Origin: Arachis hypogaea
Taxonomy: Eukaryota; Streptophyta; Magnoliopsida; Fabales; Fabaceae
Direction of reading: 5' to 3'
Assembly: GCF_003086295.3 (NCBI RefSeq)
Contig: NC_092039.1
Location: 73,427,649 to 73,491,648 of the forward strand
DNA: 64,000 nt
The notes beneath the pieces were generated by a model that was not told where the DNA came from, made no database searches, and saw only the letters and a program-made list of their open reading frames with translations. Positions 1 through 64,000 of this stretch are shown here, piece by piece. The translations under genes were made by a program, and so were the position numbers. The stretch's first letter is position 1. Each line of letters begins with the position of its first letter.

Positions 1-78
1 TGCGGCGTTCTATCCTCTAGATCTGAATTGTGGTCGTTGTCATGGTCGTCCGCCATAGTGATGGGATGACTTCCAGGT

Positions 79-96
79 TCCCCGGCAACGGCGCCA
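79..96 (-). promoter_or_regulatory. E1 primer-binding site (tRNA-Asp)
   Basis: The minus strand reads TGGCGCCGTTGCCGGGGA, an 18-nt perfect complement of the 3' end (with CCA) of plant tRNA-Asp as I know it. It lies one base inside the LTR. It would prime minus-strand DNA synthesis. Confidence 0.85.
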
Positions 97-97
97 A

Positions 98-627
98 TGT
101 TCTGAGGGTTACCTGAAACTGTAGGCCGATCTCAGACGAGATCTTCTATACTGGTCGGTGCTGTTGTGTCTGACTTGATGATGGTGGCTGGAGCTGCCGT
201 GTCCGACTTGTTGGACTTATTTGTGGTGCTGATCCTTCGTCACCAAAGGGTGGGGTACCTACAAGGGACTCCAATGCTTAATTTAGCAAGGGTATTAAGC
301 AGGTTTTTAGTAGAATCAGAGTATGAGTTATACCTGGGTGCTCCAGTGTATTTATAATGGTGTGGATTGACCTTTCTGGAGATAAGATAGTTATCTTATC
401 TTATCTTCGAGTGAGGTCATCTTATCTTCAAGAAAACCGCCCTTATCTCTATAGGCTTGGACTGCCTTAGGATTTAGGTCGTGTTCCTCTGTTGGGCCCT
501 TTTTGGGCTCTTCTTAGTGATTGGGCCGAGCTCTCTGAGAAGAGGTCGGATTGTCCTTACCTGAAGAGGTCGGTCGATTTGTCAGTAGAATATCCCGGGT
601 CGGACAGCTCGACCCAGGGTATGAACA
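98..627 (-). repeat. E1 5' LTR (530 bp)
   Basis: In minus sense the LTR starts TGTTC at 627 and ends GAACA at 98, a perfect 5-bp terminal inverted repeat with the usual TG...CA ends, one base from the PBS. It is unlike every other LTR in the window: short, and without a palindrome array. It contains short direct repeats of TTATCTTATCTT around 388-425. Confidence 0.75.
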
Positions 628-639
628 AGTGTGAACTTC

Positions 640-2071
640 CTTGATTGACTTCCTCTCCTTCTTCTACATGATACTCCATTGAGTCCTTTGGGGGTAAAGT
701 TTCATGTTCCTCTGTCACCTCAATTAGCTTCTATGAATATGGAGCCACAGGTTCAAATACCTCCACAACCTCCTTCTCCATTGAAGTTTCATTTGGTATT
801 CGAGCATCATTTCCGTATTCTTCCGCTTCCTCCTGTGTACTTAACATTTGATTTAATAGAACTTTTATGGAGGAGGTTTGTTGTTCTTCCCAAGATTTCT
901 TCATTTTCTCTTCATATCTTTCAATCACGGATTCAAGTGTTGAGAGTCTTTAGTTTAGGGAAGTATGTGGTGGTTGTAAGTTTTCATGTTCCTTTGTCAT
1001 TTTAAGTGGCCTCTGTGGATATGAAATCCTTGGCTCATACACCTCCACCACCTCATTCTTTCTTGAAATTTCACTTGATACAGGGGCCTCTTCATCTTGC
1101 TATTCCACTTCCTCCTTTACACCCACAGATTGGTCTTCATCTTCCTTCCTTAGCAGTTCTAAGTTTCTCCTCATTTTGTCTAAGTGCTCATCCATCTTCT
1201 AGAAGAGGATTTCTTGTTCTTTTCAAGATTGTTCTTGTCTTTCCAATAATTCTCTAGACTTTTGAAGATGATTCTCAACTGCTAGCCCAAGGGATGAAGG
1301 TTGAGAGTAATTTTATGGAATTGGTTGTGTTGTGGTGAAGGTGTTTTGAGGGGTATAAAATGAGTCTTGTGAGTTATGAAATGAATTTTGTGGGTGGTGA
1401 AATGGTTCGTATGGATCTTGGAAGAAACTTTGTGTTGAGGCAAAATCAAGTGATGAAGAATTTTCAATTGAGAAACTGAGAGGTGAGGTTGGACAATTTA
1501 GCATAAATGAGTTGAAGGATTGCTCAAGTGATGATGGCTCTTGATTAATGGAGTATGACACATTGAGTGCTCTTTGATTTTGATCCTCCCAAGCAAAAAT
1601 TGAAGAATTGTTGAATTCATCATAGTATGGATCATCTTATGGCATTGGGAGACAATCTTGCATGAATTTATTGAAAGCACACTCCAGTGATGATGTATTT
1701 TGATGAACAGAATATGGATCATTAAGATCTCTTTGGTTTTGACCCTCCCAGTCACAATATGAGTGGTTGTTATCACAATATAAGTCATCTTGTGGCTCTG
1801 AGAGGTGTTCATACTCTATCATTTCTTGTTGATACTCCCATCCACCATTAAAATAATGACGTGAATCATTTTGTGGTGTTGGGTAATATCCATTGAAATT
1901 TTCTTGATCTTTTCGTGGCTCTGGAGCATATCCCCACTGGGTGGATTGCTCATAATTTGTCATTTCTTGGTGATATTCCCAGCCACCATTAGGATAATGA
2001 CTTGAATCATATTGTGATGGTGGACAATATCCCATGAAATTTGTTTGATCAAAAGATAAGGTGAACTCCAT
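640..2071 (-). pseudogene. orphan leader ORF of E2, decayed
   Basis: One minus frame runs from an ATG at 2071, about 194 bases inside the PBS, to about 640. In-frame stops occur at 1637 (TAA), 1313 (TAA) and near 1223 (TGA); each is one C-to-T or G-to-A change from a Gln or Trp codon. The N-terminal part is rich in Tyr, Asn, Gln and Trp, with NGGWEY-type repeats. Next comes a repeat of about 60 residues containing PQDD, WE-QNQR and SSLE--FN-FM motifs. The C-terminal part is charged (QEQS, KMDEHLDKMRR, EEKMKKSWEEQQ) and probably coiled coil, with a repeated EVVEV(Y/F)EP motif. I recognise no domain. It occupies the place of gag, and the E4 leader ORF has a similar composition. Function unknown. 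Confidence 0.55.
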
Positions 2072-2264
2072 TTGAATTTTGAAAAAACACAATTACCAAT
2101 GAAAATTGAAATTCATGTCACAGATGAGAATTTCTTAGTGAGAAAATAACACAAACACCTTAGTATCAGTAGAAAATATAAAATTAAAAGAACTTAAATG
2201 ACAAAAACAAAAAAATGCTTAATCTAGAATTATCACCCACTTAATCATTGTCGATCTAAATCAA

Positions 2265-2282
2265 TCCCCAACAACGACGCCA
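2265..2282 (-). promoter_or_regulatory. E2 degenerate tRNA-Asp primer-binding site
   Basis: It matches the tRNA-Asp 3' complement at 15 of 18 positions. All three mismatches are C-to-T in element sense, at CG or CNG-type positions, as expected from deamination of methylated cytosine. Seven bases separate it from the LTR start at 2290, close to the six of E6. Confidence 0.7.
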
Positions 2283-3262
2283 TAAAACTTGATGACCAAA
2301 ATTCACTCACTAATAAATGAATATTCGTTCTTTGGCAAGTGCACCAAAATATCGTCAAGTAATAACCTACTAGGAGTGCGGTTGAATCCATAGAGATTGG
2401 TAGATTTGAGAAATTTAATTAATGGATCAATTAGTCAAGCTAATCAAGAGTGATTGTGAGTACAGAATTCTCAAAGCAGAATGATAAATGACTTAAAAAT
2501 AAAAGAAAGTTATAAAGTGCAGAAACGTAAAGAGCAAGAAGATAAATGGCATAAACATAAATGACTAAAAGTAAATGGGAAGTGGGATGATAACAGAAAG
2601 TAAAGAAAGCAGTAAAGAATGGGTAAGATAAGAATGGGGAAAATTCATTGGAGTTGGGAGATATTGTTCTCTCTGGATTAAAATCAGATCATCTCATCTT
2701 CAATCATGTAATTCATTGACCTCTTGGCAATTATGATTGATTGAACCTTAATTCCTTGGTGATTCAATCTCTCAAATCTTGATAATCAGCCAATTTATTG
2801 GTCTAATTGCTCATGAATAGAGATAGGCTTGGTCCCTGATTTTACCACACATCATCATAGATCCATTTAATTGGGTAGATTTCATGTCACTGTACTCAAT
2901 GTGAGAGGGAATTTCAAGCATGGTTTTATGATCCCTCTTCCAAGGTTCACATAAAACCCAAGTTGTATTCAGCCTCTTTTCCAAGATGACTAAACACTAA
3001 GAATGAAAACCAAAATTCCTTCTAGCAAATCAAAAAGAAGATGAAGAGAAGAAGAATTTCACTATCAATTAATCCATCAAGTACAATAGAGCTCCCTCCC
3101 CCAATGAGAGGGAAGTTAGCTACTCATAGCTCAGTATAGAATGGAAGTTCAAAACTGGAAAATAAAACTAAGTACAAAAGTAAAAACTCCAAAGTCTCTA
3201 GAAGCTAAAAGTGTGTAAAAGTTCCCCAGTCCAAAAAGTCCTTTCTCAAGTCAAGTCACCAC

Positions 3263-3271
3263 CTATTTATA
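3263..3271 (-). promoter_or_regulatory. TATA box of E2 LTR
   Basis: The minus strand reads TATAAATAG, downstream of the palindrome array, the same arrangement as in E6 and E10. Confidence 0.5.
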
Positions 3272-3363
3272 CAAGAGTTCTGTGAGTCTTCAGGTGTACT
3301 TGCATGATCTAAAAGTGGGCCTTTCTCATTTGCAATCAGTACGACACATTTTGGCTAAATAGA

Positions 3364-3960
3364 GTGCTTCTAGGAGAACGTACCGTTCGTTTTGAGAACG
3401 GAGCGTTCGGGCACCCACGCGTACGCGTCCCTTGCATTTTTATACCATCAACGCGTGCGAGTACTACATGCGTGCGCATTGATACTGTCTTCAATCTCAA
3501 CCATGCTTGCGCGTACCATGCGTGCGTGCACGTCCTTCATAGCATTCATTAATTGAATGCTACGTTCGTGCCATGAACACTCCTCACGAGTGTGCGTCCT
3601 TTACGCGTGCGCGTGGATGGTAAATCACCACTTCTACACTCCAGCATCATGTACGCGTTTGCGCCAATCACCACTATCGTCACATCGACGCGTGTGCATC
3701 ATGCATGCGTGCGCATCGGTGACCATATTCAAATTCCAATTCTGAAAGTATTGCATGTGTTCATTCAGAGTGAACGTTACGTTCTTGGCTTGAGAACGTT
3801 GATCCCTCACCCACGCATGCGCACTATGCATGCATACGCGTGGATCTCCAAATGTGCTTCTCCACGCATAAGCGTCTTGTACGCGTGTGCGTCTGTTGTG
3901 AACATAGCGTTCATCAAATGAATGCAGCGTTCATCAAATGAATGCAGCGTTCATCTGTAC
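3364..3960 (-). repeat. CG-rich ACGCGTGCG-type palindromic array in E2 LTR
   Basis: Scattered units such as ACGCGTGCG, GTGCGC and TACGCGTG alternate with AACGTTC and GAACGTT pieces, all short near-palindromes. At 3900-3955 there is a short tandem repeat of a GCGTTCATCAAATGAAT unit. Small reading frames across it are only shadows of the repeat. Confidence 0.7.
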
Positions 3961-4197
3961 CTCTCCTTTTTTGTTCTTTTTCACCTGAAATTCAGCCAAA
4001 AACTCTTTTCAAAGCAAGGTTCATAAATTAATCATACAGCTCATATAATTGCATCTTTGAATGAGATTTCACCAAACTTGTTTTTCACTATGTGTTTTAC
4101 GTAAGAATTCAATTAAGTTCTTGTCACCATTGAATTGATTATCATGAGTACTAATTTATTAACTACTATTAAAATAGAAACTCAAAAGGATATAAAG

Positions 4198-4244
4198 CAT
4201 GGGTTGCCTCCCATGAAGCGCTTCTTTAACGTCATTAGCTTGAC
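4198..4244 (-). ncRNA. two-hairpin motif, E3 copy
   Basis: In minus sense hairpin 1 is GTCA-AGCTAA-TGAC (4244-4231), followed by a TTAAAGAAGCGCTT linker. Hairpin 2 is CATGGG-AGGCAA-CCCATG (4215-4198). The outer pairs CAT/ATG differ from the other copies yet still pair. It lies just after the polyprotein-tail stop region. Treating it as a structured RNA element is inference. Confidence 0.6.
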
Positions 4245-6162
4245 GGTTGGCCCTTGTCAGGGAGGTGGTAGTGCCTCAGGTCTTCTCCTTTCATGGTGAA
4301 TCTATCTCCACTTTCTTCCTTGAGAATTTTTACATGCTCTAAGGAGAGGATTCTATTGATTGTGTACACTTAAGGTAGCTAAGATGGGATTATAGGAAAG
4401 TGAGGTGGGATTAGTGGCTGTTGGATTGATATCACTCTGTTCCCTGGAGAGAAGTTCTCTGTAGGGATTTTCTTGTTTTTCCATCCCCTTGGCACCTTCT
4501 TCTCAAATCTCTTCTTTCCTTCAAGTGGTGCTTCAGTGATTCTTGTGTCAGGAGGGTCCTTGTTGATTATCCCTTTTGAATCTTGTGGTTTCAGCTCCTC
4601 CTTGGATCTTTTTTATTGTTGTATCACTTGGATTTCTTGTTTTTCCACCAGAGAAGCCTTCAGAGGCTCTGCTTGTGACTTACTGCTTGATTCCTCCACA
4701 ATTGCTTCCTCATGATCATCCTTCAGGCATATGTTTTCTTATTCAGACTCATGTGAGGCTTTGAAGACATAAAAGGTGAGTTGTTCATCATGTATTCTCA
4801 ATATTAGCTCCCCCTTCTCAACATCGATGAGTGCTTTGGCTGTAGTTAAGAATGGTCTCCCCAGAATGATTGGAGGAAGATAGCTTTCTTCTATCTCAAG
4901 AACAACAAAGTCTATAGGGAGGAAATACCTCCCTACCGTCACCAACACATTTTCAACCACTCCTAATGCTTGTTTCTGGGTCTTGTAAGCCAACTGAAGG
5001 GTTATGTTTGTGGGTTTTAACTCATTGATTTGCAGCTTCCTCATGAGAGACAGGGGCATTAAATTTATGCTTGCTCCAAGATCACAAAATTCTCTGTCAA
5101 TCATTGTATCCCCTATAACACAAGAGATGTGGAAACTCCATGGGTCCCTCTTCTTTGTAGGTAAATCTTTCTGGATAAGGGAACTGCACTCTTTAGTCAT
5201 CACTACTGTCTGTTCACCCTTCAGGGGATTCTTCTTGGTTAGCAACTCTTTCATGCATTTGATATATGAAGGCATTTGTTGGAGGGCTTTGATGAAAGGT
5301 ATGTTGACATGGAGAGATTTAAATATGTCCAGAAATCTAGAATACTTCTTCTCTTTAGCACCACCGTTGAGCTTTTGAGGGAATGTTGCTTTTGGTTCCA
5401 AGACTTTCTTCTCCATTGGATCCTTCCTTTGTGCAGGTTTAATTCCTTGTTCTGTCTCTTCCAATTTCTCCTTTGGGGACCATTTGTTGTGCTCAGTTAG
5501 CTTGATAGGTTCTTCTTCCAAGATCTCTTCACTCCTTAGAGTGATTTCCTTACATTCTTTCCATTTCAGATTTCTTGTTTCTCCTCTTGGATTCTTCTAA
5601 GTGTCACTTGGGATGCTGTCAGTGGGTTTAGGAATTTGCTGAGAGAGATACCTACTTATGCTTCAAGCTTCTTGATGACAGCTCCCTGGTTTTGTATATT
5701 GGACCTTACTTCCTCCTTGAATGCCTTGTTATCCTTAGACTCCTTGCAAAGTTCTTCAAGTAAAGTCTAAATTCGGGAGATTCTATCCTCAGATAATGAT
5801 TGGGATGTTGGGTTGGAAAGTAGAGGTTGAGGTTGGCTGTTTTGTGCTTGATATAGATGTTGAAAGGAGGTGTTTTGTGGGGCTTGATATGGTCTTTGCT
5901 TGGGGTGTTTATAGGTGGAGTTGTTGTAATGGTTGGAGTTTTAAGGCCTATGGTCTTGGGTTTGGTTTTGTTGGCTTCTCCACCCAAAATTTGGGTGGTT
6001 CTTCCAACCAGGATTGTAGGTTTTGAAGTGTGGATCATAGGGTTATCTTGATGAGTTTCCAACATAATTGGCTTGTTCCCAATCACACATTTCCTCTGCA
6101 TTCACCCCTTCTTGAGTTGGTGGTTGAGTATTGACTGCTGCAACCTAATTTCTCTCCATCAT
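4229..6162 (-). pseudogene. E3 gag-protease-integrase-tail polyprotein, broken
   Basis: Reading right to left, gag C-terminal sequence (about 6120-5640, frameshifted, Asn/Gln/His/Pro-rich) leads into an open stretch at 5521-4739. This holds the pre-protease helix region, the retropepsin-like active site CDLGASINLMP and the ILGRPF flap-side motif. After a stop near 4739 a decayed stretch contains KNKKIPTENFSPGN and then GEDLRHY near 4240, matching the integrase-like tail of the E6 protein. RT, RNase H and the integrase core are absent. The shared gap in E3 and E6 suggests an inherited architecture. Stops and frameshifts make it non-functional. Confidence 0.7.
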
Positions 6163-7767
6163 TGATAAACCGCTATTTTATGGTTTATCTTGTGCTTACT
6201 TTAGTGGATTTTATACATTATTCTCACACTTATTCATATAATTTGCATGTTTTACATTTTCCTTCCTAATTTTCTGCTATGATTGAAAACATGCTTCTTT
6301 GGCCCTACATTTAGCTAATTTTAATCCTCTCTTATTACCATTCGATGCCGTGATATGTTTGTTGAGTGTTTTCAGGATTTATAGGGCAGGAATGAATTAG
6401 AGGATGGAAAGAAAGCATGCAAAAGTAGAAGGAATAACAAGAAATTGAAGGAATTGCTAAGCTGTCAACCCTGACCTCTTCGTATTAAATCGGACATAAC
6501 TTGAGCTACAGAGGTCCAAATGAGACAGTTTTAGTTACGTTGGAAAGTTAACATCCAGGGATTCGAAATGATATACAATTTTTCATAGTTGCCATGCAGT
6601 TAGGCAACGCGCACATGTGGATCACGTGTACATGTGGATAGTGCGGCAGACAAGCGATGCGTACGCGTGGGCGACGCATATGCGTGACGGAGCCACATGC
6701 TGTACATATTAGAAATTGCCCCGGTGATTTCTGGGCTATTTTTGGCCCAGTTTCAAGCCCAAAAACACAGATTAAAGGCTGGGAGTGGAGTAGAATCAAT
6801 CACACACTTCTCATTATTCACACTTTAGGTTTTAGATGTAGTTACTAGAGAGAGGCTCTCTCCTCTCTCTAGGTTTTAGGGTTTATCTTACTTTTAGATT
6901 TATTTCTTCTCAAATCTAGGTTCAACGTTCCTTTAATTTAGTTTTCTTCTACTTTTATTTATTCTATTACTTTAGTTTATCTTCTTCTCTTGTTAATTTC
7001 CCTTTTCCACCATTTTTATGTTTATGATCTCTTGTTACGTTTGGTTTCTTTTAATGATATTTATGTTCTCTATGTTTATTATTACTCTCTTTATTTGTTA
7101 GTTATTTATGTTTACAATTGGTTGTTTAGATTTATTTTCCTTGTTAGTTTTCTATACTTTTATTTTGTGCCTACCAAGTGTTTGACAAAATGCTTGGAAG
7201 GATGTTAGATTAGATTTTTCTCCTCTTGGCTTTGGTTGACTAATTGGTGACTCTTGAGTTATCAAACTCCTTTGTTGATTGATAATTAAAAGTTGCTAAT
7301 TGATTTGAATTCCACTAAAGCTAGTCTTTCCTTAGGAGTTGACTATAGGACTTGAGGAATCAAATTGATTCATCCACTTGACTTTCCTTCATAGTTAGAG
7401 GTTAACTAAGTAGGAGCAATGAATAATTGATGTCACAATTGAGGAAGATAACGAGGATGGGACTTCTAGTTCTCATACCTTGCCAAGAGCTTTTATAGTT
7501 GCTATTTTCTCTCCTTTGCAATTTATTTTTCTTGTCTCTTAATCCAAAACCCCAAAATATACAACTCATAACCAATAACAAGAACACTTCCCTGTAATTC
7601 CTTTAAGAGACGACCTGAGGTTTGAATACTTTGGTTATTATTTTTAGGGGTTTGTTACTTGTAACAACCAAATATTTTTGTATGAAAGGATTATTGTTGG
7701 TTTAGAAACTATACTTGCAACAAGAATTTATTGTAAAATTCTAGACCACACAAAAATCTGCTCATCA
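6163..7767 (+). repeat. E4 5' LTR (1605 bp)
   Basis: It starts TGATAAACC and ends CTCATCA, so the ends are TGAT...ATCA. It includes the shared stress-module-like stretch (GACCTCTTCG to TTGGAAAGTT, about 6472-6550) in inverted order relative to the palindromes. A CG-rich palindromic patch (6597-6700) follows, then a T-rich U5. Confidence 0.75.
6597..6700 (+). repeat. palindromic CG-rich patch in E4 LTR
   Basis: ACATGT, CACGTG, GCGTACGCGTGGGCGACGC and ATATGCGT-type near-palindromes are packed together, in the same LTR region where other families keep their arrays. Confidence 0.6.
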
Positions 7768-7770
7768 AAA

Positions 7771-7785
7771 TGGCGCTGTTGTCAG
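7771..7785 (+). promoter_or_regulatory. E4 degenerate tRNA-Asp primer-binding site
   Basis: TGGCGCTGTTGTCAG lies three bases after the LTR end. It matches the tRNA-Asp complement except at C-to-T and G-to-A positions. Confidence 0.7.
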
Positions 7786-7873
7786 AAAATTTGCTTTTTG
7801 CTTGTTTCTTAGTTTTTGTTAGTTTTAGGACATTGTTGCTTATTTTTATTAGTTTTTGTTTTTATTAGCTACT

Positions 7874-8068
7874 ATGAATTCTCACTCCTTTGGCTATGAG
7901 TTTGGTTCAAACTATGTTGCAGGAAATAGAAGCTACAATGAGGATATGCATCAAGGATGGAACAATCAAGATTGGGAGGAGCCACAAGCTTATAGACAAT
8001 CTTCTTGGCAACAACCTCCCCAGGTCTCATACAAGTATAACTACAATCCTGGATCCCCCAGGTCCTAA
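7874..8068 (+). pseudogene. E4 leader ORF, N-terminal fragment
   Basis: It opens at an ATG 89 bases after the PBS, about 65 codons. The product is rich in Asn, Ser, Tyr, Trp and Gln (MNSHSFGYEFGSNY, then WNNQDWEEPQ), like the E2 leader ORF. It has no gag motif. The last residues and stop probably come from the joined LTR fragment, so this is a truncated 5' end of a longer orphan ORF. Function unknown. Confidence 0.5.
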
Positions 8069-8093
8069 TCCCTTTTCTAGTTTAAAACTGTCC

Positions 8094-8102
8094 CTATATA
8101 TA
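8094..8102 (-). promoter_or_regulatory. TATA box of the truncated LTR
   Basis: TATATATAG on the minus strand, downstream of the array. Confidence 0.45.
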
Positions 8103-8289
8103 CTACTTCTCTAATCCTCAGTTGAGTCTGCAAGTCTCTGGAGGTAGGCCCTTGGCCTTAGTTGAAGCAGTTAATAAACTCATTGGGCTTTGTACAACTT
8201 GCTGAAGGAGTTTAAGTTAGGCATAGTCATGTTAGTTAGGCCGTTAGTGTGAGTATCGTGATGTACAAATTCCTGGCTCAAAGACATTA

Positions 8290-8765
8290 GTGACACCAAC
8301 GTGGTCACTAACGTCCCATAGTCTCTCAGAATCACGTTAACCCAGCCATTACTGGCACTAACTTGGTTTAAGCCTATGTTAATGCCCACATTAGTGGCAA
8401 TAACGTGGCCACTAATGTGGCCTACCTTGCCCTTCAATCACGTTAATGGTGTTAACTTCACTATTAACGTCCCAACCTCCACTTCTTCCACGTTAATGCC
8501 CACGTTAGTGGCATTAACGTGGCCACTAACGTGGCCTTCCTTACTCTTCGATCACGTTAATGGTGTTAACTTCACCATTAACGTCCCAAGATACCTCCTT
8601 CTTCTACATTAATGGCTCACGTTGGTGGCATTAACGTGGCCATTAACGTGGCTATTTCTTCTTTTCGCTCACGTTAATGGTGTTAACTTCACCAATAACA
8701 TCCCAAGCTGCCCCCTTCTCCCACGTTAGTGGCATTAACTCAGCCACTAACGTGGCTACTAATGT
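8290..8765 (-). repeat. ACGTTA/TAACGT palindrome array
   Basis: Tandem, imperfect units of about 60-100 bp are built from CCACGTTAGTGG followed by its reverse complement, and from CACGTTAATG-GTTAAC pieces. Perfect or near-perfect inverted repeats recur at least five times. It sits immediately upstream (minus sense) of the TATA-like box. Confidence 0.8.
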
Positions 8766-9032
8766 GGCTCTTCTCTGCTTCTTCTTACCTGAAATTAATC
8801 AAACCAATTGCATCAAAGTCTTGCTCTAATCATAAGATAATGCATTATTCATTATATCATTCAATCCTTGCATTATTATCATGAAAATGTTTAGAATTCA
8901 AAATGTTTGATTGAATCAAGATATGAATGCATACTCAACCAAATACTTGCTTATTGCCTAAGAAAATGTATGAAACTAACCTAAAACATACTCAAAATGG
9001 CTTGTAAAACTAGGCAAGATGCCCTGGAATCA

Positions 9033-11315
9033 CCACTTCCTTCATAGCTGGAATCAGTCGCCTTTGTGGTTGTACCACTGGTTTCGCATCATCCTCTAGC
9101 AGGATTTTGTGCATGCATCGGGTTGGGCTAATACCCTTAAGGTCACCTATAGTCCACCCAAGGGCGGTCTTGTAATTGTTGAGCACTTTAATTAGTGCGT
9201 CTTCTTCGTGTGGCTCTAAGGCAGAGCTTATGATTATAGGATAAGTGTCTTCATCTCCCAGAAATGCATATTTCAGGAAGGATGGTAATGGCTTGAGCTC
9301 GTGTTTTGGAGGTTTATCGTCTTCTTTAGGAGTACTTAAAGTCTCCTTTATTTCATCTGCTTCCTCCAACTCGAGTCTGGCAACCATGTTTACTTCTTCC
9401 ACCGAAGAGTCGATGATGTCAATGCTCAAGCACTCCTCTGGGGTGTCTAGATGCTGCATAGCTTTGACAACATTCAGTACATATTCATCCTCATTGACTC
9501 TTAGGGTTACTTCCCCTTTTTGCACATCAATGAGGGTTCTTCCTGTAGCTAGGAAGGGTCTCCCTAGGATAAGGGATGCACTTTTGTGCCCATCTATATC
9601 GAACACTACAAAGTCAGTGGAAAAAGTAAAGGGTCCAACCCTAACAATCATATCTTCAACCACTCCTGATGGTATCATAATAGAACCATCAGAAAGTTGA
9701 AGGCATATGCGGGTTGGTTTGACTTCATCAGTCAAGCAAAGCTTCTTTATTAATGAAGCAGGTATTAGGTTAATGCTTGCTCTAAGATCACATAAAGCTT
9801 TCCTTCTGCAAGCATTCCCTAGAGTGCATGGTATCATAAAACTTCCAGGATCCTTAAGTTTCTCTGGTAGGCTGTTTTGAATGACTGGACTGCACTCTTC
9901 AGTGAGGAGGACTATGTCTATCTCTCTCCAATACTTCTTATGACTTAAGATGTCCTTCATGATCTTAGCATAAGAAGGTATCTACTCAAGAGCCTCTGTA
10001 AAAGGGATCTTGATCTCTAATGTTTTGAGATAATCCGCAAAGCGGGCAAACTGTTTATCTTTTTCCGCTTGACAAAGTTTCTGAGGGAATGACATCTTGG
10101 CCTTATACTCATCAATCTTGGTTGATAGAGGCTGAGTGCCTTGTGTATTGGAAGGGGGGTTACTAGCTTGCCTAGGGGGTTGTTATCAGTAGGTGAATGA
10201 CCACCCTTGCTTGAGCATTCAACACCCTTGTTGCTACCCCCTTCCTGGCGTTCAACGCCAGGGGCACTGCCCCCTGTTGGGCGTTCGACGCCAAGGATGA
10301 ATACCACTTCTTGGCATTAAGCGCCAATGACATTCTTCTTTGGGCGTTCAACACCCTCAGAGATGTCTTGGACCGCAGTGTAGTTTTCCTCTGTTAGCGT
10401 TTCTTCCTTTGATCTCTTGTTTCATTGAGGTTGGGTTTTTAGGTATTTTCCACTCCTCAGTTGCATAGCCTGGCATTCCTCTATTATCTATTTGGATAAT
10501 TGCTGCCTTCTATATTCTCACACAGCCTCTTGTAATTCTAGTATTTGCTGGACAAGGGCGTGTAGTTGCTGAGTTAATGGGCCATCTTATTCTGGAGGGT
10601 TAGGTTCAGTAGATATTGCCTTAACCTCTCCTTTCATAGGAGTCTCAGCAGATGAGTACATATGCTGATTAATGGTAACTGTCTCAATAAGCTCATAAGC
10701 ATCTTCAATGGTCTTTCTCATATATATGGAACCACCAATAGAGTGGTCCAGAGACATTTTAGCCATGTCTAAAAGTCCATGGTAAAAGATATTTAGCTGT
10801 ACCCATTCTGAAAACATTTCAGTGGGACATTTTCTTAGCATCTTTCTATACCTCCCCCAGGCATCATGAAGATATTTATTATCTCCTTGTTTGAAACCTT
10901 GGATGTCCAGTCTTAGCTGGATTAATTTCCTTGGACGGAAGTATTGATTTAAAAGCTTGTCCACTAGCTGTTTCCAAGTTTTCAAGCTAGATCTAGGTTG
11001 GTTATCTAACCACCTCTTTGCTTGGTCCTTTACAGCAAAAGAAAAGAGCAATAATCTGTAGACATCTTGGTCTACTCCCTCATTGTGTACTTTGTTAGCA
11101 ATCTTTAAGAAATCTGCCAGGAACTCAGTAGATTTTTCCTGTGGAAGTCTAGAATACTAGCAGTTTTGCTGCACTAAAGTAATGAGTTGATGGTTTAGTT
11201 CAAAGGTAACTGCTCTGATGGGATGTATGCTAATACTTCTTCCATAGAAGTCAGCAGTGGGATTTGTATAAGACCCTAGAGTTCTTCTAAACTCTTCATT
11301 CCCATTTGGGTTCAT
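9033..11315 (-). pseudogene. E5 gag-protease-RT start, decayed
   Basis: Gag starts at ATG 11315 (MNPNGNEEFRRTLGSY). The retrotransposon-gag core (AVKDQAKRWL through RKMLRKCPTEMF) spans about 11055-10800, and its C-terminal helix ends near 10590. The linker is frameshifted. Pre-protease (from about 10110) and protease follow, with the active site read as CDLRASINLIP, so the catalytic triad glycine is Arg (GGA to AGA). ILGRPF is intact near 9570. The RT N-terminal lead-in (ALGWTIGDLKGISP) ends at MKEVV, where the inserted LTR starts. Stops include one in gag and one near 9983, each one transition from Gln. Broken, inactive. Confidence 0.75.
10220..10345 (-). repeat. GGCGTT-N-AACGCC repeats in E5 gag-protease linker
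   Basis: About four or five degenerate copies of the palindrome GGCGTTNAACGCC lie inside the coding linker between gag and protease, the same unit as in the E5 and E11 LTRs. Confidence 0.75.
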
Positions 11316-12593
11316 GATGAAGAAAGGTAGAAGAAGAAGAAGAATGAAGGATAAAGATGTAAATTGTAATTAAAATATTATTGTTTTTATTTTTTTATTG
11401 ATTTAATTCGAAAATAAAGATTAATTAATTAAAAAGAATTGAAAATTAATTAAAAAATTTTGAAAATGAGGAAAGAGAAATAGAAGAAGGATTTTCGAAA
11501 ATAGAAGAGAGAGAGGAATTAGTTAGGAAGTTTTAAGAAAGAAGAAAGAGAAAACAAGTAAATAATTAAGAAAGATTTGAATTTAAGATTTAAATTTGAA
11601 AAAGATTTAAATTTGAAATTTAAAATTGAAATTTGAAAATTTGAAAAAATTTGAATATTAAAATTTTGAAATTTGAATTTTAAAATTTGAATTTTGATAA
11701 TTGAATTTGAATTAGAATTAAGATAAGATAAGATTTTTGAAAAAGTTTTGATTTTGAAATTTGAATTTTGAAATTTTAAATTTTAAATTTTGAAATTGAA
11801 TTTTAAATTTTGAATTTGAAATAAGATAAAATTTTTGAATTTTAAAGAAAGATAAAAAGATAAGATAGTAATTTGAAAAAGATATGATTTTTTAAAAGAT
11901 TTGAATTTGAAATTTAAAACTAAGATAAGATAAGTTAATGATTTTGAAATTAAATTTTGAAAAATTGGTTGTAATTTTCGAAAATTGAGATAAATATAAG
12001 AAAAGATATTTTAATTTTTTTATTTTGAATTTAATGAAGAAAGAGAAAAACAACAAAAAGGCACCAAGTTTAAAATTTTTAGATCTAAGACACCTACAAT
12101 TCGAAAATTGCAAAGAAAAACACAAAGAGACACTAAACTTAAAAAGTTAGATCAAAACAAGAAGAAAAATAAGAACACTTTGAAGATCAAGAAGAACACC
12201 AAGAACAAAACTCAAAGAATTCAAAGAAAGCAAGAACATGCAAACAACACCAAACTTAAAAATTTTGAAAACCACAAACACAAATTTTTGAAAATTTTAA
12301 AGAAAAATCCAAGAAGACACCAAACTTAAAGATTGACACAAGACTCAAACAAAAGACACTATTTTTTAAAACTTTTAGGAAAAAGACTTGAGAAATTCAA
12401 AAAAGACTCAAACAAGAACAAGAATAAAGACTCAAACAAAAGATCAATATTAATAAAGAAAAGAAAAGGTTTTTGAAAAATTTTTGAAAAGAAAATAAAA
12501 GACTCAGATAAAATAAAACTATATTTATAAAGAAAAGGAAATTACCTAATCTAAGAAACAAGATAATCTGTTAGTTTGTTCAAACTCGAACAA
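11316..12593 (-). other. E5 5' leader, A/T-rich, noncoding
   Basis: There is no plausible gene; the small A-rich reading frames here are spurious. In minus sense it is T-rich with long AAATTT-type runs. Several copies of the AAGTTTGGTGT box appear in plus form as ACACCAAACTT, near 12062, 12132, 12248 and 12319. Confidence 0.7.
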
Positions 12594-12611
12594 TCCCCGG
12601 CAATGGCGCCA
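12594..12611 (-). promoter_or_regulatory. E5 primer-binding site (tRNA-Asp)
   Basis: 17 of 18 positions match the tRNA-Asp 3' complement, with one transition. Six bases separate it from the LTR at 12618. Confidence 0.85.
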
Positions 12612-13513
12612 AAAACATGGTGCACGAATTCCCACACTTCGTACAACTGAACCAGCAAGTGCACTGGGTCGTCCAAGTAATACCTGAGTGAGTCAGGGTC
12701 AATCCCATGAGGATTGTGATTTGAAGCAAGCTATGGTTATCTTGTAGATCTTAGTCAGGCGGATAGAAAAGTTGTTTGTTTGTTTGAATGCATAAAAAGA
12801 AAATAAATAAAACGTTACTCAATTGATGGTGAATACAATGCTAAGAAGATGGTTAAGGCTTGGAGATGCTTTGTTCTTCAGGATTAATCTGGTCTTACTG
12901 TCTATTCCAATTGTAAATGATTTCTTCTATAGCAGGCTGAATGTGATCAATGCCTTTCTTACAAGATCGCCAATGCTCCTCCAGATCTGAACCCCAAGGT
13001 TAACGCGGATCCAGTCTGATTGAGGGTGAAGCTCCTGCAGTTCATTCTCTTGTGTGATCCTACTCAAAACACCACAGACAAGGTCAAATCTTCCAGATCC
13101 AAGGATGTTGCACCTTTGGTTCTAGCCTTTACCATAAAGACTATAATCTTCCCATACCTTGGCTGAACTGGTGTCTTGAGAAGTCCCCAATGAAATTGTG
13201 GATTAGCCGTCTAGGAGATGTATAATCAAACTAGTGGTTCAACATTGTCCGATGAAAGACTCACTCTGAACCATTGTAGAATAAGATAACCTTGTGCTAG
13301 TTCAACACATTCATAATGATGAAGAATGGATATACATCTTAGAATAGAGAATCAAACACGTACTGAGATAGAACAGTAGTACTTTATTAATTCATAAAAC
13401 TCAGCAGAGCTCCTCCCCTCAACCTAGGAGGTTTAAAAACTCATACTGATAGAAAATACAATGTGGAATTCAAAAATATGGCATAAAGTCCTGAACAAGG
13501 GTGATCTTTGTCC

Positions 13514-13521
13514 TTTAAATA
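13514..13521 (-). promoter_or_regulatory. TATA-like box of E5 LTR
   Basis: TATTTAAA on the minus strand at the position conserved in the E11 LTRs. Confidence 0.45.
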
Positions 13522-13659
13522 CTAAACTAATGACTAAGGATTACATAAGAAGGGTAAAAAAGTCTTTTAATGCTAAAATCCACTTCTGGAGCCCACTTGG
13601 TGAGTGTTTGGGCTGAGCTTGATTGAGATCCACGTGCTAGGAGGCCTCTAGGGAATTGA

Positions 13660-13775
13660 ACGCTGGCTAGGGGGTCCTTTATGGGCATTGGACGCTGGTC
13701 TCTTCTCCTTTGGGCGTTGGACGCCAGAATAGGGCAGGAGGCTGGCGTTGAACGCCAGTTTTGGGCGTTCAATTC
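13660..13775 (-). repeat. palindromic GGCGTT-N-AACGCC units in E5 LTR
   Basis: Five or so units, including a perfect CTGGCGTT-G-AACGCCAG. They lie upstream of the TATA-like box. Confidence 0.75.
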
Positions 13776-14133
13776 TGAAGCAAAGTATAAACTATTATAC
13801 ATTGCTGGAAAGCTCTGAATGTTAGCTTTTCATAGCCATTGAGAATGCTCCATTTAGACTTATTTAGCTCTAGAAATGCTCTTTCGAATTCAAGGAGGTC
13901 AGATCCTGATAATATCTACAGTGCTTTCTCTGTCTCTCGATCAGACTTTGGCTCCAGCTCCTCAATTTTAGCTAGAAAATACCTGAAATTGCATAAAAAC
14001 ATACAAACTCAAAGTAGAATCCAAAAATGTAAATTTTGCACTAAAACCTATGAAAACTCAATAAAACATAAACAAAACATACTAAAAACTATATGAAAAT
14101 GATGTCAAAAGCGTATAAAATATCCGCTCATCA

Positions 14134-15161
14134 ATATCCATCATGAGATTCAAGCTTAAAACATACATAAATTAAACCATTAACTTTAGAACCACAATGA
14201 AAAAAACGGGTAATCTAACTTAGTGGATTTCTAATAATTCTACGCTGTCCCACAGCCTTCGCCAGCCTAACTACCATGCGATCCCATCACCACCGCCTTC
14301 CGAACCTCCTCAATCCCAGTAGAATACACAGATAAATAAGAATGCAAGTAAGGCACAAGTATAGCATGTATATCAAGAAATTCAAGTAGCATTTAATCAT
14401 GTTATACAATTAGGAAAGCAATTTCAAGTTGGCAAAGAAAATAAATAGATAGAAGATGCACATGATGAATGCCTGTCCTATTGGATGTGATACCACATTG
14501 TCGGTTCAATTGCCAACCCGACACATCTCCATGGAGATCTCACCCTTCGGTATCATAATAGGAACCCCTGAGATATCGTGCCCGGAACATGGTCCAGGAT
14601 ATAGTGCCTGCACACTCTAGTGATCCGAAGAGATGCGAGCGGGATACTCTTGCCACGGACCTCACATCTCAATGTAAGTGGGATAAACCTACCATCCTTA
14701 TGCTGCCGCTACGACCTCGATAGGCGGGATTACCCTAACATCCTTGCCAGGTGCATATCATCTCAACAACCTCAGTATAAATCAATAATTCAGCGGTTTT
14801 CAGAAATCATTTTTCAGTATATCAGTGATCCATCATTCCATTCCGAGTTCCAGACTCGTCTCAACCACCATCAATTCATAATTTCAACAATTCATATTCA
14901 GTGATCATCAACATAATACTCTGCTTTTCACTCAACCAAATCCGTCCTCAGTACTCCAGAAACCTAAGTCTCCGTTTTCTAAACTGTTTACAAAAAAATA
15001 TCTAATTAAACTTACCTAAAGAATTCTCCATATTTTGACACCAAAAAACAAGCTAAAGGATCTTAGATAAGTGTTACAAAAGTTTACAAGCTTTCCGAGA
15101 AGGTAAAACAGATAGAAACAAGATTTTTATTGAAAAACAGGGCAGTGTGTGTACGCATAGG
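14134..15161 (-). mobile_element. E7 chromovirus LTR, inner segment
   Basis: This is the continuation of the E7 LTR on the far side of the E6 insertion, and E5 interrupts it at 14134. I see no gene. At 14490-14770 there is a GC-balanced block with GGGATACTCTTGCC and GTATCATAATAGGAACCCC that resembles U5-proximal sequence of Tekay/Del-type LTRs as I remember them. The short reading frame at 14620-14904 within it has no recognisable motif. Confidence 0.5.
15157..15161. repeat. target-site duplication of E6, left copy (ATAGG)
   Basis: ATAGG directly abuts the LTR start TGATACG and matches 26715-26719 exactly. Confidence 0.9.
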
Positions 15162-16330
15162 TGATACGTAAAATTTGAGAATTCTACGTACAACCGGCAA
15201 GTATACCGGGTCGTATCAAGTAGTAAGACTCACTAAGAGTGAGGTCGATCCCACGAGGATTGGTAGATTAAGCAACTTTAGTTAAATGGTAGATTTAGTC
15301 AAGCAAACATAGTTTTGATTTCATGAGCATTTTGATTTTTAAACATAATTGCAAGAATTTAAATGGCAAAGAATGTAAAGAACTAGAATAAAGAAATGAA
15401 GTGCAAGTAAATGACGGAAACTTAAATTGCAAGAAACTTAAATAACATCAAAGGTAAATGGCAAGAAGTAGATGAACAGAATGTAAATAACAAGAGTAGT
15501 AAATAGACAGAATGTAGAAAGGGATTGGGAATTGGGTAATCAAATAGCTAGAGCAAGAGAAATGAGAGTTAATGATAGAGAGGATCATTAGGGATTAGAG
15601 ATGTTAGTTTTCGTGAATTGATGTTAGTCAAACCCTTCTCAATCATGGGTATAGATCCATGGCAAATGGGTGATTGAATCCCAATCTCTTGGTGATTCAA
15701 TCTCTCTCAACATAGCCAATTGCCACTCTCGTGATCTAATTGTTCATGAGAAGAGATGAAGATCAATTTTAATCCAGCCACACAATTTCCAAAATCTCAA
15801 CCAAGGAGAGTTACATCTCACATACTAACCAAGGTATGTTGATTGAGGAAATCATGAGAGGATGAACTCTAAACTGAATTATGTGGCTCATTCGTCAAAT
15901 TCACCACATAATTCATATAGATTAACCCCTCTCTCGATGGTGGTTGAATCTTTGAAGAACAAGAGTTCCCTCTTTAGATCAACCACTAAAATTGAGAAAG
16001 AGAAGATGGGTTCACCAATTCATTCCAACCAACAGAGTTCCTCCCCCTAATGAAAGGGGTTTAGTGAATCATAGCTCCAACTTCAACAACAATTGCCATC
16101 AATCAAAGTTAAACTAAATTGCAAAGAAAGATTAAGAAGAAGAGGTAAATGCTTGAAGATTAAGAAAATGAAGAAGAGAAGTTCCAAGATGAACCAAGAG
16201 TAGCTCTCTGGGTCTCCTCTCGGAAGTACCAAAAGAGTTTTCAAATACAAGTGCTAAAAAGTGTAAAAATAACTAAGTGTAAAAAGTAGAGTAAAAGTGT
16301 AAAAGTCCCCTCAAAGTACAAACTCAATCT

Positions 16331-16340
16331 CTATTTATAC
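16331..16340 (-). promoter_or_regulatory. TATA box of E6 3' LTR
   Basis: GTATAAATAG in minus sense, about 1.2 kb from the U5 end and downstream of the palindrome array. The other LTR carries the same sequence at 24438-24447. Confidence 0.55.
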
Positions 16341-17051
16341 TAGTCCTAAAGATCTTCAAGTGGGTTAGCAAGATGGGCTTCCTCTTTGTTGAATTCTTGG
16401 CTCAATTGATGAAGTTTCTGGCCTTTGTGAGGAATAGGGGAAGTGGAGCAAGTTGGCACCAATTCTGGCCCATTGAGGGCGTTATTGGCACTAACTCCAG
16501 GCCAAATGCACGTTGGCAACGTGCAGGACAATTTCCTGGGCATGAAGTATGAGACTTGGGCGTTGCTAGCCCAAGTTGTTGCCAACAACTTGCTTTTCCT
16601 CTTCTTGGCCTTACTTTCATGCTAAATGTAGCCCAGAATTTGAGTGTCAACCTTCAGCTTCAATATGGACTATCATACATCATTGGAAAGCTCTTGATGT
16701 CTATTTTCTAATGCCACTGGAATCACCTCAATTGGACTTTCCTAGCTCAAGTTATGGTTCCTCAAAGAAGGTAAGGTCAAGCTGCCAAGTTGTTGCCAAG
16801 TTGTTGTGAATAACGCACCCTCAACCCCAAGTTGGCAACGTGCTCGAGCATCACTCTCCCAAGGCAAGGACTTGGGGCTGGCGTTGTTGCAAAACACGCC
16901 TCCCTTGTGGCACGTTGGCAACGTGCTCGACCCACACCCCAAGGCCAATCTCTAGCTTTCTTGAATTTCACTTCATGTTCTTGTTTTTAGGGCCTAAAGA
17001 TGACTCTGGTTTGGCTTCAATCTTGTGCTCCACCATGGACTATTATATATG

Positions 17052-17082
17052 GTTGGAAAGCTCTGAATGTTAGCTTTCCAAC
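17052..17082. repeat. perfect 11-bp-stem hairpin in E6 3' LTR
   Basis: GTTGGAAAGCT, a 9-base loop, then AGCTTTCCAAC. Looser copies of the module lie near 16690 and 18004 in the same LTR, and at 25159-25189 in the other. Related stretches occur in the E4, E5, E9 and E11 LTRs. Confidence 0.7.
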
Positions 17083-17210
17083 GCAACTGGAAGTACTCAA
17101 TTTGGATCTCTGTAGCTCAAGATATCTTCCATTGAAGTGGACATGTTCAGGCTGCCTTGTTTTGGTAAGTTGGCGTTGGCAACGCCCATCCAGCGTTGGC
17201 AACGTGAGTG

Positions 17211-17340
17211 GTGCGCCAATGGGCGTTTAGAATGCTGGTTGGTGCGCCATTGGGCGTTTGGCAGCCTGGTTGGTGCGCCAATGGGCGTTTGGCAGCCTGG
17301 TTGGTGCGCCAATGGGCGTTTGGCAGCCTGGTTGGCACCA
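17211..17340. repeat. 31-bp tandem repeat, about 4 copies (E6 3' LTR)
   Basis: The unit is built on GTGCGCCAATGGGCGTTTGG and CAGCCTGGTTG. The first copy is the most diverged and the last two are identical. Also present at 25318-25447 in the 5' LTR. Confidence 0.85.
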
Positions 17341-17616
17341 AAACTTGGTGCCTAGCCAAACTTTCTTGTGTGGCGTTGGCAACGCCATTCTTGAGTTGGC
17401 AACGCCAGCTCCTTTTCTTCCATGGCTCCATTTGTTGCTTGGTTGTGTGGCGTTGGCAACGCCCATCTTGAGTTGGCAACGCCAGCTCCTTTTCTTCCAG
17501 GGCCAAGCTTGATTGTTTGGCGTTGTTAGCCTGCGTTGTCCTCAAAAACGCCCCTCATCTCTAGGCTGGCAACGTGCTCGAGGCTCCAAATTAGCTCTCT
17601 AAGATTGCTTGGGTGG

Positions 17617-17860
17617 GCGTTGGCAACTTGGTTCTAGAGTTGGCAACGCCAACCTTGCTTCCAGGGCCAAGTTTGCTTGCTTGTGGCTTGTGTGTGGCGT
17701 TGGCAACTTGGTTCTAGAGTTGGCAACGCCAACCTTGCTTCCAGGGCCAAGTTTGCTTGCTTGTGGCTTGTGTGTGGCGTTGGCAACTTGGTTCTAGAGT
17801 TGGCAACGCCAACCTTGCTTCTAGGGTTGCCAAGCTTGCTTGGTATGATTGTGTGTGGCG
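17617..17860. repeat. 80-bp tandem repeat, 3 copies (E6 3' LTR)
   Basis: The unit starts GCGTTGGCAACTTGG, then TTCTAGAG and TTGGCAACGCCAACC, with starts spaced exactly 80 bp (17621, 17701, 17781). Paralogous at 25724-25967 in the 5' LTR. Confidence 0.85.
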
Positions 17861-18607
17861 TTGGCAACGCCAATCCCAAGTTGGCAACGCCAACTTCTTG
17901 CCTTGGTTGCCTCCAGGGCCAAGCTTGCCTTTGCCTTTTGGGTCTTAAGTTTCCCTCTGATTTGAGCTTCCATTCCTTGCCACATTATGGACTATTGTAT
18001 ATCGTTGGAAAGATCTTGATGTCAGCTTCTCAACGCAATTGGAATCATGCCAATTGGATCCTTGTGGTTCAAGATATTCATCCTTGAAGAGGGGAGGGTC
18101 AGGCTGCAATTTCCGCTGATTGTGCACTAGCACGTTGCCAACTTGGTTTCCAAGTTGCCAACGTGCTACACCTCCTGGCAGCACCACTTTGGGTGTTGGC
18201 AACTTGGAAACCAAGTTGCCAACGTGCTCTCTCATCCTGGTTGCATCAATTGGGCGTTGCCAACTTGAGGATCAAGTTGGCAACATACATCTCCTTCTTG
18301 CTCCAAGATTTCCTTGCATCCTTCTTGCTTCCATGCTTCCTTGTTTCATCACCTATCATCAACAAAGGAAATAGCTTCAAAGTCTTACCAATTCATGCAA
18401 TAAATTTCATGAGATTCATTCATACTCATTCATGTATGTATTCCTTAAATCATTTGCATGAATTTGGCTAGAATCAACATGTTCCTTAGTATTCTCATGC
18501 ATGAATACAAACTCATAAAAGGACTTGTTTATTTAGAGAAAATGAGTGAAATCAAGCTAAAATCAACTAAACTAACTAGCTAATATATCAAATATGCAAT
18601 TGCATCA

Positions 18608-18643
18608 CAACACCAAACTTAAACCTTGCTTGTCCTCAAGCAA
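18608..18643 (-). promoter_or_regulatory. E6 3' LTR-adjacent box and hairpin (PPT position)
   Basis: In minus sense a perfect hairpin TTGCTTG-AGGA-CAAGCAA (18643-18626) is followed by GG and then TTTAAGTTTGGTGTTG, directly abutting the LTR. This is where a polypurine tract should prime plus-strand DNA, yet the box is rich in G and T, not purine. The same arrangement recurs in E9, E10 and E11. Confidence 0.65.
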
Positions 18644-20126
18644 CAAAAGAACTATGCACAAAGATTTCTTTTAATTGGAATGAGTTGAGGAATAGCTTAT
18701 AATACCTTGGTGAGTGAAGTGATTAAGTGATAGTGGGGTGAACTCTGAATTATGTGTTCATGCAAGGGTCCCAGTGCTTATCAGTCCTTACATTTTTGAA
18801 GTCTTAGATCTTAGGACTTTCATTCAAATGATATCATGGAGATCTCTTTATATGTAATCACCTTGAAGCAGCTTATAATTTTTGTGCTTTGACCTCGACT
18901 CTAAGTGTCATGTCTCAAGGCGGCTCTTTAGATAAGCTTTCAATCAATACTCCTAAACCAGTTGGTTTTAAGGTATTAGGTGTTAAAGCACCCCCAAGGA
19001 TTTACTTGCTCAAGCCTCTTTCCTTGACACACTTCAACCACAAGCATTTACTAGGATAGCAACTCTTTTGAGTTTTTGTTTCTTTCTTTCTTTTTCTGCC
19101 TAGTAATTGATGCTCAGAGCCTTGGGCCATGTTCTTTTTGTTTTTGCACTTTCTTTTCTTCCTTTTGCTTTGTTTGCTGCTTCTTGGATCAATAGATTTT
19201 TGAGAATCTCTACAATACTTCTTTGAACTTTATGTCCTGCCTATGAGCTCCCATGCAAGTTTTCACAAGCATGCAACCTCAATACATGATCATACTACTA
19301 GAACCACCACTTCTCCTAATCTTTTGCTTGCCTCAAAAACTGATTTTATTCCTCAATCCTTCTTTTCAAAGAACTTTCATGTGATGCATTCTTGAAAATT
19401 GAGTGCAAACAGGTTTTGAAGATAAGAATGTTGTGAATAATCAAGCATCTTGCTTATTATAAAGAAAGACTATGCTATGAAGGCAGGCGGGAATATAAAA
19501 AGAAAAATTATATGATGCCGACAAACAGAGCAAATAAGGATACAATCCAACTTTCAATCACAGCAACATTTGATGTAAAATATCACTTAACAATACAACC
19601 TGTTGGAGTTCACTTGCTTTTCTTCTCATCATCATCATTGCTAGCCTTTATGTTCATCTTTTGCTTCTTTGATTGATGATGCTTAATCCCTCCAAAGGCT
19701 TGTATGACATTCTACAATGATATTAAAAGTTGCTTGTTCCCCAAGCACTTAGAAACAGTGGTTAGTCTGCATGATTTATTTGTGGGCTTTTTGAACTTAC
19801 TTTGGTGTGGGAACACCAAACTTAGTACCTTGCCAATGCATCAAATTAACCATGTGTGAAACTCTTTCTTCTTTTTCTAAGGTAATAGACTAAAAACTAG
19901 AAAACAGCAAGATAATTAACTAGTCCGTCTAAATGCATGAAGCTAGCCTTATGGCAGAAAGTGAGAATGTGTTTTATGATGGGATTTTTGGTGGAACACC
20001 AAACTTAGAATCCTTCATTCTCCCTTAGATTGTTTTGGTGTGCAACACCAAACTTAGCTTCTTGCAATCTAGATGAAACTAATTAACAGTTTTATTGAAT
20101 TAGATATGAAAAGATGGTTACCTCTG
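18644..20126 (-). other. E6 3' untranslated region, noncoding
   Basis: No gene is seen. Three further copies of the AAGTTTGGTGT box occur (plus-strand ACACCAAACTT near 19819, 19996 and 20047). T-rich tracts lie at 19070-19180. Confidence 0.7.
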
Positions 20127-20173
20127 GTTGGGTTGCCTCCCAACAAGCGCTCTTTTATTGTCACTAGCTTGAC
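20127..20173 (-). ncRNA. two-hairpin motif, E6 copy
   Basis: In minus sense hairpin 1 is GTCA-AGCTAG-TGAC (20173-20160), then a short A-rich linker with GAGCGCTT. Hairpin 2 is GTTGGG-AGGCAA-CCCAAC (20144-20127). It lies 13 bases after the polyprotein stop codon. Confidence 0.65.
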
Positions 20174-20185
20174 ATTTGTCCCTCT

Positions 20186-23086
20186 TTAGGGCGGATGATG
20201 ATCATAGTGCCTTAATCCTTCCCCTCTCACCGTGAGCTTCCTTCCAGTATCATTCTTGATGATTTCCACATGTTCAAGTGAGAGGATTTTGTTCACTGTG
20301 TAGTATCCAGAAAAGTGTGGAGATGTCTCTTTTGGTTGGTAAGTTAGCATCACTTTATCCCCTGGTGAGAAGTCTTCAGTGGAGATTTTCTTGTTTCTCC
20401 ATCCTCTTGGCATTTTCTTCTTGGGACTCTCTTCTTTTCCAGGAGATAGTTCAGGTTTTGGAATCTCAATTTTTGGACAGTCCTTGCTATGAATCTTAAA
20501 TGCTGACTTTGATTGCAGCTTCTCCTCTATTCTTTGAGCTTGTTGCAGCACCTCCACCTCTTCATTTTCTTTCCTGCATGAGCTTGGAAGTGCCTCATCA
20601 GGTGCCTCTTTCAAGTTGGGATTTATGGAATAAATCATCATACACTCTTCCTCTTGGGTGGAGTCTTGCAAATTCTTGAAGACATGGAACACTATATGCT
20701 CATCATGCACCCTTAACATTAATTCTCCTTTTTCGACATCTATCAATGCCCTGGCAGTAGCTAAAAAGGGCCTCCCTAGAATAATGGGAGTGTTGTCATC
20801 TTCCTTTATGTCTAGGATGACAAAGTCAACTGGGAGGAAAAATTTGTCCACCTTTACTAATACATTCTCTACAACCCCGAGTGCTTGTTGAATAGATTTA
20901 TCCGCCATTTGAAGGGCTATCTTTGTAGGTTTCAATTCATGAATCTGAAGCTTTCTCATCAGAGATAGAGGCATCAGATTTATGCTTGCACCAAGATCAC
21001 AAAATTCTCTCTCAATCATCATGTTGCCTATTGTGCAGGGGATGTGAAAGCTCCCTGGGTCTTTCATCTTCTTTGGCAACTTTTTCTGGATGATGGCACT
21101 ACACTCCCTGGTCATCATAACCGTTTGTCCCTCTTTCAAGGATCTTGTCTTTGTCAATAATTCCTTCATGAACTTAGCATATAGGGGCATCTGTTCAAGT
21201 GCTTCAATGAAGGGGATGTTGATGTGTAGTGTCTTGAATATTTCCAAGAATTTGGAATATTGCTTCTCTTTGTTCTCTTCTTTAAACCTTTGAGGGTATG
21301 GGAGCATTGGTTGGTATGCTTTCACTGCCTCCTTTTTAGCTAATTTAGCACTTTGTGTATAGGTTTCTTGCTCCTGCTTTTGTTCCTTCACCTCTTCTTT
21401 TAAGCCTTCTTTGATGTGCTCTTCCTGAGTAATGGCTTCTGTCTCCACTTTCTTCCCACTTCTCAGGGTGATTGCTTTACACTCCTCCCATTTTATGGCT
21501 TTTTCTGTGTCTCTTGGGTTGGGTATTGTATCACTTGGAAGAACATTGGTTGGTCGCTCGGCTTGTTTGACTAATTGTCCCACTTGTCTCTCAATGTTCT
21601 TCATGATGACCTCATGTTCCTTGTGTCCCTTAGCTAAGGCTTGAGTGGTTTGAGCAAGTGCTTGTAAGGTTGCTTCAAGACTTGAAATTCTAGTCTCATA
21701 ATGGTCAATTGGGGATATGATGGGGGTGGATTGTTGTTGAAAGTTGTTGGGTGGGTTAGTGTGGTAATTCTGTGTGTTGGATGTTGGTGCAGGGAAGTTG
21801 TTTTGGTGAGTTTGTGAGTTATTATGAGGGTGTTGATATGTGTTTTGTGTTTTTCTATATTGGTTAGTGTTGTTGGCATGGTGGCTTTGGTTATTTGTGT
21901 TACGGTTGTGGTTGTGGTTGTTGTTCTTTTGCCAATGGTTTTCACCCCACTTTAGATTGGGATGATTTCTCCAAGATGAATTGTATGTATCACCATGAAA
22001 TTCATCCTGAGAATTTGAAGTGTTCTGCATGTATTGAACTTGTTCTTGTGGTTGTTCAACTGTGATCCCTTCACCTTGGCTCCATTCAAGTGATGGTTGA
22101 TTTGTTGTGTTCACTGCTGCAAGTTGCAAACCATCCATACTCTTTGTTATCATCTCCATTTGTTGTTGGATTTGTTGGTGCATTAACTTATTTTGTGCCA
22201 AGATAGCATCAACACCTTCAAGCTCCATTACACCTTTCTTTGGGGGCGGATTGTTTTGCCTCTCTGATGAGTAATAGTATTGGTTGTTTGCCACAATCTC
22301 AATGAGGTCTTGGGCCTCCTCGGCAGTTTTCATCATGTTGAGTGATCCTCCTGATGAGTAATCTAGTCCCTTCCTTGCTTCAAAGCTTAAGCCTTCATAG
22401 AAGTTTTGGAGCTTAACCCAATCACTAAACATGTCAGGGGGGCATCTTCTCATTAGTGATTTATACCTTTCCCAGGCTTCATACAATGACTCCCCTTCCA
22501 TTTGCCTGAAAGTCTGGACCTCTGTCTTCAACTTGATGATCTTTTGAGGTGGGTAGAACTTTGCTAGAAACTTGCCCATCACTTCATTCCAATCATTGAG
22601 GCTTTCCTTGGGGAATGATTCTAGCCATTGAGTGGCTTTATCCCTCAAAGAGAACGGAAATAACAACAACTTGTAAACATCTGGATGCACTCCATTTGTC
22701 TTCACTGTGTTGCATATCCTCAGAAAAACAGAGAGATGTTGATTTGGGTCTTCAAGAGGTCCCCCTCCATAAGAGCAATTGTTCTGTACCAAAGTGATGA
22801 GTTGAGGTTTTAGCTCAAAGTTATTGGCCTGAACATTTGGTGTAGCAATACTGCTCCCACAATGTCTTGGATCAGGGATAGTAAATGATGATAACACCCT
22901 TCTAGCTTGTCCACCATTATTGTTGGCCCCTCCAGGAGGGTTTTGCATCTCATCATCCATGACTTGATCTTCTCCCTCTGATTCCTCTGACCCTTCTTCA
23001 CCAACTATGAACTTTCCTCTTTCTGCTCTCCTTAACCTTCGGCGGGTTCTCTCGTCCTCAATATCACGTCTACTTGTTCCTGACAT
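20186..23086 (-). CDS. gag-protease polyprotein with integrase-C-terminus-like tail
   Basis: 966 aa, intact, starting at ATG 23086 (MSGTSRRDIEDERTRRRL). The N-terminus is Arg/Glu-rich. The retrotransposon-gag core covers about residues 140-265 (FSLRDKATQWL, YEAWERYKSLMRRCPPDMF). A long Asn/His/Gln/Thr-rich linker (about 370-455) has no CCHC zinc knuckle. A retropepsin-like protease lies at about 675-800, with catalytic Asp at about 697 in CDLGASINLMP and ILGRPF at about 767. Residues about 880-966 (SPGDKVML near 907, then SGYYTVNKILSLEHVE and GLRHY) resemble the C-terminal end of the E10 and E11 integrases. RT, RNase H and the integrase catalytic core are missing. Gag would assemble particles and the protease mature them; the tail may bind partner integrase or RNA, but that is inference. 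It is the only long intact polyprotein ORF in the window. Confidence 0.88.
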   Translation of the reverse strand: MSGTSRRDIEDERTRRRLRRAERGKFIVGEEGSEESEGEDQVMDDEMQNPPGGANNNGGQARRVLSSFTIPDPRHCGSSIATPNVQANNFELKPQLITLVQNNCSYGGGPLEDPNQHLSVFLRICNTVKTNGVHPDVYKLLLFPFSLRDKATQWLESFPKESLNDWNEVMGKFLAKFYPPQKIIKLKTEVQTFRQMEGESLYEAWERYKSLMRRCPPDMFSDWVKLQNFYEGLSFEARKGLDYSSGGSLNMMKTAEEAQDLIEIVANNQYYYSSERQNNPPPKKGVMELEGVDAILAQNKLMHQQIQQQMEMITKSMDGLQLAAVNTTNQPSLEWSQGEGITVEQPQEQVQYMQNTSNSQDEFHGDTYNSSWRNHPNLKWGENHWQKNNNHNHNRNTNNQSHHANNTNQYRKTQNTYQHPHNNSQTHQNNFPAPTSNTQNYHTNPPNNFQQQSTPIISPIDHYETRISSLEATLQALAQTTQALAKGHKEHEVIMKNIERQVGQLVKQAERPTNVLPSDTIPNPRDTEKAIKWEECKAITLRSGKKVETEAITQEEHIKEGLKEEVKEQKQEQETYTQSAKLAKKEAVKAYQPMLPYPQRFKEENKEKQYSKFLEIFKTLHINIPFIEALEQMPLYAKFMKELLTKTRSLKEGQTVMMTRECSAIIQKKLPKKMKDPGSFHIPCTIGNMMIEREFCDLGASINLMPLSLMRKLQIHELKPTKIALQMADKSIQQALGVVENVLVKVDKFFLPVDFVILDIKEDDNTPIILGRPFLATARALIDVEKGELMLRVHDEHIVFHVFKNLQDSTQEEECMMIYSINPNLKEAPDEALPSSCRKENEEVEVLQQAQRIEEKLQSKSAFKIHSKDCPKIEIPKPELSPGKEESPKKKMPRGWRNKKISTEDFSPGDKVMLTYQPKETSPHFSGYYTVNKILSLEHVEIIKNDTGRKLTVRGEGLRHYDHHPP

Positions 23087-23245
23087 ACACAAACAGAACC
23101 AAAATCACAAGTGCAACATGCTAAAATTAGAGTGAAATTAGAGTTAGTGAAACAAAGTATCAAACAGTTAGTGGGCTTAATGAAAACACAAAAGAAAATG
23201 CTTAATCTAAACCACCTTTCACTTAATCATTGTCAATCTTTCCAA

Positions 23246-23263
23246 TCCCCGGCAACGGCGCCA
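23246..23263 (-). promoter_or_regulatory. E6 primer-binding site (tRNA-Asp)
   Basis: Perfect 18-nt TGGCGCCGTTGCCGGGGA in minus sense, six bases from the LTR at 23270. Confidence 0.92.
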
Positions 23264-23269
23264 AAAACT

Positions 23270-26200
23270 TGATACGTAAAATTAAGAATTCACGTATTTA
23301 CCAGCAAGTATACCGGGTCGTATCAAGTAGTAAGACTCACTAAGAGTGAGGTCGATCCCACGAGGATTGGTAGATTAAGCAACTTTAGTTAAATGGTAGA
23401 TTTAGTCAAGCAAACATAGTTTTGATTTCATGAGCATTTTGATTTTTAAACATAATTGCAAGAATTTAAATGGCAAAGAATGTAAAGAACTAGAATAAAG
23501 AAATGAAGTGCAAGTAAATGACGGAAACTTAAATTGCAAGAAACTTAAATAACATCAAAGGTAAATGGCAAGAAGTAGATGAACAGAATGTAAATAACAA
23601 GAGTAGTAAATAGACAGAATGTAGAAAGGGATTGGGAATTGGGTAATCAAATAGCTAGAGCAAGAGAAATGAGAGTTAATGATAGAGAGGATCATTAGGG
23701 GTTAGAGATGTTAGTTTTCGTGAATTGATGTTAGTCAAATCCTTCTCAATCATGGGTATAGATCCATGGCAAATGGGTGATTGAATCCCAATCTCTTGGT
23801 GATTCAATCTCTCTCAACATAGCCAATTGCCACTCTCGTGATCTAATTGTTCATGAGAAGAGATGAAGATCAATTTTAATCCAGCCACACAATTTCCAAA
23901 ATCTCAACCAAGGAGAGTTACATCTCACATACTAACCAAGGTATGTTGATTGAGGAAATCATGAGAGGATGAACTCTAAACTGAATTATGTGGCTCATTC
24001 GTCAAATTCACCACATAATTCATATAGATTAACCCCTCTCTCGATGGTGGTTGAATCTTTGAAGAACAAGAGTTCCCTCTTTAGATCAACCACTAAAATT
24101 GAGAAAGAGAAGATGGGTTCACCAATTCATTCCAACCAACAGAGCTCCTCCCCCTAATGAAAGGGGTTTAGTGAATCATAGCTCCAACTTCAACAACAAT
24201 TGCCATCAATCAAAGTTAAACTAAATTGCAAAGAAAGATGAAGAAGAAGAGGTAAATGCTTGAAGATTAAGAAAATGAAGAAGAGAAGTTCCAAGATGAA
24301 CCAAGAGTAGCTCTCTGGGTCTCCTCTCGGAAGTACCAAAAGAGTTTTCAAATACAAGTGCTAAAAAGTGTAAAAATAACTAAGTGTAAAAAGTAGAGTA
24401 AAAGTGTAAAAGTCCCCTCAAAGTACAAACTCAATCTCTATTTATACTAGTCCTAAAGATCTTCAAGTGGGTTAGCAAGATGGGCTTCCTCTTTGTTGAA
24501 TTCTTGGCTCAATTGATGAAGTTTCTGGCCTTTGTGAGGAATAGGGGAAGTGGAGCAAGTTGGCACCAATTCTGGCCCATTGAGGGCGTTATTGGCACTA
24601 ACTCCAGGCCAAATGCACGTTGGCAACGTGCAGGACAATTTCCTGGGCATGAAGTATGAGACTTGGGCGTTGCTAGCCCAAGTTGTTGCCAACAACTTGC
24701 TTTTCCTCTTCTTGGCCTTACTTTCATGCTAAATGTAGCCCAGAATTTGAGTGTCAACCTTCAGCTTCAATATGGACTATCATACATCATTGGAAAGCTC
24801 TTGATGTCTATTTTCTAATGCCACTGGAATCACCTCAATTGGACTTTCCTAGCTCAAGTTATGGTTCCTCAAAGAAGGTAAGGTCAAGCTGCCAAGTTGT
24901 TGCCAAGTTGTTGTGAATAACGCACCCTCAACCCCAAGTTGGCAACGTGCTCGAGCATCACTCTCCCAAGGCAAGGACTTGGGGCTGGCGTTGTTGCAAA
25001 ACACGCCTCCCTTGTGGCACGTTGGCAACGTGCTCGACCCACACCCCAAGGCCAATCTCTAGCTTTCTTGAATTTCACTTCATGTTCTTGTTTTTAGGGC
25101 CTAAAGATGACTCTGTTTTGGCTCCAATCTTGTGCTCCACCATGGACTATTATATATGGTTGGAAAGCTCTGAATGTTAGCTTTCCAACGCAACTGGAAG
25201 TACTCAATTTGGATCTCTGTAGCTCAAGATATCTTCCATTGAAGTGGACATGTTCAGGCTGCCTTGTTTTGGTAAGTTGGCGTTGGCAACGCCCATCCAG
25301 CGTTGGCAACGTGAGTGGTGCGCCAATGGGCGTTTAGAATGCTGGTTGGTGCGCCATTGGGCGTTTGGCAGCCTGGTTGGTGCGCCAATGGGCGTTTGGC
25401 AGCCTGGTTGGTGCGCCAATGGGCGTTTGGCAGCCTGGTTGGCACCAAAACTTGGTGCCTAGCCAAACTTTCTTGTGTGGCGTTGGCAACGCCATTCTTG
25501 AGTTGGCAACGCCAGCTCCTTTTCTTCCATGGCTCCATTTGTTGCTTGGTTGTGTGGCGTTGGCAACGCCCATCTTGAGTTGGCAACGCCAGCTCCTTTT
25601 CTTCCAGGGCCAAGCTTGATTGTTTGGCGTTGTTAGCCTGCGTTGTCCTCAAAAACGCCCCTCATCTCTAGGCTGGCAACGTGCTCGAGGCTCCAAATTA
25701 GCTCTCTAAGATTGCTTGGGTGGGCGTTGGCAACTTGGTTCTAGAGTTGGCAACGCCAACCTTGCTTCCAGGGCCAAGTTTGCTTGCTTGTGGCTTGTGT
25801 GTGGCGTTGGCAACTTGGTTCTAGAGTTGGCAACGCCAACCTTGCTTCCAGGGCCAAGTTTGCTTGCTTGTGGCTTGTGTGTGGCGTTGGCAACTTGGTT
25901 CTAGAGTTGGCAATGCCAACCTTGCTTCCAGGGTTGCCAAGCTTGCTTGGTATGATTGTGTGTGGCGTTGGCAACGCCAATCCCAAGTTGGCAACGCCAA
26001 CTTCTTGCCTTGGTTGCCTCCAGGGCCAAGCTTGCCTTTGCCTTTTGGGTCTTAAGTTTCCCTCTGATTTGAGCTTCCATTCCTTGCCACATTATGGACT
26101 ATTGTATATCGTTGGAAAGATCTTGATGTCAGCTTCTCAACGCAATTGGAATCATACCAATTGGATCCTTGTGGTTCAAGATATTCATCCTTGAAGAGGG

Positions 26201-26714
26201 GAGGGTCAGGCTGCAATTTCCGCTGATTGTGCACTAGCACGTTGCCAACTTGGTTTCCAAGTTGCCAACGTGCTACACCTCCTGGCAGCACCACTTTGGG
26301 CGTTGGCAACTTGGAAACCAAGTTGCCAACGTGCTCTCTCATCCTGGTTGCATCAATTGGGCGTTGCCAACTTGAGGATCAAGTTGGCAACATACATCTC
26401 CTTCTTGCTCCAAGATTTCCTTGCATCCTTCTTGCTTCCATGCTTCCTTGTTTCATCACCTATCATCAACAAAGGAAATAGCTTCAAAGTCTTACCAATT
26501 CATGCAATAAATTTCATGAGATTCATTCATACTCATTCATGTATGTATTCCTTAAATCATTTGCATGAATTTGGCTAGAATCAACATGTTCCTTAGTATT
26601 CTCATGCATGAATACAAACTCATAAAAGGACTTGTTTATTTAGAGAAAATGAGTGAAATCAAGCTAAAATCAACTAAACTAACTAGCTAATATATCAAAT
26701 ATGCAATTGCATCA
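23270..26714 (-). repeat. E6 5' LTR (3445 bp)
   Basis: Near-identical copy of 15162-18607 at an offset of 8107-8108. Differences I saw include 23701 (G for A), 25117 (T for G), 25912 (T for C) and 26300 (C for T), plus a cluster in the first 40 bases. TATA box at 24438-24447. Confidence 0.93.
24438..24447 (-). promoter_or_regulatory. TATA box of E6 5' LTR
   Basis: GTATAAATAG in minus sense. This copy would drive the genomic transcript of E6. Confidence 0.6.
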
Positions 26715-26719
26715 ATAGG
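26715..26719. repeat. target-site duplication of E6, right copy (ATAGG)
   Basis: ATAGG directly follows the LTR terminus GCATCA and matches 15157-15161. Confidence 0.9.
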
Positions 26720-27070
26720 GTTGTGCGTACGCACGTACAGAAGAATTTTCAAGAAGTGTGTGTACGCATAGAAGTGTGTGTATGCACAGAAGGCAAAAAT
26801 TTTCATTTTAAACGCACGCACAGATGCGTGCGATCACCCTGAATAGACTGCCATTCCCAGCGTGTGCATGCACACGGGGCTGTGCGTACGCACAGCTTGG
26901 AAATTTCACAGGTTGTTTGTGCACACCAGAATGTGCTAGCGCTCTCAACAGTAAGCACATCCTTGTGTGTGCGTGCGCACAAGTGTGTGCGTAAGCACAT
27001 TTTCAAAAATACACAGTGTGTGCATGCGCACAGGTCAAAATTTGCCACTAATGAGAGCACGCACACACAA
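26720..27070 (-). repeat. GTGCGTACGCAC-type palindromic array in E7 LTR
   Basis: Repeated GTGCGTACGCAC, GTGTGCATGCACAC and related near-palindromes at roughly 30-60 bp intervals. The small reading frames here are shadows of it. Confidence 0.75.
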
Positions 27071-28281
27071 ACCAGAAATCATAAAATTCTGCAACATTAG
27101 AGAATTCAGATTTTGACACCAAATGTTAAACGGTCATAACTTCCTCTACAAAAATTCATTTTCTACAAACTTTATATTAATTTAAAGCTCTCAAAGCCAT
27201 CTTTAATTTAAAATAAGTTTCATTCAATTTTAAGCTTTGAGGCGCAAGTTATAATCCGTCAAAGTTCACTAAAAATCTATTTTTACCAAAGTTCACTAAT
27301 TTCTCAAATCCTTAAAACTCAACCAAAACCAAATCAAAACTACACCAAACTCCAATTTACCTCAAAATTTACCCATTTTTGTCTCATTCTACCAATCTTA
27401 CCAAGTTTCCATTCACATTATCCAATTCTCAACTCCAATGATCAATTATATCATATCAAAACAATTTCTCACCCAACATAATCATCAATCACCATTATAT
27501 CACTAACAATCATCATAATCAAACATATTCAACTTCAATCTCAAACTTCAAATATCATTTATCAACCTCAACATCACAATTCATTAAATTATTCAAATTC
27601 ATCAAAGCATCATACATCCTCATTCAACAATCTCAACAACCATTTCAATCCAACCTATCCTATGGGTCACTAGCCTAAGTAGCCAAAAATATTATATATT
27701 ACATAGAGGAAACCGAAACCATACCTTGGTCAATTCTCAATATGCTCCAAACACCAAATTTTGACTTCAACCAAGCTTTCGCAAGTTCCCAAGTTCAACA
27801 AGCCACCACACACAACCCAAAAGCTCCAATAATCATAAATTCCAATCTATATACAATTAATATACACAACATAAATTCTAGTGTTCCTCAATAATCATAA
27901 TTTCATGAAGGTTTAAGGCAATCTTACCTTACCCACCATAAATTTGGGTGAAACCCAATAATTCCTCACTATTGGTTGGCACCTAAACAACCAAATCACA
28001 AAAATTTATTCAAAACAAAGACCTAACTTTCGAAATTCTTAAGGGATGAGAACTGGGTAGAGATTTTCAAAAATCTTACCTCAATACCTAGTTGGAAATG
28101 ACGGGCTTGGCAAGAGCTTCGCGTGCCACAAACGGTTCGTCAATCGGAGCACCGTAGCTCGAGTTATGATCAAATGAATGATGAGGTGAATAGTATTTCC
28201 AAAACCCTCACCTCTCTTCCTGTAACTTATGTTGCAGCTGTTGTGCTGTATTGAAAGTTGCTGAATTTGTCACTTAATGGA

Positions 28282-28290
28282 CTTATATAA
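28282..28290 (-). promoter_or_regulatory. TATA box of E7 LTR
   Basis: TTATATAAG in minus sense, about 370 bases inside the LTR, preceded by GGGCCTAAGCCCAAC. The E8 LTR has its TATA box at a similar distance. Confidence 0.55.
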
Positions 28291-29066
28291 TGTTGGGCTT
28301 AGGCCCAAGTAGTCAAACCCGTTAGTGTTTTTGACCCGTTTGTCCCAATTTCGAGCCAAACCTTTAAAATTAGTGTCGGATTTTCAACTTTAATTTATTT
28401 CCTAAATTTTTCTATTGTTTTTATCATTCTCACACAATACCAGACAGACTTAAGTTGGTACTGTCGGTTAATTTACCGGTATGCGTTTTATACAATTTTT
28501 CGAAGAAAATTACATTTTCTAACTCAGAAAAATCTTCTGAGTCCAAATGTCATATCTATATTTTCTAATTAATATTCTAAAATTTCGGACCTATTCCAGA
28601 AAATTAAATTATTATTATTTTACGTTAATTAATTGGTTAATTAATTCGCGGTTCTTACAAGCACCTCGCTAGGCGTCTGGACTTCTGTAGCGGAGTGGTT
28701 TCTGGGTTATATTTTGATGTGTAGTTTATGTATATATATATGTACTTAACTATCTCCAAGTAACTTTTTATTTTGTATCTCCTAGAGGTTTATGGAGAAC
28801 TAGGGTTTTGTGTATGTGTTTTAGATTTTGGGTTATGTATATATGTATGTAAATATTCTCCGGCCAGCCTTGGCATCGCAGGCTAAGTTTGAAGCTCGAT
28901 ATTTTGTACTCTTGACCCTCTACTCTTGTCTTTTGTATATTTATGCTAGTGAACCTTAGTTTCTTCGTACACAAGTTACGTTACTTTTCAGCGTTGCGCT
29001 TTTTAGTTTCGCGTTTTTGCTTTACCTGTTTTCTAAGCTCCTCATATAATGTATCATTTCCAGTAC

Positions 29067-29068
<2 letters not shown>

Positions 29069-29106
<38 letters not shown>
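29069..29106. repeat. (TA)n microsatellite
   Basis: About 18 uninterrupted TA dinucleotides within the E8 LTR. Confidence 0.95.
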
Positions 29107-29110
<4 letters not shown>

Positions 29111-29449
29111 TTAGAGGTCGTAATACCACACCACCTCTATTTTACGACTTAAGCGTAAAGCTCTGTGTGGTAGGGTGTTACACTCTTTGGTCCTTTTTTG
29201 AAGGTGGTGTAAAGGTTGATATACCCTAGTGGTTGGATCGAGATTTCTCCTAACTAAAATAGACTGTTCGGATAGGCCTTTAAGTCCTTGGGCTCAAGAC
29301 TTAGCTTGTCAAAATCTGGCTTGAACAAGATGTCTGTCGAACTTTCATGATTTATCAAGGTCTGGTGCAAGTTGGCATTCACCAAAACCATTGTGTTCAA
29401 GTGCCTGACGTATTAAAAGGTGAAGATATAGCACCAGAGACCATCGGTA

Positions 29450-30547
29450 ATGTTACAGCCTCTTAAGATTCTTCAATGGAAGTGGGAAGGAGTGGATATA
29501 AATTTTGTATCAAGTTTGCCGAGGACTAGGTCAGAATTTGATGCGGTTTGGGTGATCGTAGATCAATTGACCAAGTCCGGTCACTTTCTGCCTATCTGAG
29601 TGAACTATTCACTGGGAGAATTAGCGATACTATACATAAAGGAGATAGTGAGGTTGCACGGTGTGCCAATGACGATAGTGTCGAATCGATATCCCTCTTT
29701 TATGTCAAGGTTTTGGGGAGCTTTTCAAAAAATTTTTAGTACGAGACTATGTCTTAGCACAGCGTATCATCCACATATTGACGAACAGTCAGAAAGGACT
29801 ATTTAGATGTTAGAGGATATGCTAAGGACGTGTGTGCTGGATCAGCTGGGAAGTTGAGATTGTTACATACCGTTGATGGAGTTTGCATACAACAACAACT
29901 TTCATGTGAGTACTGGAATGGCTCCGTATGAGGCTTTGTATGGACAGAAGTGCCAATCTCCACTGTGTTGATATGAAGCCGGTGAATCAAGTGTTTTGGG
30001 TCCGGATTTCGGAGCAGAGACCACTGAGAAGATCAAGCAAATCCGAGCTAGGATTCTGATTGCACAAAGCTAACAGAAGAGTTATACGGATCAGAGGAGA
30101 AAGTTGTTATAATTTGAAGAGGGTGAACACGTATTATTGAAAGTTAGTCCGACAACTAGGATTGGAAGAGCAATTAAGACAAAGAAGTTGCATCCGAGGT
30201 ACATTGGGCCTTTTGAAGTATTGAGGCGAGTCGAGCCGGTGGATTATCAGGTGGCCTTGCCGCCATATTTGTCTAAGTTGCATGATGTATTCCATGTGTC
30301 GCAACTTCATAAGTACACACCGGATGCAACTCATGTGTTAGAACTCGAATCGGTTGAGTTGAAGGAGAACTTAACGTTTCAAGTTACACCTGTGAAGGTT
30401 GATGACACGAGTGTAAAGACGTTGCACAGAAAAGAAGTTCTGTTGGTGAAGGTAGCTTGGAGGAGATTTGGAATGAAAGAACATACTTGGGAATTGGATT
30501 CAGAGATGCAGAAGGATTATCCCAAGTTATTCTCAAGTAAATCCTAA
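29450..30547 (+). pseudogene. chromovirus integrase with chromodomain-like end, decayed
   Basis: Broken into pieces by stops and frameshifts. Visible parts in order are the catalytic-core start (WEGVDINFV), the second Asp region altered (VSNRYPSFMSRFW), the third catalytic region (AYHPHIDEQSERTI, with expected Gly-Gln replaced), then MEFAYNN and APYEALYG. The longest open piece (30137-30547) holds the GPF domain (YIGPFEVL), YHVS-like FHVSQLHKY, and a chromodomain-like end (VKVAWRRFG, HTWE, YPKLF). This places E8 in the chromodomain-bearing branch. It is non-functional. Confidence 0.75.
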
Positions 30548-30571
30548 ATTTTCAGAACAAAATTTCTAATT

Positions 30572-30583
30572 AGGAGGGGAGGA
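30572..30583 (+). promoter_or_regulatory. E8 polypurine tract
   Basis: AGGAGGGGAGGA directly abuts the 3' LTR start TGTAAGAACCGG. It is a canonical plus-strand primer, unlike the G/T boxes of the Athila-like elements here. Confidence 0.8.
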
Positions 30584-31300
30584 TGTAAGAACCGGAATTT
30601 AATTAACTGCTTAATTAAAATAAAATAATAATTCAATTACTCGAAATAAGTTCAAAAATTTAGAGATATTAATTAGAAAATTTAAAAGTGAAATTTGGTA
30701 ATTTTACCGGCAATACCGGCTTAAGTATATCTGGTACTACGAGTGAGAAAATAAAACTACAGACAAACTTAGAAAAATATTTAGAATTAAAAACTGGATA
30801 CTAATTCTAAAATTTATGGCCCAAAGTTGGGCCAAATAAACCTAAAACGATAAACGGTTGGACCGGGCACAAGTTGGGCTGTAGCCCAACATATAAAAGC
30901 TCCAATTAATCAGCATTCAACTCATTTTACCCCAAAGAGAGGGTTAGGGCAGCTGAAGAAAGGAAGAATACTATTAATTCTCCTCTTCAATCGTTCATAT
31001 CTTGAGCTACAGAGCTCCAATTTGCGTGCTGTTTGCACCCACGTGAAGCTCTCGCTAAGCTCTTCGATTTCACTTAAACAAAGTGGTAAAACAATTTCAA
31101 TTTCTTACCCATTTCTCTCTTCTACATAATTTTAAGTTTTGGCTATAGTGATTGAGTGAGTTTTGTGATTTTGGTTGTCTAGGTATGATCTAACATTGGA
31201 AAATTATTGATTTTGTACCAATCCACAATCAATAAGGTAAGAATACTCTATACCCTTGTGGTTTGTCATATTTGTAAACCCTATGATTGATTTTGGTTAT
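30584..31300 (+). repeat. E8 3' LTR, first part
   Basis: Starts TGTAAGAACC. TATA box TATAAAA at 30892-30898. E9 interrupts it at 31301 (candidate target copy GTTAT, 31296-31300). Confidence 0.7.
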
Positions 31301-32986
31301 TGGTACACGAAATCGTGAGTTCACACTTTTCTCACAACTCAACGCAGCTGACCAGCAAGTGCACTGGGTCGTCCAACTAATACCTTACGTGAGTAAGGGT
31401 CGATCCCACGAAGATTGTCGACTTGAAGCAAGCTATGTTCATCTTGTAAATCTCAGTCAGGCCGATTCAAATGGTTATGAGGTTTGGATAATTAAAAGAG
31501 AAATAAAACATAAAATAGGATAGAGATACTTATGCAATTCATTGGTGGAAATTTCAGATAAGCGTGTGGAGATGCTTTGTTTCCTCTGAGCCTCTACTTT
31601 CCTATTGTCCTCATTCAACATTCGTACTCCCTTCCATGGCAAGCTGTATGTTGGTGGATCACCGTTGTCAATGGCTACCATCCGTCCTCTCATTGAAAAC
31701 ATGTCCGCTACGGTTTCCCGCATGGCTAATCAGTTGTTGGTTCTCGATCGTGTTGGAATAAGATCCATTGATCCTTTTGCACACTGTCACTGTGCCCAAC
31801 AGTCACGAGTTTGAAGCTCGTCACAGTCATCCCATCCCAGATCCTACTCGGAATACCACAGACAAGGTTTAGACTTTCTGGATCTCAAGAATGCTGCCAA
31901 TTGATTCTAGCTTATACCACGAAGACTCTGATCTCATGGAATGGAAGACTCTATTGTCAGGAGAGGCAACCATGCGTTGTGAACCAGGAGGCCAAGAGAT
32001 ACACACTTAAGCTATTGCATGTAGAACGGAAGTGGTTGTCAGGCACGCGTTCATAAGGGAGAATGATGATGAGTGTCACGGATCATCAGATTCATCAGGT
32101 TGAATTGCAAGTGAATATCTTAGAATAAGAATAAGCTTGAATTGAATAGAAGAACAATAGTATTTTGCATTAATTCATGAGGAACAGCAGAGCTCCACAC
32201 CTTAATCTATGAGGTGTAGAAACTCCACCGTTGAAAATACATAAGTGATGAAGGTCCAGGCATAGCTGAATGGCCAGCCCCAACACGTTATCAAGAGATC
32301 AAAAGTGATCCGAAGGTAGTCTAAAAAATGATCTAAAGATATGAATACAGTAGTAAAAAGTGCTATTTATACCAAACTAGTAAACTAGGTTTACAGAAAA
32401 TGAGTAACTAAGTGTAGATAGTGCAGAAATCCACTTTTGGAGCCCACTTGGTGTGTGTTTGGGCTGAGCATTGAAGCTTTCACGTATATAGGCTCTTCTT
32501 GGAGTTTAAACGCCAGTTTTGGTGCCAGTTTGGGCATTTAACTCTAGCTTTGGTGCCAGTTCTGGCGTTTTATGCTAGACAATGGGTCTCTGACTAGCGT
32601 TTTGACGCCAGTTTAAGCCATCAAATCTCAGGCAAATTATGGACTATTATACATTGCTAGAAAGCCCAAGATGTCTACTTTCCAACGCAATTGAGAGCGC
32701 GCTAATAGAGCTTTTGTAGCTCTAGAAAATCTACTTCGAGTGCAAGGAGGTCAGAATCCAACAACATCATCAGTCCTTTCTCAGCCTCTGGATCAAATTT
32801 TTGGTCATGTCCCTCAATTTCAGCCAGAAAATATTTGAAATCACAGAAAAACACACAAACTCATAGTAAAGTCCAGAAATGTGATTTTTGCATAAAAACT
32901 AATAAAAATATACTAAAAAGTAACTAAAACCTGTTAAAAACTATGTAAAAACAATGCCAAAAAGCGTATAAATTATCCGCTCATCA
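31301..32986 (-). repeat. E9 3' LTR (1686 bp)
   Basis: In minus sense it starts TGATGAGCGGATAATTTATA and ends CGTGTACCA. Family shared with E5 and E11. It has degenerate GGCGTT palindromes (32500-32620) and the TTGGAAAG-type module (32640-32770). Confidence 0.8.
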
Positions 32987-33023
32987 CAACACCAAACTTA
33001 AATTGTTGCTTGTCCCCAAACAA
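32987..33023 (-). promoter_or_regulatory. E9 box and hairpin at PPT position
   Basis: Minus-sense hairpin TTGTTTG-GGGA-CAAGCAA (33023-33006), with one U-G pair that holds only in element-sense RNA, then AATTTAAGTTTGGTGTTG abutting the LTR. Confidence 0.6.
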
Positions 33024-34126
33024 CTGAAAACAAAATAGGATAAAAAGAAGAGAATATACTATAAATCCCAAAGTATCAATGAAGCTTAGTTCAAATTAGA
33101 TGAGCGGGGCTAGTAGCTTTTTACTTCTAAACAGTTTTGGCATCTCACTTTATCCTTTGAAGTTCAGAATAATTGGCATCTATTAGGAACTCAGAATTTA
33201 GATAGTGTTATTGATTCTCCTAGTTTAGTATGTTGATTCTTGAACACAGCTACTTTATGAGTCTTGGCTGTGGCCCTAAACATCTTGTTTTCTAGTATTA
33301 CCACCAGATACATAAATGTCACAGACACATAACTGGGTGAACCTTTTCAAATTGTGACTCAGTTTTGCTAGAGTCTCCAGTTAGAGGTATCCAGAGTTCT
33401 TAAGCACACTCTTTTGCTTTGGATCACGATTTTAACCACTCAGTCTCAAGCTTTTCACTTGGACCTTCATGACACAAGCACATGGTTAGGGACAACTTGA
33501 TTTAGCCGCTTAGGCCAGGATTTTATTCCTTTGGGCCCTCCTATCCATTAATGCTCAAAGCCTTGGATCCTTTTTACCCTTGCCTTTTAGTTTAAAGGGT
33601 TATTGGCTTTTTGCTCTTGCCTTTTTGTTTAAAGAGCTATTGGCTTTTTCTACTTGCTTTTTCTTTTTCCTTATTATTTTTTTGCCTATTTTTTTTGTAA
33701 ACTTTTTCTTTTTCACTGCTTTTTCTTGCTTCAAGAATCAATTTCATGATTTTTCAGATTATCAATAACATTTCTCTTTGTTCATCATTCTTTCAAGAGC
33801 CAACAATTTTAACATTCAAAAACTTTACTATAAAAAATATACACTGTTCAAGCATTCATTCAGAAAATAAAAAGTATTGCCACCACATCAAAATAATTAA
33901 ACTAATTTCAAGATAAAATTTGAAATTCATGTACTTCTTGTTCTTTTGTAATTAGGAACATTTTTCATTTAAAAAGGTGAAGGATTCATGGAATTATTCA
34001 TAGCTTTAAGGCATAGACACTAGACACTAATGACATGTAATAAAGACACAAACATAGACAAACATAAAGCATAAAAATAAAAAAACAGAAAAAATAAGAA
34101 CAAGGAAATTAAAAAATGGGTCCACC
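33024..34126 (-). other. E9 3' noncoding region
   Basis: No gene seen. It contains a block (about 33120-33560) also found, diverged, in the E11 3' untranslated region (56500-57010), and a T-rich run at 33650-33720. Confidence 0.6.
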
Positions 34127-34560
34127 TTAGTAATGGCGGTTAGTTCTCCTTCTTGAAGATCCTATGGAGTGCTTGAGCTCCTCAATGTCTCTTCCTTGCT
34201 TTTGTTGTTCTTCCCTCATGGCTCTTTGGTCCTCTCTAATTTCATGGAGGATAATGGAATGCTCTTGGTGCTCTATCCTTAGTTGCTCCATGTTGGAACT
34301 CAAATCTCCTAAGGAGGTGTTGAGTTGCTCCCAATAGTTGTGTGGAGAAAAATGTATCCCTTGAAGGTATCTCAGGGATTTCTTAATGAGGAACTTCCTC
34401 ATGCGCTTGTTGAGGTTCATGAGTGGGCTCTCTTGTTTGCTCCATCTTCCTTCTAGTGATGGACTTTTGAGATGAATCTCTCCATCTCCCATGACTCGGA
34501 GTTGGAAGCAACTGCCTTCCCTTTCCTCTTCCTAGAGGTTTTTCCGGCCTTAGGTGCCAT
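34127..34560 (-). pseudogene. env-position ORF remnant of E9
   Basis: It starts at ATG 34560 with MAPKAGKTSRKRKG, the same kind of start as the E10 and E11 env-position ORFs. After a frameshift, only the C-terminal coiled-coil part remains (LGDLSSNMEQLRIEHQEH to REEQQKQGRDIEELK, ending 34127). The central conserved domain is deleted. Confidence 0.6.
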
Positions 34561-34989
34561 TAATGGTTATGGAAAAACAAAAAGTAACGCTTTTTCCAAC
34601 ACCAAACTTAAAAGGTTTGCTCCTCCTCGAGTAAAAGAAAAAAGAAATGAGGAGAAGAAGAAGAAATAGAGGAGATGGAGGTGTGTGGGAATTTAGCCAA
34701 TGGGGATAAGTGTTTGAGATGTGTGAAATGGAAGGTGGTAAGGAGGGTTATTTATAGGGTAAGGGAGAGACGGTAACCATGTGGAGAATGGGTGGGTTTA
34801 TGGGAATTAGGGAATGTATATGAGTGGTGAATAGAATATGGGGAAGAGGGTAAGACTTGATAGGTGAATAGTGGTTTGGGAAGAGTGTTATGGAAAGGTG
34901 TGAAGAGGAGATAGAGTGAGGTGGAGTAGGTGGGAATCCTGTGGGGTCCACAGATCCTGAGGTGTCAAGGATTTTGCATCCATGCACCT

Positions 34990-35150
34990 TGCTGGCGCTA
35001 AACGCACTCTATATGCCATTCCTGGCATTAAACGCCGGGCTGATGCCCTTTTCTGGCGTTTAAATGCCCTTTCTGGCGTTTAGACTCCTAGAATGGTGTC
35101 AGGCTGGGCATTAAATGCCCATTTTGGTATCCTTACTGATGTTTAAACGC
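34990..35150 (-). repeat. GGCGTTTAAACGCC-type repeats in E9 internal spacer
   Basis: About six units of TGGCGTTTAAACGCCA-type palindrome, mostly degenerate, between the polyprotein end and the env-position remnant. It is the E5/E9/E11 LTR palindrome again. Confidence 0.7.
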
Positions 35151-35311
35151 CAGTAAGCTCTTCCTTCAGGGTGTGCTATTTTTGATGCTGCTTTTGATTT
35201 TGCTTTAATTTTTGCAATTGTTTTTGTGACTCCACATGATCATGATCCTAAAGAAAACATAAAATAATAATGGAAAACAAAATAAACGAGTAATTAATAT
35301 AGATAAATAAA

Positions 35312-35358
35312 ATTAGGTTGCCTCCCAATAAGCGCTTCTTTAATGTCAATAGCTTGAC
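35312..35358 (-). ncRNA. two-hairpin motif, E9 copy
   Basis: In minus sense hairpin 1 is GTCA-AGCTAT-TGAC (35358-35345), followed by AAAGAAGCGCTT. Hairpin 2 is ATTGGG-AGGCAA-CCTAAT (35329-35312). The G-U pair in the stem forms only in element-sense RNA; the complementary strand would have an A-C mismatch. Confidence 0.65.
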
Positions 35359-35377
35359 AGTGAGCTCTTTTAGAGCT

Positions 35378-37360
35378 TCACAAATGTTCAGAGCGTGGTT
35401 GTGGCCTCCCAATACCAAACTTAGAGTTTGAGTGTGGGGGCTCTGTTTGACTCTGCATGGAGGGAGTTGGCTGAAGCTTTTCATGCTTCTTCTCCATGTT
35501 TACAGAGGAAAATCCTTGAGCCTTAAACACAAGGTAGTCCTCATTCACTTGAAGGACTAACTCTCCTCTGTTCACATCAATTACAGCCTTTGATGTGGCT
35601 AGGAAAGGTCTTCCAAGGATGATGGATTCATCCTCATCCTTCCCAGTGTCTAGGATTATGAAATCAGCAGGGATGTAAAGGCCTTCAACCTTTACCAAGA
35701 CATCCTCTACAAGTCCATAAGCCTGTTTCTTTGACTTGTCTGCCATCTCTAGTGAGATTCTTATAGCTTGTACCTCGAAGATCCCTAGTTTTTCTATTAC
35801 AGAGAGCAGCATGAGGTTGATACTTGATCCTAGGTCACACAGAGCCTTTTCAAAGGTCATAGTGTCTATGGTGCAAGGTATCAAGAACCTTCCGGGATCC
35901 TCTTTCTTTTGAGGTAATTTCAGCTGAACCAATGCAGTTAGTTCATTGATGAGCAATAGAGGTTCATCCTCCCAAGACTCATTACCAAATAATTTGGCAT
36001 TCAGCTTCATGATTGCTCCTAGATATTGAGCAACTTGCTCTTTAGTAACATTTTTGTCCTCTTCAGAGGAAGAATATTCGTCAAAGCTCATGAATGGTAA
36101 TAGTAGGTTCAGTGGAATCTCTATGGTCTCTAGATTAGCCTCAGATTCCTGTGGTTCCTCAATAGAGGACTCCTTGTAGTCCAGTGGACGTCCCATGATG
36201 TCTTCTTTACTGTGAATCACGTCCTCCTCGTTTTCTATATGTTCGGCCATTTTGGTTGTATTAATAGCCTTCCACTCTCTTTTTGGATTCTCTTCTGTAT
36301 TGCTTGGGAGAGTGCTAGGAGGAGTTTCAGTAATTCTTTTACTCAGCTGCCCCACTTGTGCCTCTAAATTTCTGATGGAGGATCGTGCCTCAGTCATGAA
36401 ACTGAGAGTGGCCTTGGATAGATCAGAGACTATGTTTGCTAAGCCAGAGATGCTCTGCTCAGAATTCTCTGTCTGTTACTGAGAAGATGATGGAAAAGGT
36501 TTGCTATTACCAAACCTATTTCTCCCACCATTATTGTTATTGAAGCCTTGTAGAGGCTTCTGTTGATCCTTCCATGAGAAATTTGGGTGATTCCTCCACG
36601 AAGGATTATAGGTGTTTCCATAGGCTTCTCCCATGTAATTCACCTCTTAAATTGTAGGATTCTCAAGGTCATAAGCTTTACCTTCAGAGGAGGCATCTTT
36701 AGCTTGCATTCCAGTCAGACTCTGAGAAATCATATTGACTTGCTGAGTCAATATTTTGTTCTGAGCCAATATAGCATTCAGAGTATCAATCTCAAGAACT
36801 CCTTTTTTCTGAGTTGTCCCATTATTCACAAGATTTCTTTCAGAAGTGTACATGAATTGGTTATTTACAACCATTTCAATGAGTTCCTGGATTTCTGCAG
36901 GCGTTTTCAGATAAAGAGATCCACCGAAAGGGTGGTCAAATGACATCTTGGATAACTCAGACAGACCATGATTGAATATACATATGATGCTCCATTCTGA
37001 AACATGTCAGAAGGACACCTTTTGGTTAATTGTTTGTTTCTTTCCCAAGCTTCATAGAGGGATTCACCTTCTTTCTGTCTGAAGGTTTGGACATCCACTC
37101 TGAGCTTACTCATCTTTTGAGGTGGAAAGAATTTTGTCAATAAAGCATTGACCAACTTGTCCCAAAAGTTCAGGCTTTCTCTAGGTTGTGAGTCCAACCA
37201 TGTTCTAGCTCTGTCTCTTACAGCAAAACGGAAAAGCATAAGTCTGTAGACCTCGGGATCAATCCCATTGGTCTTAACAGTATCATAGATCTACAAGAAT
37301 TCAGATAAGAACTGATGAGGATCTTGATGGGCTGAATTCACTACCCTTCCCCAATAATAT
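35378..37360 (-). pseudogene. E9 gag-protease polyprotein, decayed
   Basis: Gag core from about 37340 (FAVRDRARTWLDSQPRESLN, YEAWERNKQL, KRCPSDMF), with a frameshift near 36995. One frame then runs 36946-35378, interrupted by stops at 36647 and near 36478, both one transition from Gln. The protease has CDLGSSINLM (catalytic Asp kept) and ILGRPFLATSKAVID. The ORF ends soon after VFKAQGFSS, with no integrase-like tail, unlike E3 and E6. The gag N-terminus is cut by E10. Confidence 0.75.
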
Positions 37361-38280
37361 TGATGAATCCACTCTTGGCAAGCGCACCAAAATTATCGTC
37401 AAGTATTAACCCACAGTGGAGTGGGATCGTATCCACAGAGATTGGTAGATTTGAGCAATTTTAATCAATTGGTGAATTAGTCAAGCTCAACAGAATAAGT
37501 TGTGTGTGCAGAATTATAAATGGCAGAAACATAAATGACAAAGGAAATGAAAGAAAGCAATAAAATACAGAAATGGAAATAACAAGAATATAAAGGGGAA
37601 TGGGATTTTGCAGAATGTAAGTAAAGCTATAAAAGAATGGGAGAGATAAGAATGGGGGAATTCATTGAGATCAGGATATATTATCTCTTTGGATTAATTC
37701 CAGCTCATATCCTCTTCAATCATGAAACTCATTGACCTCTTGGCAATCATGATTGATTGAGCCCCAATCCCTTGGTGACTCAATCTCTGAGATCTTGATC
37801 AATAGCCAATTCCTTGGTCTAATTGCTCATGAAGAGAGATATGCTTGGTCCCTGATTATACCACACATCATTATAGGTCCAGGTAGAGGGAGGATTGTAT
37901 GTCACCATATCCAAACACCAAAACCCAGATTCTACTCAAGTGTGAGAAGGGATTTCTAGCATGGTTTTATGTTTTCTTTTCCAAGGTTCCCATGAAACCC
38001 ATTTTGCATTCAATTTCTTTTCCAAGTTAATTGAACACTAAGCATTAAAATCGAAATTCCTTCTAGCAAATCAAAGAGAAGATGAAGAGAAGAAGAAATT
38101 CACTATCATTAATCCATCAAGTACAATAGAGCTTCCTCTCTCAATGAGAGGGAATTTAGCTACTCATAGCTCAGAGAGAAAGTACAAAAGATGGAAGAGA
38201 TGAAGTGTGAAAACTAAAGGTGAAATCCCCCAAAAACTAAACTCTGTGACTTGCTAACCCCTTTTCCAATACTTCCAAGG

Positions 38281-38290
38281 GTATTTATAC
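38281..38290 (-). promoter_or_regulatory. TATA box of E10 LTR
   Basis: GTATAAATAC in minus sense just downstream of the palindrome array. Confidence 0.55.
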
Positions 38291-38379
38291 TACTCTTAGA
38301 TCTAGAAAATAAAAGAAAATTACAAAGTGAAAAGAAAATTACATTTTGGAGGGAAAAAAAACTCAACAAATGTGATCTT

Positions 38380-39570
38380 CCAGCTGGCGTGTCTCTGGCG
38401 TGTCATGCTCCTTCTATTTCTGATTTGGCGTGCCACACCTCTTCATTCAAGTGGCACGCCATCCTCTGTTTCACCCTTGGCATTCCATGACTTCGAGCCT
38501 AAGTGGCACGCCCAGGACATTTTAAAGGGCAAAGTAGCCTGGCGTGCCATGCCTTCGAACCAAAGTGGCACGCCCAAGGCATTTTAAAAGGGCAAAGCAA
38601 CCTGCCGTGCCACGCCTTCGAACCAAAGTTGCACGCCCAAGGTCATTTCCCTTATCTCTATGCTTCTGGAGATTTGTACCAGCGTGGCACGCCCAGGGTC
38701 TGGCGTGCCACACCCTTCTTAAAGATTCATCCCCTTGCCGGCATGCCACGCCTCGTCATCGAAGTGGCACGCCTGAGTTCATTAGCTCCTCTTCTTCCTC
38801 TCTGGAAAGTACAACCAGCGTACCACGCCATGAGACTGGCGTGTCACACCCTTCATTTGCTTCATCTTCTTACTGGCGTGCCACGCCTCATCTCCCAAGT
38901 GGCACGCCTGAGTTCACTGGCCCTTTAATTCTTCTTCTGGAAAAGACTCCTAGCGTGCCACGCCATGAGACTAGCGTGTCACGCCCTTCATTTGCCATGG
39001 TCCCAGAGGTTGATGTGCCACGCTTGGATGTTCAAGTGGCACGACAAAGTGAGATAATTAAGCTGGCGTGCCACGCCTTCGATACCAAGTGGCACGCCCA
39101 GCTTTATTTGGCCTCCTTAGGTGCTGGCGTGCCGCGCCTTGTTGCTCAAGTGGCACGCCTTAGTGGGACTTCTTGAGCTAGCATGCCACGCCTTCGATAC
39201 CAAGTGGCACACCCAACTTTTGCATTGTCTCATTGTTCACTAGCGTGCCATGCCTTGTTATTCAAGTGGCATGCCCATTCAATTGTGGGTCTTATAGGCT
39301 TGGCGTGCCACACCTTGGTCCTCAAGTGGCACGCCCAAGTGAACTCTGGGGTTGGCGTGCCACGCCTTCGACACAACGTGGCACGCCATAGTGATGGCTC
39401 TTCTAGTAACGAGTTCGCGTGCCACGCCCTACTCCTGGCGTGCCACGCCCCTTTGATGGTCTTCAATTTTGCTCTCTGGAATGTTGTACCAGTGTGCCAC
39501 GCCCAGCTTCTGGTGTGCCATGCCAATACATTTTTGTGGTGTTTGTTCCAAGTGGCACGCCTGCTTCACA
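38380..39570 (-). repeat. GGCGTG-C-CACGCC palindrome array in E10 LTR
   Basis: More than 30 units of GGCGTGCCACGCC or its degenerate forms, paired with AAGTGGCACGCC at about 30-50 bp spacing over 1.2 kb, half the LTR. Overlapping small reading frames on both strands are repeat shadows. Confidence 0.9.
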
Positions 39571-39762
39571 CGCCCCACTTGTTTTGTTGTTTTCTTTCCT
39601 ATTTTTAATGTCTTCTCCACCTGAAATCCAGCACAAAGTCATTTCAAAGCAATGTACTATGATATTTATCAATTAAGGTATGAATTGCAATGATCAAATG
39701 AGATTATGCCTCTTCTATGGTCCTTTTTATGCAAGAAAAAGGGTAGATGATGTAAGTCATCA

Positions 39763-39798
39763 CAACACCAAACTTAAGCTTTGCTTGTCCCAAGCAAA
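39763..39798 (-). promoter_or_regulatory. E10 box and hairpin at PPT position
   Basis: Minus-sense hairpin TTTGCTTG-GGA-CAAGCAAA (39798-39780), 8-bp perfect stem, then GCTTAAGTTTGGTGTTG directly before the LTR. Confidence 0.65.
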
Positions 39799-40721
39799 TC
39801 AATGTGAGTGGTATTTTTGGTGAATTGAGACTTGACCTTGAATGTATGCACTATATAACTAGGAATTGGACTAAGTGCTCAACACATGCATGAGTGCTTT
39901 GAATATCACAAAGAGCTCCTAGATCCTTAAGGGTTTCTCTAAGTATGTGTCTTAGGGGTCCTTTTCATTGATTGTCACCTTGAAGTAGTAAGGTTTAACT
40001 CTTTCTTTCTCTGTTATGCTTTTTTTCTGTTTATTAACCATGACTCTAAGTATTTTTGTCTCAAGACAACCCTTTAGTTAGGCTTTCAATCAACACTCCC
40101 AAGTCAGTTGACTTTAGGGTGCTAGGTGTTGAAACACCCCTGAGAATTTACTTGCCCAAGCTTCTTCTTGACACATCTTCACCACAAGCATCTACTAGGG
40201 ATTCTAACTCTTTTTGAGTTTTTTAATGTTTCTCTTCCCTCCTTAGTAGTTGATGCTCAGAGCCTTGGGTCTTTTTTGCTTACTACTTCTTGGTTCTATA
40301 GATATTCAAGGAACACCCCTCAACTTCTACTTGTCATGCCTTCTAGGACTAGTTACTTTTCATGACTCATTTTTTTTTCACTTCATTCAATGTTCTTCAC
40401 TTAGTCTTTTGTTCCTTAGTTCTTTGGAATAAGCTTTCTTGTTCTTAGTCTCATTCACTCTTGTTCACACTCACAACAACTCTTATGGAAACAAACTCTA
40501 CTTTATTGATGAAAATGAAGATTATAGTTATCATTGCATTTTCTTTCTTGCATGTCAAAGGACTCACAAAAGACTTCAAGTAGAATAAAACATAAGCTAT
40601 CCTAACATCATCAATTATTCTCAATCATAAGGTAAACAGATAAAAAGAAAAAAAAACTTAAGCAGAACTCATAAATTTGGAAAATGTCAACCATGGAACT
40701 CAACAACCTTATGCAGCTTCT
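39799..40721 (-). other. E10 3' noncoding region
   Basis: No gene seen. The sequence resembles the E6 (18700-19450) and E9 3' regions in places, for example the CTTGACACA(T/C)CTTCA and CTCAGAGCCTTGG stretches. Confidence 0.6.
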
Positions 40722-42271
40722 TCAATTCATTGGCCCCTTGCCTTTGTCCTTCTTCTTGGAGGGGGAGGAGTCATCTCCACCCTTTTTGGAGAATCCTTCT
40801 TGTGCTTTCTTGTCCTTAGGCTTCCAGAAACCCAGCCTCACCATATAATTTCTTTCATCTTCCTTATGCTTAGCTAGGATCTCCTCTTGTCTAGCACTCG
40901 ATTCTTCTAGCCCTTGCATGAAAGATGGGCTACAGCATTACACAGGTGATTCAGCTTCGCCTGTGTGTTGATATCATATTGTCTCCTTGAAATGGTCCGG
41001 GCATCATAGAGATGCCTGAACTCAGTAAGGTTCCTCTGTTGTCATTTATTTTGCTCCACCACCTTGTTAAGTGCACTTCGCACCTCACCCCAATCAAACT
41101 CCTCTTGCTGCTCCTTCCTTGCTTGCTCAAAACTTTCTTGGAGGTTATGTATTTTCTCATTCACTTGGTTCCATTGCTCCCTTTGGATACTTTGAAATTG
41201 GTTGACATCTTCCCTCAATTGATGCAGATCTCCCTTCATTTGGTGCATGTCTCCTTGCAGTTGCTCCCAGTTTATTCCTTCAGGAAATTGTTGGTATTGT
41301 TGGTATGGTGGTGGTTAAAGCACCAGAAATTGTGGTTGCTCCTCTGCCTCCTCTTCCTCTTGTTGTTGTGGTGGTGGCACATGAGCGTGAGCTCTATGCT
41401 CTCTAGCCCTTTGAAGTGGATTGACAGCCAACACCTTGGCCATCTTCTTGGCAGTTATAGGCTTATCTTGCTTCACCAACACATCATCAATCACCTTCTT
41501 AACTCCAGTGTCATCACATAGCTCTTGTATGATGTTGGGAAATGTCAATCTTGTGCTCTCGTTAGTGCTTTTCAGTATCTTGTTGATGTTGTTGGTAATC
41601 AACTCCCCATAATTCACGCCTTCTCCCTTCATTATACTGTATATAAGTACAGTCCTCTCCTTGGTCACCTCAGATGTGTTTGATGTAGGGATCAAAGATC
41701 TTCTCACAAAGTCTAACCACCCCCTAGCTTGGGGGCTCAAGTCCCTTCTCCTCAGCTGGTTGGGTTTTCCATCTTTATCATTGATCCACTGCACATTTAG
41801 TACAGAAATTTTATTCAGGATTTCATCAAATCCTAGGTCTGGTTGCTTCATCCTCTCCTCATAACTTCGAGTGGAGTTGACCCTTTTCACCATCAACACC
41901 CTTTCTATGTTAGAGGGACTATAGTCAATGGTCTTCCCCCTCACATAGCTAATATACCAATAAGTTTGCCCTAGCTGTGGCACAGCATTGGCATAAAACT
42001 CCCTTACCACACCTTCCACCACTTTCTTTGGTGGGTTGCAGAAGAGTGCCCAACCCCTGTTGTTGATCTCAATATTGATCTCAAGGTGCTTATTCCTTCC
42101 TAGTTGAAAGCCGACCTCTGGGATAATCTCCCTCTCACTCACCCAACCATAGAATTGGTTTTGTTTGAATGCTGAGAGGAATTTGTACTCATTGAAGTTT
42201 GAGCTTGAGGAACCTGAGGTTGGTTCTTTGGTCTTTCTTTTCTTTGAGGTTGAGGATCTTGGTGGTGCCAT
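40722..42271 (-). pseudogene. E10 env-position ORF (plant transposon-domain type), broken
   Basis: Starts at ATG 42271 (MAPPRSSTSKKRKTKEP). An open stretch of 318 codons shares a pattern with the E11 ORF: IPEVGF, REFYANA, VRGK-IDYSPSNIERV, WINDKDGKPNQLRR, RGWLDFVRRSLIPTSN. That pattern corresponds to the 'putative plant transposon protein' domain of Athila-type elements as I know it. A TAA at 41315 (one transition from Gln) interrupts it. The frame continues with a Gln-rich coiled coil to 41042, then a frameshift and a Lys/Asp/Ser-rich end at 40722. Function unknown. I see no signal peptide or membrane segment, so calling it an envelope is unsupported. Confidence 0.7.
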
Positions 42272-42372
42272 TGGATGGAGAAAGAGTGTGTGTTTGAAGG
42301 TTCTGAGATATTAATGGAGTGTTGCGAAGAAACACAAGCAAAACAAGGTTTTACCCCAACACCAAACTTAGC

Positions 42373-42393
42373 ACTTGATTGTCCCAATCAAGT
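42373..42393 (-). ncRNA. GGA-loop hairpin before E10 env-position ORF
   Basis: A perfect 9-bp stem ACTTGATTG / CAATCAAGT around a GGA loop (minus sense), followed by the box CTAAGTTTGGTGTTG (42370-42357). Stem bases differ from the LTR-adjacent copy, yet pairing is kept. Confidence 0.6.
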
Positions 42394-42399
42394 AGAGAG

Positions 42400-43281
42400 A
42401 TAAAGAAAAAGAAGAACGAGAGAAGAAAGAAAGGTCTCTGTGAGTTTGTTATGTGGATGGAAAGGGGAGGGTAAGGGATTTATAGGAGTGAAGGGTGTGG
42501 TTTAATGGTGAGAAAAGAAGGGAATTCAATGTTTTCCACTTGGGGAGTGGCACCTAGCGTGGGAAGAGGCGCCAACCCTTATCCCGCTGTGCTCTCTGAA
42601 GATGTTGAGTTCCAAAGTGTAAGTACACTTTGACCTCCTTGTTATCTATCAAGTGGGCCCCATTCAATCTCCTGAAAAAAAAAGAAAACAAAAACCCCAT
42701 TAGTAATGACAAAATGATCATCTACATTCCTTTTTAATGCTATTAAATGGGATTGCAACTGATGGGTGTCCCTTGGGACACCAAACTTAATTCATTGGCA
42801 TCTCAATAAATTGGGTTCATCATTGGGTTTTTAATGTGTTCATGGGGAAGAAATAATTTCAATCCTTTCACATTCTTTGCGTCTAATCTTCCCTGAACAC
42901 ATTAAAATTCTTATTCAAGCCTCCACCAATGTATTAAATGCTTCCACATTGAGTGGAATTGGGCTTGCTGATTGATTCTCATATGGTAGTGGCCACACCA
43001 AACTTAATCTCTGGGCTTACTCCTAAAAATTTTAGTTTATCCAAATGCTTGTAAGCCTAGATCAAGTTGGTGAGTGGCCACACCAAACTTAGCTTTTTAG
43101 CTAGTTCTTAGCCAAATCACTCATCATCATTAGTAAATGCTTTCATCCAGCTGCACTTCCAAAAAAATAGCACACAATTTAACTCACAATGCTATCTTAA
43201 CTATCAAAACTGAAATTAAATTCCTAAGCTAATATTTACAATCTACTTCTAATAAAGCAATAAATCAAAAGGATATAAAGT
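42400..43281 (-). other. E10 noncoding spacer between pol and env-position ORF
   Basis: No gene seen. It contains a few GGCACC-GGCGCC-type palindromic bits (42548-42580) and AAGTTTGGTGT boxes (plus-strand ACACCAAACTT near 42779, 43004 and 43080). Confidence 0.6.
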
Positions 43282-43329
43282 GTTGGGTTGCCTCCCAACC
43301 AGGGCTTCTTTATCGTCACTAGCTTGGTG
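43282..43329 (-). ncRNA. two-hairpin motif, E10 copy
   Basis: In minus sense hairpin 1 is reduced to CAC-CAAGCTA-GTG (43329-43317). Hairpin 2 is GTTGGG-AGGCAA-CCCAAC (43299-43282). It begins 12 bases past the integrase stop. Confidence 0.6.
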
Positions 43330-43340
43330 TTCTTCCTTTT

Positions 43341-45487
43341 TCAGTTGAGATGGTAGCTCACTCTTCTTTCATCCAGTGAGTCCCCCAGGTAATGCTTGAG
43401 TCTATGGCCATTTGCAGTGAAGGTTCTCTGTGTTTTGTCCTCCATGAGCTCCACTTGACCATAGGGGTACACTTTGATGATGGTGAAGGGTCCAGACCAT
43501 CTAGACTTAAGCTTCCTAGGGAAGAACCTAAGTCTAGAATTGTACAATAACACCTTTTGTCCTTCAGTGAACTCCCTCTTTGCTATCTTTTGATCATGCC
43601 ATCTTTTTGTGTTCTTTTTGTAGATCTTTGCATTTTCATATGCTTGGTTCCTAAATTCTTCCAGCTCGTTGAGTTGCCTCAGCCTCTTTTCTCCAGCAGC
43701 TTGCTCATCAAAATTCAGTAGTTTTAGAGCCCAGAAGGCTCTATGCTCCAGTTCAACTGGCAATTGGCAAGCCTTACCAAACACTAGTTGGTATGGTGAC
43801 ATCCCAATGGGGGTCTTGAAGGCTATTTTGTAGGCCCATAAAGCATCGTCTAGTTTCTTAGACCAGTCCTTCCTTGAGCTTCCAATAGTTTTTTCGAGAA
43901 TCCTTTTTAGCTCCCAGTTGGAAATCTCTGCTTGCCCGTTGGTTTGCGGATGATAAGGGGTTGCCAATTTGTGTTTGACTCCATATCTGAGAAGGAGTGC
44001 TTCCAGTTGTTTATTGCAAAAATGTGTCCCTCCATCACTAAGAGTGCTCTGGGAACTCCGAACCTGCTGAAAATGTTCTTTCTTAAGAAGCTCATTACAA
44101 CCTTGTTGTCATTTGTGGTGGTGGCAATAGCCTCCACTCATTTTGACACATAATCTACAGCCACAAGTATATAACTATTTGAGTAGGAGGATGGGAAAGG
44201 CCCCATGAAGTCAATCCCTCATACATTGAATAGTTCTAGCTCCATTATAAATCTCTGTGTCATCTCATTATTCCTGGGTAAATTGCCAGCCCTCTGGCAT
44301 TCATCACACCTTAACATCAAGTTCTTTGCATCCTTGTAAATGCTTGGCCAGTAAAATCCACATTGGAGCACCTTGGCTGCTGTTCTTTCTCTACTAAAGT
44401 GGCCTCCATATGTAGATCTATGACATTGCCAAAGCACCTCTTGTCCTTCTCCATGGGATATATACCTTCTCAAGATCCCATCAGCACACTTTTTGAACAA
44501 GCATGGCTCATCCCAGATATAGTATTTGGCATCCTTAATGAGCTTTCTCTTCATATGTTTGTTGATGTTAGTTGGTAGTTCCCCAATGGCCTTGAAATTG
44601 GCTATGTTAGTAAACCAAGGGGTCTTTTGTATAATCATCAATTGCTCATCCGGGAAGTTTTCATTCACTGCAAGATGGTGTGCTCCTTCTTCCTATTGTA
44701 GAATCCTTGAGAGGTGGTCAGCAACTTTGTTCTCTGCTCCACTCCTATCCTTATTTTCGATGTCAAACTCTTGGAGTAGCAGGATCCATCTTATTAGCCT
44801 TGGCTTGGATTCTTGTTTTGTAAGCAAGTATTTGAGTGCCACATGATCAGTGAATACAATTACTTTAGAACCAATGAGATATGATCTAAATTTATCAAAA
44901 GCAAAGACAATTGCTAGTAATTCCTTCTCTGTAGTGGTGTAGTTCCTTTGATTTTCATTAAGGACCTTGCTGGCATAATAAATGACATGCACCAATTTAT
45001 CCTTCCTCTGTCCTAAAACAGCACCCATAGTAAAATCTGATGCATCACATATTAACTCAAAGGGTAGATTCCAACATGGTGGTGCTATGATAGGTGCAGA
45101 GGAAAGTTTGTTCTTAAGCTCCTCAAAAGCTAACATGCATTCATGATCAAAAACAAAAGGCACATTAGAGACAAGTAGGTTGCTCAATGGCTTGGCTACC
45201 TTGGAGAAGTCTCTAATAAACCTCCTATAAAAACCAGCATGTCCCAAAAAGCTTCTGATTGCTTTGACATTGCAAGGTGGAGGTAACTTTTCGATCACCT
45301 CTACCTTTGCCATGTCTACTTCTATGCCCTTCTTTGAGATTTTATGACCAAGGACCACTCCTTCTGTAACCATGAAATTGCATTTTTCCAAGTTTAAAAC
45401 AAGGTTGGTCTCTTGGCATCTCTTTAGCACCAGGGCTAAGTGATGCAAGCAATCAGAATATGTGTTACCAAATACAGAGAAGTCATC
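43341..45487 (-). pseudogene. E10 pol 3' half: RT thumb, RNase H, integrase (decayed)
   Basis: It begins at the second half of the RT active-site motif (DDFSVFG), exactly where E11 is inserted. RT thumb ([17 protein letters not shown]) and RNase H ([38 protein letters not shown]) are open to a TAG at 44693. Integrase follows: HHCC-type finger (CHRSTYGGHF, CDECQRAGN), core (GIDFMGPFP), second Asp region disrupted by a one-base deletion near 44044, third region ([16 protein letters not shown]) and the C-terminal SRWSGPFTI domain to HRLKHYLGD. Two TGG-to-TGA changes fall near 44212 and 44130. Not functional. Confidence 0.85.
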
Positions 45488-45819
45488 TGAAGAGCGGATA
45501 TTTTATACGCTTTTTAGGGGTAATTTCATTTTAGTATGTTTTAGTTAGTTTTTAGTAGATTTTTATTAGTTTTTAGGCAAAAATCATATTTCTGGACTTT
45601 ACTATGAGTTTTTGTGTTTTTCTATGATTTCAGGTATTTTCTGGCTGAAATTGAGGGAGCTGAGCAAAAATCTGATTCAGGCTGAAAAAGGACTGCTGAT
45701 GCTATTGGATTCTGACCTCTCTGCACTCGGAATGGATTTTTTGGAGCTACAAGAGTCCAATTGGCGTGCTCTCCATTGGGTTGGAAAGTAGACATCTAGG
45801 GCTTTCCAGCGATATATAA

Positions 45820-46519
45820 GGCTTCGTTTGGTTGATGTATTTGATGAGACATAGACACAGAGACACAGACATTAAAGACATGGACATAAAATATTTGTGT
45901 CTATGTATTGTGTTTGGCAAAAATAAGAAACAAGACACATATATTTAAAAAAGACTGAATTACCCTTCATTCAACCACAAGTTTTACCATCATTACAATA
46001 CACCTATTATCCCAAACAATGCATGCCATCACCATTAAATTTTTATTTCTTCTAATAATTTTTTATTTCTTCTAATACCATCTTAAATTATCATTTAAAT
46101 ATTAAATATATAATTATTCTTGAAAAAAAATATAAAATTAAAGTTTAGAATTTATCAAAGATTAATCAAAATTTAAATAAATAAAAAAATTAAATGTACA
46201 AATTTTTTTTTGAAAAAAATAGAAAAGTAAATTTAGTTGTAGAATCTAAAAGAAAAAGAGAAAAAAAAGATTTGGAAAGATAAGAAGATAAATTTTAAAA
46301 ACTCAATAAGGGTAAAAGAGTAAAAAATTAGTGTCTCACAAGTTGTGTCTCAATGTCTCACCAAATTGGAGGTACACAAATTTAGTGTCTCCGTGTCCAT
46401 CCGTGTCCTTCCGTGTCCTTCAAAAATCTGTATCTCACCAAACCAAACAGCAGAGATGTGTCACCGTGTACCACTATGTCTATGTCTCAGTGTCTATGTC
46501 TCTCAAACCAAACGCTGCC
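45820..46519. mobile_element. Harbinger/Tourist-like MITE (700 bp)
   Basis: Flanked by a TAA target duplication (45817-45819 and 46520-46522). Termini are GGCTTCGTTTGGTT and, reading in from the other end, GGCAGCGTTTGGTT. The inverted repeat continues with GAGACATAGACAC on both sides. LTR2 of E11 has the single-TAA empty site near 57463. No transposase is encoded; the interior is A/T-rich with GTGTCT/AGACAC repeats. It arrived after E11. Confidence 0.88.
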
Positions 46520-46555
46520 TAATAGTTCATACTTTGCGCGAAAATAGACAACGTA

Positions 46556-46680
46556 AACTGGCGTTCAACGCCAGTTCCATGTTGCAGTCTGGCGTTCAGT
46601 GCCAGAAACAGGTTACAAGTTGGAGTTCAATGCCAGAAACAGGTTACAACCTAGCGTTCAACTCCAGAAACAGCCCAGGC
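46556..46680 (+). repeat. GGCGTT-N-AACGCC palindromes in E11 LTR1
   Basis: Four units with CTGGCGTTCAACGCCAG as the best, spaced about 30 bp by CAGAAACAGGTTACA; upstream of the TATA-like box. LTR2 copies lie at 57500-57615. Confidence 0.85.
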
Positions 46681-46794
46681 ACGTGAGAAGCTTAAGTCTC
46701 AGCCCCAGCACACACTAAGTGGGCCCCAGAAGTGGATTTTTGCACTATCCATCTTAGTTTACTCGTTTTCTATAAACCTAGGTTACTAGTTTAG

Positions 46795-46802
46795 TATTTA
46801 AA
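46795..46802 (+). promoter_or_regulatory. TATA-like box of E11 LTR1
   Basis: TATTTAAA, conserved in LTR2 (57737-57744) and in minus sense in E5. Confidence 0.45.
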
Positions 46803-47732
46803 CAACTTTTAGAGACTTATTTTGTATCTCATGACATTTTTAGATCTGAATTTTATACTCTTTGATGGCATGAGTCTCTAAACTCCATTGTTGGTGGTGA
46901 GGAGCTCTGCAGCGTCTCGATGAATTAATGCAATTATTTCTGTTTTCCATTCAAGCATGCTTGTTCCTATCTAAGATGTTCATTCGCGCTTCACTATGAA
47001 GAAGATGATGATCCATGACACTCATCACCTTCTTCAATCCACGAACGTGTGCCTGACAACCACCTCCGTTCTACATCAGATTGAATGAGTATCTCTTAGA
47101 TTTCTTAATCAGAATCTTCGTGGTATAAGCTAGACTTGATGGCGACATTCATGAGAATCCAAAAAGTCTAAACCTTATCTGTGGTATGCCGAGTAGGATT
47201 CAAGGATTGAATGGTTGTGACGAGCTTCAAACTCGCGATTGTTGGGCGTAGTGACAAACTCAAAAGGATCAATGGATCTTATTCGGACATGATCGAGAAC
47301 CAACAGATGATTAGCCGTACTGTGACAGAGCATTTGGACCATTTTCATTGAGAGGATAGGAAGTAGCCATTGACAACGGTGACACCCTACACACAGCTTG
47401 CCATGGAAGGAACTTTGCACTTTTGAAAGTGAGGAAGCATTATGTTACAGAAATTCAGAAGACAAAGTATCTCCAAAACTCCAACATATTCTCCATTATT
47501 GAGTAACAATTATTTATTTTATGCCCTTTCACTTTTTACAATTGAACTTGAAAAACACTGTTGTTGGCATCCTGACTAAGAATAATAAGATAACCATAGC
47601 TTTCTTCAAACCAACAATCTCCGTGGGATTTGACCCTTACTCACGTAAGGTATTACTTGGACGACCCAGTGCACTTGCTGGTTAGTTGTGCGGATTGCAA
47701 AAGTGTGATTGTAATTTCGTGCACCAAGTTTT

Positions 47733-47750
47733 TGGCGCCGTTGCCGGGGA
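47733..47750 (+). promoter_or_regulatory. E11 primer-binding site (tRNA-Asp)
   Basis: Perfect TGGCGCCGTTGCCGGGGA, six bases after the LTR. Confidence 0.93.
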
Positions 47751-48805
47751 TTGTTCGAGTTTGGACAACTAAAGGTTTATTTTGTTGCTTAGATTAGGAA
47801 TAAATTATTTTTGATGCTATAAGTCATTAAATCTGAGTCCTTTATTTTATTTTCAAAAATTTTTCAAAAATATTATTGTTTCCTTATTAATTTTTAATTT
47901 TTATGTGAGTTTAGTTTTATATTTTAAATTTGGTGTCAATTGCATATTTTATATTTTCCTTTAAATTTTCGAATTGCATGTTATTTATTTTTCCTTGATC
48001 TTCAAATTGTTCTTGTCAAATTTTCTTGTTTGATCTTTGGTTTTTCCTATTTTTGTGTGTATTTCGTGTTTTCCTTGTGCTTTTTCAAAATTTTAGTTTT
48101 CAAAAATATATTTTTTATATACAATATTAAAACACGTTACATTTATAGCTCAGTTGGCTAGAGCGTTGGCTTATGTTCTTGGCAATTGGGTATCTTCTTT
48201 TTAAAATCTTTTTCAAAAATAATTTTCCTTTGATTGAATCTTGTGCCAAACTTTAAGTTTGGTATTTTTTTTTAATTTTCTTTAATTTTCAAAAATTTAT
48301 TTTGGTTTTCTAAAAATTTTAAGTTTGGTGTTCTTTCTTTTGTTCTTGTTGTTCTTGTGAATCTTCAAGGTGTTCTTGAGTCTTTCTTGTGTTTTGATCT
48401 TAAAATTTTTAAGTTTGGTGTTCCTTGGTGTTTTCCCTCCAAAATTTTCGAAAACAAGGAGCATTAGATCTAAAAATTTTTAAGTCTTGTGTCTTCTGTG
48501 TGTTTTTCTCTTTCATCATAAAATTCAAAATTCAAAAAATATCTTTTCTAACTAATTTTAAGCCATTTTTTCGAATTTAAAAAAAATTAGATTTCAATTT
48601 CAAAAATATCCTAACCACTTTCTCTCTCCTCACTTTTTCGAAAATCTTCATAAAATATTTTAATTTTTTTTAGTTTATTTTCGTTTTTATTTATTTTTAT
48701 TTTCATTGTCGTCTTTATTTTATCTTATTTTATTATTATTATTTCAAAATTTTTCTATATAATAAAATAAATAAAATAAATTCACATCATCTCCCTTTCT
48801 CCATT
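47751..48805 (+). other. E11 5' leader, noncoding
   Basis: T-rich, with no gene. It holds AAGTTTGGTGTT boxes near 47927, 48254, 48317 and 48407, and a tRNA-like D-arm at 48146. Confidence 0.7.
48146..48190 (+). other. tRNA-5'-half-like fragment in E11 leader
   Basis: TAGCTCAGTTGGCTAGAGC has the D-arm (GCTC...GAGC) and box A of a plant tRNA, followed by CGTTGGCTTATGTT, which could be part of an anticodon arm. No T-arm, box B or acceptor stem follows, so this is not a working tRNA gene. Confidence 0.45.
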
Positions 48806-49870
48806 ATGGACTTAAGTGGAAATGAACAGTCCAGAAAGACTCTGGGGTCATATGCTAACCCCACTACTTCATATGGGAGTAGTATCTGTATACCCTCCAT
48901 TGGAGTCAGTAGTTTTGAGTTGAATCCTCAGCTCATTATCATGGTACAGCAAAGTTGCCAGTATTTCGGTCTTCCACACGAAGAACCTATAAAGTTTCTG
49001 GCACAATTTTTATAAATTGCTGACACAGTACATGATAAGGAAGTAGATCAAGATGTCTACAGATTATTACTATTTTCATTTGCTGTAAAGGACCAAGCTA
49101 AGAGGTGGTTAAATAACCAACCTAAGGACAGCATAAAGACATAGAAACAGCTGTTAGAAAAATTCTTGAATCACTATTTTCCTCCAAAACGGTGATACAG
49201 CTAAGGCTGAGCATCCAAGGCTTCAAACAAGGAGATAATGAATCCCTTTATGATGCTTGGGAGAGATACAGAGAGATGCTAAGAAAAAGGCCCCTTTGAA
49301 ATGTCTTTAGAGTGGGTGCAGTTAGACATCTTCTACTATGAGCTTACAGAAAGAGCTCAGATTTCTCTAGACCACTCAACTGGTGGATCTATACACATGA
49401 GAAAGACAATAGAAGAAGCTCAAGAGCTTATTGATACAGTTGCTAGAAATCAGCATCTGTACCTAAGCAGTGAATCTTCCATCAACGAAGAGGCTAAAAC
49501 AGTAATTGCTGAACTCAGTCCTGCAGATCAAGCTGCTGAATTCAATCAGCAATTAGATTTTCTAACAAAACAGTTAGCCGAATTCAAGGAGATATTACAA
49601 GAAACAAGAATGGCTAATATGAATATGGAAATACAGTTGAAGCAAACAGAATAGCAGTTATCAAAACAAATAACAGAAGAGTGCCAAGCAGTTCAATTAA
49701 GAAGTGGAAAAACATTAAATACCTCACTTCAAGGTAGCAGGAAGCTAATAAATGAGCAAACCACCCAAAATCATCTGAGGACAATAAGAGCCCAGAGAAG
49801 AATAATCCTGGAGCTCAAACGCCAGAAAATGGGTGGAAAGCTGGTGTTGAACGCCCAAACCATGCTCAGT
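48806..49870 (+). pseudogene. E11 gag, decayed
   Basis: ATG 48806 (MDLSGNEQSRKTLGSY), closely matching the E5 gag start. The core (AVKDQAKRWL) lies near 49080-49150 and later gag (SLEWVQLDIFYYEL, GGSIHMRKTIEEAQELI) at 49301-49654. Stops occur at 49013, 49142 and 49652, with compensating frameshifts between about 49185 and 49300. After 49655 the reading frame must shift to reach protease. Confidence 0.8.
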
Positions 49871-50012
49871 CCTGGTGTTCAACGCTAGAAACAAGCAAGG
49901 AATTGGCGTTGAACGCCCAAAGGAAGCACAGTTCTGGCGTTTAAATGCCAGAAACAGGTAAGGAGTTGGCGTCTAACGCCACTCCAGCTTCCACCCCTGG
50001 CATTCAAACGCC
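49800..50012 (+). repeat. GGCGTT palindromes in E11 gag-protease linker
   Basis: Six or seven units of GGCGTTNAACGCC or AAACGCCAG type inside the coding linker. They were translated (GERQ-like, Pro/Thr/Ala-rich linker) and add no known domain. Confidence 0.85.
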
Positions 50013-51147
50013 AGTGGGAGATCAGACACATACAAGTGCTGATAGCAACCCCTCTAAAAAGGCTTCTCAACCCACATCTGTAGGCAATAAACCTACAGCA
50101 ACTAAGGTTGAAGAATACAAAGCCAAAATGCCTTATCCTCAGAAACTCCGCCAAGTGGAACAGGATAAGCAATTTGCCTGCTTTGCAGACTATCTCATGA
50201 CTCTTGAAATAAAGATTCCGTTTGCAGAGGCACTTGAGCAAATACCCTCTTATGCTAGGTTCATGAAAGAGATCTTAAGTCATAAGAAGGATTGGAGGGA
50301 AACTGAAAAAGTTTACCTCACTAAAGAATGCAGTACAGTCATTCTGAAAAGCTTACTTGAGAAGCTTAAAGATCCCGGAAGCTTTATGATACCATGCACA
50401 TTAGAGGGTACTTGTACCAAGCAAACTCTATGTGATCTTGGGGCAAGTATCAACCTAATACCTGCATCTACTATCAAAAAGCTTGGGTTGACTGATGAAG
50501 TTAAACCAACCCGGATATGTCTCTAACTTGCTGATGTCTCCATTAAATACCCATCAGGCTTGATTGAAGACATGATTGTCAAGGTTGGGCCATTTGCCTT
50601 TCCCACTGACTTTGCGGTGCTAGAAATGGAGGAGCACAAGAGTGCAACTCTCATTCTAGGAAGACCTTTCCTAGCAACTGGCCGAACCCTTATTCACATT
50701 CAAAAAGGGGAAGTAACCCTGAGAGTCAATGAGGATGAGTTCAAGTTGAATGTTATCAAAGCTATGTAGCATCCAGACACCCCAAATGACTGCATGAGCA
50801 TTGATATTATTGACTCTTTGGTAAAAGAGGTCAATATGACTGAGAGTCTCGAATCAGAACTGGAGGATATCTTTAAAGATGTTCAGCATGATCTGGAGGA
50901 ATCAGAGAGAATAATAGAACCTCTGAAAATCCCTCAGGAAGAGGAGAAACCTCCTAAATCCGAGCTCAAACTATTACCACCATCCCCGAAATATGCATTT
51001 CTGGGAGAAGGTGATACCTTCCCTGTGATCATAAGCTCTACCTTAGAGCCACAGGAAGAGAAAGCACTAATTCAAGTGCTAAAGACACACAAGACAGCCC
51101 TTGGGTGGTCCATCAGTGATCTTAAGGGCATTAGCCCAGCCAGATGA
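49945..51147 (+). pseudogene. E11 aspartic protease and RT lead-in, decayed
   Basis: One frame with stops at 50524 (TAA), 50767 (TAG) and 51145 (TGA). Pre-protease (MPYPQKLRQVEQDKQFACF), active site CDLGASINLIP with catalytic Asp kept, and ILGRPFLATGRTLI are all readable, then an acidic spacer and the RT lead-in (TALGWSISDLKGISP). Confidence 0.85.
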
Positions 51148-52510
51148 ATGCACAAAATTCTATTGGAGGGTGATGCTAAGCCAGTTGTTCAACCACAGAG
51201 GCGGCTAAATCCAGCCATGAAGGAGGTGGTGCAGAAGGAGGTCACTAAATTACTAGAGGCTGGGATTATTTATCCTATTTCTGATAGCCCCTGGGTAAGC
51301 CCTGTCCAAGTCATCCCTAAGAAGGGTGGCATGACAGTGGTTCATAATGAAAAAAATGAACTAGTTCCTACAAGAATAGTTACAGGGTGGTGTATGTGTA
51401 TTGATTATAGAAGACTCAATATAGCTACTAGAAAGGATCATTTTCCTTTACCCTTCATAGACCAGATGTTAGAAAGACTAGCAGGTCATGAATACTACTG
51501 CTTCCTGGATGGATATTTAGGTTATAATCAAATTGCAGTAGATCCCCAGGATCAAGAGAAAACAGCATTCACATGTTCATCTGGGGTATTTGCATACAGA
51601 AGGATGCCATTTGGTCTATGCAATGCACCTGCAACCTTTCAAAGGTGCATGCTCTCAATTTTCTCTGATATGGTGGAAAATTTTTCTAGAAGTCTTCATG
51701 GATGACTTTTCAGTATTTGGAGACTTATTTAGCTCCTATCTTGACCATCTAGCACTTGTTCTAAAGAGGTGCCAAGAGACTAACCTGGTTTTAAACTAGG
51801 AGAAATGTCACTTTATGGTGAATGAAGGAGTTGTCCTTGGGCACAAAATTTCGAACAAGGGAATAGAAGTGGATCAAGCTAAGGTAGAGGTAATTGAAAA
51901 ATTACCACCACCTGCCAATGTCAAGGCAATTAGAAGCTTTCTGGGGCATGCAGGGTTTTATAGGAGGTTTATAAAGGATTTTTCAAAAATCGCCAAACTT
52001 CTGAGTAATCTGCTAGCTGCTGACACGCCATTTATCTTTGATAAAGAGTGTCTGCAGGCATTTGAAACTCTGAAAGCTAAGCTGGTCACAGCACCAATCA
52101 TCTCTGCACCAGACTGGACATTACCATTTGAATTAATGTGTGATGCCAGTGACCATGCCATTGGTGCAATGCTGGGACAAAGGCATGACAAGCTTCTGCA
52201 CGTCATTTATTATGCCAGTCGTGTTCTAAATGACGCACAGAAGAACTACACAACCACAGAAAAAAAGTTACTTGCAGTGGTTTACGCGATTGACAAGTTC
52301 AGATCTTATTTAGTAGGATCAAAAGTGATTGTGTACACTGACCATGCTGCTCTTAAATATCTACTCACAAAGTAGGATTCAAAACCCATACTCATAAGAT
52401 AGGTGTTGCTTCTGCAAGAGTTTGATATAGAAATAAGAGACTGAAAAGGGACAGAGAATCAAGTAGCAGATCACCTATCCCGAATAGAACCAGTAGAAGA
52501 GGCGTCCCTC
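51148..52510 (+). pseudogene. E11 reverse transcriptase and RNase H, decayed
   Basis: RT fingers and palm: GIIYPISDSPWVSPVQ, CIDYRRLN, then FLDGYLGYNQI (the usual Ser is Leu), MPFGLCNAPATFQRCM. A frameshift at about 51665-51690 is followed by the catalytic FMDDFSVFG near 51700. RT thumb (GFYRRFIKDFSKIAK). RNase H: CDASDHAIGAMLGQ, TTEKKLLAVVYA, YTDHAALKYLL. Stops at 51796 (TAG), 52373 (TAG) and about 52400 and 52443. Every stop is one transition from a Trp, Gln or Arg codon. Confidence 0.88.
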
Positions 52511-52539
52511 CCTCTTACTGAGATCTCTGAAAACTTTTC

Positions 52540-53850
52540 GGATGAGTAACTCTTTGCCATCCAGGAGGTGCCATGGTTTGTAGACATTGCAAACTACAAG
52601 GCAGTAAGATTCATACCCAAAGAGTACAGTAGGCAGCAATCAAAGAAGTTGATCACGGATGCAAAGTACTATCTTTGGGATGAACCATATCTCTTCAAGA
52701 GATGTACAGATGGAGTAATCCGTAGATGTGTACCTAAAGAAGAAGCCCAGAAAATACTCTGGCACTGCCATGGATCACAGTATGGAGGACATTTTGGAAG
52801 TGAGCGAACAGCCACAAGAGTCCTTCAACGTGGCTTCTATTGGCCTATTCTCTATAAAGATTCCCGAGTGTTTGTACTTAATTATGACAGTTGCCAAAGA
52901 TCTGGCAATCTACCTCACAGTTATGCCATGCCTCAACAAGGGATCTTGGAGATTGAGTTGTTTGATGTATGGGGTATTGACTTCATGGGGCCTTTCCCAC
53001 CATCATACTCAAACATTTATATTCTGGTGGTAGTGGATTATGTATCCAAATGGGTGGAAGCTATTGCAACATCCACTAATGACACTAAGACAGTGCTAAA
53101 ATTCCTCCAGAAACACATCTTCAGCAGATTTGGTACCCCTAGAGTATTAATCAGTGATGGGGGCACTCATTTTTGCAATAAACCGCTTTATTCTGCTTTG
53201 GTTTGATATGGAGTTAGCCACAGGGTAGCCACTCCATATCATCCACAGATAAATGGGCAAGCTGAAGTCTCCAACAGAGAACTTAAAAGAATCCTGGAAT
53301 GGACTGTGATTAACTGTAGAAGGGATTGGGCAAGAAGCTTGGATGATGCTCTGTGGGCATACAGAACAGCATTCAAGACTCCTATAGGAACTTCTCCATA
53401 CCAGCTCGTGTATGGAAAAGCCTGTCACTTGCCAGTGGAACTGGAACATAAGGCCTACTGGCAACCAGATTCCTAAACATTGATGCCAAGTTAGCTGGAG
53501 AAAAATGATTGCTCCAGTTAAATGAGCTAGAGGAATTTAGACTCAATGCTTTCGAGAATGCAAAAATTTACAAAGAGAAAGCAAAAAGATGGCATGACAA
53601 GAAGCTATTATCCAGAGTCTTTGAGCCAGGGCAGAAAGTTCTGCTGTTTAATTCTATACTCAGATTATTCCCCGAAAAATTGAAGTCCCGATGGAGAGGT
53701 CCATATGTGATTACAAGTGTGTCACCATATGGATATGTAGAGCTTCAGGATAATGATTCTAACAAAAAGTTCATTGTTAATGGACAGAGAGTCAAACATT
53801 ATCATGAAAGAAATTTTGAGCAAGAATGCTCAAAACTGAGACTTGACTAA
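52540..53850 (+). pseudogene. E11 integrase, decayed
   Basis: Zinc finger: [10 protein letters not shown] then YDSCQRSGN, where the first finger Cys is Tyr (G-to-A). Catalytic core: GIDFMGPFP, then [10 protein letters not shown], a stop near 53204, and [21 protein letters not shown], so the D, D and E residues are all present. A frameshift near 53470. C-terminal domain (FEPGQKVLLFNS, SRWRGPYVITSVSPYGYVEL, GQRVKHYHERN) runs open to the stop at 53848-53850. Confidence 0.88.
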
Positions 53851-53862
53851 AGCTCAGTAATC

Positions 53863-53909
53863 GTCCAGCTAAAGACAATAAAGAAGCGCTTGCTGGGAGG
53901 CAACCCAGC
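53863..53909 (+). ncRNA. two-hairpin motif, E11 copy
   Basis: Hairpin 1 is GTC-CAGCTAAA-GAC (53863-53876), then AATAAAGAAGCGCTT. Hairpin 2 is GCTGGG-AGGCAA-CCCAGC (53892-53909). It starts 13 bases after the integrase stop. The GC/GC outer pairs replace the GT/AC of E6 and E10. Confidence 0.7.
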
Positions 53910-54059
53910 CATTTACAAGGCTTATTTGTTAATTAATTGATTTTTACAGGTTTATGTCAATTATCTTCAAGGTAAAATAGCAATTGCTTGAGTTCACAGA
54001 TTTACAGAAGGATTCAGAGGATAAAACAGCAAAAAAAGCCAGCTAGTGCGAAAAAAGCT

Positions 54060-54380
54060 AGTAAGAGCTGTTTTGGGCGCTGAACGCCCAAAAGAAGCAC
54101 TCACTGGGCGTTCAACGCCAGTAAGGATAGCCATCTGGGAGTTGAACGCCAGAAAGAAGCATCTTCTGGGCGTTGAACGCCAGAAAGAAACACCTTCTGG
54201 GTGTTCAACGCCAGATTTATAGCGTCCTGGGCTTTCAGAAAAACGCCCAGTGACAAAGGAGTTCTTGGCGTTTAACGCCAGCTAGAAGCAATAGCTGGGC
54301 GTTGAACGCCCAAGAGAAGCTGCAAACAGGTGTTAAACACCCAAAACATGCAGCGTTTGGGCGTTTAACGCCAGGATGGT
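54060..54380 (+). repeat. GGCGTT palindromes in E11 pol-env spacer
   Basis: About ten units (GGGCGTTGAACGCCCA, TTGGCGTTTAACGCCAG and others) separated by AGAAGCA-type spacers, in the 1-kb noncoding spacer after integrase. Confidence 0.88.
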
Positions 54381-54850
54381 GGGGAGGAGGTAAATTCATT
54401 TTTACTTCACAATTTTTTATTTTTTTTTATGTTTCAATTCATGATTTCTTGCATAAACATGTTACAAACCCTCATCCTTCAATTCCAAAAATTTTAATCC
54501 TAATTGCTAAAATCCCTTTTTCAAAAATATCAATGTATCTTAATCCATAAACACAAATCTTTTTCCAATCCAATCCAACTCTTTTTCAAATTTTTCAAAA
54601 CTCAATTATCTTTTAAAATCTTTTTCAAAATAAAAATTCAGATTTATCTTTTCCAAATATCATTCACAACTTTTTATTTTTAAATTATATCTTTTTCTTA
54701 TCATATTTATCTTTTATAAATCATATCTTCTATCCTATCTTTTTAAAATTTTCGAAAAACCCACCCCTCCCTTTTAAATCAACATTCGGCCTCCCTCCTC
54801 TCATCCACCATTCGACACTAGCTCTCCTTTTATCCCTCTCCTTTCTTTTC
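54381..54850 (+). other. E11 spacer before env-position ORF, noncoding
   Basis: T/C-rich with TTTTTCAAAA-type runs; no gene. Such pyrimidine-rich sequence could hold a 3' splice site for a subgenomic mRNA, but I cannot place one with confidence. Confidence 0.5.
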
Positions 54851-54888
54851 TTTTGCTTGAGGACAAGCAAAACTCTAAGTTTGGTGTG
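54851..54888 (+). ncRNA. AGGA-loop hairpin and box before E11 env-position ORF
   Basis: Perfect 9-bp stem TTTTGCTTG / CAAGCAAAA (54851-54872) around AGGA, then TAAGTTTGGTGTG. Same module as before the 3' LTR; it ends 37 bases before the ATG. Confidence 0.65.
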
Positions 54889-54924
54889 TTTATCCGTGAT
54901 CACTAAACCATACCCACTAAGATC

Positions 54925-56058
54925 ATGGCTCCTAAAGGAAAACAACCCACTCCAAGAGGCAAGAAAGAGAGTATTCCAAAACCATTTTGGAATCAAGGGA
55001 AGTTCTTAACCAAAGAACATTCAGACCATTACTACAAAATAATGGGTCTAAGATCAGTGATCCCAGAAGTCAAATTCGATTTGAAAGAAGATGAATATCT
55101 AGAGATCCTGGAACAAATTCGAAACAGGAACTGGGAAATCCTAGCTAACCCTGAAACAAAAGTGGGAAGGAATATAGTTCAGGAGTTCTACACTAATCTG
55201 TGGCAAACAGACAGGCAGAGAATATCTGGAACTGCCCTCTATGACTATCGGACCTTGGTCAGAGGAAAGATTGTTCTCATCCACCCTGATAAAATCAGGG
55301 AGATCTTTAAGCTACCTCGGTTGAAAGATGACCCAGACTCCTTTAATAGGAGAATAATGAAAACAAACAAGGGCCTGGACAAGATTCTAGAGGATATATG
55401 CATCCCTGAAGCCAGGTGGACCACCAGCACCAAGGGCGTCCCAAATCAACTCAAGAGAGAAGATCTCAAATCAGTCGCCAGAGGATGGCTGGACTTCATT
55501 GGGCGTTCTATATTGCCCACTAGCAATCATTCTGAAGTCACCGTTAAAAGAGCAGTGATGATCCATTGCATTATGTTGGGAAAAGAAGTGGAAGTTCATC
55601 AACTAATTTCATGTGAACTTTACATAATTGCAAACAAGAACTCCAAAGATGCCAAGTTGGCTTATCCAAGCTTAATTTCTATGCTCTACAAAGATGCTGG
55701 AGTGAGGATGGGAATAACTGAGTATATCTCAGTTGAGCGGCCAATCACTAAAACCACAATGGAAAAACAACAAGTGCAGGATGACCCCATCAAGAGGAGA
55801 GCACAGGAATTTCTCCCGAAAATCCCTCAATTTGAATATTGGGAATATCTTGAAGCATCTGTTACCAACTTGCAAGAAGCTATAGACCAAATAAAGGAAG
55901 AACAAAATACTCAAAATAGCATGCTTTGCAAATTGCTTAGGGAACAAGAAGAGCAAGGGCGTGACTTAAAGGAACTGAAGCGTCAGAAATTATCTCTTGA
56001 AAGACCAAGCACCCCACAGACTAGAGGAACATCCACTTTCCAAAATAAAGGTTGTTGA
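54925..56058 (+). CDS. env-position ORF, plant transposon-domain protein (intact)
   Basis: 377 aa, ATG 54925, no internal stop. Basic N-terminus (MAPKGKQPTPRGKKE). The central domain (about residues 25-285) has IPEVKFDLKEDEYLE, VQEFYTNLW, VRGKIVLIHPDKIREIF, WTTSTKGVPNQLKRED and RGWLDFIGRSILPTSN. A coiled-coil C-terminus (about 315-360: NLQEAIDQIKEEQ, LLREQEEQGRDLKELK) follows. It matches the E10 ORF over the central domain, of the 'putative plant transposon protein' type. No signal peptide, no membrane span. Role unknown. It is intact although the upstream pol has many stops. Confidence 0.8.
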   Translation: MAPKGKQPTPRGKKESIPKPFWNQGKFLTKEHSDHYYKIMGLRSVIPEVKFDLKEDEYLEILEQIRNRNWEILANPETKVGRNIVQEFYTNLWQTDRQRISGTALYDYRTLVRGKIVLIHPDKIREIFKLPRLKDDPDSFNRRIMKTNKGLDKILEDICIPEARWTTSTKGVPNQLKREDLKSVARGWLDFIGRSILPTSNHSEVTVKRAVMIHCIMLGKEVEVHQLISCELYIIANKNSKDAKLAYPSLISMLYKDAGVRMGITEYISVERPITKTTMEKQQVQDDPIKRRAQEFLPKIPQFEYWEYLEASVTNLQEAIDQIKEEQNTQNSMLCKLLREQEEQGRDLKELKRQKLSLERPSTPQTRGTSTFQNKGC

Positions 56059-57089
56059 GTTCTAATTTTAGCTTTAACTCTGTGATAGTTGTTATTATAG
56101 GAACTTACCTTAGAAGTTATATATAAGTAGTAGTAATTAGCATATCTATTTTGATTTTATTTTCAATTAAGTCATAATTTATTTTTCTCATCATCATCAA
56201 ACATGAATAAAATAGTAGATTTTTAGAATAAAGAGGCAATTTATATTTTTCGAGTACTTAATAAGAAAAATTCTAATTAATTATATGTGGTGGTAATACT
56301 TTTTGTCTTCTGAATGAATGCTTGAATAGTGCATATTTTTTTATCTTGAATTTTATGAATGTTAAAATTGTTGGTTCCTGAAAGAATGATGAATAAGAGA
56401 AATATTATTGCTGATCCGAAAAATCATGAAATTGATTCTTGAAGCAAGAAAAAGCAGTGAAAAAAAAATTTACAAGAAATCATTGGATAAAGAAAAACAA
56501 AAAGCCAATAACCCTTAAAACCAAAAGGCAAGGGTGGAAAGGATCCAAGGCTTTGAACATTAATGGATAGGAGGGCCCAAGGAAGTAAATCCAGGCCTAA
56601 GCGGCTAAATCAAGCTGTCCCTAACCATGTGCCTATGGCATGCAGGTCCAAGTGAAAAACTTGAGACTGAGTGGTTAAAGTCGTGATCCAAAGCAAAAGA
56701 GTGTGCTTAAGAACTCTGGACACCTCTAATTGGGGACATTAGCAAAGCTAAGTCACAATCTAAAAAGGTTCACCCAGTTATGTGTCTGTAGCATTTATGT
56801 ATCCGGTGGTAATACTGAAAATAAAGTGCTTAGGGCCATGGCCAAGACTCATGAAGTAGCTGTGTTCATGAATCAGCATACTAAACTAGGAGAATCAATA
56901 ATACTATCTGAATTCTGAGTTCCTATGGATGCCAATCATTCAAAATTTCAAAGGATAAAGTGAGATGCCAAAACTGTTTGGGAGTAAAAAGCTACTAGTC
57001 CCGCTCATCTAATTAGAATCTGAGCTTCACTTAAAACTCTGAGATATTATTGCTTCTTGATTTCTTTTTATCCTATTTTATTTATCTAG
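56059..57089 (+). other. E11 3' noncoding region
   Basis: No gene seen. The part 56500-57010 is homologous, on the opposite strand, to the E9 3' noncoding region. Confidence 0.65.
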
Positions 57090-57126
57090 TTTCTTGAGGA
57101 CAAGCAACAGTTTAAGTTTGGTGTTG
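57090..57126 (+). promoter_or_regulatory. E11 hairpin and box at PPT position
   Basis: TTTCTTG-AGGA-CAAGCAA (57090-57107, one mismatch), then CAGTTTAAGTTTGGTGTTG directly before LTR2. No purine-only tract is present. Confidence 0.6.
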
Positions 57127-58197
57127 TGATGAGCGGATATTTTATACGCTTTTTGGGGGTAATTTCATGTAGATTTTAGTATGTTTTAGTTAGTTTTTAG
57201 TAGATTTTTACTAGTTTTTAGGCAAAAATTATATTTCAGGACTTTACTATGAGTTTGTGTATTTTTTTGTGATTTCAGGTATTTTTTGGCTGAAATTGAG
57301 GGAGCTGAGCAAAAATCTGATTCAGGTTGAAAAAGGACTATTGATGTTGTTGGATTCTGACCTCTCTTCACTCGGAATGGATTTTTTGGAGCTGCAGGAG
57401 TCCAATCGGCGCGCTCTCAATTGGGTTGGAAAGTAGACATCGATAGCTTTCCTCCAATATATAATAGTCCATACTTTGTGCGAAAATAGATTATGTAAAC
57501 TGGCGTTCAACGCCAGTTCCATGTTGCAGTCTGGCGTTCAGCGCCAGAAACAGGTTATAAGTTGGAGTTCAACGCCAGAAACAGGTTATAACCTGGCATT
57601 CAACTCCAGAAATAGCCCAAACACGTGAGAAGCTTAAGTCTCAGCCCCAGCACACACCAAGTGGGCCCCAGAAGTGGATTTCTGCACTACCCATCTTAGT
57701 TTACTCATTTTCTGTAAACCTAGGTTACTAGTTTAGTATTTAAACAACTTTTAGAGACTTATTTTGTATCTCATGACATTTTTAGATCTGAATTTTATAC
57801 TCTTTGATGGCATGAGTCTCTAAACTCCATTGTTGGGGGTGAGGAGCTCTACAGCGTCTCGATGAATTAATGCAATTATTTCTGTTTTCCATTCAAACAT
57901 GCTTGTTCCTATCTTAGATGTTCATTTGCGCTTCACTATGAAGAAGGTGATGATCCGTGACACTCATCACCTTCCTCAATCCACGAATGTGTGCCTGACA
58001 ACCACCTCCATTCTACATCAGATTGAATGAGTATCTCTTAGATTTCTTAATCAGAATCTTCGTGGTATAAGCTAGAATTGATGGCGGCATTCATGAGAAT
58101 CCGGAAAGTCTAAACCTTGTCTGTGGTATTCCGAGTAGGATACAAGGATTGAATGGCTGTGACGAGCTTCAAACTCGTGATTGTTGGGCGTAGTGAC
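57127..58197 (+). repeat. E11 3' LTR, first part
   Basis: Starts TGATGAGCGG, lacks the MITE, and follows LTR1 to GGGCGTAGTGAC, where E12 is inserted. The remainder should lie to the right of E12, outside the window. Confidence 0.85.
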
Positions 58198-59655
58198 TGA
58201 AGAACTGAAGACTGATGGTTTAGAAGTTATAGTAAACTCTCGTTGTAAGTATAGTTACTAAACCAAGCAATTAACCTTTCTTACAAATGTTTTGGTTGTC
58301 ACAAGTAACAAACCCCTAAATAAATTGATAACCAAAGTATTTAAATCCCGGGTCATCTTCTCAAGGAATTGCAGGGAGGTATGACTTATTATTGGCTATG
58401 AAAAAGGTAAAATTTTGGGGGTTTTGAGAATGAGGAACAAGTATGATAAATGATAAGCGAAATAAATAAATAACTATAAAATAAACTCTTGGCAAGATAT
58501 GAAAATTCGGAAGTCCTATCCTAGTTACTCCTATAAGAATGGAAGTTAATCCCACTTAGTTAACCTTTGCGTAAGCAAGGAAAAGTCAAGTGAACTAATT
58601 GGTTGGATTTCCCAAGTTCTAGCCAAATCCTAAGTAAAGATTAGAGTTAGTGGAATTCCAGTTAATTAGCCGACATAACAATCAATCATGAATAGTTGGT
58701 AACTCAAGACCTTCCAGTTAATCAATTAAAGACAATAATATAAAAAGGTAAATATGAATCTTAGATCTGAAATGCCTCAAATAACATACATTAAAAGCAA
58801 TAAAATCTAACATGGACAATATTCATAAGCTAATTGGGCAACATAAATCAAATACAAATAAAAGCATTAAAGTATCTCAAAGTAGAAGAGAAGTCAAAAT
58901 AAAGGAATATTGAACCTGATATGAAAATGAGATAAATCCCTAATTTCTAAAAATCTTAATCCTAAATTAAATTCTAATCCTAATCCTAAGAGAGAGGAGA
59001 GAGCCTCTCTCACTAAAAACTACATCTAAAACTTAAAATTGTGAATTATGAAAAGCATGTTGAGTCTTTGCATGTTCCCTGACTTTAATCTGTGTTTCTG
59101 GGCCGAAAACTGGGTTAAAATCTGGCCCAGAATCTCTTCCAGTGACTTTTGTAATTCTACAAATCGCGCATGTCACGCGGACGCGTCATTCACGCGAACG
59201 AGTCATTCGGCATTTTTCTTTTCCATGCGGGCGCGTTGTCCACGCCTCCGCGTCGCTTCTGCTTTTCCAATCCGCGCGTCCACATCACTTATACGGCCGC
59301 GTCACTGCGAATTCCGTTCTTCTGCGCGGTCGCGTCGCTGATGCGTACGCGTCACTTCCCGCTGGTCATCTCCTCAATTTCTTGTGTTCCTTCCATTTTT
59401 GCAAGCTTCCTTCCCAATCTCTCACTCATTCATGCCCTATAAAGCCTGAAACACTTAACACACAGATCAAGGCATCGAATGGTAATAAGAGAGGATTAAG
59501 ATTAGCTAAATTAAGACCAAAGAAGCATGTTTTCAATCATGTAATAATTTTAGGAAGGAAACATAAATGCATGCTAATTATATGAATAAGTGGGTAAAGA
59601 CCATGATAAACCACACAATTAAACACATTGTAAACCATAAAATAGTGGTTTATCA
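58198..59655 (-). repeat. E12 3' LTR (1458 bp)
   Basis: In minus sense it starts TGATAAACCACTATTTTATG and ends CAGTTCTTCA. It aligns with the E4 LTR at both ends. A CG-rich ACGCG array lies at 59160-59350. Confidence 0.82.
59160..59350 (-). repeat. ACGCG/CGCGT palindromic array in E12 LTR
   Basis: Alternating ACGCGGACGCGTC, CACGCGAACG, GCGGTCGCGTC and TGCGTACGCGTCA units about 20-40 bp apart. Small overlapping frames are shadows. Confidence 0.8.
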
Positions 59656-59690
59656 ACCTCCCCACACTTAAACATTACCATGTCCTCATG
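59656..59690 (-). promoter_or_regulatory. E12 polypurine tract with hairpin
   Basis: In minus sense CATG-AGGA-CATG (59690-59679) is followed by GTAATGTT and TAAGTGTGGGGAGGT, abutting the LTR. GTGGGGAGGT is a purine-rich tract at the place of AAGTTTGGTGTTG in the other families. Confidence 0.7.
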
Positions 59691-59691
59691 C

Positions 59692-61078
59692 TAAACTCAA
59701 GGAGACCAAATAAATGAGTAGGGAAAGGCAAGACTTATGCAATGCAACCTATGAATGTGAATGCAACTACATGCAAAGATGATTCTACCTACTTGGTGAA
59801 AAAGTAAATAAATATTTCAAGAACAAATATGAACTAGATTTCACTAATTCAAATCACAAAATACAATATGAATAACTTGCAAGAAGAAAATAGCTCATGA
59901 AAGCAGGGAACATAGAATTGAGCGCTGAACCCTTACTGGTAGTGTATATCACTCTAACTCTCAAGTGTCTAGGGTCAATTCTCTCAATTCTCTACTAATA
60001 TTACTTTCTATAGTTTGCTCTTCATCTAACAATCAACAAACATTTAATGCACCAATACACAAATCAAGAGGTCTTTTAAGGGTTGTAATGGAGTTAGGGT
60101 CAAGGTAGGATTGTATTTGGCCAAGTGGACTAAAATCTGAATCCTTAATTAACATAAACTTTCCACCTAACTTAAGACAATTCATTTAATTAAAATACAA
60201 AATCTAACTTCCCATTAACTGTGTTTACTATATATTTATGCATTCCAAGTTTTGAGTACAGCTCATATGCATTGATTTCACTATTTATTTTGGGGCATTT
60301 TGTCCCTTTTTTATTTTTCTGCTCCTTTTCTTTTCTTTGTCTCTCTTTTTTTTCTTTTCTTTTTGTTTTTCTCAATGCATACGATTGAGGTATTGAATGC
60401 ATAAATATGTTCTCAACATTTGTCACATTTTCACTCAAAGTCTAACATACTCAATTCCCAAACCAAATGTTACCAGACCCACTTTTCCCCATACTTAATT
60501 CATGAGCATTCTCACTAGTCTAAGCTAATCAATGATTCAAATGAAGGATATTATTGTTTTCCGCTTAGAGTTAGTGATGAGCTAAAGTAAAGAACAAGGG
60601 GTAAAATAGGCTCAACATAGGTTTGCAAAGGATAATAAAAGGTAAGGCCATATGGGTATGTAGGCTCAGTGAAACAAAGCCTCAATCATATAAGTGCATG
60701 CATACATCAAATAATGGAAATATAGAATTAAGCAAGACAAAGATCACAATTTTAGAGAGAAGAGCACACACCAAAAATAAAATATTGGTTGATAGAATGC
60801 AACCAATCAAATAGGCTCAAAATCTCACTGGTTTTGTGTGTTCGAGCTCTAAAATATGTTCCAGAACAATATTTCTTCATGCGAGTTTTTCAAAAAGTTT
60901 TTAATTTAAATTAGTGAAATACTATAAAAAGTTTTCTTGAAAAAGAAAATATTACTTCAAACAAGTGGTAAAATATGCACAAAATCAAGAAAATATGCAA
61001 TCAAATATGCAAATGCAACAGTGAAAAATAAAAATTGGTGTTGAAAAGGGACTAACTTACCCGTGGAGATCGGTATCG
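59692..61078 (-). other. E12 3' noncoding region, distal
   Basis: No gene seen. Mixed A/T-rich sequence with a T/C-rich run at 60305-60375. Confidence 0.6.
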
Positions 61079-61116
61079 ACCTCCCCACACTTAAAGATTG
61101 CACTGTCCTCGGTGCA
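61079..61116 (-). promoter_or_regulatory. second, internal PPT-like box with hairpin in E12
   Basis: In minus sense TGCAC...GTGCA (61116-61099) encloses CGAGGACA, then ATCTT, then TAAGTGTGGGGAGGT, the same order as at the LTR border 1.4 kb away. Confidence 0.65.
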
Positions 61117-61854
61117 TGCAAAGATGTGCCGGTAGCGGGGGTTGTGGTTCCTCAACCGGTGCTCGTTGTAGAGTCTTTCTCTTTACTTTTTCTGTTGGCC
61201 AGCCTGAAAAAGGGAGAAGAGAAAGGGACATGAAGTCAAAGGGATAGATCAAAGAGGAGGGTGGTACGAGTGATAATTATGCCAAGTAAGGAAAATAGTG
61301 AATGAAAGACATGGTCGTGATTCCATGTGATAAGTTCATCAATGAAAATATAGCAAGGCATGGGGAGTATTGGATGCAAGATGTTTATTAGCATGCCGGC
61401 AAGGGCATGAGTAGCATAGATCAAGTATCAAAAGCCTTAATGTATTATTAGTCGTGAGAAACTAACAACAACGTTTGTATTAACAATTATATTTAATTAA
61501 TAAAATAGTAAAGGGAATTTGTGAAAAGCAAGCATTGGATAGTAGAATAGAATAATGTAGAAAAGTGCATGATGCCATACGGGCTTTTTCACAAACACAT
61601 AGCATGCATAGTAAATAAGATAGGGAAAATATTAATTAGAACATGCAAGCACCCTTATAATAATATATAATTGTTTAAACAAATCCTAAATAATCCATAA
61701 GCAAAATATGGGAAATAATGACCCAAATAAATTTCCAACACCAATTAAAAGAAAAAAGAAAGAAAAAGAAAGGAAGGAAGAAAGAAATAAGAAGGGAAAG
61801 AAAAGATTTAGATTTGGGGAAGAAAAAAGAAGATATCTTGGCTGATCTGGATAA
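61117..61854 (-). other. E12 noncoding spacer
   Basis: No gene seen. A/T-rich, with an A/G-rich tract at 61745-61830. Confidence 0.6.
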
Positions 61855-62390
61855 GCTGTGCGGCGCAGGCGACGCAAACGCGTGAGTGACGTGTTCGCAC
61901 GGTTGGTGCTATTGTCAAGTGACACGGCCGCGTGAGGCACGCGGTCGCGCGAGTGAATTCGTGCTATTAGCGCGAGGGCAGCCGCGCGCTCGCGCAACTT
62001 TCTATTTGAAACTCATTTTGCCAACATTTTGGGTGACGCGGCTGCATGGGTGACTCGATTGCGTGATAGGCCATATAATGGGGATTGACGCGGACGCATG
62101 GGGCACGCGTTCGCGTGGCAGGGCTTGTGCTGCTAGCATGAGTCCAGCCTAATTCTAGCGCAACTTTCGGCCATACACCTTTTTTACGTCGACTTTGAGG
62201 CACGCATTCGCGTGGGTGACGCGGACGCATGGGAGACATTTTTCCCACATGGCGCGGACGCGTCAGCGACGCGGTCGCGTGGATCAATTTGTGCCGAAGG
62301 CACACCTCCAGCCACGCTTTCGTGTGACTCTCTGTTCAATTTGATATCTTCCCAATGCACTTGTGACGCGGACGCGTCGCGTGCGTGGTA
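61855..62390 (-). repeat. ACGCG palindromic array in E12 internal spacer
   Basis: Units such as GACGCGGACGCATGGG, GCGACGCGGTCGCGTG and CACGCGGTCGCGCGAG, the same unit type as the E12 LTR array, between the ORF and the 3' LTR. Confidence 0.8.
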
Positions 62391-62413
62391 TTATTATTAT
62401 TATTATTATTATT
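62389..62413. repeat. (ATT)n microsatellite
   Basis: About eight ATT units at the edge of the palindromic array. Confidence 0.9.
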
Positions 62414-62526
62414 TTTAAGCAGTATGCAGAATGCAAAATGCAATGAATGTCATGCAAAAATTGCAGGTTCAATAAAAATTCAAAAACAAACTAAAATTAA
62501 AACTAAAAAGAGAACGATCATACCAT

Positions 62527-62574
62527 GGTGGGTTGTCTCCCACCCAGCACTTAGTTAAAGTCCTTAAGTTGGAC
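62527..62574 (-). ncRNA. two-hairpin motif, E12 copy
   Basis: In minus sense hairpin 1 is GTCC-AACTTAA-GGAC (62574-62560), then TTTAACTAAGTGCT. Hairpin 2 is GGTGGG-AGACAA-CCCACC (62544-62527). Both stems differ from other copies at paired positions and still pair. Confidence 0.65.
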
Positions 62575-62591
62575 ATTTGGCGAGCTCCTTG

Positions 62592-64000
62592 TCATGGTGG
62601 CTTCTGCTTGAACTCATCCTGAAATCTCCACCAGTGCTTGGAGTGCCAACATCCTATGGGGTCCCAAACAAGGCACATAAAACCTTTGAGCAGTTTCAAA
62701 CAGGTTTCCAGGGTCCCGGGGTGTTGAATGTTAGAATATATTCCAGGATCCCAAACTCTACTTTTACACCCATCTTTGTCTTGATCTGCATTTTTCCAGC
62801 CGGGTGGTGAGTAGTCCGAATTCTCACTGCAGTGACCAATCAGCTTCAGAGATCCTTTCAATTGAGCTTGACACCAATCCTTGCACCTCAAATTGAAGTG
62901 TGAAACCTTATTGAATCTTGCATACCAACTCTGAGTGTGAGTTAATTCCCTTTTACTCTTAAAGTCGCAAAGAGCTCTAAGCTGGCCATTTGTTTCAAGT
63001 AGACCATATTCAAGTGGAAAAGTAAAGATAAAAGCTAAGGATTTTACCCACTTGAGGTTTGTATTGGGTGGTAGTGGCCTTGGGATAGGTGTTTTCAGTG
63101 GTTTTGCAAGCTCTACTCCCTTGTGGTCTTCAGTGAATTCCTCCACTTCCTTGCAAACCTTTTCCATTCCAGCCATGTCCTGGTCGAAGTCTTCCATATC
63201 TTCCTCATCACTTGAGTCATAATTAGGAGGTTGAGAAAAGTCGACCTCTGCATCATCTTCGTATTTACTTGGGGATGATTCTTCTGTCTCAAAGAATTCA
63301 CTTGCGGGTGCAAGTTTATCACTAGGAGGACTTGACTGGTGACTATCATCATCAAGGAAACATGCGTCTTGAGTTACTCGGTCCAGTTCTTCATAAGATA
63401 TCTGCATTGGAGGCTACGCAACATCCTCTTGAGCATTAATTGTAACATCCTTGACGGAATTCTCCACAACTCTGGATTCAGGTGGCGGTTCGGCATCTCC
63501 TAAATCTTCAACCAACTCTTCTTCTTCTACCATGATAGCTTCCTCTAATTGTTCCAGTACGAAGTTATGCTCTATGCTGTCCACTGGAGCTTCTATTGTC
63601 TTCTTTGTGTTGCGTTCTTCATTGGATTCTCCGCATAAAGCCATGGGAGTCTGTTGAGGGGCTGAACGTCTGGAAGATAATTGATTTCTTGCTTGATCCA
63701 GGTATTTAAGTATGAAATCGTATTCATCCTTGATGATTTCCTATTCAACTATTTCTTCACCTTCAAGTACAAAATCCTTCTTGTTGTCTTCTTTCACTAG
63801 TTCTTCCACCACGTTGTCAACTTCAAGGGTCTCTACTACCTTCACATTTAGTGCCTCCTCTAGCTCCTTATGAAGTATGGATTCGCGAAGATGATCCTTT
63901 CTCTCTTGTTCCATGTCAATAGTATCAATGGGATCATGTTGCTCTTGGATTGATGGATGTTGGCGCTCTTCCATGGATGGTGGTGATGGGATGGGTGGAT
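62592..64000 (-). pseudogene. E12 orphan ORF with two amber stops (partial)
   Basis: A single minus frame runs from the window edge to 62592, at least 469 codons, broken only by TAG codons at 63741 and 63414, both one transition from Gln. Visible pieces start MEERQHPSIQEQHDP and MALCGESNEERNTKK. They are strongly acidic (VEELVKED, EEEELVEDLGDAEPPPE, DEEDMEDFDQDM). The C-terminal 150 residues are Trp/Cys/Lys-rich (NLKWVKSLAFIF, WYARFNKVSHFNLRCKDW, CWHSKHWWRFQDEF). No gag, protease, RT or integrase motif is present. It ends 18 bases before hairpin 1, the place pol ends in E10 and E11. Function unknown. Readthrough of TAG is possible but unproven. Confidence 0.55.

Follow-up and report, generated by a model that had tools for sequence, protein, structure and literature searches.

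A conserved two-hairpin RNA motif with a covarying stem close behind retrotransposon stop codons in Arachis hypogaea

We describe a two-hairpin motif that lies close behind the stop codons of retrotransposon open reading frames (ORFs) in Arachis hypogaea and that is, with high probability, a functional element of the sense RNA. The motif was noticed in a 64,000-nt stretch of contig NC_092039.1, which we call the window. According to the original prediction, made from the letters of this stretch, the motif acts in cis on element-sense RNA. Support for this action came from the pairing of hairpin 2 when set against a tree null, from a bias in G-U pairs, and from retention of the motif in elements without detectable reverse transcriptase (RT) or integrase. 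All counts refer to one genome and to sequence only.

Architecture and abundance of the motif

The motif had been proposed for six elements of the window, E3, E6, E9, E10, E11 and E12. All six copies were found at the coordinates below, that of E11 on the plus strand and the other five on the minus strand. We built a covariance model from 35 copies, the six among them, and it recovered all six (E 8.1e-18 to 5.8e-11); the next best match of any kind in the window reached E 2.2.

53863..53909, plus strand: motif of E11; hairpin 1 at 53863-53876, linker at 53877-53891, hairpin 2 at 53892-53909
4198..4244, minus strand: motif of E3; protease and integrase-tail relic detected, frame upstream broken
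20127..20173, minus strand: motif of E6, in which no RT, integrase core or PF20167 ORF was detected
35312..35358, minus strand: motif of E9; gag and protease detected, inner G-U pair
43282..43329, minus strand: motif of E10; hairpin 1 shifted in register
62527..62575, minus strand: motif of E12; loop AGACAA, outer arms GGT/ACC

The layout comprises a short 5′ hairpin (hairpin 1: GUC, loop AGCUA, GAC), a conserved linker (UAAAGAAGCGCUU) and hairpin 2, which consists of a freely covarying outer stem, a GGG/CCC inner stem and the loop AGGCAA. The single G-U pair foreseen in E9 was confirmed as an inner pair. The conserved block spans 47 nt between variable flanks; in two families, shared-variant columns made up 7% of hairpin 1, 7-13% of the linker and 18-53% of the flanks. 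With up to two mismatches allowed, the core matched the window 11 times against 2.75 expected, and the matches with zero or one mismatch were exactly the six copies. An Rfam scan of the window at gathering score returned no family for the motif, its sole match being snoR71 (37004-37107, plus strand; 40.6 against a threshold of 40 bits), which lies opposite the gag region of E9 and is perhaps due to chance.

Across the 2.56-Gb genome (440 contigs), the core CTTNNNGGGAGRCAACCC had 53,622 matches (26,815 and 26,807 on the two strands), against 77 (41 and 36) for the same pattern reversed. The E12 form, CTGGGTGGGAGACAACCC, had 617 matches genome-wide against none in the control. From these we assembled a set of 115 copies, representing 58 distinct 48-mers: 88 of about 100 listed core matches, the six window copies, one copy from beyond the window (L103), and 20 C-arm copies picked from 100 listed matches for varied downstream sequence and odd arms. 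Addition of eight E12-clade copies gave a second set of 123 copies with 42 distinct arm states. The listed core matches all fall within the first 17.5 Mb of one contig. For the fetched copies, three linker letters as well as the loop and the inner stem were prescribed by the search patterns, so the constancy of these parts proves little. Free in the sampling were hairpin 1, the remaining linker and the outer arms, except for the first base in the 20 C-arm copies and the 5′ arm in the E12 clade. Outside this genome, a pattern scan of IMG/VR gave 54 matches, none with hairpin 1 or the linker upstream, a pattern scan of GTDB gave 0 matches, and reverse-transcriptase scans of both collections found no relative.

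Covariation of the two hairpins

The claim that the outer arms of hairpin 2 change in sequence without loss of pairing held against shuffles of 35 copies and against a tree null for 58 distinct motifs. All of 95 copies formed the middle outer pair, 94 the third pair and 91 the outermost; among the 58 distinct motifs the middle pair was paired in 58/58, as T-A in 32, A-T in 15, C-G in 9, T-G in 1 and G-C in 1. The first 35 copies contained 17 double-changed cells against 3.2 ± 1.6 in shuffles, with a covariation score of 0.231 against 0.109; two of five simple measures were not above the shuffles (changed pairs 3 against 2.0; pair types 9 against 8.2). In an earlier G-test on 42 sequences no pair fell below E = 0.05, the best being pair 32-47, with E 0.56 on one tree and 0.32 on another.

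In the tree null, for which a purpose-written script was used rather than R-scape, the 3′ changes were re-placed at random on the tree in 2000 trials, the trees resting on 75-118 bases. A check of hairpin 2 against phylogenetic expectation had been called for at the outset, and for the 58 distinct motifs two of the three outer pairs gave 0/2000 under this null: the middle pair 32-47, with a paired share of 1.00 against 0.48 expected, and the outermost pair 31-48, with 0.86 against 0.47. At the third pair, 33-46, the share was 0.97 against 0.90 (P 0.08; P 0.03 when hairpin 2 was left out of tree building). In the set that includes the E12 clade (123 copies, 42 states), the values were P 0.0005 for 31-48, 0/2000 for 32-47 and P 0.12 for 33-46. 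Hairpin 2 is a true RNA helix.

Arms beginning with C had 2,822 matches in the genome and 0 in the control; by eye, 90 of 100 such matches listed had CAT with ATG, 1 more was fully paired through U-G, and 9 were mismatched. Arms whose middle base is A and whose first base is other than C had 161 genome matches against 5 in the control, and 58 of the 100 listed were, again by eye, unpaired at that pair, in varied contexts. Both patterns miss copies with C at the pattern's last place. The small number of middle-A matches, many of them unpaired, indicates that broken arms do arise but are rare. At the outermost pair, 15 of the 58 motifs, which are distinct sequences and not independent events, had G-U and 1 had A-C. 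Since G-U pairs only in element-sense RNA, this bias points to the sense transcript.

In a separate comparison, L103 and the copies L144 and L161 were nearly alike up to the linker and then carried GTT/AAC and CAT/ATG, respectively, followed by unlike downstream DNA. This arm swap could be either compensation or a recombination breakpoint within the motif.

Hairpin 1 is conserved, and its covariation is weak and tree-dependent. In the 115-copy set, three pairs had P 0.16-0.37 on both trees, and for pair 5-12 the two trees disagreed (P 0.004 and 0.50). In the 123-copy set, the five pairs gave uncorrected P values of 0.42, 0.29, 0.16, 0.05 and 0.01, the last being that of pair 5-12. The homologous stem in E10 is broken at two pairs and requires a shift in register, the E11 clade has hairpin 1 without pair 5-12, and in the E12 clade C-G replaces A-U at that pair and the loop is one base longer. 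The earlier claim that hairpin 1, too, varies in step was therefore not borne out, the signal in the two tests being weak and tree-dependent at one pair only.

Host elements and gene contexts

The host elements carry Ty3-type gag, protease (with matches below the Pfam cut-off), RNase H and integrase, together with the primer-binding site TGGCGCCGTTGCCGGGGA. This primer-binding site and PF20167 are, we assume, marks of Athila, and by these sequence features the hosts appear to qualify as Athila-type Ty3 retrotransposons. Three ten-base words, GGGAGGCAAC, GGAGGCAACC and AAGTTTGGTG, were common in sense to 12/12 compared elements. The primer-binding sites of the window (23263, minus; 47733, plus; 12611, minus; 96, minus) all hold TTGCC, the reverse complement of GGCAA in the loop of hairpin 2. 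The ORFs and long terminal features next to the window copies are as follows.

53848..53850, plus strand: stop codon TAA of the E11 pol frame, 12 nt ahead of hairpin 1
54925..56058, plus strand: downstream ORF of E11, PF20167 (Transposase_32), about 1 kb past the motif
20186..23092, minus strand: single 968-codon ORF of E6 with gag, protease-like and integrase C-terminal relic; stop 12 nt ahead of hairpin 1
15162..18607, minus strand: 3′ LTR of E6, 99.5% identical to its own 5′ LTR
23270..26714, minus strand: 5′ LTR of E6, partner of the 3′ LTR
35378..36397, minus strand: protease-bearing ORF of E9; stop 19 nt ahead of hairpin 1
43341..43967, minus strand: integrase C-terminal ORF of E10; stop 12 nt ahead of hairpin 1
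41315..42271, minus strand: downstream ORF of E10, PF20167
62592..63407, minus strand: ORF of E12, no Pfam match; stop 18 nt ahead of hairpin 1

We surveyed gene contexts in the window and in 20 loci of 10 kb (L063-L082). In a first class, gag-pro-RT-RNase H-integrase precedes the motif and a PF20167 ORF follows it after 0.8-1 kb (E11, L072, L074, L077, L078); E10, placed here, matched only RNase H, integrase and the PF20167 ORF. A second class has the motif behind pol with no PF20167 ORF detected (L064, and L065 with a cut integrase). Elements of the third class combine gag-pro and a PF20167 ORF without RT or integrase (L066, L070, L071, L075, L076, L079, L080), L063 and L068 having only part of the PF20167 ORF. 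The fourth class has gag-pro, in some cases with an integrase-tail relic, and no PF20167 ORF detected (E6, E9, L067, L069, L081, L082, and E3 with protease and integrase tail). L073 is a rearranged locus. Retention of the motif in elements that lack pol, as originally put forward, was confirmed across the window and the 20 loci, where elements without detectable RT or integrase keep it. The 99.5% identity of the E6 LTRs, together with its single 968-codon frame, indicates that a recently moved non-autonomous element carries the motif.

The E12 ORF has a family of 34 relatives, and all 18 of those with a source name are Arachis proteins. Eight further hairpins of the E12 type were found, one behind an E12-like ORF end and seven behind a KVNGHRLK-like stretch; by our reading of the sequence, the latter ends seem to resemble integrase ends. 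An internal polypurine tract (PPT) was rejected as an identity for the motif, because the 3′ LTR junction of E6 (ttgaggacaagcaaggtttaagtttggtgttg followed by TGATG) is unlike it.

Position relative to the stop codon

A recognised upstream frame was present in 102 of the 115 copies, the other 13 being without one. Its stop lies 9-38 nt before hairpin 1 in 97 of these 102, and farther away (62-187 nt) in five. Gaps of 12 nt (35 copies) and 19 nt (38 copies) were commonest, and gaps of 11, 16, 27 and 34 nt also occurred. Within the 97 copies, the stop was TGA in 76, TAA in 18 and TAG in 3. The motif had been described as following directly after the last codon at the pol position. Nearness to a stop stood for five window elements (12 nt in E6, E10 and E11, 19 nt in E9, 18 nt in E12) and failed for E3, in which the reading frame is broken and the longest upstream frame ends 134 nt off. 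What the motif follows is the stop of whatever ORF precedes it, beyond the pol position alone: the C termini ahead of it include integrase ends of several kinds, NSKFGV repeats and the E12 ORF. For the eight further E12-clade copies, after correction for the shifted hairpin start, the stop was 11 nt before GUCC in five, 17 nt in one (E12-like) and 59 nt in one, and no stop was found in one. The spacing is close, not rigid, and may partly be inherited from one ancestral junction.

In the 97 copies, the gap modulo 3 was 0, 1 and 2 in 41, 48 and 8 copies, respectively; the next in-frame stop came 0-99 codons on, and the frame stayed open past the motif in 79. Readthrough into a conserved product was rejected since gap frames and extension lengths differ among these copies; low-level readthrough is possible. 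Nor do we claim a third hairpin, H0, around the stop codon, despite striking single folds (mean z -1.28, 68 distinct contexts): a stop-centred hairpin of at least 4 bp occurred in 63% of 75 contexts against a background of 43%, and for 5 bp or more the share was 16%, below the background of 28%.

A second repeated word near the motif

The word (C/T)TAAGTTTGGTGT occurred 112 times in 269 kb (the window and motif-bearing loci) against 0 when reversed, and the shorter TAAGTTTGGTG 113 times against 7 in the same 269 kb. The longer word lies at 54861 and 57098 on the plus strand and at 39790, 33015 and 18635 on the minus strand of the window, and also in loci L063-L082; in eight elements it was found on the sense strand only. 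Its locations are the 3′ LTR junction (24 copies followed by TTGTGATG), the region ahead of the PF20167 ORF, the 5′ leader, and the stretch past the motif in E6 and E10. Sireviruses likewise carry repeated PPTs, and the word may be a recurring signal of PPT-like or regulatory kind. In L076, L063, L066 and further elements of the NSKFGV type, the NSKFGV protein repeats, encoded about 95-165 nt ahead of hairpin 2, are the same word (TCTAAGTTTGGTGTTGG) read in frame, so that the coding end may owe its form to a repeat at the nucleic-acid level. Past the motif of E6 (about 19780-20060, minus strand), three TAAGTTTGGTG copies could each pair with CACCAAA just downstream and form further hairpins; over all 113 copies, this partner lies downstream in 13 and upstream in 3.

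Discussion

We tentatively favour, at somewhat less than even confidence, the explanation that the motif is a cis-acting, stop-proximal element that would protect gag(-pro-pol) mRNA as the Rous sarcoma virus (RSV) RNA stability element (RSE) does. Placed just past the stop that ends gag-pro or gag-pro-pol, it would be read at its fixed loop, inner stem and linker by a protein of the host or of the element, and the bound protein would mark the stop and thereby keep the long untranslated RNA that follows from triggering decay. With its loop and inner stem fixed and its outer stem free, hairpin 2 would look like a protein-binding RNA hairpin. That elements lacking RT, integrase or the downstream ORF still keep the motif indicates a signal that serves the RNA itself, and the closeness of the motif to the stop favours a role at termination.

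According to PMC2925335, the RSE lies directly behind the gag stop and is proposed to mask it from NMD, with hints of further stability elements behind pol and src. Like the motif, the RSE is close behind a retroelement stop with a long untranslated stretch; it works with any stop codon, as the motif stands behind TGA, TAA and TAG alike. Unlike the motif, whose conserved block is 47 nt, it is described there as lying behind gag with a minimum of 155 nt (PMC2925335). Protection of the RSE type from NMD may be proposed for the motif from this likeness. Turnip crinkle virus (TCV), likewise with structured plant-virus RNA just past a stop, offers a precedent that appears to cut both ways for stability. 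As reported in parts of PMC6277124, its recoding structure behind the p28 stop shielded a reporter from NMD only when properly placed and recoding, and gave no protection 7 nt behind a GFP stop; at another stop, protection came from a lack of structure and was lost when a new stable hairpin was present. TCV there acts by readthrough with a long-range partner, whereas the motif has no conserved extension frame (PMC6277124).

Other roles for the RNA deserve consideration. The motif could serve the nuclear export or transport of unspliced RNA of the element, comparable to CTE, RTE or MTE, and lie near the stop merely because non-coding RNA starts there. CTE is an animal retroelement export element, and elements of the CTE, RTE and MTE kind are not known to be tied to a stop codon. 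Export, which we consider unlikely though worth retaining, would suit the retention of the motif across all gene contexts surveyed, the shortest included, and a sense-RNA helix with fixed loop and linker would suit a protein-binding site; yet the motif stays by the stop although some 0.8-1 kb between pol and the downstream ORF would be free. Mouse RTE and MTE are likewise cis-acting structured RNA in retroelement transcripts, and passages of PMC12786077 state that RNA export of plant LTR elements has never been studied directly. A role in packaging or dimerisation, with Gag as the reader, is in our estimate distinctly unlikely; non-autonomous elements that ride helper particles would need such a signal, and the loop of hairpin 2 may kiss the primer-binding site. 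Presence of the motif in elements without detected RT or integrase would agree with such a signal, and pairing between loop and primer-binding site is possible by sequence: in E6, L067, L069, L076 and L080 the primer-binding site contains GTTGCC, of which GGCAAC in hairpin 2 is the reverse complement. GTTGCC occurs in three of four window primer-binding sites, a shared word with a chance of a few percent by rough estimate, but the remaining one reads ATTGCC. The motif also lies behind an ORF, outside the 5′ leader; the primer-binding site reads GTTGTC in L071 and GTCGCC in L075, yet the loop is still AGGCAA, and the E12 clade, for which no primer-binding site was found, has the loop AGACAA.

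A role in expressing the downstream PF20167 ORF, by internal entry, reinitiation or splicing, is very improbable. Such a role in translation or splicing had been suggested at the outset, and the ORF, where present, does start about 0.8-1 kb past the motif; the suggestion is weakened by nine elements that keep the motif while the ORF went undetected, degraded remnants being possible (E3, E6, E9, L064, L065, L067, L069, L081, L082), which argues against a dedicated role. We give least credence to a DNA-level site or fossil kept through shared descent or recombination at a fixed breakpoint. Whole-arm exchange between some near relatives (L103 with GTT/AAC, L144 with CAT/ATG) is what a template switch could give, and the first G-test on 42 sequences was without significance; however, hairpin 2 pairing beats the tree null, the G-U bias favours one strand, and uncompensated arms are few.

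In open-licence literature on Athila and on plant LTR-element RNA structure, packaging, splicing and NMD, the top-ranked matches contained no description of the motif, and a text search with the core sequence gave one paper, on an unrelated matter. None of six structure terms occurred in PMC11963269. The enod40 RNA (PMC10578108) and the engineered Athila hairpins (PMC11410651), as presented in parts of those papers, are different things from the motif. Closer in kind are the short fixed motifs in non-coding parts of Sireviruses, also plant LTR elements, which include repeated PPTs and an inverted repeat; Sireviruses, however, are Ty1/copia and have the inverted repeat at the PPT/3′ LTR junction, whereas our motif stands behind pol, and it is absent from the passages of PMC2829016 on Sirevirus non-coding motifs.

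Taken as a whole, the picture of an undescribed RNA family of autonomous Athila-type elements and several parasite classes, which would insulate the stop from decay as a plant counterpart of the retroviral stability element and serve as a ticket for the spread of non-autonomous copies, is possible but rather doubtful. Plant LTR retrotransposons make up a large share of genomes, and to our knowledge few cis-acting RNA structures are known in them. A 47-nt element near the stop, with a covarying hairpin and more than 53,000 core matches in one genome, offers a direct handle on element RNA. One reporter set could separate its stability, export and packaging roles, and the motif points to a portion of the RNA that may be indispensable to non-autonomous elements.
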